A stretch of DNA of 50,600 nucleotides from an uncultured Steroidobacter sp. (lineage in GTDB: Bacteria > Pseudomonadota > Gammaproteobacteria > Steroidobacterales > Steroidobacteraceae), in contig CAMLEO010000012.1 of the NCBI GenBank assembly GCA_946478975.1, forward strand, positions 1-50,600. The letters are read 5' to 3'. The notes beneath the pieces were generated by a model. The model saw only the letters and a list, made by a program, of their open reading frames with translations. It made no database searches and had not been told where the DNA came from. A program made the position numbers and the translations under genes. Shown here piece by piece: positions 1-50,600 of the stretch (position 1 is the stretch's first letter; each line of letters starts with the position of its first letter).

Positions 1-1
1 C

Positions 2-400
2 GAGCGGGCCGCGCAACTCATGCCGGAGCACATTGGCACGTGGCACGTGCTCGCCTGGACAGCACTGCTACAGGGAGACTTGTCCGGCGCCGCGCGTGCT
101 TTCGACAAAGCGATGGCGCTGGATCGTAACTTCGGCGAGAGCCACGGCGGAGTGGCAGTGATCGCAGCGATCGAAGGCCGCATCGAGGAGGCGCACAACA
201 GTATCAAACGCGCGCTGCGGCTGGACCCGAATTCGCTGTCGGCGCGCTATGCGAAGATCGTGCTGCTCGATCGCGAGGGCAATCGCAAAGAGGCGCAAGC
301 CGTGCTCACCACGGTGCTGGCGCAGCCGATCGACGGCGAGCTGACGTATCGGGATCTGCTGGCGCGACAGATTCAACGTCTCGGTACGCGCATGCACTGA
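2..400 (+). CDS. TPR-repeat protein, C-terminal part (truncated by window edge)
   Basis: The reading frame is already open at the left edge (Glu-Arg-Ala-Ala-Gln-Leu before the first internal Met at 20), so the start lies outside the window. The visible residues form consecutive tetratricopeptide-type helix pairs: the spacing and residues of 'GDLSGAARAFDKAMALDRN' and 'GRIEEAHNSIKRALRLDPNS' match the TPR consensus (A at position 8, A at 20, P at 32). TPR proteins are interaction scaffolds; no catalytic motif is visible. A response regulator follows about 130 bases downstream, then another TPR protein and a kinase on the same strand, so it probably belongs to the same signalling operon. Its partner cannot be told from this fragment. 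Confidence 0.75.
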   Translation, partial: ERAAQLMPEHIGTWHVLAWTALLQGDLSGAARAFDKAMALDRNFGESHGGVAVIAAIEGRIEEAHNSIKRALRLDPNSLSARYAKIVLLDREGNRKEAQAVLTTVLAQPIDGELTYRDLLARQIQRLGTRMH

Positions 401-528
401 CTGATGACTTGGCAGAGCAGCTGCGCGCGGCCAAGGACAATTAAAAGTGGCAGTCGCGGCGTGCGGATTCCGATTTGCTTCGGCAAGAGCAGTCATTCCT
501 TGAGGACACAGGGGTGTTGGCGAGGTCG

Positions 529-1131
529 ATGGTCGTGCTGATTGCCGATGAGCACACGCTGGTTCGCGAAGGCATGAAGATGCTGGTGAGCGGCGTGCTG
601 CCGACGGCGGCGTTCGTGGAGGCGAGCGATGCGGACTCGCTGCTGCGTGCAGCGGCCCATCCGGCGGTGTGCATGGCCGTCATCGATCTGCACTTGCCCG
701 GCATGCAGGGCGGGGTGCGTTTGCTGGAGCTGGCCCAGCGCTTCGCGCGGCTGCCGTTGATCGTGATATCTGCGCTCACGTCGGTGGACGTAGCGCGCCG
801 GATAACAAACATTCATACGGTGCATGCGTTCGTGCCGAAGAGCAGCGACACCCAGACCATTCATCGGGCCATCGAAGCGACCCTGCAGGGGCGCAAGTGG
901 CTGCCGCCGTTGCCGAAGGCCATGAGTGCCGGCGCTGTGACATTGACGCCGCGTCAGCAGGAAATCTGCGCGCTGCTGCGCCAGGGGCTGAGCAACAAGA
1001 TGATCGCCAGCGAGCTCGGCATCAGCACCGGCACGGTCAAGAATCACATCACCGAGATATTCCGGATTTTCAACACCACCAACCGCACGCAGGTCGCCCA
1101 GCTCGATCTGCGCCAGGATCGAAGCGCATGA
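529..1131 (+). CDS. NarL/LuxR-family response regulator
   Basis: A two-domain response regulator of 200 residues. The receiver domain shows the acidic pair (Asp7-Glu8), the phospho-acceptor Asp53 in 'VIDLHLPG', Ser81 in the switch position and Lys104 in 'FVPKSS'. The C-terminal domain (about 140-195) is a LuxR-type helix-turn-helix: 'LTPRQQEICALLRQGLSNK' followed by 'IASELGISTGTVKNHI'. It therefore most likely binds DNA when phosphorylated. No histidine kinase lies in the window, so the phosphodonor is unknown. ATG 529 has only a close GAGG; a GTG at 514 in the same frame has a better-spaced GAGGA and would add five residues. Its stop overlaps the start of the next TPR gene (ATGA), indicating translational coupling. 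Confidence 0.85.
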   Translation: MVVLIADEHTLVREGMKMLVSGVLPTAAFVEASDADSLLRAAAHPAVCMAVIDLHLPGMQGGVRLLELAQRFARLPLIVISALTSVDVARRITNIHTVHAFVPKSSDTQTIHRAIEATLQGRKWLPPLPKAMSAGAVTLTPRQQEICALLRQGLSNKMIASELGISTGTVKNHITEIFRIFNTTNRTQVAQLDLRQDRSA

Positions 1132-1670
1132 CCGACCTGCTCGACGCCGATGAGTACCTGCACCTGGCGATTCATGCCATCTCGGCGGGGGAGATGCACG
1201 CCAGCTTGAGCTACCTGCACCAGGCATTGCGGCTCGAACCAAAAAATGCGCGCGCCACACATCTGCTCGCTGCTCAACATCTGCAGCTCGGTCTCGTCAA
1301 CCGTGGGCTGGCTGGGCTGCGAGCGGCCCTGGCGTTGGATCCTGGTCTGGAAGTCGCACGTTTTCAGCTGGCATTGTTACTGAGTGGAATGAATCATCGC
1401 GACCAGGCTGAGAAAGAGCTGACTGCACTGGTGACGAGTAAAGACGCGGCACTGGCCTCTTTTTCCCAAGGGATGCTGGCGGTGGCGCGGGGCGATCGGG
1501 AAACGGGCCACAAGAAGATGGCGGCAGGATTGCAGAACAGTCAGTCGCATCCGTCCCTGGCTGCACTGATGCAACGAATCCTGCAGTCGATGAGCTCAGA
1601 CGACGCCAGGCCCGCCGAGCCGACTGAAAACGTGCTCGCACTCGGCGCATACCGGAACTCGAATTGTTAG
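1128..1670 (+). CDS. TPR-repeat protein, coupled to the response regulator
   Basis: A 180-residue protein built of TPR-like helix pairs: 'GEMHASLSYLHQALRLEPKN', then 'GLVNRGLAGLRAALALDPG' and 'GMNHRDQAEKELTALVTS'. The last 40 residues are low-complexity. There is no signal peptide or membrane segment, so it should be cytosolic. The ATG at 1128 shares ATGA with the response-regulator stop, and the kinase gene starts 34 bases after its own stop; the three are likely one transcript. I infer a scaffold or adaptor between regulator and kinase from gene order only. The same frame is open further upstream, but that stretch is antiparallel to regulator codons and has no plausible protein character. 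Confidence 0.8.
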   Translation: MTDLLDADEYLHLAIHAISAGEMHASLSYLHQALRLEPKNARATHLLAAQHLQLGLVNRGLAGLRAALALDPGLEVARFQLALLLSGMNHRDQAEKELTALVTSKDAALASFSQGMLAVARGDRETGHKKMAAGLQNSQSHPSLAALMQRILQSMSSDDARPAEPTENVLALGAYRNSNC

Positions 1671-1704
1671 ACTGGCCGCTTCATCCAGAAGGAACGAACC
1701 CCTC

Positions 1705-4371
1705 ATGAGCTCGGCTGTGCTCGACGCGGCGATGTGGCAGCTGGTCGATTCATATCTCGACCAGGCTTTCGATCTCGAAGCATCGGAGCGCGAGCAGTGG
1801 CTGGCCGAGCTGACCGTCACACAGCCGGTGATTGCCGGCGCCGTGCGCGAGCTGCTGGCGGAACATGCCGAGCTGCAGGCCGAGGGATTCCTGAATGAGC
1901 CGGCGGTGCCGGCCACGGAGCTCGCGGCGGCCGCAAATGTTTCCATGGCCGGTCGCGTCATCGGCGCTTACACCATCGAAAGTCTGATCGGCCGCGGCGG
2001 CATGGGTGAAGTCTGGCTGGCCTCACGCAGCGACGGCCGCTTCGAAGGGCGCTATGCCATCAAGTTTCTGGACAGCATGGTGGCGCAGCCCAAGCTGCTC
2101 GAACGATTTCGCCGCGAGGGCAGGGTGCTCGGCAAGCTCGCACATCCCAACATCGCGCGCCTGCTGGACGCAGGCACCACCGACGACGGTAAACAATTTC
2201 TGGTGCTCGAATATGTCGACGGCCAGCGCATCGACACCTTTTGCAGCTCCAAGCGTTACGAGATCGACGCGCGCGTCCGCTTGTTCCTGGCGGTGATATC
2301 GGCGGTGGCGCACGCTCACAGCCAGCTGGTCGTCCATCGCGATCTCAAGCCATCGAACGTGTTCGTGACCGAGGATGGCACCGTCAAGCTGCTGGATTTC
2401 GGAATCGCAAAGCTGCTGGGGGTCGACCAGGCTGGCGAGGAATCCGCGACGCGCGTCGAAGAAGCAGTGCTCACACCCGAGTACGCCGCACCCGAGCAGT
2501 TGCTCGGTGAGCTGCCGACGACCGCGACCGACGTGTATCAGCTGGGAATGTTGTTATATGTGCTGCTGACCGGCGCACATCCCTTTCCTCGCGGCAGCAG
2601 TCGTGTCGAGCGCATCAAGATCGCGTTGGACGGTCGCATTCCACGTGCTTCGCAATTCGCGAGCGGCAAGCTGCGAAAACAGCTGCGCGGCGATCTGGAC
2701 GCGATCCTGGCCACGGCGCTGCAAACAGATCCGAAACTGCGTTACGCGACGGCGGCAGCATTGCGAGAGGATCTGGTGCGCTATCTGAATCGCGAATCGG
2801 TTCGGGCGCGGCAGGGCTCGATGTTTTATCACGCTGCCCGCTTCGTGGCCCGACACCGAGTGGTCGTGTTTGGATCGGCGATTGCGGTTGCTTCCTTGTG
2901 CGTGACCTTGTTGTTTGCATTGGAGCAGGCTCGGGTCGCAGCCACGGAACGAGATCGCGCGCTGAGCCTCGCGACGCGTAACACCGCTGTGACAGATTTT
3001 CTCGGCATGCTGATTACCGAAGCGGCCGAAGCCGACAAGCCGGTGACGGTGCTCGATATGCTCGAACGTAGCGAGCGCCTGGCAATGAACGACACCAACG
3101 ATACGCCAGAGAATCGCGCGGCGGTGCTGGCGATGATCGCCTCGCGCTATGGCGCATTGGGCGAAGACGACAAAGCGGCTCGTTTGCAGGAGCGAGCGCT
3201 GACGCTGTTGGAAGGAACTCACGATGCGGCGTTACGTGCGCAGGTGAGTTGCGATCGCGCCGAAATCATTGCCGATCTCGGCCAGCTGGAGCAGGCCGAC
3301 CGCATCATTGCCGAGGAACTGCCGAAGCTCGACGACGAACCGGAAACGGCTGCCGGTTGTTTGCTGAGCGGCTCGACCGTCGCTGGCACTCAGCACGATC
3401 CCGAGGCGACGCTGCGCTACGCGGAGCAGGGGCTGGCACGCATTCGCAGCGCCAAGCGCTGGAACCGCGTTGACGAGGCGCTGCTGCTTTCGATGGTGGC
3501 GTATGGACATCACTTGTACGGCAGCAATCAGGAAGCCGAACGTTACTTCGAGCAATCGATTGCAACGTTTGCTCAGCTGGGGCGCGAGGGCGCGCCGGAG
3601 GCGCTCTCGGTCAGAAACAACTGGGCCGTTTCGGTGGACGAGGCGGGCGTGCCGCAGCGTGCGCTGGAACTTTATGAAACCATCCTGCGATTGTTTGCTG
3701 AGCGCAATCCAGGCGGCGAGGTCCCCGCATACGTGCTGGGAAATCGCGGCGGGGCATTCGAATCGCTTGGGTTGTACGAACAGGCGCTGGCTGCGACCAA
3801 CGATGAGCTGAGGATTGCACGTGCCGCCGGCAGCGTGATGGGAGAAGCGCACGCCTTGAAGGGGCTTGCGTCCATCTATCAGCATCAAGGCAAGTCGGAC
3901 CTCGCGCAGCGCTATCTCGATGAGTTCGCGGGGCTATTGAAGCAGATGCCGGCCAACAGTCCACCCTGGACCAGTCACATGATCCTTCAGGCACGCATCG
4001 ATATCGATCACGGCCGGCTGGATGAAGCGCGCAGTCGCTTTACGCAAGCCTTGGATCGTGAGATCGGCAGCGCCGCCACGATCACGACGCGGCTCGGGCG
4101 TGCGGAAGCCGAGATGCGCGCAGGCGATGACGATGCGGCGGTGGACGATGCCCGCGTTGCGCTGGAGATCGCCAAGTCATTGCAGGGAGATCTGCCGTAC
4201 GCGGACCAGACCGGGCACGCGTCCCTGATTCTGGGACGTGCGCTGAAAAAGAAGGGACGCATCCGCGAAGCGCACGATGCGTTCGAAGTTGCGGTCGCGA
4301 ACTTGTCGCACACGGTAGATGCCTCGCATCCCGCCGCCGTGCAGGCCCGTCAGCTGCTGGCCGAAACTTAG
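1705..4371 (+). CDS. Membrane Ser/Thr protein kinase with C-terminal TPR domain
   Basis: An 888-residue Hanks-type kinase. Residues 1-70 form the helical leader common in kinases of this architecture ('EREQWLAEL...VRELLAEH'). The kinase domain spans about 90-370: Gly-rich loop 'IGRGGMGEVW' (95-104), ATP-binding Lys120, catalytic loop 'HRDLKPSN' with Asp213, DFG at 231-233 and an APEQ activation-segment end. One transmembrane helix at about 388-408 ('VVFGSAIAVASLCVTLLFAL') is followed by roughly 470 residues of TPR-like repeats, presumably periplasmic and sensory. All catalytic residues are present, so it should be active. Its 3' end overlaps by 4 bases the convergent ECF sigma gene; kinases of this type are linked to ECF43 sigma factors in Vibrio and Xanthomonas, so that sigma factor is the best candidate substrate. 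Confidence 0.92.
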   Translation: MSSAVLDAAMWQLVDSYLDQAFDLEASEREQWLAELTVTQPVIAGAVRELLAEHAELQAEGFLNEPAVPATELAAAANVSMAGRVIGAYTIESLIGRGGMGEVWLASRSDGRFEGRYAIKFLDSMVAQPKLLERFRREGRVLGKLAHPNIARLLDAGTTDDGKQFLVLEYVDGQRIDTFCSSKRYEIDARVRLFLAVISAVAHAHSQLVVHRDLKPSNVFVTEDGTVKLLDFGIAKLLGVDQAGEESATRVEEAVLTPEYAAPEQLLGELPTTATDVYQLGMLLYVLLTGAHPFPRGSSRVERIKIALDGRIPRASQFASGKLRKQLRGDLDAILATALQTDPKLRYATAAALREDLVRYLNRESVRARQGSMFYHAARFVARHRVVVFGSAIAVASLCVTLLFALEQARVAATERDRALSLATRNTAVTDFLGMLITEAAEADKPVTVLDMLERSERLAMNDTNDTPENRAAVLAMIASRYGALGEDDKAARLQERALTLLEGTHDAALRAQVSCDRAEIIADLGQLEQADRIIAEELPKLDDEPETAAGCLLSGSTVAGTQHDPEATLRYAEQGLARIRSAKRWNRVDEALLLSMVAYGHHLYGSNQEAERYFEQSIATFAQLGREGAPEALSVRNNWAVSVDEAGVPQRALELYETILRLFAERNPGGEVPAYVLGNRGGAFESLGLYEQALAATNDELRIARAAGSVMGEAHALKGLASIYQHQGKSDLAQRYLDEFAGLLKQMPANSPPWTSHMILQARIDIDHGRLDEARSRFTQALDREIGSAATITTRLGRAEAEMRAGDDDAAVDDARVALEIAKSLQGDLPYADQTGHASLILGRALKKKGRIREAHDAFEVAVANLSHTVDASHPAAVQARQLLAET

Positions 4372-4940
4372 TCCGCTTCGGGACGCGCCAGCACGCGATG
4401 AAGGAACACGCGTGCCTTTTCCCAATTGCGCTGAACGGTACGTTCCGATGTGCCCCACATCGCAGCGATATCGGCGCAGGAGAAACCGCTGAAATATTTT
4501 AAATCCACCAGCTCTGCGAGCCGCGGCTGAACCGTGGCGAGCTGTTCGATCGCATCGCTGAGCCGCTGCAGCTCCTCTGAGTCCGCGCATTCCTCGGGAA
4601 TGTTGGTGGGCACGGAGGTGATTTCAAAACCCGCGCCGCGCTTCAATGCCTGCCGGCTGCGTGCGTAATCGATGATGAGGCCGCGCATGGCACGCGACGC
4701 ATACGCCAGGAAATGGCCGCGGTCGGGAAAATGCAGGCGCTGCCGCTCGCTGATGTTCAGATAAGCTTCGTGCAGCAGCGTGGTGGCGCCCAGCGTCAAC
4801 GCTGAACCGTTACGGCGCAGTTCATTCTGCGCCAGCCGCCGCAGGTCGCTGTACAACGATGCAAATAGTTGCTGCCGGGCCTGCGGATCGGTCATTTCGG
4901 TCGGCTCGGGCAGGGACTCGAGCGGCTGATGTTTCAACAT
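4368..4940 (-). CDS. ECF sigma factor, ECF43-like, probable kinase target
   Basis: A 190-residue sigma-70-family protein with regions 2 and 4 only. Region 4 has the helix-turn-helix 'FSCADIAAMWGTSERTVQRNW' near the C-terminus. In region 2.2, where ordinary ECF factors read D-A-E-D-L-V-Q-D-x-F-L, this protein reads G-A-T-T-L-L-H-E-A-Y-L (residues 51-61), putting Thr53-Thr54 in place of the acidic pair. Known from the ECF43 member EcfP of Vibrio: phosphorylation of a threonine in this region by the linked kinase PknT restores the negative charge needed to bind core polymerase. The neighbouring TPR kinase makes the same mechanism likely here. There is no anti-sigma gene alongside. ATG 4940 has GGAG five bases upstream. 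Confidence 0.85.
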   Translation of the reverse strand: MLKHQPLESLPEPTEMTDPQARQQLFASLYSDLRRLAQNELRRNGSALTLGATTLLHEAYLNISERQRLHFPDRGHFLAYASRAMRGLIIDYARSRQALKRGAGFEITSVPTNIPEECADSEELQRLSDAIEQLATVQPRLAELVDLKYFSGFSCADIAAMWGTSERTVQRNWEKARVFLHRVLARPEAD

Positions 4941-4980
4941 GCAGTCTCCGCTGCGGAAACGGTGGCAGCGGCAAACTTTA

Positions 4981-5565
4981 TCACGAACCGTTCAGAGCCT
5001 GCCGGTCGCACGACACCTGGGTGTTCCAGTCGGCAAAGTTGCCGTCCGGGTTGTTTTCCCAGGCCCACACGTGCAGCTCATAAAACGCCGGCAGGCCATA
5101 ACGGTTGGGCGCGCCGACGTAATTCATCAGGTGCCCTTCGACCGAAGGCGCGCTGCCATCGGGATGCAGGCGTGCCCAATCCTCGGCGACCACGATGAAC
5201 TCCACTGCAACCAGCCGGAATGCGCCGCCGGGCAGCGGTTCGTAGATCAGCGCTTCGGGCTCATCCGAATTCAACACGCCATCGCGCAGCCGCGACGGCT
5301 GTATGAAATGAACGCCCATCGCGCCGGAATTCGGTCCGCTCACGCAAGGCGTGCCGGGCACCCAGCCCGAGGATGTGGCCGCGTTGATGTCTTTGAATCG
5401 TGCCGTGGCTCTGCGCACTTTTTCCACCAGCGGCGCGGGGCTTCTCTTCCATGACGATACGGCGCTGAGGGTGTCCGCCGCCTGCGCGCCGGATTCGGCT
5501 GCAAGCATCAGTGCCAGCGGCAACAGTGAGCGTAGTAGCAGGGCTTTGGTCGAGGAGTGGCGCAT
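4981..5565 (-). CDS. Secreted protein of unknown function
   Basis: A 194-residue protein with a clear Sec signal peptide: basic start 'MRHSSTKALLLRS', a hydrophobic stretch and an 'SGAQA-AD' cleavage site near residue 29. The mature part is compact and aromatic-rich; 'SGWVPGTPCVSGPNSGAMG' and 'LHVWAWENNPDGNFADWN' look like conserved blocks. Two cysteines could form a periplasmic disulfide. I do not recognise an enzymatic motif. The frame extends 13 codons further upstream, but the ATG at 5565 starts directly at the signal peptide. It lies 40 bases before the ECF sigma gene and 90 bases after the ATPase gene on the same strand, so joint transcription is possible. Periplasmic or surface location is inferred from the signal peptide. 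Confidence 0.7.
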   Translation of the reverse strand: MRHSSTKALLLRSLLPLALMLAAESGAQAADTLSAVSSWKRSPAPLVEKVRRATARFKDINAATSSGWVPGTPCVSGPNSGAMGVHFIQPSRLRDGVLNSDEPEALIYEPLPGGAFRLVAVEFIVVAEDWARLHPDGSAPSVEGHLMNYVGAPNRYGLPAFYELHVWAWENNPDGNFADWNTQVSCDRQALNGS

Positions 5566-5655
5566 CGTCGTTGGATCTCCGATTGGGGGTGGTGCAAACA
5601 ACATCGGAAAGTCGTCCGGAAAACCGCCAACGGACGTGCAACTCGATCCTGCGCG

Positions 5656-7479
5656 TCAGTCCAGCCGGCAGCGGTACGCTTCGAGCAACGAAATCTCGCC
5701 CGTTCTCGCCAGTGCCAGGGCCTGTTGTACGAGGGGAGTCATGCCTTCGCGCGTGGCGATCGCCTGCAACTCGTCATCGCCGCTGCCCGCACGCACGGCG
5801 GCTCGCAGCGCCGGTGTCATTTCCAGGATTTCGCAGACCGCCACGCGTCCGTGATAGCCGAGGCCGCCGCACTTGTCACAACCGGCACCCTTCATGAATG
5901 TTTCTTCAGCGCTTGCGCCCAACGCGGTTCTGATGTCGTCGGCGACTGCTTCAGGTTCGCGGCAGTGTTTGCAATTCCGGCGAGCCAGTCGCTGCGCGAC
6001 TGCTCCGCCGAGCGTCGAGCTCACCAGGTAGGGTTCGATGCCCATTTCCAGCAGGCGCGTGATGGTCTGGACGGCGCCATTGGTGTGTAACGTCGAGAGC
6101 ACCAGGTGTCCGGTCAATGCGCTTTCGACAGCGATGCTGGCGGTCTCGCGGTCTCGAATCTCGCCAATGAGAACGATGTCCGGATCGTGCCGCAGGAGGT
6201 GGCGCAGGGCGGTGGAGAATCCATAGTCGATCGCCGGGTGCGCTTGTGTCTGCACGATGCCGTCCAGCCGGTATTCGACCGGATCCTCGACCGTCACGAT
6301 GTGATATTCGCCGGTGTTCAATTCTTGAAGCGCGGCATAGAGCGTGGTCGTCTTGCCGGAGCCGGTGGGGCCGGTGACCAGCACGATGCCTTGATTGCGA
6401 TCGATCAGGCGGCGAAAGCGCTGCTCGTCCGCCGGCGCGAAGCCGATGTCTGCTATGCGCCGCAGGCTCGGCCCGGGATCGAGCACTCTGATCACGCAGT
6501 TCTCGCCTCGCACCGTCGGAATGATGGAGACGCGCAGATCCACGTCGTGCTCTGCGAGCGAGAGATGAATTGCGCCATCCTGCGGCAGCCGGTGTTCCGC
6601 AAGGTCCATGGCGCCGAGCACCTTCAGTCGCGCAATGATTCCGGGCAGCAGCGAGCTGCTGAAGCTGCGGATGTGAAGCATCGAGCCGTCGATTCGGTAG
6701 AGCACGTCGACGTGCTGATCGCGAGGACGAATGTGAATATCGGACGCGCGCCGGTGAACTGCATCGTGCAGCATGTTGGCGACCAAGCGAACGATGGGTC
6801 GTTCGTGGGCCAGCTTCTCGGCAGCCTCCGGTGCAACAAGCGTTGCGTTGGGCGAGGTCAGTCGTTGGACCTCGCCGTTCAGCTCGGCATCGTCGAACGG
6901 CGGATAGTGAGTCGCGATCGCGGCCTGCAGATCGCCGGGGCTCGCTAGAACGGGCTCGACGGTGGAGCGCGTGAGCACGCTCAGCGCGCCGAGAATATTG
7001 GAGTTGGTCGGATCGCTCATCGCAACCACCAGGCGGTGCTGGTGGCGCATGAGCGGCAGCACACGATAGTTGCGCGCCACATCCTGGGGGATTGGGGCGA
7101 GCGCTTCGGGATCGACGTCGAAGCTGCTGAGACGCACATAAGGAAGGCCCAGCTTCAGGCCCAGCGCGCGGTAGAGATCGTCTTCGTTGATGCGGCCCTC
7201 GGTCAGCAGGATCTCGCCCAGTCTCGTGTCCGGCTGCAGCTTTTGTTCGTCCAGCGCTCGCTGCAGATCGTGCTCAGTGATATTGCCCACCAGCGACAGC
7301 AGCGCTCCCATCGGTTCGCGATGAGAGCTGCTCGGCACCAGCAGTGCGGCCCGCAGCCCGCTGCGAGAGTGGATCGGCTTCGGCAAGGGCTCGTCGATGG
7401 CGCGATCGGCACCAGCGAGCATGGGCGCGACGATGGTCATGAGTGCTGAAGAGGTGGGTGCTGGCCGCAGCGGACGCAC
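5656..7479 (-). CDS. PilB/GspE-family secretion ATPase, orphan
   Basis: A hexameric-type assembly ATPase of about 607 residues. The N-terminal domain (about 60-195) is the MshE-N/T2SSE-N type that binds nucleotide second messengers in some relatives; 'GEILLTEGRINEDDLYRAL' is its signature. The core has Walker A 'GPTGSGKTT' (370-378), the Asp box around 'TVEDPVEY', Walker B 'IVLIGEIRD' (435-443) and the His box 'TGHLVLSTLHTN'. Two CxxC pairs (503/506 and 534/537) form the zinc site of PilB/GspE/MshE proteins. It should power assembly of a type IV pilus or type II secretion pseudopilus. No other assembly gene (pilC, pilQ, gsp) is next to it; the minor pilins lie 13 kb away. The start is unsure: GTG 7479 or ATG 7440, neither with a strong ribosome site. 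Confidence 0.9.
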   Translation of the reverse strand: MRPLRPAPTSSALMTIVAPMLAGADRAIDEPLPKPIHSRSGLRAALLVPSSSHREPMGALLSLVGNITEHDLQRALDEQKLQPDTRLGEILLTEGRINEDDLYRALGLKLGLPYVRLSSFDVDPEALAPIPQDVARNYRVLPLMRHQHRLVVAMSDPTNSNILGALSVLTRSTVEPVLASPGDLQAAIATHYPPFDDAELNGEVQRLTSPNATLVAPEAAEKLAHERPIVRLVANMLHDAVHRRASDIHIRPRDQHVDVLYRIDGSMLHIRSFSSSLLPGIIARLKVLGAMDLAEHRLPQDGAIHLSLAEHDVDLRVSIIPTVRGENCVIRVLDPGPSLRRIADIGFAPADEQRFRRLIDRNQGIVLVTGPTGSGKTTTLYAALQELNTGEYHIVTVEDPVEYRLDGIVQTQAHPAIDYGFSTALRHLLRHDPDIVLIGEIRDRETASIAVESALTGHLVLSTLHTNGAVQTITRLLEMGIEPYLVSSTLGGAVAQRLARRNCKHCREPEAVADDIRTALGASAEETFMKGAGCDKCGGLGYHGRVAVCEILEMTPALRAAVRAGSGDDELQAIATREGMTPLVQQALALARTGEISLLEAYRCRLD

Positions 7480-7518
7480 TCGATGTGGTCCGCTTTGCGA
7501 CTCGGGCGGGTTGGCAGA

Positions 7519-8508
7519 TCAGGCGTCCGAAATGGTCAGGTACACCAGCGTCTGGTTCAGCAGCTGATAGGCAATCTCGCCGAACGTGATCGGTCCGGTG
7601 ACAGTGCCGGTGCGGCGGCCTTCCAGCCCTGCATAGAGATAATTCAGGATGCAGTTGCAGGTGAAGAACATCGAGTCCTGCTGTTTGTCACTCAGCTCGC
7701 GCGCGAAGTTTTCCAGGTACGTGCCGTGCTGCTGCGCCTGGCGATACTTTGCGCCACGAAACACCGGGGCATAGAACTTCACCGCCCGTGTCGCCGGGTC
7801 CACCGACTGGAAGCTGGTGTTGATCAGCGCGCCGGCATAGTCCGCAACCAGCGGCAATTTCAGATCCAGGCGGCTGCGCTCGATGTAGTCGGCGAGCGGG
7901 CCGGGCTTGCCGTTGATCAACGCATCCTTGGCCTCGAAACCGTCTTCGAGAAACTCGATGACGTCGCCGGTGCCCTGCTGGAAGATGTTCAGGATGTCGA
8001 GCTGGGCGACCTTGTTCGACGGCAGATCGACGTGCATGACGACTGCGCCGTCGCGATGCTGCCGGCCGGTGGTGCCGTCGAAGATCGACGGGCTGCGCCT
8101 GCCGACCTGGTCCAGCGGCACCCCGGTGATCCAGCCGATCAGTGGCTGCGCGGCAAAGTCTTTGTAGCCCGGCGCATTCAGTGCGAACGAAGAGTGCGTG
8201 TCGCTGAAGCCGGGAATCAGAATGACGCTGAAGCCGTGACGGCTCATGTCCCGGTAAACATTCGACACCGTGTGCCGGTCGTAGTAGCTGATGCGGATCG
8301 TCTCGCAGTAGGCGGGCAGCTCCGTGACGTAGATCTTCTCGGAGGTCTGCACGCCGCCGGTCTCGGCCATGAAGTATGGAATGCTGCCGCCGATCCATTG
8401 GCCTCGCGGCAGCGATTCGAGCAGCGGCGCTTCGCCGGCCAGGAGCAGACGTTGGCCGGCGCGGATCATGTCTGCAACCTGGCTCGAGCTGTAAAGAACG
8501 GGTTTCAT
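7519..8508 (-). CDS. Conserved protein, DUF6976/FIST-like
   Basis: A 329-residue cytosolic protein without signal peptide or membrane helix. I believe it belongs to the family annotated DUF6976. The C-terminal third ('SMFFTCNCILNYLYAG' ... 'GPITFGEIAYQLLNQTLVYL') resembles the end of FIST-C sensory domains, where a Cys-containing strand is followed by a G-x-x-x-x-GEI motif. FIST proteins are thought to bind small ligands, possibly amino acids; extending that to this protein is inference. It starts at ATG 8508 with AGGA eight bases upstream, 22 bases after the small gene 8531-8761 and 39 bases before the ATPase. Such an arrangement suggests a regulatory role connected to that ATPase or its pilus, which the sequence cannot prove. 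Confidence 0.6.
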   Translation of the reverse strand: MKPVLYSSSQVADMIRAGQRLLLAGEAPLLESLPRGQWIGGSIPYFMAETGGVQTSEKIYVTELPAYCETIRISYYDRHTVSNVYRDMSRHGFSVILIPGFSDTHSSFALNAPGYKDFAAQPLIGWITGVPLDQVGRRSPSIFDGTTGRQHRDGAVVMHVDLPSNKVAQLDILNIFQQGTGDVIEFLEDGFEAKDALINGKPGPLADYIERSRLDLKLPLVADYAGALINTSFQSVDPATRAVKFYAPVFRGAKYRQAQQHGTYLENFARELSDKQQDSMFFTCNCILNYLYAGLEGRRTGTVTGPITFGEIAYQLLNQTLVYLTISDA

Positions 8509-8530
8509 CGGCGTGGTCCTATGTCGTGGA

Positions 8531-8761
8531 TTACTTGAAATTGGCCAGGTCGCGCTGCACGGAGTGCAGCTTCTCGTTGCGCAGGAACACCTCGCGCAGC
8601 TCTTTCACCAGCCGTTCGAGCTGGGGCGCGGAGGAGTCGCGGGCCAGCTGCAGCTTGGCGGTGCCCAGAAAAATTTTGATCGGCAGACTCTCCAGCTGCC
8701 AGGTGACTTTGCCCTGCAGGAGCTGCGCCCAAGCGGGATTCGAGGCCGGAGGAACACTCAT
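8531..8761 (-). CDS. Small conserved-looking protein, unknown function
   Basis: A 76-residue protein beginning 'MSVPPASNPAWAQLLQGKV'. The middle is hydrophobic-amphipathic and the C-terminal 30 residues ('APQLERLVKELREVFLRNEK') look like a charged helix able to form a coiled coil. ATG 8761 has GGAG six bases upstream, better than the upstream in-frame ATG at 8785. It is the first gene of a same-strand run (8761 down to 4981) and lies 22 bases before the FIST-like gene, with which it is probably co-translated. No family is recognised; it may be a partner of the FIST-like protein. Confidence 0.6.
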   Translation of the reverse strand: MSVPPASNPAWAQLLQGKVTWQLESLPIKIFLGTAKLQLARDSSAPQLERLVKELREVFLRNEKLHSVQRDLANFK

Positions 8762-8966
8762 CGCCATCTCCAGTTGTTGGATCAATGGAGAGGAGTCTTG
8801 CCGAGCGGGCTGCGCGCCGGCACTCGGAGAACCCGGCTCAGCGTAGGGCCCCGAGACCTAATGGAAAGGCTCATGCGTCGACGCGCCTGGCCCGCGCCGG
8901 GCGTCAATGTTTTGTCGCTCGCCAAGGGAAAATCACTGTCGCTGACTGACGTCGCGCAAGGGAGTG

Positions 8967-8987
8967 GCAAGAAATTCTTGCACGTGC
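8967..8987. promoter_or_regulatory. Adjacent palindromes, candidate operator upstream of ECF sigma gene
   Basis: In the 280-base divergent region there is a perfect 15-base palindrome GCAAGAA-A-TTCTTGC (8967-8981), overlapping by two bases a second perfect palindrome GCACGTGC (8980-8987). They sit 57-77 bases before the GTG of the ECF sigma gene and about 210 bases upstream of the small gene on the other strand. Two dyads back to back in non-coding DNA suggest a protein binding site. The pattern partly resembles a -24/-12 sigma-54 element, but the GG-GC spacing is 12 rather than 10. The rest of 8762-9043 shows no gene. Confidence 0.4.
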
Positions 8988-9043
8988 GAAGCTGTAATAA
9001 CTGCAGGGTCGGTTTTAACTTAACTCAAAACGGGCGTAGTGAC

Positions 9044-9679
9044 GTGACAGCCTCCGCATTGTATCCGGCGCCGCATATCTCGCTGATTTCACTGACTCGC
9101 GACGATTCGACGCGGGCGGCCCCTGTCGCTCGGCGGCGACGCCCGGCGGTGGACTCGGTGCTCACCCGAGTTGCGCAGGGAGACGCGACCGCGCAGCGGG
9201 AATGCATCGATCAGTTCGGCAACCTGGTCTGGTCGATCGCACGCCAGTTGTCCCATAGCCGGGCCGAGGCCGAAGAAGCCGTGAAGGAGATCTTCACCGA
9301 AGTGTGGCGTCGTGCGGACCGCTTCGATCCGACGCAGGGCTCGGAAAGCGTTTTTGTCGTCACCATCGCGCGTCGTCGCCTGGTCGATCGCATGCGCCGC
9401 GCCGCCCGTCCGGATCCCGCCAAGGCGCTGAACGCCCAGTCGTCCGGCTGGGGCGGGAATAGCGTGGGCACGTGCACCGAAGCTCGGGATGCTGCCTGGG
9501 CAGTCACGCAGCTGCGGCCGGAGCTGCAGCGGGTGATGGAGCTTGGAATCCTGCGCGGCCTGAATCATTCCGAAATCGCCGAGGTGCTGCAGTTACCGGT
9601 GGCGACTGTTAAATCCATGATGCATCGTGGATTGATTCAAGTGCGCGAGTTGATGGGCGGCAATCACAACGGCACCTGA
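9044..9679 (+). CDS. ECF RNA polymerase sigma factor, orphan
   Basis: A sigma-70-family protein of about 211 residues. Region 2 reads 'NLVWSIARQL...AEEAVKEIFTEVWRRADRFD' and region 4 'LRPELQRVMEL...LNHSEIAEVLQLPVATVKSMMH', a standard ECF helix-turn-helix. The linker is long and Gly/Ser/Ala-rich. Relatives of this type (SigK/RpoE-like) are usually followed by an anti-sigma gene, but here the next gene is convergent arnD, overlapping by 16 bases, so none is adjacent. The start is uncertain: GTG 9044 is chosen because upstream DNA in the same frame carries palindromes rather than coding character; no strong ribosome-binding site is visible. Targets are unknown; the arn operon next door is a possible one by position only. 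Confidence 0.8.
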   Translation: MTASALYPAPHISLISLTRDDSTRAAPVARRRRPAVDSVLTRVAQGDATAQRECIDQFGNLVWSIARQLSHSRAEAEEAVKEIFTEVWRRADRFDPTQGSESVFVVTIARRRLVDRMRRAARPDPAKALNAQSSGWGGNSVGTCTEARDAAWAVTQLRPELQRVMELGILRGLNHSEIAEVLQLPVATVKSMMHRGLIQVRELMGGNHNGT

Positions 9680-10566
9680 CACGCCAGCGTTCCAGATCGG
9701 CCGTCGATTTCCTTGAAGCGGATCTCTCGCGAGGGCGGCGCCAGCGAGAGATCCCGATAGATTTCGCGCAGCGAGCACGGCTGCATCGAGCGCTCCAGCC
9801 AGCGCTTCAACAAACGTTCGAACGCCGGCAGCAATCTCATCCCTTCCAGCTCGGCGTGCAATGTGAACACGTGGCCCGCGGGTGCAGGTTCGAGGCTGCG
9901 GCGAAATAAAACCTCCGCGACGTCAGCTTCCGTGCAGCCGTCGATGCCGATGACTTCATCGAAGGTCGGCAGCGTGGTCGGCAGCTGCAGGCAACGGCTG
10001 CTCGCGCCGTTCATCACCGGCATGAAAGGCTGATTTCCCCGCGTATCGCTGGCGTATTGGAAGCCGAGCTCGGTCTCCAGCTCCAGCACATGCTCGTTCA
10101 ACTGCCAGCCGGCCGCTCCGTGCACGTGCGGACTCATGCCGAACACGTCTTCGAATGCATCGACCGCAAGACTCATCTGCCGGCGCGTCCAGGCACGATC
10201 GCGATCGCGCACATGATCCTGCCACAGCACGTGATCATAACAATGCACGCCGACCTCGAAGCCGGCGTCTCTCACGGCTCGCATCGTCGTGCGAGCACGG
10301 CGACTGATGTTCGGGCCGGGCAGCAGCGTGCCGTAACACAAGGTCTTCCAGCCGTAATGCGTGGCCACTGAAGTGCGCATCACTTTGCGGAAGAAGCCCG
10401 GACGAAAGATTCGCTTGAGCGCGCGGCCGGTGTGATCCGGCCCGAGACTGAATAGAAACGTCGCATCGACGCGATGCTTCCCGAGCAGCGCCAGCAGGGA
10501 GGGAACGCCTTCGAGGGTGCCCCGCAAAGTATCGACATCGATCTTCAGAGCCACCCGCTGCGACAT
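9664..10566 (-). CDS. arnD: ArnD, 4-deoxy-4-formamido-L-arabinose-phosphoundecaprenol deformylase
   Basis: A 300-residue polysaccharide-deacetylase (NodB-fold) protein. 'ALKIDVDT' near the N-terminus supplies the catalytic/metal Asp; 'VGVHCYDHVLWQDH' carries the metal-binding His residues. Size and the conserved 'HGAAGWQLN' and 'YASDTRG' blocks fit ArnD. The enzyme removes the formyl group from undecaprenyl-phosphate-L-Ara4FN, the step that commits the sugar to transfer onto lipid A, at the inner face of the inner membrane. It is the last gene of the arn operon, 13 bases after the decarboxylase gene. Its 3' end overlaps the convergent ECF sigma gene by 16 bases. Confidence 0.92.
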   Translation of the reverse strand: MSQRVALKIDVDTLRGTLEGVPSLLALLGKHRVDATFLFSLGPDHTGRALKRIFRPGFFRKVMRTSVATHYGWKTLCYGTLLPGPNISRRARTTMRAVRDAGFEVGVHCYDHVLWQDHVRDRDRAWTRRQMSLAVDAFEDVFGMSPHVHGAAGWQLNEHVLELETELGFQYASDTRGNQPFMPVMNGASSRCLQLPTTLPTFDEVIGIDGCTEADVAEVLFRRSLEPAPAGHVFTLHAELEGMRLLPAFERLLKRWLERSMQPCSLREIYRDLSLAPPSREIRFKEIDGRSGTLACQVPL

Positions 10567-10579
10567 GAGACTGCCGCGA

Positions 10580-11665
10580 CTACGCGGCGGCGTCGCGCTC
10601 GCTCACTTTTGGGAACGTTCCCGTCGGGGTGAGATCGCGTGCCCGTTGCAGGTCCTGTGCGTAGGCATCGAAGATCGCCTGCAGCGCCGTCGGCATGTCG
10701 ATCTTGGGATGCCAGTGCAGATCTTTGCAGGTGTTGTCGATGCGAGGCACTCGCGTCCGGATGTCCTGATAGCCCTCGCCGTAGTAGCTGCGCGAGGAAA
10801 CATCCACGAGCCGCACCTGCCGGGCGGCGTCTGCGTATTCGCGCCGCGTCCGCGCGATCTTCAGCATCATCTCCGCGAGCGTGCGAATGGAACAGTTGTT
10901 GGCGGGGTTGCCGATGTTATAGATCTTGCCCGACGCAATGCCGCCGTCGTTCTCGATGATTCGCAGCAAACAATCGATTGCATCGTCGATGTAAGTAAAC
11001 GAGCGCATCTGCGCGCCGCCGTCGACGAGCTGGATGCTTTCGCCGCGTACGATGTTGCCGAGGAATTGCGTGAGTACGCGCGAGCTGCCTTCCTTCGCGG
11101 TGGAGATGCTGTCGAGCCCGGAGCCGATCCAGTTGAACGGCCGGATCAGCGTGAAATCCAGCTGGCCCGCCATGCCGTAGCTCCAGATGATGCGGTCGAG
11201 CAGCTGCTTGGCGCACGAATAGATCCAGCGGGACTTGTCGATCGGGCCCAGCACCAGCGGCGAGGAATAAGCGTCGAACTCGGTGTCCGGACACATGCCA
11301 TAGACTTCGGAGGTCGAAGGAAAGATCACGCGCGTGCCGTACTTCACGCAGTAGCGAACGATGGGCAGGTTCGCCTCGAAGTCGAGCTCGAACACTTTCA
11401 GGGGTTCGCGCACGTAGCTGGCGGGCGTCGCAATCGCAACCAGCGGCAGCACCACGTCGCACTTGCGAACGTTATATTCGACCCACTCGCGGTTGATGGT
11501 GATGTCGCCTTCCACGAACTGGAAGCGCGGATGGTTGCGCCACGCTTCGACGCGGTCGCTCTGCAGGTCCATGCCGAACACGTACCAGTCGGTCCGGGTC
11601 AGCAGCGCCCGGCTCAAGTGATGGCCGATGAATCCATTCACGCCGAGAATCAGGATGCGACGCAT
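10580..11665 (-). CDS. arnA: ArnA decarboxylase domain as separate protein (UDP-glucuronate C4-decarboxylase)
   Basis: A 361-residue extended short-chain dehydrogenase. It opens with the NAD-binding 'ILGVNGFIGHHL', has the catalytic Ser-Glu block 'PSTSEVYGMC' and the Tyr-x-x-x-Lys pair in 'WIYSCAKQLLDR'. These match the C-terminal dehydrogenase half of E. coli ArnA, which oxidises and decarboxylates UDP-glucuronic acid to the UDP-4-keto-pentose used by ArnB. In E. coli this half is fused to the formyltransferase; here it is an independent gene whose ATG (11665) lies 16 bases inside the formyltransferase gene. The separate proteins may still form a complex through translational coupling. Confidence 0.92.
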   Translation of the reverse strand: MRRILILGVNGFIGHHLSRALLTRTDWYVFGMDLQSDRVEAWRNHPRFQFVEGDITINREWVEYNVRKCDVVLPLVAIATPASYVREPLKVFELDFEANLPIVRYCVKYGTRVIFPSTSEVYGMCPDTEFDAYSSPLVLGPIDKSRWIYSCAKQLLDRIIWSYGMAGQLDFTLIRPFNWIGSGLDSISTAKEGSSRVLTQFLGNIVRGESIQLVDGGAQMRSFTYIDDAIDCLLRIIENDGGIASGKIYNIGNPANNCSIRTLAEMMLKIARTRREYADAARQVRLVDVSSRSYYGEGYQDIRTRVPRIDNTCKDLHWHPKIDMPTALQAIFDAYAQDLQRARDLTPTGTFPKVSERDAAA

Positions 11666-12585
11666 GAGATCGGCTCCAGTGTCGTACGGGAACGAAGCAG
11701 CGCGGCCGGCGTCAACGATTCGCCGTCGAGCTCGGCAGACGTGAGTGTCAACCGATGTCCATCGATGCAATCCAACTGCAAGGTCTGGCCGTCGGCATAC
11801 AGACACGGCGCGAGATCGGGAAATCGTGCGGCCTCCATGGCGTATCGACTGCCCAGCAGCCGCAGAGTGCGCCCCTCGCACATACCGAACGCACCGGGAA
11901 ACGGCGGTGCGACAGCGCGGATCAGATTGTGAATTTGCAGTGCCGGCCACTGCCACGAGATCTCACCGTCTGCGGGGCGGCGCCGGCCGAAGTACGATCC
12001 TTGCGACAGATCCAGCGGCGTTGCAGGCGCACGGCCGGCAATGAGATCGGGCAGGCAGCGATCGAGCAAACGTTCGGCGGCGGCCGCCACGTTCAGCGAC
12101 ACCTCGAGTGCACTGTCATCGAGGCGAATGGGCACGCGTTCCTGCCCGACCAGCGGCCCGGCATCGGGCTTGCTGGCCATGTAGTGCAGGCTCGCTCCGG
12201 TTTCGGTCTCGCCTCGAATGATTGCCCAATGAATCGGCGCACGACCCCGGTACTTGGGCAGCAACGATCCGTGCATGTTGAGCGCGCCGAGACGGGCAGC
12301 AGCCAGCAGCTCATCGCACAGCATGCTTCGATAGTAAAAAGAGAAGATGAAATCTGGTTGAAGCCGTGCAACGGCGCCCACCCATGCGGCCGAGTTCGGA
12401 TCGGCGGGCATCACGACTTTGATGCCACTCGTTCTCGCCGTGTCGGCGACGCTGCCGTACCAACGCTGCTCGTGCGGATCGTCCTCATGCGTGAACACCA
12501 TCGGCACGTCGATCCCATGACGAAGCAGCACGCGCAGGCAGCGCACGCCGACTTCGCTATAGGCAAACGCCACCGCGGTCGTCAT
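11650..12585 (-). CDS. arnA: ArnA formyltransferase domain as separate protein (UDP-L-Ara4N formyltransferase)
   Basis: A 311-residue formyltransferase of the methionyl-tRNA formyltransferase/ArnA-N family. 'LGALNMHGSLLPKYRGRAP' contains the catalytic Asn-x-His, and 'MASKPDAGPLVGQ' the catalytic Asp. It transfers a formyl group from 10-formyl-tetrahydrofolate to UDP-L-Ara4N before ArnC action. It is the N-terminal half of E. coli ArnA encoded as a stand-alone gene. ATG 12585 overlaps the arnC stop (ATGA) and its 3' end overlaps the decarboxylase start by 16 bases. The C-terminal domain ('WPALQIHNLIRAVAPPFPGA') supports ArnA over a tRNA formyltransferase, as does the operon. Confidence 0.92.
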   Translation of the reverse strand: MTTAVAFAYSEVGVRCLRVLLRHGIDVPMVFTHEDDPHEQRWYGSVADTARTSGIKVVMPADPNSAAWVGAVARLQPDFIFSFYYRSMLCDELLAAARLGALNMHGSLLPKYRGRAPIHWAIIRGETETGASLHYMASKPDAGPLVGQERVPIRLDDSALEVSLNVAAAAERLLDRCLPDLIAGRAPATPLDLSQGSYFGRRRPADGEISWQWPALQIHNLIRAVAPPFPGAFGMCEGRTLRLLGSRYAMEAARFPDLAPCLYADGQTLQLDCIDGHRLTLTSAELDGESLTPAALLRSRTTLEPISCVAS

Positions 12586-13562
12586 GACTGCTCCCGGTCG
12601 CTTGCGCGCTCGACGATGGCGTCGATGAGATAGCGCGGGCGATGACGAACCTGCAGGTAGATCCGGCCGATGTACTCGCCGAGCAGGCCGATGCCGAACA
12701 GCGCGATGCCGATGAGCAGGAATACGATGGCAAACAAACTGAACACGCCTTCGGCTTCGGGCCCGACCACGATGCGGCGAATCAGCAGCGCCACGACAAA
12801 CAGCGCCGACAGCAGCGAAATTACGATGCCGGCCATGGAGAACAGCTGCAGCGGCACCACCGAGAATCCGGTCACCAGGTCGAAGTTGAGGCGGATCAGG
12901 CGATACAGCGAATACTTGGATTGACCCGAGTGGCGCTCTTCGTGGTGCACGGGAATTTCGGTGGCACGCATCGCATACAGACTGCCGAGCGCGGGAACGA
13001 AGGTGCTGACCTCGCGCGATTGATTGATCGCGTCGACGACATCGCGCGAGTAACCGCGCAGCATGCATCCTTGGTCGGTCATGCGAATGCCGGAAATGCG
13101 AGCACGCAACGCATTCATGGCAGCGGAGGCTGCACGGCGCCACCAAACATCGCGCCGACCCTGACGCACGGTTCCGATGTAGTCGTACCCTTGATCGAAC
13201 TGCTCGACGACGCGGGCGATCTCGCCCGGTGGATTCTGCAAGTCCGCGTCGAGTGTCACGATCAGCTCGCCGCGGGCTCGTTCGAAAGCCGCCAGGATGG
13301 CAGCGTGCTGCCCGACGTTGCCGCGCAGGATCAGCACCCGGGTCTGGTCCGGACGGGATTGAAACATCTTGCGCAGCAGGGCCACGGATTTGTCGGTGCT
13401 GCCGTCGTCCACAAAGATACATTCATACGAGCGCCCCAGCGCATCGAGCGCCGGATAGAGCTGTGCAAACAACGCCGGCAGCGCCGCTTCCTCGTTGAAC
13501 ACCGGGATCACGATGCTCAATCGCGGCACGGGCAATGGCGAGAGTCGGGGTTGCACGCTCAT
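12582..13562 (-). CDS. arnC: ArnC, undecaprenyl-phosphate 4-deoxy-4-formamido-L-arabinose transferase
   Basis: A 326-residue GT2 glycosyltransferase. The N-terminal catalytic domain has 'LSIVIPVFNEE', 'CIFVDDGSTDKS' and the DxD-type 'VTLDADLQNPP'; the QxxRW-like region is replaced by the dolichyl-phosphate-mannose-synthase-type pattern. Two C-terminal transmembrane helices ('FSMAGIVISLLSALFVVALL' and 'FLLIGIALFGIGLL') anchor it in the inner membrane. It loads the formylated aminoarabinose onto undecaprenyl phosphate. ATG 13562 overlaps the arnB stop (ATGA); an in-frame ATG 36 bases upstream lies inside arnB and is less likely. Confidence 0.92.
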   Translation of the reverse strand: MSVQPRLSPLPVPRLSIVIPVFNEEAALPALFAQLYPALDALGRSYECIFVDDGSTDKSVALLRKMFQSRPDQTRVLILRGNVGQHAAILAAFERARGELIVTLDADLQNPPGEIARVVEQFDQGYDYIGTVRQGRRDVWWRRAASAAMNALRARISGIRMTDQGCMLRGYSRDVVDAINQSREVSTFVPALGSLYAMRATEIPVHHEERHSGQSKYSLYRLIRLNFDLVTGFSVVPLQLFSMAGIVISLLSALFVVALLIRRIVVGPEAEGVFSLFAIVFLLIGIALFGIGLLGEYIGRIYLQVRHRPRYLIDAIVERASDREQS

Positions 13563-14680
13563 GATCGATTCGCCAGCACGCTGCGCAGCTCGCGGCACAC
13601 ACGATGCACGTCGTCATCCAGCATGGTTGGAAACAACGGCAGCGAAACTGTCTCCCGGCCGATGCGGGCGGCATTGGGGTAGAGCGCCTCGTCATATCCA
13701 AGTTGCCGGAACACGCTGAGGCCCGGTATGCAGGGATAATGCACGCCGACGCCGATGCCGCGCTTCGCCATTGCCTGCTGGAATTGCGGCCGCGTCATGT
13801 TGAGCTGCTCGAACGGCAGCAGTAACGTGAACATATTCCAGCAATGGCCATCGTCACCACGCTCCGGCAGCAAGCCGGCGTCGTCGCCGCTCAGCTCAGC
13901 GAAATAGATCTCTGCCAGCGCTTGCCGGCGCCGGGTGAGCGCGTCGAGCTGTGCGAGCTGGCCGAGCCCGATGCGCGCCGAAACATCGGACAAGTTGTAT
14001 TTGCCGCCGGCCTGAACCACGTCGACATTGTTGTTCTCGTCGCGTTCGATGCCGTGAAAGCGCGCAAGCTCGATGTAATGCACTTCATCCGGATCGTCGA
14101 GCACGACCGCGCCGCCTTCGATGGTCGTCATGTTTTTATTGGGATGAAAGCTGAAACACGCAACATCACCGAACGAGCCGATGTGTCGGCCACGCGAAAT
14201 CGAGCCGATCGCGTGTGCTGCATCTTCGATGATACGAATGCCTCGTGCACGTGCGAGGTCCAGCAGGCGATCCATACTCACCGGCAGGCCCGCGAAGTGC
14301 ACTGGCATGATCGCGCGCGTCTTCGGCGTCAACGCAGCTTCGACTCGATTGAGATCCAGGTTGCGGCTGGCGAGTTCGACATCGACAAAGACCGGCTTGG
14401 CGCCGACTCGTAACACGACATTCGCGCTTGCCGCGAAGCTCATCGCAGGCACGATCACTTCGTCGCCTTCGCCAACGCCGACGGCGCGCAATGCGAGTTC
14501 GAGTGCCGCCGTGCCTGAAGTGACGCTGCGGACGGAACGACCGCCGAAGTAACTCGACAGCGCGGCCTCGAATTTCGCAACGTAAGGCCCGGTCGCGATC
14601 CAGCCGGAGCGCAACACCTGGCAGACACCCGCGATCGTTTCCTCATCGATGACGGTGCGGGCAAACGGCAGATAACTCAT
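13559..14680 (-). CDS. arnB: ArnB, UDP-4-amino-4-deoxy-L-arabinose-oxoglutarate aminotransferase
   Basis: A 373-residue DegT/DnrJ/EryC1/StrS-family PLP aminotransferase. PLP-contacting motifs are visible: 'SVTSGTAALELAL', 'IIEDAAHAIGS' and the Schiff-base lysine in 'FSFHPNKNMTTIEGG'. It converts the UDP-4-keto-pentose from the decarboxylase to UDP-L-Ara4N with glutamate as donor. Length is typical for ArnB. It shares ATGA with the flippase-subunit gene upstream and with arnC downstream. Membership of the L-Ara4N route rather than another nucleotide-sugar route rests on the surrounding arnC, arnA, arnD and arnT. Confidence 0.92.
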   Translation of the reverse strand: MSYLPFARTVIDEETIAGVCQVLRSGWIATGPYVAKFEAALSSYFGGRSVRSVTSGTAALELALRAVGVGEGDEVIVPAMSFAASANVVLRVGAKPVFVDVELASRNLDLNRVEAALTPKTRAIMPVHFAGLPVSMDRLLDLARARGIRIIEDAAHAIGSISRGRHIGSFGDVACFSFHPNKNMTTIEGGAVVLDDPDEVHYIELARFHGIERDENNNVDVVQAGGKYNLSDVSARIGLGQLAQLDALTRRRQALAEIYFAELSGDDAGLLPERGDDGHCWNMFTLLLPFEQLNMTRPQFQQAMAKRGIGVGVHYPCIPGLSVFRQLGYDEALYPNAARIGRETVSLPLFPTMLDDDVHRVCRELRSVLANRS

Positions 14681-15054
14681 GCGGAGCTCCGCGCGAGAAT
14701 CCAGACACCGAGAATGATGATGGAGATGCCAGCGAGTTTGGCGGGCGACAGCACTTCATCAAATAACAATGTCGCGCCGACGGCATTGACGATGTAGCCG
14801 ATCGACAGCAACGGATAGATGACGCTCACCGGTGCCCGCGACAAAGCCAGGACCCAGATGACCAGGCTGATGCCGTAGCAGGCAAGCCCGCCCCACAACG
14901 CGATGTGAGATAACAAGTGCTGGCCGGCGACCGCGATTCCTGACCAGCTCAGCTCGATGGTGCCGGTGGCCGACGTTGCGGCCTTGAGCAGCAGCTGCGC
15001 GGCGGCATTGAGCAGCACGCCACTGATCACCAGCATCCAGGTAACGGCGTTCAC
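14677..15054 (-). CDS. ArnE/ArnF-like SMR-family flippase subunit
   Basis: A 125-residue protein with four hydrophobic helices of the small multidrug resistance/EamA type ('WMLVISGVLLNAAAQLLLKA', 'IYPLLSIGYIVNAVGATLLF', 'LAGISIIILGVWILA'). In E. coli two such proteins, ArnE and ArnF, form the heterodimer that flips undecaprenyl-phosphate-L-Ara4N across the inner membrane. Only one copy is encoded here, so a homodimer or a second subunit elsewhere is needed. It couples by ATGA to arnT (start 15054 in arnT's stop) and to arnB. I cannot say whether it is the ArnE or the ArnF counterpart, hence no symbol. Confidence 0.85.
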   Translation of the reverse strand: MNAVTWMLVISGVLLNAAAQLLLKAATSATGTIELSWSGIAVAGQHLLSHIALWGGLACYGISLVIWVLALSRAPVSVIYPLLSIGYIVNAVGATLLFDEVLSPAKLAGISIIILGVWILARSSA

Positions 15055-16742
15055 TGGCGGCTCACGGCGACCCGACGCCGGTCCTTGCCGAGCAGCCGCA
15101 TGGGCAGGCCTCGGGCGGCCTGCTCTGCATATGTTTTGTGCGACATGATGGCGACCGCCTGTGTTGCCGACAGCCAGCGCTGCTCGAACGCGCGCATGTC
15201 GGCGATGGCTTTGTCCGGCGTTCGTTGCTGACCATAGTCGAGCTCGCCTCGATAATCGACCAGAATCATCGTGCGTTGCAGATAAAACGGCAGCGATTGA
15301 TCGTACGTCTGCACGCTGAAGATCGGCGCCTGCGCCGCGAGGTCGGCGGGAATGGTGGCAGCGAGATCTCTGCCGGAACGTAACGAGCTGTCATGCCCCA
15401 CAGTGGCGAACAGCAACGCCAGGCCGAGGAACCATCCCGTGGCGAGACTCACGATCGAGCGCACCGTTTGTTTGTTGCGTGCGGCGCGACGATAGAAAAG
15501 CGCGGCAAGCGCTGCAATCAGGGCAATCGCTATGGATGTCGGGCGTGTTTCGTAGGCAACGGTGCGGGCGATGGGATCGGCGACGAAGTACGGTGCAGCC
15601 TGTGTGTAGGCGAGCAGCAAGAATGCACCGAGCAGCAGGATCCAGGCCGTCGCATCCAGCCCCTTGATCCCGCCTGACGACGCGCGTGCCGCTGTGAGCA
15701 ATGCCAGCGGCGGCAGCATCGGCAATATATAGGGCGCGAGCTTGGAGCCCGACAAGGAAAAGAATACCAGCACGAAAATGCACCAGGCCCAGAGCAGGCG
15801 CCGGACATCGAACTGTCCTTGCACCACCGTCGTGCGCCAGCCATCGGCGAGCGCCGTCATCATTTGCCACAGCCACGGCAGCACACCAGCGAGCAAAATT
15901 GCAATGAAATACCACCAGGGCTCGACGCGTCGTGCTTCGAGGGTCGTGTAGCGCAACAGATGTTCGTGAATAAAAAAGAACTGCAGGAAGTCGTCGTTGG
16001 CGCGAGTCACCAGCACGAACCACGGCACCGTGATCAGCAGCATCAGGCCGAGCCCGGGGAGCAGTTGCAACGTGCGCCAGACTGCCCAGTCTCGCTGCCA
16101 CACCATATAAATGCCGACCACGCCGCCGGCGATGGCCAGCGCTACGACGCCTTTGGTCAGGATCGCCAGCGCCAGGAACAACCAGCTGGCCAGCATCCAT
16201 CGCCCTGCGGCCCGGCGATCTGTGTCGCGGTTGATTTGAGCCATGCAGAACGCGCACAGCATGGCGGTCAGCTGTAACGTAAATGTCATGTCCAGGGTGA
16301 GCACCTGGCCCATGACGAAATGCAACACCGAAGAGCCGAGCAGGGCGGCCGCTATCACGCCGGTGCGCGCGCCCCATAGGCGACGTGCGAGCAAATATAC
16401 GAGCACGACATCGAGCCATGCCGACAGCGCCATGCACAGACGCGCACTCCACTCGCTCACTCCGAATGTTTTATACGCGAGCGCCGTCGCCCAGTATTGC
16501 AGGGGCGGCTTTTCCAGGTACGCCAGGTCGTTGAGGCGCGGGGTCACCCAATCGCCGGACACCAGCATTTCGCGAGGGATCTCCGCATAGCGCGCCTCGT
16601 CGGGATTGCTCAAGGCGCGGTCTATGGGAATCAGGAACCAGATGATAGTGAGGGCGCCGATGGCGAGCGCCGCGTAGATCAGGCGCGATGGCACCAGAGG
16701 AGCATCGCGAACCGGCAAGTCCTGGGTCATCGAACTTGTCAT
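15051..16742 (-). CDS. arnT: ArnT, L-Ara4N transferase to lipid A
   Basis: A 563-residue polytopic inner-membrane glycosyltransferase (GT-C fold, PMT/GT39-83 type). The N-terminal periplasmic loop after the first helix has 'SNPDEARYAEIPREML' with the catalytic Asp-Glu, followed by 'YLEKPPLQYW'; about a dozen hydrophobic helices precede a soluble periplasmic C-terminal domain. It moves L-Ara4N from undecaprenyl phosphate to lipid A phosphate, lowering negative surface charge and raising resistance to polymyxin and cationic peptides. It is the first gene of the operon; ATG 16742 has GAGG seven bases upstream. I see no PmrA- or PhoP-type box in the 121 bases before it. Confidence 0.92.
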   Translation of the reverse strand: MTSSMTQDLPVRDAPLVPSRLIYAALAIGALTIIWFLIPIDRALSNPDEARYAEIPREMLVSGDWVTPRLNDLAYLEKPPLQYWATALAYKTFGVSEWSARLCMALSAWLDVVLVYLLARRLWGARTGVIAAALLGSSVLHFVMGQVLTLDMTFTLQLTAMLCAFCMAQINRDTDRRAAGRWMLASWLFLALAILTKGVVALAIAGGVVGIYMVWQRDWAVWRTLQLLPGLGLMLLITVPWFVLVTRANDDFLQFFFIHEHLLRYTTLEARRVEPWWYFIAILLAGVLPWLWQMMTALADGWRTTVVQGQFDVRRLLWAWCIFVLVFFSLSGSKLAPYILPMLPPLALLTAARASSGGIKGLDATAWILLLGAFLLLAYTQAAPYFVADPIARTVAYETRPTSIAIALIAALAALFYRRAARNKQTVRSIVSLATGWFLGLALLFATVGHDSSLRSGRDLAATIPADLAAQAPIFSVQTYDQSLPFYLQRTMILVDYRGELDYGQQRTPDKAIADMRAFEQRWLSATQAVAIMSHKTYAEQAARGLPMRLLGKDRRRVAVSRQ

Positions 16743-16863
16743 CGTGAGGCCTCGTGCGCCCGGGCACGCACATATCAGGTCGACGGGGGCGGCCGGTAAG
16801 TTGGACGCCCGTCAGCGAAAGATCAATCGCCCACGATGAATCGAGGTGGTTTCTGCGTTGCGA

Positions 16864-17604
16864 TCAGGTGACGACGATCGGCTGGCCGCGCGTGATGATG
16901 AGAGTGTGCTCGAATTGCGCGCCCCGGCTGCCGTCGGGCGTGCGCAATGTCCAGCCGTCGCTGCCGGTGATGGCATGAGTTGCGCGAGTGGTTAGAAACG
17001 GCTCGATCGTGATCACCATTCCTTCTTCCAGCACGGTGCGGTCGAACGGATTGACCGTGTTCGGGACCGACGGCTCCTCGTGAATGTGACGACCGACGCC
17101 ATGACCGCAAAGATTGCGAATGACTTTGAAGCCGCAGCGTTTGGCCCGGCGTTGCACGGCCCGCCCGATGTTGTTGATGAGCGCGCCGGCGCGGGCTTCC
17201 ATCATTCCTTCTTCGAGGGCCAGCCGCGTGGCACGTAACAACTGGTCGGCTTGCGAGGAAACGGCGCCGACCGCGAAGCTCGCGCCGGTATCGGCCCAGT
17301 AGCCGTCGAGCTCTGCTGAAACATCGATGTTCACCAGGTCGCCTTCGCGCAAACGCTGCTGGGACGATGGAATGCCGTGCGCGATGTGGTCGTTCACGCT
17401 GATGCAGGTTACGCCGGGAAAGCCATAGGCCAGCTGCGGTGCTGAACGAGCGCCGTGTCGATCCAGAACTTCCTTGCCGATGCCGTCGAGCTCCGCCGTC
17501 GTGATGCCCGGCGTGGCGTGCTCGCCCATGAGCCGCCGTGCCTCGGCCACGATGGCGCCGATGCGTTTGAGCCCGTCGATATCCTGTGCATCTCCGATAG
17601 ACAT
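16864..17604 (-). CDS. map: Type I methionine aminopeptidase
   Basis: A 246-residue pita-bread metallopeptidase. The metal ligands are visible: Asp in 'LVNIDVSAELDGYWADTG' (two Asp), His in 'CGHGVGRHIHEEP', Glu in 'ITIEPFLT' and Glu in 'RGAQFEHTLI'. It removes the initiator Met from new proteins. ATG 17604 is chosen because GGAGG lies five bases upstream; an upstream TTG in frame would destroy that arrangement. A second housekeeping map near rpsB/tsf is common in related bacteria, so this could be a paralogue. The product is full length. It sits upstream of arnT on the same strand but 121 bases away and is probably not part of the resistance pathway. Confidence 0.93.
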   Translation of the reverse strand: MSIGDAQDIDGLKRIGAIVAEARRLMGEHATPGITTAELDGIGKEVLDRHGARSAPQLAYGFPGVTCISVNDHIAHGIPSSQQRLREGDLVNIDVSAELDGYWADTGASFAVGAVSSQADQLLRATRLALEEGMMEARAGALINNIGRAVQRRAKRCGFKVIRNLCGHGVGRHIHEEPSVPNTVNPFDRTVLEEGMVITIEPFLTTRATHAITGSDGWTLRTPDGSRGAQFEHTLIITRGQPIVVT

Positions 17605-17675
17605 AGGCGCCTCCAAGCGTCGCGAGATTTCATACTATCATCAAAGGATCGTGCGACCGCGTGAAGGAGTGGATG

Positions 17676-18344
17676 ATGGCGGTTTATCTGCTGCAGACCT
17701 TGCTATGGATCGCTTTCATGGCTGCAGTCATTCTCTGGCCGGCAGGCACGCTGGCTTACCCCGGCGGCTGGGCGTTCATCGGACTGTTCGCTGCCGGCAG
17801 CGTCGCGATGATCCTGTGGTTGTCGAAGCACAGTCCTCGCTTGTTACGCGAGCGGATGAGCTCGCCGGTGCAGAAGGGCCAGACGCCCTGGGACCGGGTG
17901 TGGCTGTCCTCGTTCATGATCGGCTTCTTTTGCTGGCTGGCCTTCATGAGCTGGGATGCTCGGCGTTACGACTTCACTGCCATGCCGTTCTGGCTGCAGA
18001 TGCTCGGTGCCGTGCTGATCCTGCTGAACTTCGCCGGCACCTGGTGGACGTTTCGAGAGAACACCTTCGCGGCGCCGGTGGTGAAGATCCAGGAAGGGCA
18101 GAAGGTGATCGACACCGGGCCTTACGCCATCGTGCGTCATCCAATGTATGCAAGCGCGATGATCCTGTTCGTCGGCATGCCGTTGTTGCTTGGCTCCTGG
18201 TGGGGATTGGTGCTCGCACTCGTGTTCGCGCTCTCACTGGCCGTGCGCATCCTGCATGAGGAGCGAACGCTGCGGACCGAGCTGCCGGGGTATGAAAATT
18301 ATGTCGCCCGCGTGCGATATCGTGTGATGCCAGGGATCTGGTAA
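17676..18344 (+). CDS. Membrane methyltransferase, ICMT/PEMT-like
   Basis: A polytopic protein of about 222 residues with five hydrophobic segments. The C-terminal half carries the isoprenylcysteine/phospholipid methyltransferase signature: 'GPYAIVRHPMYASAMILF' and the acidic end 'HEERTLRTELPGYENY', which bind S-adenosyl-methionine at the membrane. Bacterial members methylate varied lipophilic substrates; the substrate here is unknown. Three starts are possible: GTG 17661, ATG 17673 and ATG 17676. AAGGAG at 17664-17669 is best spaced (six bases) for ATG 17676. It is transcribed away from map, from a short intergenic region. Confidence 0.8.
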   Translation: MAVYLLQTLLWIAFMAAVILWPAGTLAYPGGWAFIGLFAAGSVAMILWLSKHSPRLLRERMSSPVQKGQTPWDRVWLSSFMIGFFCWLAFMSWDARRYDFTAMPFWLQMLGAVLILLNFAGTWWTFRENTFAAPVVKIQEGQKVIDTGPYAIVRHPMYASAMILFVGMPLLLGSWWGLVLALVFALSLAVRILHEERTLRTELPGYENYVARVRYRVMPGIW

Positions 18345-18432
18345 CAACGCCGTAGGCGATTTGCTGGCTGAGCTTAGGGATTTGCTGCGTTATTTTGTGG
18401 CTCCGCACTCATGCAGTGTGCAGGGAGGGGAC

Positions 18433-20433
18433 ATGAAGAACGCTTCGAAGCGGTTGTCGCTATACCGCGCGTTAACGGTGCTCGTCGTTCTAACAGTCGC
18501 GGGATGCGGCGGCGGAGGCGGTGGAGGCGGGGGCAGTGGTCGCGCTTCGAACGGGCCGCCGGTGCTTTCGACCAGCCCGTTTTCGACCAAGCTGAACACC
18601 GACCTGCAAGGCCAGGTGTCCGCGACCGACCCGACCGGCGAGGCGCTGACGTTCACCAACACCACGAATCCTTCGAGCGGCACGCTCGTCACCTTCAGTC
18701 CCACTGGCGCCTTCACTTATCGTCCCGCGCAAGGTTTTCTCGGCGACGACAGTTTCCGAGTGCAGGTTACAGATGCGGGCGGCAACTCGGTCAGCGGCGT
18801 CGTCACGATCAACGTGCATCCGAATCGCGCACCGGTCGCAGCAAACGACGCGATGCGCGCAGACGGAACAGCACTCGCGAAGATCACAGTGCTCGCCAAC
18901 GACACCGATGCGGATTCCGATCCGTTGACGGTGACTATCGAGGAGGCGCCGCTCGCGGGCACGGCGACTGTGAACGCGGATTCGTCGATCAGCGTCAGTG
19001 CGCTGCCGGCAGGATTCAAAGGCGTCACGCGCTTCAAATATCGCATCACCGATTCGAGCTCTGCGTCAGCCATCGGCACGGTCGCAGTGTTCGTCGGTGT
19101 CGAACCCTTTCGAGCCGTCTTCGCGGGCGATCCCGCGGCGAATGGCTCATCCGAAATATATATGAGCGATTTCGTCAGCGATCCGGTTGCGCTGACTGCA
19201 GCGACCGATGGCAACATGCGACTGCGAGGCTTCGCGGCATCTCAGAACGGTGCGACGGTCGTGTATCGACGCGAGGATCAGACCAACGCCGCCAGATCCG
19301 ATCTCGGGTTCGTACGAACGGCCACGCCCACGCAGAGAGTCATGCTGCCGCTGCAGGCAGATGTGACATTGCCACTCGACGCCAGCAACGCCGACCAGTT
19401 CATCGTCAGCCCGGACGGTCAGTGGATTGCGCTGATTGCACGCGGCGGCAGCGTCGACGGTGTGTATGTTTTCAATGTCACGACCGCGGGTGCATTGGTC
19501 AAAGTCAGTCCGGCGAACACCGTGTTCGCGAGCCGGCTGCGCTTCTCGCGCGACTCTCGGAATCTGTTCTTTCTTGCATCCTCGGTTGCAGGCGGCGGCT
19601 CCAAGACGCTCTATACCGTCACACCGGCGGGGCCGAGCCCGACGGTTCCCGTGTCCGCAATCAGCGATCCCGCGACCTCGGATGACATTTCCGACTATTC
19701 GATCTCCGCGAATCAGAGCTCGATTCTGATCCAGGGCAATCGCGGCGGGCGTCAAGGCTTGTTCTTTATCGACGCGCGCCAGTTACAAACGGAGCTGCAG
19801 GTGAGTCACACGCTGGCATTCGGCGAGTCCATCGCCGCCAGCACGATCACGCTGACCGGCGGTACGATCGGCGGCTCGGTCGGGCAGCGCGTCGGCTACA
19901 CGGTTCGCACGGCATTGCTGGCGAGTCGAGCGTACGTTGCGGACGTTTCCACGACACCCAATCCGCGCGAGGTGGCGACGGGCGCCGAGGTCGTCGGGCT
20001 GCGCCCGGATGATGGCGCGTTGTTGTATTCGAAGAGCGGCCAGATTTACGAACGCGATCTCTCCAGCGGCGCGGACGCGCTGGTCGCGGCTGGCGGCAGC
20101 GCGTGGTACGACTCGACAGGAAACATCGTGCTCGTTCAGCAGGCGCAGTTTTCGGGTCTCACCCCGTATCCGGTGCTGGCGGTCACAACGCGAGGTGCTT
20201 TCGGTACTACGCAAGCCGTTGGCACGCCAGCGCAGGCGGCGCGCCTCAGCGAGGTCAGCGGCTTCGATCGCGGCGTGGCGTTGATCGCCGAAGGTTCGCC
20301 AGCCAGCCCGACGCCGGCTCGCGCACGAATCGCGCTGGTGAATGCGCTGGCGCCTGACAAGCTGCTTTATCTGGCCGATTTCTCGTCGCCGCTGCAGCTC
20401 ACATCGTCGCCCGCACAGGTCGTCGCGCAATGA
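18433..20433 (+). CDS. Lipoprotein with poly-Gly linker, Ig/cadherin-like repeats and propeller-like C-terminus
   Basis: A 666-residue lipoprotein. After a basic start comes a hydrophobic stretch ending in the lipobox 'TVAGC' with the lipidated Cys at residue 25, followed at once by nine glycines and GSG. Residues 40-230 contain tandem Ig/cadherin-type domains ('TFSPTGAFTYRPAQGFLGDD' and 'APVAANDAMRADG...VLANDTDADSDPLTV'), usually found in surface adhesins. The C-terminal 400 residues have TolB/WD-type blade signatures ('VSPDGQWIALIA', 'RFSRDSRNLFFLAS'). ATG 18433 follows a GGGAGGGG ribosome site. It probably sits in the outer membrane as a binding or scaffold protein; the ligand is unknown. 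It ends 10 bases before the convergent end of fimT. Confidence 0.8.
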   Translation: MKNASKRLSLYRALTVLVVLTVAGCGGGGGGGGGSGRASNGPPVLSTSPFSTKLNTDLQGQVSATDPTGEALTFTNTTNPSSGTLVTFSPTGAFTYRPAQGFLGDDSFRVQVTDAGGNSVSGVVTINVHPNRAPVAANDAMRADGTALAKITVLANDTDADSDPLTVTIEEAPLAGTATVNADSSISVSALPAGFKGVTRFKYRITDSSSASAIGTVAVFVGVEPFRAVFAGDPAANGSSEIYMSDFVSDPVALTAATDGNMRLRGFAASQNGATVVYRREDQTNAARSDLGFVRTATPTQRVMLPLQADVTLPLDASNADQFIVSPDGQWIALIARGGSVDGVYVFNVTTAGALVKVSPANTVFASRLRFSRDSRNLFFLASSVAGGGSKTLYTVTPAGPSPTVPVSAISDPATSDDISDYSISANQSSILIQGNRGGRQGLFFIDARQLQTELQVSHTLAFGESIAASTITLTGGTIGGSVGQRVGYTVRTALLASRAYVADVSTTPNPREVATGAEVVGLRPDDGALLYSKSGQIYERDLSSGADALVAAGGSAWYDSTGNIVLVQQAQFSGLTPYPVLAVTTRGAFGTTQAVGTPAQAARLSEVSGFDRGVALIAEGSPASPTPARARIALVNALAPDKLLYLADFSSPLQLTSSPAQVVAQ

Positions 20434-20443
20434 GGACGATCGG

Positions 20444-20932
20444 CTAAGTGCACGCCGCGCCCGTCGTCTTTCTCACCGACGGGCGTCCGGTGGCATCGAT
20501 GGTGACCCGGCGCTCTTCGGTGCCTGCTGCAGAAGGGGCGCGACAGATTCTGAAGACGGCTGAAGTCGCATCGACGCCGGTCGGTTGAAACGTGAGCGTG
20601 TTGATGCCGGCGGTCGTGATTTTCACGCCCGAGGGTTTCGCCGTCAGCCGGCGCAATGTGACATCGCTGCGAACGATCCAGCCTTGTTCCCAATTGCCGG
20701 AGGTCGCGCAAGTCTGGCCGTCCGAGGACATGCACATGGTCACCGGAGCGTTGCGTTTGATCGCCTCGCTGCGGGCAAGGTGAGCACTGGTGACCAGATC
20801 GTTGGCCGCCGACCGCAGCTGGCTGCGAAACGAGGCTTCCCGGAAAGAAGGCACCGCGATGGCCATCATCACCAGCAGCACGGCGATGGCGATCATCGAT
20901 TCGATCAACGTGAAGCCGCGCTGCGTGCTCAT
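20444..20932 (-). CDS. fimT: FimT/GspH-type minor pseudopilin
   Basis: A 162-residue pilin-like protein. The prepilin leader 'MSTQRG' is followed by 'FTLIESMIAIAVLLVMMAIA', with Glu at mature position 5; PilD would cut after Gly. The C-terminal domain has the GspH/FimT 'GWIVRSD' and 'TFQPTG' pattern, with Cys residues that could form a disulfide. It is the last gene of the minor pilin operon; its ATG overlaps the pilY1 stop (ATGA). FimT-type minor pilins take part in pilus priming and, in some species, DNA binding for competence. The symbol is by family; assignment to FimT rather than FimU is less certain. Confidence 0.85.
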   Translation of the reverse strand: MSTQRGFTLIESMIAIAVLLVMMAIAVPSFREASFRSQLRSAANDLVTSAHLARSEAIKRNAPVTMCMSSDGQTCATSGNWEQGWIVRSDVTLRRLTAKPSGVKITTAGINTLTFQPTGVDATSAVFRICRAPSAAGTEERRVTIDATGRPSVRKTTGAACT

Positions 20933-23900
20933 TTCTGGATGTACCAATAGACGCGCCGCTTGGGCTGGCTGGGCAGCGAGCTGCTCGGCACCGGCGGCTC
21001 TTCGGCGTCGATCGAAGAGTTGGCGCCGCAGCCGATACAAAACGCGACCGTTCGATCGCCCAAGTCCACCATGCCCGCGACCGGCGAGGGCGGCAGGCCG
21101 GTGTCCGGTGGCAGCAGTGCGGAGCGATCGGGAGTGCCGTTCTGGCTAGACGCGTTTGCATACGAAATCTTGTACACGCGGGCATTGCCGAGATGACTGG
21201 TGCAGGCGCCGGGCTGAGGCACATCGGGAGTGTGCGTGCTGAAGCTCACCGCGCCGAAGATGGTGATGGCCGAAGTCACCACCTGCTCGGTGGGGCGCAG
21301 TGCCAGATACCAACCTTTCTTATCGGCCAGGGCGGCGGCCGTGGGATCGGTGCTGCTCGTGATCGGCAACAGCGAATTCAGGCACATCACAGCACTGCCG
21401 CAGTTGCTGGTTTCGTTCGACAGCCAGGTGCTGTCGGACGGCCGGTCTCGCAGCTTGAAGAAATAATTCTGCACGCCGCTGGCGCGCGTGTAATAGAGCA
21501 GCGGCTTTTCGCGATCGCCGGAGCCGAACAGCAGCACGTATTCGCCGTTGTCGTCGAGGATGTCCGGAGCAAACATCAGCTTGCGATTGTCCGTGCAGGT
21601 GCTGACGGTGTTGCAGCCGAGCGAGGCGATCTTGGTGACGGTCCACGCGGACGGCGCGTCCGAGCCGATGTTTACGCGATAAACATTGCCGCCGAGATCC
21701 ACCGCATATGCGTACTTGGCCAGGCCCGTCGTGGTGTCCGGCGCGATGGCGATATCCGCGATCACGGCGCGATCGGTGTTGAGCGCTTTGAGCAGCGCGC
21801 CGGAGCTTGCATCCAGCACGTAGATCTTGTTGCCTTTGGTGGCGGACGTGCAGGAGTTCGGATCGCGATCCTCGCAGGTGTCGTAGCCGCCGCCCATCAT
21901 GATGACTGGCGATGCGCCGTTGTTATAACCCAAAACCTTGGTGGCCTTGGCGGCAGACCAGGTTTGCCCGATGCCGGTGAAGTTCGCGTCGCAGTTGGCG
22001 TCGCTGACGGTGCCGGTCGCGGGGAAGTTATCCAGGCAGCCTTTGCGCCACTTGAGCGCGACAATCGAAGGATCGCTGTTGGTGACATCGAACGCGTACA
22101 GTCCGCGTCCGCCTCGACGCATGGTGGCATAAATGGTCGTGGTGGTCGTGTCCTTATAGGCGGTCGTGGGGCCATCGATGCCGTAGGGCTTCGGCGCGGC
22201 GCCCACGGATGTGACATTCGGGAAACTGATCTGGACCGTGTTGTCGCGAAGTCGTTTGATGTTTGGGTAGAACTCCGGCGGCATGAATCCCCACAGCTCG
22301 CTGCCGGCAGCAGCCGTACCGATGGCGGCGCTTTGGTTGCCGTTGATGGCGCGGAACACGCCGTCATTGCCGCCATAGAAGACCACGACCTTCGGTGCCG
22401 CTGCCGTGCCGAAGTCGATCGCGACCGGGCGCGAGTGAACGACATCGCCGTGAACGGATGGTCGCATCGTCGTCAGGACCGTGTCGCGATTCTCATCGTC
22501 GACGTCGTCGCCGCGGGCCCACGAGATCAATGCATCGCGCTCAGTTGCCGTGGCCGCGCCCAAGCGGGCCTGAGTGATGTTTGTATTCGCAAGGTTGAAC
22601 GTGGTGAGACTGGAGCAGCTGCCTGGCGTGCAGGTCTTCAATGTGCGCGAGCCGCTGGCGCGCAGTTTGTACGCGTGTGCGCCTTTCTCCACGATGTTGC
22701 CGTCCGGGAAGTTCGAGTTCTTATAGAAGTTCGCACTGGAGCCCGCCGGCGGGATGCATTCGCCCATCGGATTGAACGACCAATAGGTGTCCGGAGTCGT
22801 CGGGGTCCAGAAACTGCGCGCGCATTCGGTTATGAAGCCAGTGAGATTGTTGACTGCAACGGCCTGGTCGGCATCAACCAGCCTCAGCACGTTGTTGACG
22901 AAACCGAGCTGATATTGTTTCAAGTTGCCGACCCAGCGCGGATAGGTGCCGGCCTGCGGACGAAACATTCCGATGTACACCTGGTTTGCGTATGCGCCTT
23001 GAGTGTTGGCGCTCACCGGCAGGCTGACCGACGCAAACACGCTGTTGACCGCCTGAATCTCGGACAGCACCTTGGTCACGGCGCCGGCGATTTCCTGGCC
23101 GGCGTTGGTGCTGGAATTCACGCCGATGTATTTACCGCCGCCGACGCCTTCGGACATGCTGAACAGCGCGCGCGTCCAGCCCGGCCCCTGGCCCGAACTG
23201 CTGGGATCGACATCGATGGCATACGTGGTCACGTTGAGGCTGCCCTGACGCATGAAGCGCGCCCATTCATCGGTGACATTGGGCTGTGAGCCGGTGGGCG
23301 ACAATGGAATCTGCGTCGTGTCGCCGCCGGCGGCCGCCAGCATGCTGTTGGCCTGTGCGATGAAGGTGCTGCTGTCCTGAGGTGCGCCGTTGCTGATGTA
23401 AACAATGTAGCTCTTGCCACACGCCGATCCGGTGGAGTTGTTGTATGTGGTCGCGCCTTTGGAGCTCAGCGCGTTGCCCGGCAACGCATAGATGTCTCGC
23501 ATCGCTGCCAACGATGCGGCAGTCGTCGCGCTGCCCGACCAATCGGCACCGGTATTGCCCGTGTAGTCGGCCTTCGCTTTGTTGTTGCCCGCGTATGGAG
23601 CGCCGCGCGAGAAGTAACGATAGGCCTCCGCCATCACCAAGCTCGACGCGCCGCCGTTGCCTTTGTCTTTGCCTACGTCCAATGCAGCGATCATCGCGGC
23701 GTACTTGCGTTTGTTCGCGGAGGTCATCGGACGGATGGCTGCTCGGATGTAGCCGCCCGATATGTTGCTGTCGGAGCTGCCGGTTTCGGCGGAGAGCATC
23801 AGCCCGATGTTGAATCGCGCCGAGCCATCGTCGTTTTCGGGCAGCGCCGCGAAGGTGGTCGAGAGCGCCGAGATTTCGTTGCTGAAGGCTTGGGTCCAGT

Positions 23901-24051
23901 TCGCAGTGTTGTCCAGGATGAACAGCACGTTGGGCAAGCCGTTCGATGCGACCGGGTTGCCGACGAACAGATCGACGTCCTCTGCGTGCGCCACGCAGTG
24001 AGCTGTCATCAGCGCCAGGATCGATGTGCTTTTCAACAACAGTGATTTCAT
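20929..24051 (-). CDS. pilY1: PilY1-type pilus tip adhesin
   Basis: A 1040-residue secreted protein with a Sec signal peptide ('MKSLLLKSTSILALMTAHCV', cut after 'AHA'). The N-terminal part is von Willebrand A-like ('NVLFILDNTANW', residues 42-52); the MIDAS motif is degenerate (D47, T49, N51 instead of DxSxS). The C-terminal half (about 540-950) is the PilY1 beta-propeller, with 'HGDVVHSRPVAIDF', 'VVFYGGNDGVFRAING', 'ELWGFMPPEF' and 'YVLDASSGALLKAL'. I do not see the canonical DxNxDG calcium loop of Pseudomonas PilY1. It caps the pilus and affects extension, adhesion and surface sensing. It lies between pilX and fimT, as in related operons. Confidence 0.9.
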   Translation of the reverse strand: MKSLLLKSTSILALMTAHCVAHAEDVDLFVGNPVASNGLPNVLFILDNTANWTQAFSNEISALSTTFAALPENDDGSARFNIGLMLSAETGSSDSNISGGYIRAAIRPMTSANKRKYAAMIAALDVGKDKGNGGASSLVMAEAYRYFSRGAPYAGNNKAKADYTGNTGADWSGSATTAASLAAMRDIYALPGNALSSKGATTYNNSTGSACGKSYIVYISNGAPQDSSTFIAQANSMLAAAGGDTTQIPLSPTGSQPNVTDEWARFMRQGSLNVTTYAIDVDPSSSGQGPGWTRALFSMSEGVGGGKYIGVNSSTNAGQEIAGAVTKVLSEIQAVNSVFASVSLPVSANTQGAYANQVYIGMFRPQAGTYPRWVGNLKQYQLGFVNNVLRLVDADQAVAVNNLTGFITECARSFWTPTTPDTYWSFNPMGECIPPAGSSANFYKNSNFPDGNIVEKGAHAYKLRASGSRTLKTCTPGSCSSLTTFNLANTNITQARLGAATATERDALISWARGDDVDDENRDTVLTTMRPSVHGDVVHSRPVAIDFGTAAAPKVVVFYGGNDGVFRAINGNQSAAIGTAAAGSELWGFMPPEFYPNIKRLRDNTVQISFPNVTSVGAAPKPYGIDGPTTAYKDTTTTTIYATMRRGGRGLYAFDVTNSDPSIVALKWRKGCLDNFPATGTVSDANCDANFTGIGQTWSAAKATKVLGYNNGASPVIMMGGGYDTCEDRDPNSCTSATKGNKIYVLDASSGALLKALNTDRAVIADIAIAPDTTTGLAKYAYAVDLGGNVYRVNIGSDAPSAWTVTKIASLGCNTVSTCTDNRKLMFAPDILDDNGEYVLLFGSGDREKPLLYYTRASGVQNYFFKLRDRPSDSTWLSNETSNCGSAVMCLNSLLPITSSTDPTAAALADKKGWYLALRPTEQVVTSAITIFGAVSFSTHTPDVPQPGACTSHLGNARVYKISYANASSQNGTPDRSALLPPDTGLPPSPVAGMVDLGDRTVAFCIGCGANSSIDAEEPPVPSSSLPSQPKRRVYWYIQK

Positions 24052-24060
24052 CGGTGAGGC

Positions 24061-24555
24061 TCAGCGACACACGGCGTCGTATTGGGATTGTGTGAGCAGC
24101 ACGCGCACCCCCTGGTGCACCTGGACCGATGCGCCGCTGCGGCTGGTGTCGGTCACGCTGGCGCTGAGGTCCCAGATGGTTTGATGGAAAGTGCTGCCGG
24201 CGACGGCGAACGTCGAGCCGAGCGTGACGCTGCTGGGCGCCGAGCCGCCGACGGCGATTTCCGAATCGCTGATGCAAGTCGGTGCCGAGAACACCACCTC
24301 ATAGTCGGGCGTGTCGTCGTTGTCGATATCGACGTTGATGCTCTGGCCCGCCGGCGAGTTCGTGAACGGCGAGCTCAACACCTGCTCGATCGCCTTGTTG
24401 GCGCCGGCAATCGCTTCGTCGCGAAATTGCATGTTGCCCACGGCGGCGAGATTCGTGGTGCTGAGATTGAATGCGCTGGTCACCAGCACGGTGATCAGCA
24501 CCAGCATGATCAGCCCCACTGCGAGCGTCGCACCTCGTTGAGAATGCATGCTCAC
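24061..24555 (-). CDS. pilX: PilX-type minor pilin
   Basis: About 164 residues. The N-terminus 'SQRGATLAVGLIMLVLITVL' is a prepilin-like hydrophobic helix with PilX_N character (RG then A-T-L-A-V rather than FTLIE); the globular part is rich in Ser/Thr/Val and ends 'VLLTQSQYDAVCR'. PilX promotes aggregation and tip-complex assembly with PilY1. GTG 24555 overlaps the pilW stop (GTGA) and has GGGAG eight bases upstream; ATG 24549 is the alternative. Ten bases separate it from pilY1. Sequence conservation in PilX proteins is low, so the call leans on helix type and gene position. Confidence 0.82.
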   Translation of the reverse strand: MSMHSQRGATLAVGLIMLVLITVLVTSAFNLSTTNLAAVGNMQFRDEAIAGANKAIEQVLSSPFTNSPAGQSINVDIDNDDTPDYEVVFSAPTCISDSEIAVGGSAPSSVTLGSTFAVAGSTFHQTIWDLSASVTDTSRSGASVQVHQGVRVLLTQSQYDAVCR

Positions 24556-25958
24556 GGAGGCGTCTCCCGGCGTGCGGAAATGTTGACCAGGCGCACGCTG
24601 GTTGTGAACACGTGCCGCTTGTAGTTGTCGTTGGCGGCGGGGATGGTGTTCGCGACAGCGCAAGTGCCGTCGGCATTGCGCTCGCCCAGGCAATAGGTGC
24701 GGTTGTCGAGATAGCCGGGTGTCCGGTCGCGGCTGCGGACCAGAATATATAACTTCACGGCCACGACGTTGGTGAGCTGCGCGGCCGTGCACGGAAGCGC
24801 GATAGTACAGCGCACGAACTCGTCGGGCGCGCCGTCGCCGCGATTGGTCGGCGATGTTTTCAACGTGGGGTCGGCCCAGTTGATCGCGCCGGCGTAGTTC
24901 ACGGGCGCACCGGAGTCGCTGATGCTGTCGATTCCCAGCACGACGCGGAATCCTTCGATGCCTTCGATCAATGCTACTGGCGCCTGCTGTGCGAGCGTGC
25001 CGCTGGAGAAGTCGAACTGCGAGCGCACCAGCGTGGGAATGACGTCGCCGGGCTGGTCTGGATGCGGGTAGTCGTGGATATAGTAGATGTTGGATATGAG
25101 CCGGCGCTTATCCGCGATCGCGCCACTGGTGATCGGCAGGGCCGCGGGCGTGCCGGTGCCCACGCAATCTTTCTTATGCAGCGGAAACGCGCTCGTGCCG
25201 AGCACGTATTCGAATGAATATGTGGTGGTGCTGTCGGGAATGATCGACCACGGCTGGCTCATGGTCGCGGTTCGAGTGCTGCCGTTGTAGCTGAGGACCG
25301 AGTTCATCTGGCCGGCGCCCGTGCCCGCTACGGTGCGCAGTGTGAGGCCCGCGTACGCGTTGTTGGTCGTCGCGGCGCTGGCGGAAAGGATCAGCGTATT
25401 GCTGGCGGCGCCTTGGGCGGTGCCGGCATTTCTCTCGGCCTTGCATGAGGACGTTTGCAAATAAAGCCGGCCTGCCACATCGGCCGGGCAGTTGCCAACG
25501 CCGGGGGCACAAGGTTCGACGTGGCGAATCGTGAGCACGTCCGTACCGTCCTTTTTTGACAGCGGCGAGACACAGGCAGTACCCGACGGCAGCACTTCGC
25601 TTGCATCCACGGCGATGCCGAGCAGATTGTTTCGATACGAGCTGGTCCAGCTGTTGAAGGGCAGGCAGGCATTTGGAATGCCGTTGGGAACATCCGGCGG
25701 TGCCGTCGTCACCGTGAAATCGTCGAACTGCGGAACGTATCCTCCCCAAAAGCCGGCATGCATCAGGTCGTCTTCGAGCAGTTGCGCGGCGATGCGGCCG
25801 TTCTCGATCAGCCCGTTGAGTTTCTCCATCTCGCGCTGACCGGCCGACGTGTTGACGAAGATGCCAATCATCGCGCCGAGGATGAGCAGCGAAATCACCA
25901 TCGAAATCATCAGCTCGATGAGCGTGAAACCGCGCTGGTGAAGGTGCGTACTGGTCAC
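24552..25958 (-). CDS. pilW: PilW-type minor pilin
   Basis: A 468-residue protein with the class III signal 'HLHQRG-FTLIELMISMVIS' and a long globular domain, the size and pattern of PilW. Later blocks ('DDLMHAGFWGGYVPQFDDF' near the N-terminal third, 'RRLISNIYYIHDYPHPD' in the last third) are typical. GTG 25958 overlaps the pilV stop as GTGA; a longer frame to 26024 would read through pilV codons. PilW belongs to the minor pilin tip complex with PilV, PilX and PilY1 and is needed to start pilus assembly. Several Cys residues in the globular part probably form disulfides in the periplasm. Confidence 0.87.
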   Translation of the reverse strand: MTSTHLHQRGFTLIELMISMVISLLILGAMIGIFVNTSAGQREMEKLNGLIENGRIAAQLLEDDLMHAGFWGGYVPQFDDFTVTTAPPDVPNGIPNACLPFNSWTSSYRNNLLGIAVDASEVLPSGTACVSPLSKKDGTDVLTIRHVEPCAPGVGNCPADVAGRLYLQTSSCKAERNAGTAQGAASNTLILSASAATTNNAYAGLTLRTVAGTGAGQMNSVLSYNGSTRTATMSQPWSIIPDSTTTYSFEYVLGTSAFPLHKKDCVGTGTPAALPITSGAIADKRRLISNIYYIHDYPHPDQPGDVIPTLVRSQFDFSSGTLAQQAPVALIEGIEGFRVVLGIDSISDSGAPVNYAGAINWADPTLKTSPTNRGDGAPDEFVRCTIALPCTAAQLTNVVAVKLYILVRSRDRTPGYLDNRTYCLGERNADGTCAVANTIPAANDNYKRHVFTTSVRLVNISARRETPP

Positions 25959-26533
25959 GACGCGCTCAGGCTCGCGATGCGAACGATGGTGGTCACGACC
26001 CGGCGACAGCGATCCTGCAAGCACGGCGAGCCTTGTTCATCGTAAGCGCCGCGGCCGCAGGCAACGCTGGTCGGCGGCGAGGACACGGGACTCAGGCCCT
26101 GCCAGGCGACCGTGATCATATATTCGTTGTTCGGCAGCGCTTCGACGCAGCCGCGGCCACCGACCATCGCGCCGGCTTTGTCACCGGTCGAAGAGAGCTC
26201 GGCCGCGCCTTGCAGCGCCTGGCACCATTCGGCTGCGTCCTTGGCTGGCCGCGTCGCAGGGTTTATCGGGCAGGTCGCGCCGACGCCGAGTGGACCGCCG
26301 GATGTCAGATATTCGGCGGCCTTGCCGCGATTGACTTCGATGCGGCTCGCCATGTCGTTCAGCAGCACCAGCGCCTGGGTGCGTTGATACGACTCCATCT
26401 CGGACAGTTGCATGCGCTGCTGCAACCCCGCGAGCCCGAGCAGACCGATCGTGACGATGACGATGGTCACGAGCACTTCGATCAGGCTGGTGCCACGCTC
26501 CATGCACGCGGTGGATACGTACATCACTTCCAT
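25955..26533 (-). CDS. pilV: PilV-type minor pilin
   Basis: A 192-residue prepilin. 'CMERG-TSLIEVLVTIVIVT' is the leader and start of the N-terminal helix, with Glu at mature position 5; 'GLLGLAGLQQRMQ...ESYQRTQAL' is characteristic of PilV. The C-terminal portion holds several Cys residues. Three starts are possible: ATG 26533, GTG 26527 and ATG 26524, all overlapping the 3' end of pilE; 26533 is kept. Coupled both upstream (pilE) and downstream (pilW). It is a component of the pilus tip-priming complex. Confidence 0.87.
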   Translation of the reverse strand: MEVMYVSTACMERGTSLIEVLVTIVIVTIGLLGLAGLQQRMQLSEMESYQRTQALVLLNDMASRIEVNRGKAAEYLTSGGPLGVGATCPINPATRPAKDAAEWCQALQGAAELSSTGDKAGAMVGGRGCVEALPNNEYMITVAWQGLSPVSSPPTSVACGRGAYDEQGSPCLQDRCRRVVTTIVRIASLSAS

Positions 26534-26931
26534 TTTTCCGCAGGAGCCTTGTCGCCAGCGCTGCTCAAGGTCAGCGGCTGAGGGGTGTTGTCGGCAGCTT
26601 GCGTACCGATACCGGTGAAGGTGATGACAAACGTCGGCCGCGAGCCGGTGCCCAACGTGACGTCCCAGGCATAGTTCTGGCTCACGTCGGAGGGCGGGGC
26701 AAAGCCATTGGACTGCAAGGTCGCCTTGTCCGCGTAGCGGCGATTTGCCAGCAGGAACTGCTGCTCGCGATTGGCGATATCCATCATCACCGACTGCGCG
26801 GCGGAGCGTTTGCCGCGAATCACGTACTGACGATAGTTGGGGACCGCGATGCCGACCAGAATGCTGAGCACGGCGACCGTGATCAGCAGCTCGGTCAACG
26901 TGAAGCCTCGGTCCATCCGGTATCGAAACAT
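26524..26931 (-). CDS. pilE: PilE-type pilin
   Basis: A 135-residue pilin. 'MFRYRMDRG-FTLTELLITVAVLS' is the prepilin leader and hydrophobic helix; the region 'GIAVPNYRQYVIRGKRSAAQ...MMDIANREQQFLLANRRYAD' is the PilE-type minor pilin (ComP/PilE subfamily) pattern. It is the first gene of the cluster; the frame is open for 75 codons further, but those codons lack protein character. ATG 26931 is chosen over ATG 26958 and ATG 26916; none has a strong ribosome site. The 219 bases between this gene and the divergent gene at 27151 should hold both promoters; I could not identify a convincing -35/-10 or -24/-12 pair for pilE. Confidence 0.87.
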   Translation of the reverse strand: MFRYRMDRGFTLTELLITVAVLSILVGIAVPNYRQYVIRGKRSAAQSVMMDIANREQQFLLANRRYADKATLQSNGFAPPSDVSQNYAWDVTLGTGSRPTFVITFTGIGTQAADNTPQPLTLSSAGDKAPAEKWK

Positions 26932-27150
26932 CGCACCGCCATTCGAGCCTGCACCCATGGGGGCTTGTCTACGACACTCGCAGCCGCGATGGCAGTCGTG
27001 GTGATTACCGGGAAAAACGCGGGAATGCGCGATTGAAATTGCGACGGCGCGGCTCGCGGTTGCAGCATCAACGTTTCCTTGACTCCGTTCAGCGGCGGGC
27101 ATAGCGTCGCCCGGGGCCAAAAAAATCAATGCCAACCCGGGGGAATTTCC

Positions 27151-27567
27151 ATGCAACGCATGCTAGCCGCTTCAACTGCGCTCCTGACCCTGTTCGCCGG
27201 CGTCGCGAGTGCAGGTGACAAAGAGGATCTCATCGCGCTCGACAAGCAGTGGGCCGAGTCGGTGATGAAGGGTGACAACGCCGGGGCAGGCAAGATTCTC
27301 GCGGACCAGGTCGTGTCGGTTTCCGACCAAGGCGTCGGCGGCAGGAAAGAAGAGATGGCGAGTTACCAGGCCGCTCCCGCCGGCACTCGTTACGAGGCCA
27401 CCGATTACAAAGTTACATTCCTCACGCCCGACATTGCCGTGATGACTCACGGCACCAAGGGCACCGATGCCCACTACAGCATGCATGTGTGGTCCCGCAA
27501 AGGCGGAAAATGGCAGGTCGTCGCAACGTCGGCGACGCCGATCAAGAGCGCGACCGCATCCCGCTGA
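27151..27567 (+). CDS. Secreted SnoaL/DUF4440-like protein
   Basis: A 138-residue protein with a signal peptide ('MQRMLAASTALLTLFAGVAS', cut before GDKED). The mature part follows the NTF2-like fold of DUF4440/SnoaL: 'LIALDKQWAESVMKGDNAGA', a mid-section strand 'YKVTFLTPDIAVMTHGTKG' and the closing 'HVWSRKGGKWQVVATSATP'. Members bind small ligands or act as accessory domains; no catalytic residues can be assigned. GGGGGAA precedes ATG 27151. The gene is transcribed divergently from pilE and appears monocistronic; the next gene begins 164 bases later. Confidence 0.75.
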   Translation: MQRMLAASTALLTLFAGVASAGDKEDLIALDKQWAESVMKGDNAGAGKILADQVVSVSDQGVGGRKEEMASYQAAPAGTRYEATDYKVTFLTPDIAVMTHGTKGTDAHYSMHVWSRKGGKWQVVATSATPIKSATASR

Positions 27568-27731
27568 GCCGCCGATTGTGAGTTTTGACCGGCGATGAGG
27601 CGCTCGCCGGCCAGGCGTGCAGGACTGCACCTTTGGAGTTTGCTGACAGGATTACCCGGAGCGTAGCAGCGCGCCGCCGATGTTTCTTCCGCGTCAGTCC
27701 AACACTTCGAGATCACCAGGGGAGCAAGCTC

Positions 27732-28535
27732 ATGAATACGAATCTCCGCGCCTCGTGTGTGGCCATTCTTGCAGCCGCCGCCGCCACGGCGGTCGCCCAC
27801 GAGCAGAGCGATCCGCCGCCGAATCCGACCAGCACCCGATGCGCCGCGCTGCCGACCCATGCTCAATTGAAAGCGGCGCTGACGGCCGCTCGCAATCAAG
27901 CCAACGGAGGTTTCAACCTCGATATGTGGGCGACGGTGGTCGATCGGGACGGCGTCGTTTGCGCGGTGGCGTTCACTGGAGACAATCGTGGCGCGCAGTG
28001 GCCGGGCAGCCGTGTGATCTCGGCGCAGAAGGCGAATACCGCCAACGCGTTCAGTCTGCCGGGCCTGGCACTATCGACCGCGAATTTGTATGCGGCGGTT
28101 CAGCCGGGCGGTTCGTTGTATGGCTTGCAACACAGTAACCCGGTCGAAACGCTCGTCGCCTATCGCGGCCCCGCCGCCCACTTCGGTCTCGTGAACGATC
28201 CGATGATCGGTTATCGCATCGGCGGCGTGAACGTGTTCGGCGGCGGGCTCGCGCTTTATAACAAAAATCAGGTGCTGATCGGCGCGGTCGGCGTGAGCGG
28301 CGATACGTCCTGCGCCGATCACAACATCGCCTGGCGCACGCGTCACACGTTGAATCTCGATTTCGTCCCCGCCGGCGTCAGCGCTGCGGGCGACGACAAC
28401 ATCAACTACATTGGCCTGGTGCCCAAACCGAGCCTCGCCAACGATTTCTCACATCCCGTGTGCGCGATCGCCGGCGTGGACGGCGTCTCAGAGATCAGCG
28501 CCAAGCTGCCAGCGATCCAGAAGCCTGAAACCTGA
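27732..28535 (+). CDS. Secreted HbpS/GlcG-like heme-binding-family protein
   Basis: A 267-residue protein with signal peptide ('MNTNLRASCVAILAAAAATA', cut near AHA/HEQ). The mature part has the GlcG/HbpS fold (Pfam Haem_degrading): 'LKAALTAARNQANGGFNLDM' then 'ATVVDRDGVVCAVAFTGDNRG' (its first 20 residues), 'SRVISAQKANTANAF', and 'NVFGGGLALYNKNQVLIGAV' followed by a conserved GVSG. Family members bind heme or cobalamin, or serve oxidative-stress sensing; which applies here is unknown. An AGGGGAGC ribosome site precedes ATG 27732. A hairpin follows 15 bases after its stop. Confidence 0.78.
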   Translation: MNTNLRASCVAILAAAAATAVAHEQSDPPPNPTSTRCAALPTHAQLKAALTAARNQANGGFNLDMWATVVDRDGVVCAVAFTGDNRGAQWPGSRVISAQKANTANAFSLPGLALSTANLYAAVQPGGSLYGLQHSNPVETLVAYRGPAAHFGLVNDPMIGYRIGGVNVFGGGLALYNKNQVLIGAVGVSGDTSCADHNIAWRTRHTLNLDFVPAGVSAAGDDNINYIGLVPKPSLANDFSHPVCAIAGVDGVSEISAKLPAIQKPET

Positions 28536-28549
28536 GTTTGTTACAACTC

Positions 28550-28583
28550 GCACGTTCCGTCTGCCTGCGGCGGCGGAACGTGC
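28550..28583. terminator. Hairpin between convergent genes, possible terminator
   Basis: A perfect 10-base inverted repeat GCACGTTCCG / CGGAACGTGC with a 14-base loop lies in the 84-base gap between two convergent genes. There is no T-run after either arm, so it would be a weak or Rho-assisted bidirectional terminator rather than a classical intrinsic one. Confidence 0.45.
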
Positions 28584-28619
28584 GGCTGTCGTGCTTGCGT
28601 CGCTGACAGCCCTCATTTG

Positions 28620-29354
28620 CTAACAAGCTATCATCCGTCGCACCAGCTCGACGGCACTCGCTTGCAAACATTCGACAGTGGGGGCGAGGGCCTTCGTTGC
28701 GGCGATGGTTGCTGCCTGCTCCACGTCGACTCTGGAAGCGCCCTGTGCCGCTGCTTCTTTCGCTGCTGCTAAAGCCACATCGAATACAGCGTTGCATGGA
28801 GCGGTGACGATGGGGGCCCAGGCGGTTTCCACGGCGGCGGCTTGTACTGGCGCTTCGGTGGGCGGGTAGTCGGTTGCGTTTAGAGAATATTGCACGGCCT
28901 TGCCGCCCGTGTGCCAGGCAGTGTCCTTGGCAACTTCCCAACCGGCTGCAAGCGCTGCCAACAGCGCAGCTTCGCCGGCGCCGTCGTAAGCATCCTTGGT
29001 GGTGGGATCGTTGAGAATGCCCAGGCGTTCGACCTCGGCATCGGCAGCCTCAACCGCCTGGTACGCATCGATCACGATCGGCTCCGCGGCGAAGGCGGTT
29101 GCCAGGTCGACGATCTCCGGCAGCTGGCGCAGGGCTCGTCCGAACGAAACATAAGCAGGATCCAGTTCGAGCAACGTCGGCACGTACACACGCATGAGCC
29201 AGTCGAGCGCCATGAACGCGCGGCGCTTTTCGATGCGCTCATCGGCTCGTGTGCCGGCGAGGCTCGGAATCAATGGTTTCAGCAGCCGGTTGTCCCAACC
29301 GATCATGAACGTCGCGATCACGGGGCAGGTGGAGGGGTCAATGACGAGGTTCAC
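28620..29354 (-). CDS. Ala-rich cytosolic protein, unknown function
   Basis: A 244-residue protein without signal peptide or membrane helix. GTG 29354 has AGGA six bases upstream, a good ribosome site. The N-terminal 60 residues have hydrophobic and aromatic positions ('VIATFMIGWDNRLLKPLIPS'), the rest is rich in Ala, Glu and Asp with long predicted helices ('GAGEAALLAALAAGWEVAKD', 'AALAAAKEAAAQGASRVDVE'). The high-Ala helices and periodic small residues might give a helical bundle or a HEAT-like array. I do not recognise a family. It stands alone between convergent and divergent neighbours. Confidence 0.6.
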   Translation of the reverse strand: MNLVIDPSTCPVIATFMIGWDNRLLKPLIPSLAGTRADERIEKRRAFMALDWLMRVYVPTLLELDPAYVSFGRALRQLPEIVDLATAFAAEPIVIDAYQAVEAADAEVERLGILNDPTTKDAYDGAGEAALLAALAAGWEVAKDTAWHTGGKAVQYSLNATDYPPTEAPVQAAAVETAWAPIVTAPCNAVFDVALAAAKEAAAQGASRVDVEQAATIAATKALAPTVECLQASAVELVRRMIAC

Positions 29355-29456
29355 GGTCTTTCCTGGGGGACGTGAGAATTATCATGGCGTCAGCATCTCA
29401 GCCCGTTTCGCCAACTCGCTATACTGCCGCGGATGCGTCCTCGAGCGGTACAAACG

Positions 29457-32400
29457 ATGATCGAAGCGTTGAAGCGATACTGGATCTGCGCGTTGGGCCT
29501 GCTGGCCGCCCCGATCTGGGCGGGAGCGGCGGGCGACGAGCCCGAGCTGCTGTTTCGGGCCTCTGCGGACAAGGGATTCACGGCGGAAGTGGCGCACGGC
29601 GACGCCGAGCCCAACTTCAAGGACAAAGTGCGCATCGTGCCGACCGGCGCCCAGGGCGGCGCAATCGAATGGAGCGACGATGGCGTGCTCGCCTGGAACG
29701 CGCCCGGCAACATCTACGCCGAGCGAGGCACACTCGCGTTCTTCTGGCGGCCTCGCTATCCGGTGGGCGAGGCGCCGTTCGTGATCTTCCGTGTCGGTTA
29801 CGCCGATCACACCAGCTGGGACATGACCTGGCTGCGCATCGATTGGAACGGTCACGGCTTCGACGCCTTCGTCACCGACGCGAATCTCGCGCGCACACGC
29901 GTTTCGTTTGCTCTCAATGCGCCTCCCGCCGCCGACTCCTGGACTCATCTCGCATTCGCATGGGATGAAACGTTGGGCGTGCGGTTGTATGTGAACGGTC
30001 GCGAAGCTGCGCGTGTAGATACGCGTGCCGATTACGACGCCGGGCTGGATCAGTTCGGCCTCGCGGCGCGCATTCTGGCGCCTCACCAGGTGCAGAGCCG
30101 TTATAACTATTTGCGGGGAAGCGATATCGATGAGCTGCGCATCTATGATCGCATGCTCGATGCTACCGGTGTCGATGCGCTCGCTCACCAACGCGAAGCG
30201 ACGACGGCGATTGCTGCAGCGGACGCGCAGAAGGCGTGGCTGCATCGTTACGGCTGGGAAGACAAAGCGCCGCCGGCGTTGAAGTCGCCCGTCACGTCGG
30301 TCCGAGTGCTCGGCTTCACCGACGCACGCGACAAGAAAGAATGGATGTGGCGAGCAGTGGACGGCATTCCCGAAACCACCTGGCCCGGCGTCTACAACCG
30401 TTCACGCCTGCCCGGGCGCGACGATTATTTCGAGCTGCCCGACTGGAATACCTACGTCGAAGGCGGCCAGGCGCTCGATCTCAGCGTGCCGGACGAAACA
30501 TTCAATCGCATCGAGATTCGCGGCGCGGCGTTTGGCGAGATGAGCTACGGCGCCGCGACCGATAAGTTGCAACCTTTGTTTTCGCGCCCGCGCGGCGTCG
30601 TACGCAGCGTGAACGAGTTCGATGCTCGCAAGGGCGGTCACCTGCGATTTACCAATCAGGAACAGGAAACCCCGATTCAGCAGCTCTGGGCTTACAGCGT
30701 CAGCGACGCTGCCGAACCCGCCGGCACGACCAAGTTGGTGTACACGATCCAAAGCAAGATAGAGCCCGACTACGAGAACTTCACCACGCTGCGTGAGTTC
30801 ATCGCAGGCCGTTATCCTGCCGATGAACGTGCGACGGTGGTGGCATTGCCGGCGCGTGCGCCTTCGCGTCAGCGCGCAGCCACGACGCAAGTTCCGCAGC
30901 GTCCGATCGTCCACGTGTTGATTCCTGCCGGCCTCGGCGGCGCGCCGGCGGCGCAGCCGCTGATGCGCAGCTTTGCGTACGGCTGGGAAAATATGTACGA
31001 CGGCCTCGATGGTGTCGCCATCGATCTGCCGGCACTCGACCTGCAGCCCACGCACGACGGCCTGATCCCGCTCAACATTCGTATCAAAGATCCGATCTGG
31101 CCGGGCCGAGACATGATCGACCTGTCCGTGTCGGTGCGCCCGAAAGAAAAGCGCACGCTGTGGCTCGATCTGCGCGATCGCATCCTGACCGAAGACAGCT
31201 TGTATCTCACAATCGCCTCGGCCGCGCCGGCGTTCAATGCCGCGATGCTCGACGGTGCGCAGATCCGTCTCGTGTTCAAGCCCAGAAAGGCTGCGATTGC
31301 CGAGCACGTCGCCGATCGTTTCAACCAGGTGAAGGACAATTGGGGCTTCCTGGTCGAAGAGCACACGACCTCCAAGCGGCAGGGTTTGTATCGTCGCGTG
31401 CATGCGGACGCGAGCGATCTGTTGCGCGTCGATCCCGATCACATGCCCGGCCGCGTGTATTGGGATTACATGAGCTTCGGCAACCAGTCGCCGCTGTCGT
31501 ACGACGCGCCGACGCCGCCGGCTGGTGTGCCTGCGTGGGCGTTCTGGCAGACCGAGGAGTTGAAGCAGGTTCGACACTTCGTGAACTGGTGGATCGATGA
31601 GCGCCAGGTGGAGTACGGCGACTTCGGCGGCGGCATTTCCGACGACTCGGATCTGGTTCAGCAATGGCCCGCGGTCGCGCTGATGGGCGTCGACCCGGAC
31701 AAGCTCAACACCTCGCTGATCGCGCTCGCCGATGCCGCTCACAAGCACGGAATGTTTACCAACGGCCTGTCGACCATCGAGACCGACGAGCTGCATTCCT
31801 ACGAGGAAGGCATCAACAGCGACTCCGCCCGGTTGTATCTCAATTGGGGCGATCCGCTGACGCTGACGCGCATGATGACCACGGTGAAGGCGTTCGAAAA
31901 CGTCGTTCAGCCGAATCCCAAAGGTCACCTGTTGTTCTCCACCGACTGGTTCGGCGGCCGCAAGCAATATCGCGAGCCGAACTGGCAATGGCAGAAGCCG
32001 TATTCGTTTCCGTTCCTGCACCCGGCATTCCTGATGGGCGGCTACAACGCGAACGAGCGAAGTCGCGCCATCGTCACAGGCCTCGCCGATAGTTATCTCG
32101 CACATGCATACACGGCCAACGATGGCACGTGGGTGCTGCCGAACGAGATCAACTGGCGCACCGACGAAACGCGCGGCGGCGAGTTGCGCGACGGCGTCGG
32201 TGCGGCCGATGTCATGCACACGTTCTGGGCCGCCTGGCGCTGGAGCGGCGATGCGCGTTATCTCAAAGCGATCGAATATCTGGTGGGGCGCAGCGGGCCG
32301 GGCAGCGTCGCGAACTTGGGCGAGAACTATCTGGATGCTCTCAACAAACGTGCGGAGTGGGGCAAACAGCTGGCGGCCGCCGCCGAGCGCGGCGATGCGC

Positions 32401-33248
32401 CGGGATTCGCAACCTACGTCGCCTGGGAGATGAGCGGCGACAAGAAATACCTGGAAACATTGTTCGCCGATGGCACGCGCCGTAAAGCTCAGCGCATGTA
32501 CCTGATGACGGACGGGCATTGGTGGAGCGATCGTGTCACGGCGCCGAGTGAGAATCTGCAGCGCGCACGCCTGGGCGGCCTCGCCCTGGTGCGCAATCAG
32601 ACATTCCCCGGCCACACGGTGAGCTGGCGCTTCGCCGATCCAGAAGGTGCGGTGAATGTCGGCTTGCTGGTGCCGCAGCCACGACAGGACCGCTTCAAGG
32701 TGATTGCTTATAACCTGAGCAAGAAGCCGCAGCGTGCGACGATGACGGGCTGGAACGTCACAGCCGGACGCTGGCGGATAAAGCAGGGCGTGGATACGCG
32801 TGGCGCCGATACACCCGATCGCGGTGTTTCTGAACGCACCATCGACTTCGAGAAGAGTGCGTCGGTCGACGTGGTGTTCCCACCGCGCAGTGTGTACGTG
32901 ATGGAACTCGAGCTCGAACAGGCGGGACAAGCGGTGGAGCTGCGGCCGGACCTTGGCATTGGTCGCGACGAAACGCGCGTGCTGAACGATGCTGTCGAGC
33001 TCAATGTTTACAGCCTCGGTCATGTCGGCACGTCCGCGGGCGTCGCTATACTCGAAGACAATCGCGGCCGCGAGCTGGCACGTACTACGATTCCGCCGCT
33101 GCCGGCACCGAGCGACCTGGTCGCGAAGAGCGCGATTGTCCGCCTGCCGTTGTCTTCCGGTGCCGCTCGTGTGAGAGTGATGTTGGAGGGCGATCAGCCC
33201 GAAGTGACACGGCTCAACAACCGCGTCGATCTGCCGCTCAACCATTGA
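29457..33248 (+). CDS. Large secreted LamG-domain protein, probable polysaccharide-active enzyme
   Basis: About 1263 residues. Signal peptide 'MIEALKRYWICALGLLAAPI' is cut after WAGA. Residues about 30-235 form a LamG/concanavalin-like jellyroll ('GTLAFFWRPRYPVGEAPFVI', 'SWTHLAFAWDETLGVRLYVN', 'DELRIYDRML'). A middle region (about 290-620) looks like beta-sandwich domains, and residues about 680-1060 are helical, Trp/Asp/His-rich and resemble the alpha/alpha-toroid of polysaccharide lyases and some glycoside hydrolases: 'WWIDERQVEYGDFGGGISDD', 'HTFWAAWRWSGDARYLKAIE'. C-terminal beta domains follow. I infer binding and degradation of a polymer; the catalytic residues cannot be named. ATG 29433 is an alternative start. 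An MFS transporter follows six bases downstream. Confidence 0.75.
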   Translation: MIEALKRYWICALGLLAAPIWAGAAGDEPELLFRASADKGFTAEVAHGDAEPNFKDKVRIVPTGAQGGAIEWSDDGVLAWNAPGNIYAERGTLAFFWRPRYPVGEAPFVIFRVGYADHTSWDMTWLRIDWNGHGFDAFVTDANLARTRVSFALNAPPAADSWTHLAFAWDETLGVRLYVNGREAARVDTRADYDAGLDQFGLAARILAPHQVQSRYNYLRGSDIDELRIYDRMLDATGVDALAHQREATTAIAAADAQKAWLHRYGWEDKAPPALKSPVTSVRVLGFTDARDKKEWMWRAVDGIPETTWPGVYNRSRLPGRDDYFELPDWNTYVEGGQALDLSVPDETFNRIEIRGAAFGEMSYGAATDKLQPLFSRPRGVVRSVNEFDARKGGHLRFTNQEQETPIQQLWAYSVSDAAEPAGTTKLVYTIQSKIEPDYENFTTLREFIAGRYPADERATVVALPARAPSRQRAATTQVPQRPIVHVLIPAGLGGAPAAQPLMRSFAYGWENMYDGLDGVAIDLPALDLQPTHDGLIPLNIRIKDPIWPGRDMIDLSVSVRPKEKRTLWLDLRDRILTEDSLYLTIASAAPAFNAAMLDGAQIRLVFKPRKAAIAEHVADRFNQVKDNWGFLVEEHTTSKRQGLYRRVHADASDLLRVDPDHMPGRVYWDYMSFGNQSPLSYDAPTPPAGVPAWAFWQTEELKQVRHFVNWWIDERQVEYGDFGGGISDDSDLVQQWPAVALMGVDPDKLNTSLIALADAAHKHGMFTNGLSTIETDELHSYEEGINSDSARLYLNWGDPLTLTRMMTTVKAFENVVQPNPKGHLLFSTDWFGGRKQYREPNWQWQKPYSFPFLHPAFLMGGYNANERSRAIVTGLADSYLAHAYTANDGTWVLPNEINWRTDETRGGELRDGVGAADVMHTFWAAWRWSGDARYLKAIEYLVGRSGPGSVANLGENYLDALNKRAEWGKQLAAAAERGDAPGFATYVAWEMSGDKKYLETLFADGTRRKAQRMYLMTDGHWWSDRVTAPSENLQRARLGGLALVRNQTFPGHTVSWRFADPEGAVNVGLLVPQPRQDRFKVIAYNLSKKPQRATMTGWNVTAGRWRIKQGVDTRGADTPDRGVSERTIDFEKSASVDVVFPPRSVYVMELELEQAGQAVELRPDLGIGRDETRVLNDAVELNVYSLGHVGTSAGVAILEDNRGRELARTTIPPLPAPSDLVAKSAIVRLPLSSGAARVRVMLEGDQPEVTRLNNRVDLPLNH

Positions 33249-33253
33249 ACGAC

Positions 33254-34573
33254 ATGCAATCAGGAAACCTGTCTGCGACGGACCGTCGAACGCTGTTCTT
33301 GGCTTCACTGGGCGGCGCGCTGGAGTTTTACGACTTCATCATTTTCGTGTTCTTTGCGACCACGATCGGCGCGCTGTTCTTTCCGCCCGACATTCCGGAC
33401 TGGCTGCGGCAGCTGCAGACGCTCGGCATCTTTGCCGCCGGTTACCTGGCTCGTCCCATCGGCGGCGTGCTGATGGCGCATTTCGGCGATCGCATCGGTC
33501 GCAAACAGATGTTCATGCTGAGCGTGCTGTTGATGGCGCTGCCGACGCTGCTGATCGGCGCACTGCCGACGTATGCATCGATCGGCCTCGCAGCGCCCGT
33601 GTTGTTGCTGGCGTTGCGAATTCTGCAAGGTGCGGCGGTGGGCGGCGAAGTACCCGGTGCGTGGGTATTTGTTTCCGAGCACGTCTCGGAGCGTCGCATC
33701 GGTCTCGCCTGCGGTGTGTTATCCGGCGGTCTGACGGTCGGCATCCTGCTCGGCTCGTTGGTCGCGGGCGCGATTCATTCGCTCTGGACGAATGAGCAAG
33801 TGCTCGCGGGTTACTGGCGCGTGCCATTCGTTCTGGGCGGTTTGTTCGGCCTGCTCGCATTGTGGCTGCGGCGCTATTTGCACGAGACGCCGGTGTTCAA
33901 GGAACTGCAGCAGCGTCGTGCGCTGGAGGCCGGCTTGCCGATCGGACGCGTGCTCGGCGGTCATCGTGCGAGTGTCGCGCGCTCGATGGTGCTCAGCTGG
34001 TTTCTGACGGCGGGCATCGTGATCGTGATTCTGATGACGCCGACCCTGGCGCAAGCGGTGGCCAAGATTCCGGCGGCCCAGGCGCTGCATGCGAATTCCT
34101 GGGCCACGCTCGGCTTCGCACTCAGCTGTGTCGTGTACGGTTGGGCCGCGGATCGTTTTGGAGTCCGCAAGGTGCTGATCGCAGGCGCCGCGCTGATGTT
34201 CATCTCGGCGCTGGTTTTGTTTCAGGTGATGACCGGCGCGCCCGAGCACTTCACGGTCGCATACATCGTTGCTGGCACGTGCGTTGGCGTCGTCGGCATC
34301 GTGCCGGTGCTGCCGTTACGAGCGTTTCCGGCCCCGATCCGTTACTCGGGCCTTTCGTTCTCTTATAACGTTGCGTACGCGATCTCGGGCGGTTTGACGC
34401 CGCTGATCGTCACGTTATGGATGCGATCCAATCCGCACGCGCCGGCTTATTACATCGGCGTGGTTGCGCTGCTGACGGCGCTGACGGCCGCCACTTGGGC
34501 AGCCGCTCAGACAAATGACGTCGCCGATCAACCCGACAGCTTGCGTCGTCCGCGCTCCGCCGATATGCGGTGA
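33254..34573 (+). CDS. MFS transporter, MHS/ProP-like
   Basis: A 12-helix inner-membrane transporter of about 439 residues. It has the MHS-family features: 'ASLGGALEFYDFIIFVFFAT' (the EFYDF motif of helix 1), 'GYLARPIGGVLMAHFGDRIG' continuing R-K (loop 2-3 signature) and 'RILQGAAVGGEVPGAWVFVS' in helix 4. Such proteins are proton symporters for osmolytes, dicarboxylates or aromatic acids. It starts right after the LamG protein, so it probably imports a product of that protein; the substrate is unknown. A TTG at 33245 overlaps the previous stop and could also be used. The 3' end overlaps convergent phoD by 46 bases. Confidence 0.88.
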   Translation: MQSGNLSATDRRTLFLASLGGALEFYDFIIFVFFATTIGALFFPPDIPDWLRQLQTLGIFAAGYLARPIGGVLMAHFGDRIGRKQMFMLSVLLMALPTLLIGALPTYASIGLAAPVLLLALRILQGAAVGGEVPGAWVFVSEHVSERRIGLACGVLSGGLTVGILLGSLVAGAIHSLWTNEQVLAGYWRVPFVLGGLFGLLALWLRRYLHETPVFKELQQRRALEAGLPIGRVLGGHRASVARSMVLSWFLTAGIVIVILMTPTLAQAVAKIPAAQALHANSWATLGFALSCVVYGWAADRFGVRKVLIAGAALMFISALVLFQVMTGAPEHFTVAYIVAGTCVGVVGIVPVLPLRAFPAPIRYSGLSFSYNVAYAISGGLTPLIVTLWMRSNPHAPAYYIGVVALLTALTAATWAAAQTNDVADQPDSLRRPRSADMR

Positions 34574-36171
34574 GTGCCGGCGACAGCAGTGCTGCGTGAC
34601 TTGATTGTTTGCAGGAACACCCATTCGCCGGTTATCCGCTGCGGAGTGATGTCGATCATCGTATAGCCGCGGTGACTGGTGTCGGCCCACACCAGCTCCG
34701 GGTTCATATCGACAAAGGCGCGTGCGACGTCTTTAGGATCGACAGCCATCTGCGCTTCGATGCCAGGAGAGGTCACGCTGTGACCGGCAAACTCGACGCC
34801 CACGGGTTGTCCGTCCTCCGCCAGCGAGTATGCCCACGCGTTGTGACTATCGCCGGATAACATCACCAGATCCGCGTCCGCTCGTTGAGCTGCTTTCAAC
34901 AGGCGCGAGCGAGCGGCAGGGTAGCCGTCCCAACGATCCATCCACATCGGCACGCCCAGCTTCGACGCCAGCACATCTCGTTGGTATTTCTTCAGGACGT
35001 TCTCGCCGACCTCGGGGCGCAGCCAGCCCGGTGCTCGTTCCGGCATCAGGGTGCGTCCGAGGATGGTGCCCATGCCGACCATCTGCCAGGTCGACGCGGC
35101 CGCGTTGCGTTTGAATTCGTGCGCCAGCCACGACTCTTGATCGGAGCCGAGCATGGTGGCGCTGGGGTCGCGCCAGACATGATCGCGAAAATCTCGCAGC
35201 GCCACGCCGGGATTGCTGGCCCCATGAGCTTTGGACAGTTCAGCCGAGACGGGGCGCGTGCGAGCGAGCAGGCGCGACTCGGTCCGATATAACGTCGCGA
35301 GCGAGCCGATGCGATATGACTTCCAGGGATCTTCGGCAACCGGCAGCCACTCGCGATAAGCCTGCATCGCGGCCGCGCGACGAGTGTTCCAATCGCCTTC
35401 GGTCTTTGGCTGATGATTCGCCGCGCCGCCTTCCCAACTGTCGTTGGTGCTGTCGTGGTCGTCCCACTGCGCCACCATCGGGGCCATCTGATGCAGCTTC
35501 TGCAGATCCGGATCGGCGCGATAGCAGGCGTGGCGCAGGCGATAGTCGGCGAGGCTGATCATTTCGTGCTCGTGCGCCGGCATGACATCTCGATCCGCAA
35601 CCAGATCGGTCGGTTTGTATGCAGCGAGCCCGTACTCGTAGATGTAATCGCCGACGTGCAGCCACAAGTCGAGATCGTCGCGGGCAGCCGCATGCGCGTA
35701 CGCATTGAACCAGCCCATCGGCAGGTTGGAGCAAGAGAACAAACCCAGCCCGAAGCGATCGACCTCGCCGACTGGCAGCGTTCGAGTGCGTCCCACTGGC
35801 GATTTGCTGCCATCCGGCGCGATGAATCGATACCAATAGGTGGTGCGTGGTTGCAGGCCGTCGATTGTGAGTTTCGCCGTCCAGTCGCGATACGCGCCGG
35901 TGCGTACGCTGCCTCCGGCAGTCACACGTGTGAACTCGGCATCCAACGCGAGCTCCGCATCCAATCGAACTTCGTTGACGCTCGCGGACGGCACGTAGCG
36001 AGTCCACAGCAGCATTGAATCGGAGCCGGGCTCGCCGCTCGCGACGTTGTGTGTGAAGCCCCTGGCGCCGAGAACTTCGGCGGCGAGACTGCGACCGATG
36101 GGCAGCGCTAAAGCTCCCAAGCCGAGCGCGCCGCCGATGACCAGGCGCCGGCGATCGATATTCAAAGTCAA
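34528..36171 (-). CDS. phoD: PhoD-type alkaline phosphatase/phosphodiesterase, Tat-exported
   Basis: A 547-residue metallophosphatase. The N-terminus 'MTLNIDRRRLVIGGALGLGA' carries the Tat twin arginines and a hydrophobic stretch ending 'SLAAEV'. A PhoD N-terminal domain (about 40-135) precedes the catalytic domain with 'LGLFSCSN', 'WLHVGDYIYEYG', 'QWDDHDSTND' and 'VMLSGDSHNAWAYSL', metal-ligand blocks of the family (Fe3+/Ca2+ in known structures). It should cleave phosphomono- and diesters in the periplasm or outside. The start is TTG 36171, with GGAGG seven bases upstream, overlapping the previous stop as TTGA. It is the last gene of the surface-signalling operon. Confidence 0.9.
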   Translation of the reverse strand: MTLNIDRRRLVIGGALGLGALALPIGRSLAAEVLGARGFTHNVASGEPGSDSMLLWTRYVPSASVNEVRLDAELALDAEFTRVTAGGSVRTGAYRDWTAKLTIDGLQPRTTYWYRFIAPDGSKSPVGRTRTLPVGEVDRFGLGLFSCSNLPMGWFNAYAHAAARDDLDLWLHVGDYIYEYGLAAYKPTDLVADRDVMPAHEHEMISLADYRLRHACYRADPDLQKLHQMAPMVAQWDDHDSTNDSWEGGAANHQPKTEGDWNTRRAAAMQAYREWLPVAEDPWKSYRIGSLATLYRTESRLLARTRPVSAELSKAHGASNPGVALRDFRDHVWRDPSATMLGSDQESWLAHEFKRNAAASTWQMVGMGTILGRTLMPERAPGWLRPEVGENVLKKYQRDVLASKLGVPMWMDRWDGYPAARSRLLKAAQRADADLVMLSGDSHNAWAYSLAEDGQPVGVEFAGHSVTSPGIEAQMAVDPKDVARAFVDMNPELVWADTSHRGYTMIDITPQRITGEWVFLQTIKSRSTAVAGTHRISAERGRRKLSG

Positions 36172-37250
36172 TGCAGATCCTCCGCTTTGGCGGGGACGAA
36201 CGGCTGGTTGGCATCGCCGGTCCAGCGCATCAAGGTGAGATCGGAGGTCTGCGCACCTTTCTCACCGGAGTTCACCGAAAGATAGAACAATCCGTGGCCG
36301 ACGGGCTGGAAGCCCACGTCGCCTTTTTGATTCCAGCCTCGCACGCCCGTCGCCGCATCTTTCAAGCCGTCGTCGGCGAGCGCGAGCAGCTGACCTCGTT
36401 CGCCCACGCCGATCAACTCACCGGGCTTCGGCTGCGTCTTCGCGTCGATCGCGAACAACAGATAATTTGGGAACGAAGGTTTCTTGCCCTGGTACACGCC
36501 GAGGAACCAGCGCTGCAGCGACGGATCGTACGACAGGTTCTGCACGCCCCAGGTCGTGTTGCCGGTGCGGACAAAATACTTCCCCAGCAGTTTGTCTGGT
36601 CCGTTGTGATGCAGATCAGCTTCGTTGAATGGGCGGGCGTACTTGTTCCAGTTGCCGATGTCGTACTGAAGCAGGATCTGATGATCGTTGTCGTTGCGCG
36701 AGTTGTCGCCGTAAACGCCATAGGCCACGGTGAGATAGTTCGGCCCGTCGGCATGGCCGAACGCAGGGCCAAAGCTCACGCCATCTATGCCGGAACAGCC
36801 GTAGCGGCCTGAAGTGAAGTCCTTCGCGACTTCCGGCAGATACACTGTGCGGAAGATTTTGTTCTGCTTCGCCTCGATGCCAATGCGGTCGAGGCGGCTC
36901 ACATCGATCACGGCGATATAAAACGTCTCGTCCTTGCCGTATTCGAGCGAGCCATACACTTTGCCGTCGGCGGGATTGAAATCCAGATCGCCGAGGTGGC
37001 CGGTCCAGCCGATCAGCGTGCCGATGAGCTTGCCGCTGAAATCGTACTTCGCCAGCAGATTGGTGAAGGAGTAATAGATATAGCCGCCCTGAACATCCAC
37101 GGCGATCCCTTGCACGTGTCCCGAGGGCCAGGTGCCGCCGTTTTGTTTCAGCGGCAGCTGGGCGAGAGGCGCGGCGGCGACGGGCTGAGCCGTCGCCGCG
37201 AACGCGGACAGGAGCAGCAGCAACGCTGCGGAACGTGAATTGGACATCAT
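36168..37250 (-). CDS. Secreted propeller-like protein, unknown function
   Basis: A 360-residue secreted protein. Signal peptide 'MMSNSRSAALLLLLSAFAAT' is cut near 'VAAA-PL'. The mature part shows blade-type repeats ('QGIAVDVQGGYIYYSFTNLL', 'LGDLDFNPADGKVYGSLEYG', 'QNLSYDPSLQRWFLGVYQGK'), as in six- or seven-bladed propellers such as SMP-30/NHL or phytase types. The 'DGVSFGPAFGHADGPNYLTV' block looks like a metal or ligand site. Nine bases separate it from the TonB receptor and its stop overlaps the phoD start, so all three are probably expressed together. A phytase-like or substrate-presenting role is conceivable; the sequence does not decide. Confidence 0.75.
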   Translation of the reverse strand: MMSNSRSAALLLLLSAFAATAQPVAAAPLAQLPLKQNGGTWPSGHVQGIAVDVQGGYIYYSFTNLLAKYDFSGKLIGTLIGWTGHLGDLDFNPADGKVYGSLEYGKDETFYIAVIDVSRLDRIGIEAKQNKIFRTVYLPEVAKDFTSGRYGCSGIDGVSFGPAFGHADGPNYLTVAYGVYGDNSRNDNDHQILLQYDIGNWNKYARPFNEADLHHNGPDKLLGKYFVRTGNTTWGVQNLSYDPSLQRWFLGVYQGKKPSFPNYLLFAIDAKTQPKPGELIGVGERGQLLALADDGLKDAATGVRGWNQKGDVGFQPVGHGLFYLSVNSGEKGAQTSDLTLMRWTGDANQPFVPAKAEDLH

Positions 37251-37259
37251 GTCGCCGCT

Positions 37260-40200
37260 TTAGAAAGTCACCTTGACGCCGAGGTTCCACATCGAGCCGT
37301 AGATCGTGTACTGCTGCACGCGGCTCTCGACGTTGGAATAGATGATGTCGGGCTCGTTAAAAATATTTCGCCCGGCGAGCTGCACGTCGACGTTCTTCGA
37401 GGCCTTGTAGCTGGCGCTGATATTCCACAGGTCGCGAGAGGTGTGATACAGGATGCCGTTGTTCGCAGTCGTCGGCGTGTTGCTCAGCGCGCCGACCCGA
37501 TACTTCGACTGGTAATTGCCGTTGACCCTGAAGTCGAACGGGCCGTAGCTGTAGCCCACACCCCAGTTCGCCGAGCGCTCCGGCAGGTTCACGCGCACGC
37601 CGTCCGGATCGACGCGCGTGATCGAACCGAACACGTTGAGGCCCTTGAACGCGCCGGGCAGGAATGTGAGCTGCTGGCTGTACTCGAACGTCATGCCTTC
37701 GTTGGTGCTGGTTCCGGGCGCGTTCTGCGTGCTGCGGAAGGTGTAGCCGGAATATTCGTCCGGGTTGAATCCCACATCCCGTGGATCGACCGTGATGCCG
37801 GTCACCTGCATGTCCTTCATGTCCAGCCGGTAATACGACAGGCCGACGATGCCCGAGGGTTCGAGGTAGTACTGCAGGCTGGCGAAATATTTGGTCGAGT
37901 GTTCCGGCTTCAGCTCTGGGTTCGGCACCGTGGCGGTCATGGTGCTTTCGTTCAACGTCACCACGCCGCCGAGGTTGCCGTAGTCCGGGCGCAGAATGGC
38001 CTGGCTGAAGGCCAGCTGGCCGACGAGTTGTTCTGTAAAGTCGTACTTGACGCCGCCGCTCACGAACCAATCGTCATATTTGCCACGACGCTGCGAATAG
38101 CTGCCGTTGTGATACTGGTACAGCAGGCCTTCGACCGTGTTGACGTTGAGACCGGCGGCGGTCACCTCCGCGGTCGAGCGAATGTTTGCAATTCGCGCCG
38201 CCGTCTCGGTCTGCTCGTAACGAACGCCGAGGTCAAAGCGAGCGTCGCCGACGCGCGTCTCGGCTTCGAAGTATGCGGCATCGATGTCTTCCTGAATGCG
38301 CTTGTTGTTGTCGAGCCTGCGCTTCAAGTTGCCGACGGTATCCGGGACGAAATATTCCGGATGAGCCTGGTAGATGTCATAGACTCCGTAGTTGCTGTCC
38401 GCGCGCCAGTTCTGATCGTTCATGTTGCCGGCGTTGAAGCCGAGAATGCCGAACTGATAATTCTGGGTCCACGGGATCACGGCCGCCGGATCGCGCTGAG
38501 CCAGGTCGCCGGTCGGGCCGACATACTGAAATTGTTGGAAGGAGCCTTCGGTGGTGCTCCAGTCGTTCTTGCGACTGCCCACGCCGCTCATCAGTGTGAC
38601 GGGCAGGCTGCCGAAGTTGACGTCCTTTTTCACATCCAGGTTGCCGCCGTACTGCTGGTTGACGGCATCGGACTGGGAGGTGCGGATGTTGTTGCCGATG
38701 TCCGCGTCGCGATTGTAGTTCGTCGGATCGCTCCAATCGCGGCCGGCGGTCTGCCTGATGTTCCATGCATTCGAATCTTCCGACGCGCGGTCGAGCGTGA
38801 AGCCGATGCCGGTCAGCCATGAGTCGGTTCGAACGAAAAAGCCCTTGTCGTTGTCGCGGAAGTTGAATTCCGAGCGCGAATAGCTGGGGCGCAGCGTGAT
38901 TTCCGTCGTATCGCCCTTGAATTCCAGCTTGGGCGCGATCGTATAAGTCGGCGTGCCGGCGTAGCGGTGTGAATATTCGGAGCGCCAGCGTGTGTTGGTG
39001 CCGTTAGGATTGACGACGATGTGCGTCGACGTGGAGTCCGGCGTGGCATACGTTTTCGACTCGGTGCCGAAGTACAAGAACGTGTACTGATTGAAGTACT
39101 CGACGTCATAGAACGAGTACGTGCTGCGCAAAGACAGCACCAGATCGTCCGTCAGCTGATAGTCGGCGCTCAGGTTGGCGGCCGTGCGGCTGGTCATCTT
39201 CGGGCCCGGGCGCCACATGATGCGATAGGGCAGCACTCGGCCATCCGGCAGGTAGGACCAATCGGTCTGAATGCGGTCCTGTTGCACGTAGTTCGCGTTG
39301 TAGCTGGTGTTGAACGCGACGCCGAGGCGGCCGTCCAGGAAGATGTCGCCATAGCCGAGCTGCGCCGACGGATAGATGGTCGAATGTTTCTTGTCGTCGG
39401 GGAAGTACTTGTCCCAGGTGGTGGAGTCGGACGTGCCGACGGCGCCGACTTGCATGATCACTTCGCGGTCGGTGCGATCGAAAGCGTACTTGCTGCGCAG
39501 ATTGATTTGACCGCCGGGCGAGTCGGCGTCCATGCGTGCGGTCAGTGTGTTGTTGAGCTCGATGGAGGCGATGCCGGTGATGGACATCTGCTCGAAGGAG
39601 TTCTGGCGGCCGTCGTTGTTGTTCGAGGTCGCGGTGGCCATGCGGGCGCCGTCCACAGTGAACGTGGAATATTTCGGATCGAGTCCGCCGATGCGCACGG
39701 CAGTTGCGTCGACTTCGGTGTACGCAAGAGAGATGCCCGGCATCGATTTCATGAACTCGCCCACGTCGCCCATGGTGAGCGCGCCGAAGTTGTCGGCAGC
39801 GACGACGTTCTTGGCATTCATGGCGGCGCGGCGTTCCATGATGGCCAGGGCCTGGCCTTCGCGCTTCGCGGTGACGACGACCATGTCGACGGCATCGATG
39901 CCGGCTCCGGCGTAGGAAGGCACCTTGAGCTCGAAGTCCAACGTCACGACTTCACCCGCGACGACAGTCGTGGCCGCTCGCGACTCCTGCAAGCCGGTGT
40001 ATTTCACAACGACAGTGACATCGCCGGCGGGCACGCCGTTGAGACGAAAGTTACCGCCGTCCTCGGAGTAGGTGACGATGGGTGTGCCCTCGACGCGAAT
40101 CTCCGCGTTGCGCACGTACTCGCCGGTCGCGGTGTTCAGGACGCGACCGCGCACGCCGCCGCTGCCGATCTGCTGGCCCGATTGCGTGCGAGCAGCAGCG

Positions 40201-40508
40201 CCGCCGGCCTGCTCCAGCAAAATCACATTGCCTTCGTCGGACTTGATAGTGAGGCCGGTGCCCGCCAGCAACGTGCGCAAGGCTTCGCGTGCATCCATGT
40301 CGCCGGCGATTGCTGGCGTGTTGATGCCTTCCAACGAGCCTGCGGGCGCGATGATTTGTACTTGCGCCTGCCGGGCCAGTTCAGGAATGGCAGTGACCGC
40401 GGGCTGTGCGGGAACTTCGAACCTGCGCTGCTGCGCGACTGCGTGAGGAGGGCAAGCGAGTGCGGCTGCAATGGCACTGGCCAACAGGGCGTTCTTGTAA
40501 CGATTCAT
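37260..40508 (-). CDS. TonB-dependent receptor with STN signalling domain
   Basis: A 1082-residue outer-membrane receptor. Signal peptide 'MNRYKNALLASAIAAALACP' is cut after AVA. Residues about 30-100 form the STN/secretin-N domain that contacts FecR ('AIPELARQAQVQIIAPAGSL', 'AREALRTLLAGTGLTIK'). A carboxypeptidase-regulatory-like domain (about 118-195), a plug (about 215-330, 'FGALTMGDVGEFMKSMPGI' and 'DGARMATATSNNN') and a 22-strand barrel ending 'MWNLGVKVTF' follow; the Xanthomonas-Caulobacter type. It imports a ligand with TonB energy and signals its presence to FecR. The ligand is unknown; the downstream PhoD suggests an organophosphorus compound. ATG 40508 has GAGAA as ribosome site. 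Confidence 0.92.
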   Translation of the reverse strand: MNRYKNALLASAIAAALACPPHAVAQQRRFEVPAQPAVTAIPELARQAQVQIIAPAGSLEGINTPAIAGDMDAREALRTLLAGTGLTIKSDEGNVILLEQAGGAAARTQSGQQIGSGGVRGRVLNTATGEYVRNAEIRVEGTPIVTYSEDGGNFRLNGVPAGDVTVVVKYTGLQESRAATTVVAGEVVTLDFELKVPSYAGAGIDAVDMVVVTAKREGQALAIMERRAAMNAKNVVAADNFGALTMGDVGEFMKSMPGISLAYTEVDATAVRIGGLDPKYSTFTVDGARMATATSNNNDGRQNSFEQMSITGIASIELNNTLTARMDADSPGGQINLRSKYAFDRTDREVIMQVGAVGTSDSTTWDKYFPDDKKHSTIYPSAQLGYGDIFLDGRLGVAFNTSYNANYVQQDRIQTDWSYLPDGRVLPYRIMWRPGPKMTSRTAANLSADYQLTDDLVLSLRSTYSFYDVEYFNQYTFLYFGTESKTYATPDSTSTHIVVNPNGTNTRWRSEYSHRYAGTPTYTIAPKLEFKGDTTEITLRPSYSRSEFNFRDNDKGFFVRTDSWLTGIGFTLDRASEDSNAWNIRQTAGRDWSDPTNYNRDADIGNNIRTSQSDAVNQQYGGNLDVKKDVNFGSLPVTLMSGVGSRKNDWSTTEGSFQQFQYVGPTGDLAQRDPAAVIPWTQNYQFGILGFNAGNMNDQNWRADSNYGVYDIYQAHPEYFVPDTVGNLKRRLDNNKRIQEDIDAAYFEAETRVGDARFDLGVRYEQTETAARIANIRSTAEVTAAGLNVNTVEGLLYQYHNGSYSQRRGKYDDWFVSGGVKYDFTEQLVGQLAFSQAILRPDYGNLGGVVTLNESTMTATVPNPELKPEHSTKYFASLQYYLEPSGIVGLSYYRLDMKDMQVTGITVDPRDVGFNPDEYSGYTFRSTQNAPGTSTNEGMTFEYSQQLTFLPGAFKGLNVFGSITRVDPDGVRVNLPERSANWGVGYSYGPFDFRVNGNYQSKYRVGALSNTPTTANNGILYHTSRDLWNISASYKASKNVDVQLAGRNIFNEPDIIYSNVESRVQQYTIYGSMWNLGVKVTF

Positions 40509-40513
40509 TCGAC

Positions 40514-40551
40514 GTTCTCAACGAGCCTGTGTGAAAGGCGGGATTGAGAAC
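40514..40551 (-). promoter_or_regulatory. Inverted repeat in the TonB-receptor leader, possible ribosome-site hairpin
   Basis: On the minus strand, GTTCTCAA (40551-40544) and TTGAGAAC (40521-40514) are perfect 8-base complements separated by 22 bases. The second arm contains GAGAA, the probable ribosome-binding site of the receptor gene, six bases before ATG 40508. If the hairpin forms in the mRNA, it would hide that site. It may also be a DNA operator. Between it and fecR, a 42-base stretch includes CTTTTTGTGACAGG (minus strand), a possible element for the linked sigma factor. Confidence 0.4.
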
Positions 40552-40595
40552 TAAGAGCCGTGGTGAGGTCGTCTCCGCTACCTGTCACAAAAAGT

Positions 40596-41549
40596 TCAAT
40601 GTGAACGGGCAATGACGATCTGGCCGTCTTCTCGATGCACGTCGGCGTGAAACACTTCGGCGACGGCGCGGCTGAATCCCAATGGATTGTTGACAGCAAA
40701 CAATCCGGTGACTTGCATGCGCGCCAGCTCCGGATCGGCGATCACGATGGGCGTGTCGCTGTAGCGTGCATAAACGGCGACGGCTTCAGCCAGCGTTTCA
40801 CCTTGTAGAGCAATCTTGCCTTCGCGCCAGGCGAGCTCGCGACCCATTTGACCGAATGAGAGCGCGGTGAGCTGCCATTCTTTTCCGTCCGGCAACGAGG
40901 TGCTGGTGTTCGGTGGTAACGGAAACGAGTTTGTTTGCTGGGCCAACACGACGCGGCCATCTTGCACCAACACTTCGGCGGGCCGATCGTCGAGCTTGCG
41001 CACGACGAACGTCGCGCCGGACGCTTCCAGATGTTTCTCGCCGACTTCAACGACTGTCGGTACCGCTGTGCCGGCACCTTCAATCAATACTTCGCCGCGC
41101 ACGACGCGGACTCGTCGATGACCTTCGTCCTCGTACACTTTGATACGAGTATCGGTGTTGAGCGTCACGGTCGTGCCATCTCCCAACGGCACGGTGCGCA
41201 TTTCTCCTTTGGACGTGGCGTAGGCCGTGGGCATCGCCAACGTGGCGACCAGGATCACGACCAGTACAAACGAAGCGGCGAGGGCGCCACTCCATTGCAT
41301 CCAGCGGCTGCGAGGGACGACAGCAGGTTGAAATTCTTCCGGGTTGTATTGCGGGCCGAGTGCACGCGCAGACTCGCTGCGCATCCAGATCGCTTTGGCA
41401 CGCATGAATGCGCCACGACGACGCCGGTCGCCGGCGAGCCATCGTTTCAGCTCTGCGGCTTCGTCGGCAGACAGTGGCGCACGATCCATCCTGGCCACCC
41501 ATGCGGTGGCGATTCGGTCAATAGCCTGGCTGCTTTCGCGCTCGTCCAC
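40596..41549 (-). CDS. fecR: FecR-type anti-sigma / surface-signalling regulator
   Basis: A 317-residue protein. The N-terminal cytosolic anti-sigma domain (DUF4880) is visible as 'AIDRIATAWVARMDRAPLSA' followed by 'AAELKRWLAGDRRRRGAF'. One transmembrane helix ('ALAASFVLVVILVATLAMPT') leads to the periplasmic FecR domain ('TVPLGDGTTVTLNTDTRIKV', 'RVVRGEVLIEG') and a C-terminal secretin-N-like domain ('VTGLFAVNNPLGFSRAVAEV') that contacts the receptor STN. GTG starts are possible at 41567, 41555 and 41549; AAAAGG seven bases before 41549 favours it. It overlaps the sigma gene by 32 bases. It transmits the receptor signal to the sigma factor. Confidence 0.9.
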   Translation of the reverse strand: MDERESSQAIDRIATAWVARMDRAPLSADEAAELKRWLAGDRRRRGAFMRAKAIWMRSESARALGPQYNPEEFQPAVVPRSRWMQWSGALAASFVLVVILVATLAMPTAYATSKGEMRTVPLGDGTTVTLNTDTRIKVYEDEGHRRVRVVRGEVLIEGAGTAVPTVVEVGEKHLEASGATFVVRKLDDRPAEVLVQDGRVVLAQQTNSFPLPPNTSTSLPDGKEWQLTALSFGQMGRELAWREGKIALQGETLAEAVAVYARYSDTPIVIADPELARMQVTGLFAVNNPLGFSRAVAEVFHADVHREDGQIVIARSH

Positions 41550-42156
41550 TGGCACGCCTTTTTTCACGCTCCAACTGATTAGAGGTTTTGGCGGGTGGGT
41601 TTCCGCCACTGCCAAACCAATCTCCCAACCAGCGGATCCCCCGCACGATGTGCTTTTCGACGGTGTTTTCCGACAGCCCCATGTGCGAGGCGATTTCTCG
41701 TTGTGACAAGCCACGAATGCGGCGCAGGACGAACGCCTCGCGCGTTTGGCCCGGCATGCTCCCGATGACTTCGGCCAGGCGGCGCAGATCATCGTGTGCA
41801 ATCGCGCTTTGTTCCGGTGTGGCAGCCTCGTCTGCGGGATCCAGCAGACCGAGATCTTCGACGGCGAGGATCGGCACGATACGCGCGCGACGGATGTTGC
41901 GAACGACCAGTGAGTGCGCCACCTGAAACAAGTAGGCGCGAGGATTCAGAATGTCGTCCAGCCGCTCGCGTTCGGCCAGCACGGCATAACTTTCCTGCAC
42001 GATGTCGTCCACATCGAATGCCGCAGGCGCCCGTCGGCGGGACAACCAGCCGCGGAGCGCTGCCTCGTGCGGCAGGATGTGATGCATGAACCAGCGTGCC
42101 CTCGCATCGTCCAGAGCGACCTCCATGCCGCTCGCCAGCTCCGTTCGATCAGACAC
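41518..42156 (-). CDS. fecI: FecI-type ECF sigma factor
   Basis: A 212-residue ECF sigma factor. Region 2 is 'FDVDDIVQESYAVLAERERL' plus 'NPRAYLFQVAHSLVVRNIRR', region 4 'REAFVLRRIRGLSQREIASH' and 'MGLSENTVEKHIVRGIRWL'. The GLSENTVEKH helix is typical of FecI-like factors. It should direct polymerase to the promoter of the receptor operon when FecR relays ligand binding. The start is GTG 42156 with GGGGA upstream; ATG 42126 is an alternative. The C-terminal 25 residues are unusually basic, overlapping the fecR reading frame. Confidence 0.9.
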   Translation of the reverse strand: MSDRTELASGMEVALDDARARWFMHHILPHEAALRGWLSRRRAPAAFDVDDIVQESYAVLAERERLDDILNPRAYLFQVAHSLVVRNIRRARIVPILAVEDLGLLDPADEAATPEQSAIAHDDLRRLAEVIGSMPGQTREAFVLRRIRGLSQREIASHMGLSENTVEKHIVRGIRWLGDWFGSGGNPPAKTSNQLEREKRRASGRARKQPGY

Positions 42157-42237
42157 CCCGGTTCCCCAACACCCCGCCAGGCAAATGTGCGGCGGATGCT
42201 AGTGGGTGTATGTGACGGTTATGTTTCAGTCCGTCGC

Positions 42238-42786
42238 TTACAGCGGCTCGGCGAAGCCGATCTGCAACGATTCGCGCTGGCAGACATCGACGAAGTGCTG
42301 AGACACCACCAGCTGCGTCGGCCAGTCGAGGTCGCGAGCGATGGCGAATTCCCGCTCGAACTCGCTGCGATAGACCACTTCGTGTGGGATCTGCTCGCCG
42401 TCCGTCAGCGTGCGATAGGTGGTCTTCTCCTTGTCCATCAGCGGCAGATACAGCAGTGCTTTGGCGAGAAAGAACCCGAGCTCCTGCCCCTGGCATTCCA
42501 CCGCACACTCATAGAACTTCAACTCATCGGGGAACGCTTCGGACAGCACGGCGCGCGCCCGCTCGGAGAAGATGGGCACTCCGATGACGGCGTTCAGATA
42601 ATCGGAACGGAGCACGTCGTGCAGCCGGATGCGCGACTGCGCCTGGGCTCGCGGCTTGGAGAATTGCAACGACGCGTCGCTGCCCTGGTTGAGAATAAAG
42701 AAATCGAAAATCCGCCCCTGCGGGTTGCGCAGCTCGAACAGATCGCCGCGGGCCTGGACCGTCGAATCGAGTCGATACAGTTTCAT
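42238..42786 (-). CDS. Imm11-like (MXAN_0049-type) immunity protein, orphan
   Basis: A 182-residue cytosolic protein. The C-terminal two thirds resemble the Imm11/MXAN_0049 family found beside polymorphic toxins: 'GVPIFSERARAVLSEAFPDE' followed by LKFYECAVECQGQELGFFL, then 'LYLPLMDKEKTTYRTLTDGE' and a 'VYRSEFEREFAIARDLDWP' block near the end. Family proteins bind and neutralise contact-dependent or type VI effectors. No toxin gene is adjacent: a decayed dehydrogenase lies on one side, fecI on the other. ATG 42786 has a weak GAG site. The match is from memory of the pattern, so I give medium confidence; a non-immunity function is possible. Confidence 0.6.
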   Translation of the reverse strand: MKLYRLDSTVQARGDLFELRNPQGRIFDFFILNQGSDASLQFSKPRAQAQSRIRLHDVLRSDYLNAVIGVPIFSERARAVLSEAFPDELKFYECAVECQGQELGFFLAKALLYLPLMDKEKTTYRTLTDGEQIPHEVVYRSEFEREFAIARDLDWPTQLVVSQHFVDVCQRESLQIGFAEPL

Positions 42787-42892
42787 CGACTCATGTTCGC
42801 ATCTACGGCTCCAGGCGGCCAGCCGCTAACCGCTGGAGCCGGGTTCCTGCGGCAGCCTGAGCTTGATGCTTCGTCGAACGCGCCGGCGACCA

Positions 42893-43342
42893 TCGCGCCT
42901 TTGCCGCCTCGAACACCCCGCGACGCCCAGGCGAGCGCCATCGATGTTCGAGAGGTCGCCTGCGCGTCTACACTGTCGGTGGTTCCACCGCAAACATCAC
43001 CGGCCTGCCGGCTGTTTCTTATGGCGGACACGGCGGACTGCTGGATGTGGTTCTGCATCCGGGATTTGCAGCAAACAATCTGATTTATTTCAGCTACGCG
43101 GAGGCCGGTGCGAACAGCGCGCGGTACGGTTGTCGCTCGCGGCCGGTTGTTTCCAACGGGGGCTCTCGGCGCGGGCACTCGTTCGAGTGGAGATCAACGG
43201 CACGTCAGCACGCGAAGCGGAGCGCCTGAACTTGAATCAGCGCATTCGTGAGGTCGAACAAGGACCCGACGGCGTGATCTGGGTGCTGGAAGATCAACAA
43301 AACGGCTCCGGCGGCCGATTGCTGAAACTCACGCCCAGGTAG
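42893..43342 (+). pseudogene. Remnant of a PQQ-dependent sugar dehydrogenase
   Basis: Three pieces of one ancestral protein sit in different frames. Around 42908-42965 'LEHP' and 'MFERSPARL' echo the family's 'LEHPW...VTERPGRLR' start. From 42957 a second frame reads 'GRLRVYTVGGSTANITGLPA', then 'HGGLLDVVLHPGFAANNLIY' and 'FSYAEAGANSARYG', clear sorbosone/aldose sugar dehydrogenase sequence. After about 43130 this stops, and the frame ending at 43342 gives 'LNLNQRIREVEQGPDGVIWV' and 'LEDQQNGSGGRLLKLTPR', the family's C-terminus. About 300 residues in between are missing. So a frameshift plus a large internal deletion left a relic of about 450 bases. The family oxidises sugars in the periplasm; this copy cannot work. 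Confidence 0.8.
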
Positions 43343-43420
43343 CGAAAGCTCGCCACGGTTGTTACTCCGCCGCCACGGTGTTCGAGGGCCATACTGCACC
43401 CGTCACCTCAGGAGATGCTG

Positions 43421-44425
43421 ATGAAACGGGTCAAACTGCGAGCGCCGGGCGGCTTGGAGAATCTGCAACTGGTCGAGGACGATCCTTCGCAGCCGAGGCC
43501 GGGCGAGGTGCTGGTCAGGATACGGGCGAGCTCGATCAACGCGCATGATCACATGGTTGCGTTGGGGATTATTCCGAGCGCGGACGGCCGAGTGCCCATG
43601 ACCGATGGCGCCGGCGAAGTGATGGCATTGGGCGACGGCGTAGACGCATTTAAAGTCGGCGATCACGTTGTCAGCACATTCTGGATGCACTGGTTGAGCG
43701 GCGATATGACGCCCGCCACGAAGCGCGACATACCCGGCGAGACTGTCGACGGATATGCGAGCGAATACGTGTGTATGCCGGCGCATGCGTTCACGAAGGC
43801 GCCAGCGGGTTACACACATCAGCAGGCGGCGACGCTCACGTGCGCCGGAGTGACCGCGTGGCGGGCGTTGGTCGTGTGCGGTCGAGTGAAGCCGGGCGAT
43901 ACGGTGTTGACGCTCGGCACCGGCGGTGTATCACTGTTCGCGCTGCAGTTCGCGAAGGCCGCCGGCGCGCGAGTCATCGCGACATCATCATCGGAAGACA
44001 AGCTGGAGAAGCTGCAGCGTCTTGGCGCCGACGATGTCATCAACTACCGGGCCGTGTCGGACTGGGGCCGCAAGGCGAAAGATCTGACCGACGGCCGCGG
44101 TGTCGATCACGTGATCGAAGTCGGCGGGCCGGCGACATTCTCGCAATCGATTGCCGCATGCCGGACGGGAGGGCACATCGCGATCGTCGGCTTGTTGACC
44201 GGTGTGGCAGCGGAGGTCTCGATCCCGGCGTTGTTTTCGAATCAGCTCCGCCTCAGCGGTATTTCCATCGGCAATCGCGCCGACCAGGAAGACATGATCC
44301 GCGCCATCGAGGTCAATCGTTTGCAGCCGGTGATCGACCGATGTTTTCCCCTGCAGGGGCTGGGCGCGGCGTTCGAGTACTACGCGTCACAACGACACTT
44401 CGGCAAGGTGTGCTTGGAAATCTGA
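43421..44425 (+). CDS. Zinc-independent medium-chain dehydrogenase/reductase
   Basis: A 334-residue MDR-superfamily oxidoreductase. N-terminal GroES-like domain: 'GEVLVRIRASSINAHDHMVA' and 'PMTDGAGEVMALGDGV'; nucleotide-binding Rossmann domain: 'VLTLGTGGVSLFALQFAKAA' followed by 'GARVIATSSSEDKLEKLQRL'. The catalytic-zinc Cys of true alcohol dehydrogenases is replaced (Asn-Ala-His-Asp), and the four structural-zinc Cys are absent, so it is probably quinone-oxidoreductase- or enoyl-reductase-like and NADP(H)-dependent. AGGAG lies six bases before ATG 43421; the ATG at 43415 directly abuts that site. Its substrate is unknown. It is preceded by the pseudogene and followed by the GGDEF gene promoter. 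Confidence 0.88.
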   Translation: MKRVKLRAPGGLENLQLVEDDPSQPRPGEVLVRIRASSINAHDHMVALGIIPSADGRVPMTDGAGEVMALGDGVDAFKVGDHVVSTFWMHWLSGDMTPATKRDIPGETVDGYASEYVCMPAHAFTKAPAGYTHQQAATLTCAGVTAWRALVVCGRVKPGDTVLTLGTGGVSLFALQFAKAAGARVIATSSSEDKLEKLQRLGADDVINYRAVSDWGRKAKDLTDGRGVDHVIEVGGPATFSQSIAACRTGGHIAIVGLLTGVAAEVSIPALFSNQLRLSGISIGNRADQEDMIRAIEVNRLQPVIDRCFPLQGLGAAFEYYASQRHFGKVCLEI

Positions 44426-44470
44426 CGGGGAGATGCCCGCTGGTGCACTGCGATGACCTGAATGGCCTGA

Positions 44471-44500
44471 TTGACATACAGTCATACCGACCGGTATAGG
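44471..44500 (+). promoter_or_regulatory. Sigma-70-type promoter overlapping a TetR-type palindrome
   Basis: TTGACA (44471-44476) is a perfect -35 box; 18 bases later TATAGG (44495-44500) fits a -10. Inside lies the palindrome ATACC-GACC-GGTAT (44484-44497), overlapping spacer and -10. This form is typical of TetR/AcrR-family operators, so a repressor bound there would block polymerase. No TetR gene lies in the window. The element sits 37 bases before the GAF-GGDEF start. A reading frame starting with the TTG of the -35 box is not taken as coding. Confidence 0.65.
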
Positions 44501-44536
44501 AGTTTTAATATAAGTATTCAGCGGTCGGCGGCAGCG

Positions 44537-45568
44537 ATGACTTTGATTCGTGCCATCCAGCAGCTTTCGTTTGCTCGCGATCTCGGGACGGTGCAGGAGA
44601 TCGTGCGACATGCAGCGCGCAAGCTGTGCGGTGCGGACGGCGCAACGTTTGTGTTGCGTGAAAACGGCATGTGTTATTACGCCGACGAAGATGCGATTAC
44701 GCCGCTGTGGAAGGGCATGCGCTTTCCCATGGAGGCCTGTGTCAGCGGCTGGTCGATGATCAATCGGCGCGCGGCCGTGATTCCCGATATCTATGCCGAT
44801 CCCAGGATTCCATGCGAAGCGTATCGGCCGACATTCGTGAAAAGCCTGGCGATGGTGCCAATCCGCAGCCTCGATCCGATCGGCGCGATTGGCGTTTATT
44901 GGGCGGAACGTCACGAAGCGAGCGCGCACCAGGTGCGCTTACTACAAGCGCTGGCTGACAGCACGGCGGTGGCGATGGAGAACGTTCGTATCTACACCGA
45001 GCTCGAACGGCGGGTGCGAGACCGGACTCGGGAGCTGGAGGAGGCGAACGAGGCGATTCGCAATCTGCTGCTGCTCGATGAGCTCACCGGTTTATACAAT
45101 CGGCGCGGCTTCAATCTCATGGCCGAGCAAAGTCACAAAGATGCGCGCCGGCTGGGTACGGATCAGATCGTTTCTTTCATCGACGCGGACGGCCTGAAGC
45201 AGGTCAACGATGAGTACGGCCACCACGCCGGCGACGAGCTGCTGAAGAATCTCGCCGACGTGCTCAGACATACATTCCGCGAAGCCGACGTCATCGCACG
45301 CCTGGGTGGCGATGAGTTTTGTGTCCTCGGCACTGCGCAAACGAATGGGCAGGCGATGGCGCAACGCCTGGCCGCGGCGATCGCGAAGTTCAACGAAGAC
45401 GCCGCTGTTCGCGGCTTCGAGCTCAAAGCCAGCTGCGGAATTTCAGCCTGGTCCGCGCAGTCCGCACAAACGCTCGACGAAGTCATTCGTCAGGCGGACG
45501 AAGCCATGTACACCGCGAAACGCGCTACGCGCCAGTCGCCGCAGCCGCAGCCGCAAACAGCAGCCTGA
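44537..45568 (+). CDS. GAF-GGDEF diguanylate cyclase
   Basis: A 343-residue soluble protein. The N-terminal GAF domain (about 5-160, 'VQEIVRHAARKLCGADGATF', 'WSMINRRAAVIPDIYADPRI') is followed by a coiled-coil linker ('ELERRVRDRTRELEEANEAI') and a GGDEF domain beginning 'LLLDELTGLYNRRGFNLMAE'. GGDEF is intact at 257-261, and RxxD at 248-251 forms the product-inhibition I-site. The protein should make cyclic di-GMP in response to a GAF ligand. There is no obvious ribosome site at ATG 44537. The upstream promoter carries a TetR-type palindrome. The type IV pilus proteins and the MshE-N ATPase in this window are plausible c-di-GMP-linked outputs, by inference. Confidence 0.88.
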   Translation: MTLIRAIQQLSFARDLGTVQEIVRHAARKLCGADGATFVLRENGMCYYADEDAITPLWKGMRFPMEACVSGWSMINRRAAVIPDIYADPRIPCEAYRPTFVKSLAMVPIRSLDPIGAIGVYWAERHEASAHQVRLLQALADSTAVAMENVRIYTELERRVRDRTRELEEANEAIRNLLLLDELTGLYNRRGFNLMAEQSHKDARRLGTDQIVSFIDADGLKQVNDEYGHHAGDELLKNLADVLRHTFREADVIARLGGDEFCVLGTAQTNGQAMAQRLAAAIAKFNEDAAVRGFELKASCGISAWSAQSAQTLDEVIRQADEAMYTAKRATRQSPQPQPQTAA

Positions 45569-45573
45569 CACAT

Positions 45574-45984
45574 TCACGTCGCCGCAGCGGCGCTCAGCCA
45601 GCGAGCAGCATCTGTGCGAATGTCTCGACGTTCGAGTCGCGGCACGCTCCAGCTGGTCGAGCTCATGCGACCCTTGAGGCGATATCGGCTCACGATCTCC
45701 AGGTGAGGTTTCCAGCGCACGAATTTGCGCATGTCACTTTCCGTGCGCCAGACGGACACAGAGCCCGATGCGCGATCGAGCGCGTCCACCCACAGCCACG
45801 TTCCCACCGCGCCCGGAATCTCGTGCCAGCGGCGCATCATGGTCACACCCGCGTAAGCGATGCCGGGCAGGTGGCGCATCCGGAACGCCTCAAAGCGAGT
45901 CACACTCACGAACAAAGCATCCTGCGCTTCAGACTCCGGGCCCGGCGTCCAGCGCGACCAAAATAACATCGTATTCAGATCCAT
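45574..45984 (-). CDS. Small protein, dimeric alpha/beta-barrel (DUF3291/monooxygenase-like)
   Basis: A 136-residue protein starting 'MDLNTMLFWSRWTPGPESEA'. 'DALFVSVTRFEAFRMRHLPG' continuing IAYAG, then 'GTWLWVDALDRASGSVSVWR' followed by TESDMRKFVRWKPHLEIVSRY resemble DUF3291 or antibiotic-biosynthesis-monooxygenase folds, where strand-helix-strand units dimerise. The second region 'SVSVWRTESDMRKFVRW' is the best marker. No active-site residue can be named. ATG 45984 has no strong ribosome site and the next ATG (45969) is an alternative. Its end lies five bases from the convergent GGDEF gene. Confidence 0.6.
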   Translation of the reverse strand: MDLNTMLFWSRWTPGPESEAQDALFVSVTRFEAFRMRHLPGIAYAGVTMMRRWHEIPGAVGTWLWVDALDRASGSVSVWRTESDMRKFVRWKPHLEIVSRYRLKGRMSSTSWSVPRLERRDIRTDAARWLSAAAAT

Positions 45985-46136
45985 TTTTGGGGGGAGAGAG
46001 CAGGCGCAATGATAGGCACGCGGGCGCATCGAAGAACTGCGAGTAGCCGCGTCCGCAAGAAACTTTCCAGACCGATCCTGATCGACATCGTCCGAACAGG
46101 CGTCCCGCGCGCGGCGTCGTTCAGGTCGGAAGACTC

Positions 46137-46164
46137 TTGACACGCACGTCGTAATAGATATTCT
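46137..46164 (+). promoter_or_regulatory. Sigma-70-type promoter of the structured RNA
   Basis: TTGACA (46137-46142, perfect -35), 16 bases, TATTCT (46159-46164, four of six -10 positions). A transcript would start near 46171, directly before the folded RNA region. This is the strongest promoter-like sequence I see in the non-coding stretch 45985-46352. Confidence 0.6.
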
Positions 46165-46170
46165 GCGCGC

Positions 46171-46341
46171 CCCCACATGGGAGTAACGAACAAGTGAATT
46201 TGCAAACAACTCTGCAGCACATCTCGTGAGCGCCTGACTCGCAGCCTTGGCTTCGCGGGTGGCGCACCCCTGAAGCCGAGCGGCGAGTCGCAGTTGTTTG
46301 CGGACTCCAAAAACCCTCGGTCGTGCCGAGGGTTTTTTGTT
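46171..46341 (+). ncRNA. Structured RNA / leader with terminator, upstream of unknown-function gene
   Basis: This stretch does not look coding but folds well. A 10-base-pair stem joins GCAAACAACT (46202-46211) with AGTTGTTTGC (46292-46301). Inside are GACTCGC/GCGAGTC (46236-46242 with 46283-46289), CTTGGCTTC/GAAGCCGAG (46246-46254 with 46272-46280, one G-U) and GGGT/ACCC (46257-46260 with 46266-46269) with a five-base loop. A 24-base bulge (46212-46235) interrupts the 5' side. GGAGT (46180-46184) can close the structure with ACTCC (46304-46308). An intrinsic terminator ends it. It could be a stand-alone small RNA or a riboswitch-like attenuator of the gene starting at 46353. I recognise no Rfam family. 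Confidence 0.65.
46309..46338 (+). terminator. Intrinsic terminator, possibly bidirectional
   Basis: AAAAACCCTCGG (46309-46320) pairs perfectly with CCGAGGGTTTTT (46326-46337) around a five-base loop TCGTG; six Ts follow the GC stem. The A-run on the other side would serve the minus strand too. The outer bases GGACTCC (46302-46308) and GGAGTCC (46345-46351) can extend the stem and bury the downstream ribosome site. It lies only 15 bases before ATG 46353. Confidence 0.8.
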
Positions 46342-46352
46342 TCTGGAGTCCT

Positions 46353-47129
46353 ATGCGTAGCGATATGTACAAAGTGATCGTCGAGCGGCCGCGCGGCTGG
46401 AAGGGCGGCGATCGACGGGCCGTGCAGTGGCGGGACGATTTCGACGGGCCGATGCAGCTCGGCATGCGTGCCGGCTATGCCGGTCGCTTCCTCAATGAGA
46501 ACCTGGCGCCGCTGCGTCGTTATCTGCGTGCGCAGGTCGGGCGCCCGTGGAACAAGGTGTTCAGCGAGATCAGCGCGGGCATCGATCGTCGCAACACCGT
46601 GCAGCAGCACATCCACCAGCACATCGACGATTTCATTGCCGTTCGCGTCGCCGTGCGCGACGAGCGGTTGATCGATCTGGATCGGCTGTCGAGCGTCCGG
46701 CCGGGCGAGCTGCGCCAGGAGTTGTATGTCGATCCGCTGACCGGATTGATCCGCGTCAACAAACAGTACCGCGCCCGGCAGCGAGAGTTCGTCGAGTGGC
46801 GACAGCAACAGCAGGCGCAGCTGGTCGCTCGCCGCCGCATCTTGAAAGACCGCACTGTGCTGCTGCGGCTCGACGATCTTTGGTTCCAGATCACGCTGGC
46901 GGAAGTGCCGGCGGGGCGGGCGGTGGAGCACATCGTGCACGGTCAGTGCAAGAAAAAGATCGTTTATGACCGGCGTTACGACGTGGTGCTTCGGCGTGAG
47001 ATCTCGCTGTATGTGGATGCGCAGGAGCGCGAGCGTCTGTATGGATCGGCGGCGATGTATGCGGTGAGCAAACGGCAGCTTTCCAAGCGCGAGATGAAGG
47101 TGCACGGGCTGCGCGAGCAGATCCCCTGA
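46353..47129 (+). CDS. Unknown protein of the 'MRSDMxKVIVERPR' type
   Basis: A 258-residue basic, soluble protein. It begins MRSDMYKVIVERPRGWKGGD; I recall this opening and 'LNENLAPLRRYLRAQVGRPW' followed by NKVFSEI from an uncharacterised family common in planctomycetes, myxobacteria and other soil bacteria, often in several copies. Further blocks are 'VQQHIHQHIDDFIAVRVAVR' and 'LYVDPLTGLIRVNKQYRARQ'. The many Arg/Lys/His and aromatic residues suggest nucleic-acid contact, which is inference. There is no catalytic motif, signal peptide or membrane helix. ATG 46353 has GGAG four bases upstream, inside a segment that can pair with the preceding RNA. It is followed 62 bases later by the DUF349 gene. 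Confidence 0.8.
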   Translation: MRSDMYKVIVERPRGWKGGDRRAVQWRDDFDGPMQLGMRAGYAGRFLNENLAPLRRYLRAQVGRPWNKVFSEISAGIDRRNTVQQHIHQHIDDFIAVRVAVRDERLIDLDRLSSVRPGELRQELYVDPLTGLIRVNKQYRARQREFVEWRQQQQAQLVARRRILKDRTVLLRLDDLWFQITLAEVPAGRAVEHIVHGQCKKKIVYDRRYDVVLRREISLYVDAQERERLYGSAAMYAVSKRQLSKREMKVHGLREQIP

Positions 47130-47191
47130 GCGCCGATGCGACAACATTGCTAGAGTACGCGTCCGCAGACGTTTCAGCCTAGGATCGCTCG

Positions 47192-49522
47192 ATGTCGCTG
47201 TTTTCGCGCTTTCGGAAGGCGCCACCCCCTTCGGTTCCGCAGAAGCCCCGGGAACGTTCCATGGAGCCCGCAACTCCGCAACCGGCCGCGCCGGCTGGGC
47301 CGGATCCTGCCTTGCTTGCCGCGCAGGAGGAGGAGACCTTGAAAGCGGCGATTGCGTCCGGCGATACCGCCGCCGTCGCCAGGCTGGTCATCGAAGGTGC
47401 GTCGACCCGGATCCGGCAGCTGGCGGCCGAGGCGATCGAGGATCCTGCGCAAATTCGGCAGCTGATTCGGGACGCCCGCGGTGGCAAGGACAAGAGCGTC
47501 TACAAAATTCTGACACGCAAGCGCGATGCGCTGCTGGCGCAGGAGCGCGAGGTCGAGCATCTCCGGGCGGAGGCGAATGCGACCGCCGCCGCCCTGGAGC
47601 GACATAGCCACCGCCACTTCGATCCGCTGTTCACGCCGACGTTGGAGCAGCTGGAGAGTCGTTGGACCGCCGTCTCCGCCCATGCGGAAGCAGACGTGGT
47701 CCAGGCAACTCGGCAGGCGATCGATCGCGCTCGCGAAGTCATCGCGCAACACCTGCGACAGATCGCCGTCGAGGCGGCTCGCGAGCTCGCAGCTGCGAAT
47801 GCCGCCGCGTTAGCTGAAAAGCAGCGCGAGCAGGAAGAGAAAGCCGCCGCTGCCGCTGCCGCCGAACGTGCCCGCGTCGAGGAAGAAGAGCGCAAGGCCA
47901 AGGCGGACAAGCTCGAAGCCGAAACGCACGCTGTGCGACAGATCGGTGGCTTGGTTCGCAAGGCACATGGCGCGCTGGCCGCCGGCAGCAGCAAAACGGC
48001 TGCCGGCCTGCGTCGTGCCATCGAAGAGAAGATCGCCAGTGCCCCGCACCTGCCGCCGCATCTCGCCAAGCAGCTTCAGCAGCTCGATGCGAAGCTGCAG
48101 GAACTCAAGGACTGGAAGAGCTTTTCGGTCGCGCCCAAGCGCATCGAGCTGATCGAGCGCATGGAGTCGCTGATCGGCGCCACCATGCACCCGTCGGCGC
48201 TCGCAGGCCAGATCAAGGACCTGCAGGAACATTGGCGGACATTGAGCAAGGGCGCGGGCGAGGAGGTCGAAGCCGACTGGCAGCGATTCCACGAGGCCGC
48301 GCAAAAGGCATATCAGCCGTGTCGCGAATTTTTCGCCGCTCAGGATCAGATCAAGGCCGAGAACCTGCGTCAGCGTGAGGCGCTGTTTGAACGCCTCGCC
48401 ACCTTCGAGTCGCAACACAATTGGGAAGAACCCGATTGGCGCACTGTGATCACGGCACTACGTGAGTCGCGGCAGATGTGGCGGGAACACTCGCCGGTGG
48501 ATCCGGCCCATGCCGAGAGCTTGCAGGCCAGGTTCAATGAGCTGACCGCTTCGTTGCAGACCCGCGTCGACGCTGAGTACGCGCGCAACGTGAAAGAAAA
48601 GAAGATGCTCATCGAGCGGGCGCGAGGGCTGCTCGGCTCGACGGACAGCAGGAAGGCCACCGACGAAGTGAAGCGCCTGCAGGAACGATGGAAATCCGTC
48701 GGTCCGGTGGCGCGCGACGACGATCGCAAGCTGTGGGAGGAATTCCGCCAGCACTGCGATGCTTTGTTCCAGAAGCGGCAGCAGGAATTCGCCAGTCACA
48801 ACGAGGCGCTCGAAGCCAACAAGTCACAGGCCGTCGGCTTGTGCGAGGAGCTGGAGAAGATCGCCGCGCTGTCGGGTCCGGAACTGCTGGAGCAGGCGAA
48901 GCGCCTGCCCGAGCTGCGAGTCGCGTTCGATGAACTCGGCGAGCTGCCGAAACAGAACGCACGGCAGCTGCAAGACAAATTCGAGCGAGCGTTCGAGCGT
49001 TGTCACAAAGCCGTGGCCCAGCAGCACGCACGAGATGCGGAGCAGGGCTGGACCAGCCTGTTCGATGCCGCCAACCACGTGCGGGCGTATCGTCTCGCTG
49101 CGGCTCGAAACGCCGACGCGACGGAACTGGATACATTGAAACAAGCGGCGGCAGGTGCGCTCGCCGGCCCGGCCAAGTTGCCGAAGCGCGGCGTGGACGT
49201 GCTGAAGCATGCGCTCGCTCAGCAAGCGAACACGGATGTGGCTGCGAACGAGCTGGCGCTGCGAAAGCTTTGTATTCGTGCCGAGATCGTGACCGATACG
49301 CCGACGCCGGAGTCGGATCAGACGTTACGCCGCGAGTACCAGGTGCAGCGCTTGATGCAGAGTATGGGGCAGGGAGTCAAAACGGACGACGCGCAGCTCG
49401 ATACGTTGACGCTCGAGTGGCTGGGGATCGGGCCGGTCGAAGAGGGCTCGTACCTGTCGTTGCTGGCGCGTTTCAAGGAGTGTCGGAGCAAGGCGTTGAG
49501 CGCGCCCCGACGCAAGCACTGA
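47192..49522 (+). CDS. DUF349-repeat coiled-coil protein
   Basis: A 776-residue cytosolic protein. The first 180 residues contain Pro/Ala-rich sequence and a helical region ('DTAAVARLVIEGASTRIRQL'). A highly charged coiled coil ('AEKQREQEEKAAAAAAAERA') follows, then several DUF349 repeats: 'WRTLSKGAGEEVEADWQRFH', 'RWKSVGPVARDDDRKLWEEF' and related units. The C-terminal 150 residues are Leu-rich. DUF349 proteins are widespread in gammaproteobacteria and Bacteroidetes; their function is unsettled, with links to stress and nucleoid/ribosome-associated roles. AGGA seven bases upstream supports ATG 47192. The gene may share a transcript with the unknown protein upstream, as there is no terminator in the gap. 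Confidence 0.88.
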   Translation: MSLFSRFRKAPPPSVPQKPRERSMEPATPQPAAPAGPDPALLAAQEEETLKAAIASGDTAAVARLVIEGASTRIRQLAAEAIEDPAQIRQLIRDARGGKDKSVYKILTRKRDALLAQEREVEHLRAEANATAAALERHSHRHFDPLFTPTLEQLESRWTAVSAHAEADVVQATRQAIDRAREVIAQHLRQIAVEAARELAAANAAALAEKQREQEEKAAAAAAAERARVEEEERKAKADKLEAETHAVRQIGGLVRKAHGALAAGSSKTAAGLRRAIEEKIASAPHLPPHLAKQLQQLDAKLQELKDWKSFSVAPKRIELIERMESLIGATMHPSALAGQIKDLQEHWRTLSKGAGEEVEADWQRFHEAAQKAYQPCREFFAAQDQIKAENLRQREALFERLATFESQHNWEEPDWRTVITALRESRQMWREHSPVDPAHAESLQARFNELTASLQTRVDAEYARNVKEKKMLIERARGLLGSTDSRKATDEVKRLQERWKSVGPVARDDDRKLWEEFRQHCDALFQKRQQEFASHNEALEANKSQAVGLCEELEKIAALSGPELLEQAKRLPELRVAFDELGELPKQNARQLQDKFERAFERCHKAVAQQHARDAEQGWTSLFDAANHVRAYRLAAARNADATELDTLKQAAAGALAGPAKLPKRGVDVLKHALAQQANTDVAANELALRKLCIRAEIVTDTPTPESDQTLRREYQVQRLMQSMGQGVKTDDAQLDTLTLEWLGIGPVEEGSYLSLLARFKECRSKALSAPRRKH

Positions 49523-49528
49523 GCAAAA

Positions 49529-49687
49529 TCAGAAACTGCCGAAGCCGCGGAACGCGAGCCACGCCGTGGCGAGCATCACTGAACCTTTGACGACGGCGAG
49601 CACGAGCGTCGCCCGCGCGGCGCTTTTCACCCAGCCCGGGCATTCCTGGATCTTGGTGGCGAAGGAAGCGGCAATCATCGTTTGCAT
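49529..49687 (-). CDS. Small membrane protein, 52 residues
   Basis: A short frame on the minus strand encodes 'MQTMIAASFATKIQECPGWV', a basic KSAARA linker, and a hydrophobic C-terminal helix 'TLVLAVVKGSVMLATAWLAF' ending RGFGSF. GAGGA lies eight bases before ATG 49687, a proper ribosome site, and the gene ends six bases after the convergent DUF349 stop. One transmembrane helix is predicted by eye. Function unknown; the single helix after a charged segment suits a regulatory or stress membrane peptide. Confidence 0.6.
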   Translation of the reverse strand: MQTMIAASFATKIQECPGWVKSAARATLVLAVVKGSVMLATAWLAFRGFGSF

Positions 49688-49862
49688 GGCTGGGTTCCTC
49701 GGCGGCTCGTGATCGGCGAATCGTGGGAAAAATCATAGGAGCCCGGCGGCCGCGGCAATATTGGCCGGAGTGACCAACCCGGGGTGCGCCCATGCATGCG
49801 CTTGCCCACAGACATTGCCTTAGCAGGATCTCCTACAGTCCGGTTGTCCCAGTTGCATCGAA

Positions 49863-49874
49863 GCCTCTAGAGGC
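49863..49874. promoter_or_regulatory. Perfect 12-base palindrome in promoter region
   Basis: GCCTCTAGAGGC is a perfect dyad in the 270-base divergent gap between the small membrane protein and the FAD oxidoreductase, 83 bases before ATG 49958. It may be an operator or chance; nothing else in this gap is convincing. Confidence 0.25.
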
Positions 49875-49957
49875 ATTTACTTCGGCCCACCAGCGCGCTG
49901 ACAGCGGTTGCGCGCTCAACAACAACGCCGATGTGCTTCGCATCAAATGGGGGATCT

Positions 49958-50600
49958 ATGCAACGCCGCGAATTCGTGCGGTCCGCGATCCTTGCGGCCG
50001 CTTCCCTGTCGACGCTGAGATTCGTCCCGGTCTGGGCACGCTCCGAGCCCATCCCGGATCTCACCGCGGTCACACCCGATGGCGCCGAGGTGACATTGCG
50101 GAGTGCGGAGGTTCGTGAGCTCGCCGATGCGCTGCAAGGAAATCTGCTGCTCGCGGGCGACGAGGGATACGACGAGGCGCGTCACTTGTTGAATCCATCG
50201 TTCGACAAACATCCGGCGCTGATTGCCCAGCCCGCCGACGCTGCAGGCGTGCAGGCGACAGTGAACTTCGCGCGCCAGCACAACCTGCTGCTCGCAGTGA
50301 AATGCGGCGGCCACAGTTTCTCCGGACTGTCGTCGTGCGAACGAGGATTGCAGCTGGATCTCAAGAATCTGCGCGGCGTCCAGCTGGACGCAGGAGCAAA
50401 GCGGGTCTCAGTAAAAGGCGGCTCGCTGCTGGGCATGGTCGATAAAGAAACAATGCCGCAGGGGCTGGTCACACCGCTCGGCACCGTTTCGCATACCGGT
50501 GTGGGCGGCCTGACATTGGGCGGTGGCTTCGGACGCGTCGCGCGTCGCTTTGGCATGGCGATCGACAATCTCAGCGCGATCGACGTGGTGACTGCCGACG
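49958..50600 (+). CDS. Tat-exported FAD-linked oxidoreductase (BBE-like), truncated by window edge
   Basis: The first 214 residues of a berberine-bridge-enzyme/VAO-type flavoprotein. 'MQRREFVRSAILAAASLSTL' is a Tat signal with twin Arg. The FAD-binding domain starts at 'LIAQPADAAGVQATVNFARQ'; 'LAVKCGGHSFSG' is the PP-loop with the His that takes FAD covalently, and 'TVSHTGVGGLTLGGGFGRVA' is the second flavin-binding block. Such enzymes oxidise sugars, alkaloids or aromatic alcohols with oxygen; the substrate domain lies outside the window. ATG 49958 follows GGGGGAT. The gene continues past the right edge, so no stop is visible. Confidence 0.88.
   Translation, partial: MQRREFVRSAILAAASLSTLRFVPVWARSEPIPDLTAVTPDGAEVTLRSAEVRELADALQGNLLLAGDEGYDEARHLLNPSFDKHPALIAQPADAAGVQATVNFARQHNLLLAVKCGGHSFSGLSSCERGLQLDLKNLRGVQLDAGAKRVSVKGGSLLGMVDKETMPQGLVTPLGTVSHTGVGGLTLGGGFGRVARRFGMAIDNLSAIDVVTAD

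Follow-up and report, generated by a model that had tools for sequence, protein, structure and literature searches.

The window, by which we mean the whole 50,600-nt stretch of DNA analyzed here, carries on its forward strand a structured leader with a terminator and a hidden ribosome site in front of a gene linked to RNA repair. A putative σ70-type promoter (46137–46164) consists of TTGACA at 46137 and TATTCT at 46159 separated by a 16-nt spacer, exactly as the original prediction had placed it, and matches the consensus at 10 of 12 positions; it is the one promoter-type site found in 45900–46500, where shuffled sequences lead one to expect 0.1. Judging from the −10 box, transcription would start near 46171 and yield a leader RNA spanning 46171–46343. 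The sequence and its computed fold agree on a set of nested stems at 46202–46301, which had been predicted as four perfect stems of 10, 7, 9 and 4 pairs. The outer stem of 10 bp (46202–46211/46292–46301) and the second stem of 7 bp (46236–46242/46283–46289) are indeed perfect, whereas the third stem (46246–46254/46272–46280) reaches nine pairs by including one G-U, with six consecutive Watson-Crick pairs, and the apical stem (46257–46261/46265–46269) has 5 bp. Next comes an intrinsic terminator (46309–46343), also where it had been predicted, with a 12-bp stem (arms 46309–46320 and 46326–46337) and a T run; it is the only strong terminator in 45900–46500, against 0.5 expected in shuffles. The gene that follows (46353–47129) encodes a 258-residue protein of the MRxDM family, which is associated with RNA repair in relatives. 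Its reading frame continues without a stop back to a GTG within the loop of the terminator (46323–47129), so that an N-terminally longer form is possible by sequence.

Could this region be an ordinary constitutive terminator with chance hairpins lying between genes, for example the remnant of a mobile element? The 190-nt leader region folds at −89.3 kcal/mol, compared with −63.2 ± 4.5 kcal/mol for shuffled sequences, none of 200 of which folds as low (z = −5.8), and the 172-nt form of the leader without the downstream part gives z = −5.5. This stability, the promoter-like site immediately 5′ of the leader, and the terminator that is followed at once by the gene’s ribosome site all argue against chance hairpins, an explanation that draws on the failure to find a homologue of the window RNA and that we regard as improbable. 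The search for homologues found none in phage and plasmid records and, among the 217 Povalibacter-family genomes searched, only matches of 21–43 nt in 20 of them. Over the collected loci, blastn with the window leader gave matches of up to 40 nt only, and the match in locus L100 falls within an acetyltransferase-like ORF. Conserved synteny of a DUF349 gene, present in 52 of the 217 genomes, was also considered and rejected. The upstream flanks of L101, L102, L104 and L107 contain no such leader, and the other gammaproteobacterial loci examined (L002, L031 and L097) are without a leader of this layout.

Three complementary segments, GGAGT at 46180, GGACTCC at 46302 and GGAGTCC at 46345, lie where the original prediction had put them, and the middle one was proposed to pair with either of the other two and so to hide or free the ribosome site. 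The pairing of the middle and third segments exists and is in fact 8 bp long, joining GGACTCCA (46302–46309) to TGGAGTCC (46344–46351), the ribosome site of the next gene, which it covers. A 7-bp complement between the flanks of the terminator (46285–46308 and 46338–46360) is reached by 107 of 20,000 mononucleotide shuffles. The 8-bp pairing wins the computed folds, in which the ribosome site is paired at 0.92, and the competing 5-bp pairing of the first and middle segments is absent from the best folds. What stands of the predicted cis-acting logic is thus the terminator and the hidden ribosome site, with similar leaders present in relatives, while the two-way switch is left unsupported.

A metabolite riboswitch would account for the aptamer-like nested stems, the terminator and the sequestered ribosome site. 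The Rfam search that had been suggested as a check was run with Rfam 15 over the whole window and returned no family at or above its gathering score, the best sub-threshold match on the leader being Trp_leader at 21.7 bits against a gathering score of 41. Further points against a riboswitch are that a conserved unpaired core cannot be shown and that the leaders of relatives vary in sequence between genera yet retain a leader ORF. We found no evidence for a ligand-binding aptamer and consider a riboswitch very improbable.

Might ribosomes read the window leader itself? A candidate leader ORF with a Shine-Dalgarno sequence lies at 46179–46229, running from the GTG at 46194 to the TGA at 46229 (MNLQTTLQHIS). 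Its possible Shine-Dalgarno sequence, GGGAG at 46179–46183, contains most of the first GGAGT segment, and the 10-nt spacing and the GTG start make this ORF a weak candidate. The stop of an alternative ATG ORF (46177–46197, MGVTNK) is overlapped by the GTGA of the candidate GTG ORF. When a ribosome was masked at the start, middle or stop of the candidate ORF, the computed pairing of the ribosome site stayed at 0.92–0.97 and that of the terminator at 0.93, in folds in which the ORF was placed one base too far to the right with hardly any effect on the position of the mask. In the nascent fold, the 5′ arm of the terminator was paired at 0.26–0.27 whatever the position of the ribosome. A candidate antiterminator segment at 46275–46283 may pair with 46314–46321 in the terminator 5′ arm at −12.7 kcal/mol, a marginal value in that 25 of 400 shuffles are as low, and among nine leaders tested no antiterminator was clearly better than shuffles (25 to 292 of 400 as low). 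A Trp-type switch was considered for the window and set aside, equilibrium folds with a masked ribosome giving no such switch.

The product of the downstream gene had been described as an unknown protein. Searches against Pfam, NCBIfam, PHROGs and PADLOC gave no match to its 258 residues, and no convincing relative of solved structure was found (best E = 0.77), but homology over the length links it to at least 1198 proteins at E ≤ 0.001, of which the best 120 were listed, a family that keeps RNA-repair company in relatives. An alignment of 65 sequences (A8) has 14 invariant columns. The loci collected here comprise 73 from a genome collection and 20 from viral contigs, and the gene also occurs in one plasmid record and one phage record; the 73 genome loci were found by two peptide patterns, so more loci exist. 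Its distribution is sporadic: in counts that each include the query genome, it was found in 4 of the 217 Povalibacter-family genomes (one match covering residues 1–24 only), in 41 of 101 Variovorax genomes (36 nearly full length, five partial or weak), in 4 of 62 and 2 of 14 genomes of two other genera (one of the latter two internally deleted), and in 7 of 399 genomes of an order-level sample (one a fragment). On the viral contigs (L074–L093), L076 holds the gene near an AAA ATPase and small proteins without assignment, and a GroEL-like ORF, as read from the sequence, lies near it in L086, L089, L091 and L093.

The link of the MRxDM gene to RNA repair follows from its neighbors in relatives, which are RtcB, PrfH, SPFH/slipin proteins and tRNA arrays, and on the strength of this company we class the gene as RNA-repair associated. 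By Pfam, RtcB (PF01139) stands beside it in L006, L013 and L041, a PrfH-type release factor (RF-1 domain) adjoins it in L041, and SPFH/Band_7 proteins adjoin it in L001 and L003; tRNA arrays of 22, 5 and 6 genes lie beside it in L001, L029 and L037, respectively. In the window itself, tblastn with RtcB, PrfH and slipin reached no better than E = 0.12, and with the small partner protein described below no better than E = 0.067, neither of them significant; ARAGORN found no tRNA gene there. At the Povalibacter locus (L001:43–3207 and 4284–4359), the 22 tRNA genes, an RtcB-like ORF, an SPFH protein and the MRxDM gene stand together. In Xanthomonadaceae loci (L003, L004, L007, L009, L015, L018 and L039), the SPFH gene is preceded by pairs of tRNA-like genes, some of which lack a normal anticodon. 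At several loci (L012:5791–5997; L191; L233 and L244; L164/L165), either rtcB or the MRxDM gene has lost an internal part while keeping both ends, which recalls the E. coli K-12 deletion reported in PMC1586002.

A terminator scan reaching up to 2.6 kb upstream of the MRxDM gene found a strong terminator in 18 of the 73 genome loci. At least five of the 18 (L008, L014, L038, L042 and L043) end the preceding gene, as read from the sequence, and were rejected as leaders; the Variovorax leaders of L005, L010 and L020, with their longer loops, escaped the scan. Four lineages carry a leader, namely Massilia-type bacteria, L013/L169, Variovorax and L012, and they share a layout in which a σ70-like promoter is followed by a structured RNA, a terminator, and then the rtcB or MRxDM operon. 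In the Massilia-type leader, a Shine-Dalgarno sequence, an ORF (MPRTAI[ND]N[SAT]QDR), stems and a terminator precede rtcB; the leader of L013/L169 has the ORF MTAVT[HL]Y[SA]R, then the terminator and rtcB; and that of L012 has a GTG ORF and a terminator before an internally deleted rtcB. L012 is titled Rhodospirillales, yet its order-level sample overlaps that of L013, so its title or bin may be wrong. It is in relatives, and not in the window, that leader ORFs of translated appearance and covarying leader structure were found, in front of rtcB or, once rtcB is missing, of the MRxDM operon.

A covariance model (R1) built from five Massilia-type leaders was run over 343 genomes of the betaproteobacterial GTDB family of Massilia horti and matched 76 places in 70 of them. 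Seventy of the 76 places were read, leaving out G1018, the second place in G1035, G786, G940, G1014 and G535; the last three have scores so low (29–34 bits) that as many as three of the 70 genomes might owe their match to chance. In an alignment (A7) of 44 of 73 leaders (the 70 and L166–L168), 93.5% of cells pair and 18 of 49 pairs have double changes. Cells with double changes number 104 against 29.5 ± 5.2 in shuffles, a comparison to be read with the alignment having been fitted to the structure and with related sequences inflating cell counts; when partners are slid by 1–3 columns, pairing falls to 34–49%. The leaders of L006 and eight further loci of this family reach no Rfam gathering score, nor do L129 and L169, and the best match on a leader among those loci is His_leader at 32.2 bits against a gathering score of 49. 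On this evidence from sequence we regard the rtcB leader family as new and absent from Rfam 15, and as the best-supported new result of the analysis. Weak matches of a further model of the family (R2) at L013, L169 and the Variovorax leaders (12.6–17.2 bits) were not counted as homology. The best further match of R1, in L037 (21.3 bits, E = 0.009), was likewise rejected; there a terminator lies ~270 nt before an RtcB-like ORF, with no clear leader ORF.

All 70 leaders read have a GGA Shine-Dalgarno sequence and an ORF of 10–16 codons, with 12 codons in 53 of them, and the stop lies within TAGC[CT] in 69. The stop in the stem stays in frame even though 17 of the 70 ORFs do not have 12 codons, which makes it likely that the ORFs are translated. 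The frame test gave no clear signal of peptide conservation in these leaders (a synonymous share of 0.299 in the ORF frame, compared with 0.282 and 0.190 out of frame), and 53 distinct peptides occur among the 70. The first gene after the leader, by tblastn, is rtcB in 41 cases, a small partner protein gene in 22 (L239, L243 and others), an rtcB remnant followed by the small protein gene in two, and a GNAT acetyltransferase gene in five, so that 65 of 70 leaders precede rtcB or the small partner gene. The small partner is a basic protein of ~57 residues (..KPRNPLVAAARLR..AGAHQ..RRAGK..LL.GR) without a Pfam match, and its gene elsewhere lies between rtcB and the MRxDM gene. L197, L198, L199 and L202 have lost rtcB; their leader is followed by the small protein gene and then the MRxDM gene, which is the arrangement nearest to that in the window. 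In each of five genomes, the leader before tandem GNAT genes (L224, L254, L257, L258 and L262, with GNAT assigned by Pfam in L258) is a second copy alongside one that precedes rtcB.

These leaders bear on a reading in which protein binding to the window leader, by the MRxDM protein itself, by RtcB or by some other RNA-binding protein, would autoregulate the choice between termination and read-through. The MRxDM family does travel with RNA enzymes, and the folds of the window leader turned up no strong ribosome-driven antiterminator, both of which suit such a reading. An ORF with a Shine-Dalgarno sequence, kept in 70 of 70 leaders of relatives, would be needless for protein binding, however, and the same leader also precedes GNAT genes; we consider a protein-bound leader distinctly unlikely.

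The Variovorax leader precedes the small-protein gene and the MRxDM gene. Among 44 loci examined, 40 leaders were found by pattern, 37 of them distinct; the loci without one (L177–L180) have weak or partial gene matches. A 7-codon leader ORF is intact in all 37 distinct leaders, in 36 as scored by script and in L130 (second codon AGC) by eye. The segment directly 3′ of its stop reaches over the terminator to pair with the ribosome site, with 97.7 and 100% of cells paired and no double changes, so this hiding helix, for all its conservation, is unproved by covariation; in the leader structure overall, 3 of 40 pairs have double changes. A hairpin loop ACCUCC, like the 16S anti-Shine-Dalgarno sequence, lies before the ORF in 36 of 37 leaders (L020:5558–5783, alignment A3). 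Mimicry of this kind was considered for the window, and nothing like the loop was noticed there.

With a ribosome masked, neither the window leader nor those of L006 and L013 showed any release, and in the latter two a masked stop left site pairing unchanged (0.32 and 0.55, respectively). In Variovorax and L012, whose leader ORFs end adjoining the segment that hides the ribosome site, a masked stop reduced site pairing (0.90 to 0.70 in Variovorax; also 0.99 to 0.82 and 0.91 to 0.64). Equilibrium folding cannot settle a switch that operates co-transcriptionally, so these results weaken the switch without excluding it.

What, then, does the window leader do? We propose that it is a cis-acting attenuator that would raise expression of the RNA-repair-linked gene when translation fails, a reading to which we give an even chance. 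Computation gives the parts of the leader, how stable they are and the association of the gene family with RNA repair; where transcription starts and ends in the window, what induces it and that a switch operates at all are inferred. The intrinsic terminator would stop most transcripts after ~170 nt, near 46338, and in transcripts that read through, the 8-bp helix would hide the ribosome site of the MRxDM gene as a second level of restraint. Relief would most likely come from ribosomes that translate the leader badly, owing to damaged 16S rRNA or tRNA or to translation inhibitors, as reported for the RtcB-like gene armZ of Pseudomonas. In a model worked out on paper, a ribosome stalled at the stop of the leader ORF would sit on one side of the 7-bp stem, its 5′ arm, and the freed 3′ arm (GAGTC, 46285–46289) could then take up the GACTC of the middle segment. 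A different reading holds that the promoter, the compact fold and the terminator, which together form a complete unit, produce a stand-alone small RNA of ~170 nt that acts in trans or that the MRxDM protein has as its partner or substrate; the gene would then be expressed by read-through or from another promoter. The 8-bp helix over the ribosome site of the gene and the position of the relatives’ leaders, directly before the first gene of the operon, both point to cis control, and a stand-alone RNA is unlikely, though to be taken seriously.

Beyond the window, we tentatively suggest, as somewhat short of an even chance, that in several proteobacterial lineages the control of RNA-repair operons lies with leaders that monitor the ribosome, built from a short ORF, competing folds and a terminator and perhaps of independent origins. 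Failed translation, not an RtcR-type protein sensor, would then turn repair on; the window would have a leader of this sort, in which the ribosome site is locked as well, and one of the leaders would be a new RNA family that also precedes GNAT genes. An open question in RNA repair is what signals broken ribosomes or tRNAs to the bacterium. If the attenuator reading is true in several lineages, with leaders before rtcB and MRxDM genes, ribosome failure would be a general and directly testable signal, and the leaders would offer an entry to the uncharacterized MRxDM family with its at least 1198 members.

Several known systems invite comparison. Bacterial Y RNAs of the YrlA type have a tRNA-like module and a Ro/Rsr gene nearby, and RtcB operons are linked with Ro and Y RNAs. 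A Y RNA reading was considered for the window, in which ARAGORN found no tRNA-like gene and Rfam gave no match. With the trp and his attenuators (Trp_leader, RF00513; His_leader, RF00514), the window shares the logic of a leader and a terminator; unlike them, it has no run of regulatory codons, and its Trp_leader match is sub-threshold. Known signals for RNA repair include the regulator RtcR (PMC7790460) and TrcR in Anabaena (PMC10272220). Among the open-access papers that our searches listed, none described an rtcB leader in other bacteria, and a term search of PMC8632094 likewise found nothing, which does not prove that such a description is absent.

The window leader resembles the leaders of relatives in layout and gene content, a likeness that makes the attenuator reading one by analogy and that does not establish common descent. 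Homology to models R1 and R2 is unsupported: a default search of the whole window with R2 finds nothing, and with filters off R2 scores the window leader at 10.8 bits, hardly above a decoy made of the reversed terminator (9.9). As in the rtcB leader of the Massilia horti family, an outer stem and inner hairpins are followed by a terminator. The Massilia-type leaders differ in having the Shine-Dalgarno sequence within the outer stem and an ORF (ATG; GTG in L254) that ends in TAG, and they precede rtcB or, where rtcB is lost, the small protein gene (with the MRxDM gene in four loci). In the window as in Variovorax, the first gene has its ribosome site paired with a segment on the other side of the terminator. 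In contrast to the window, the Variovorax leader has a 7-codon ORF without a Shine-Dalgarno sequence that ends right before the hiding segment, a ribosome at its stop lowers site pairing, and similarity to the window is undetectable beyond a 20–25-nt stretch at the terminator.

The nearest precedent in regulatory terms is PA5471.1, a 13-residue leader peptide reported to control armZ (PA5471) and prfH (PA5470) of P. aeruginosa by attenuation, with stalled or impaired ribosomes proposed to prevent the terminator (PMC12057347, PMC13041342 and PMC3516279). PA5471.1 has mutational evidence, and a 2025 review calls the attenuation mechanism proposed and in need of more study (PMC12057347); that review also states that control of an anti-repressor by a leader peptide appears unique to MexXY. 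The window differs from PA5471.1 in that its leader ORF is a candidate, its gene does not encode RtcB, and an extra 8-bp helix lies over the ribosome site. Like PA5471.1, which stands before the RtcB-like armZ with prfH, it combines a leader with a terminator, and the family of its gene accompanies RtcB and PrfH in relatives.
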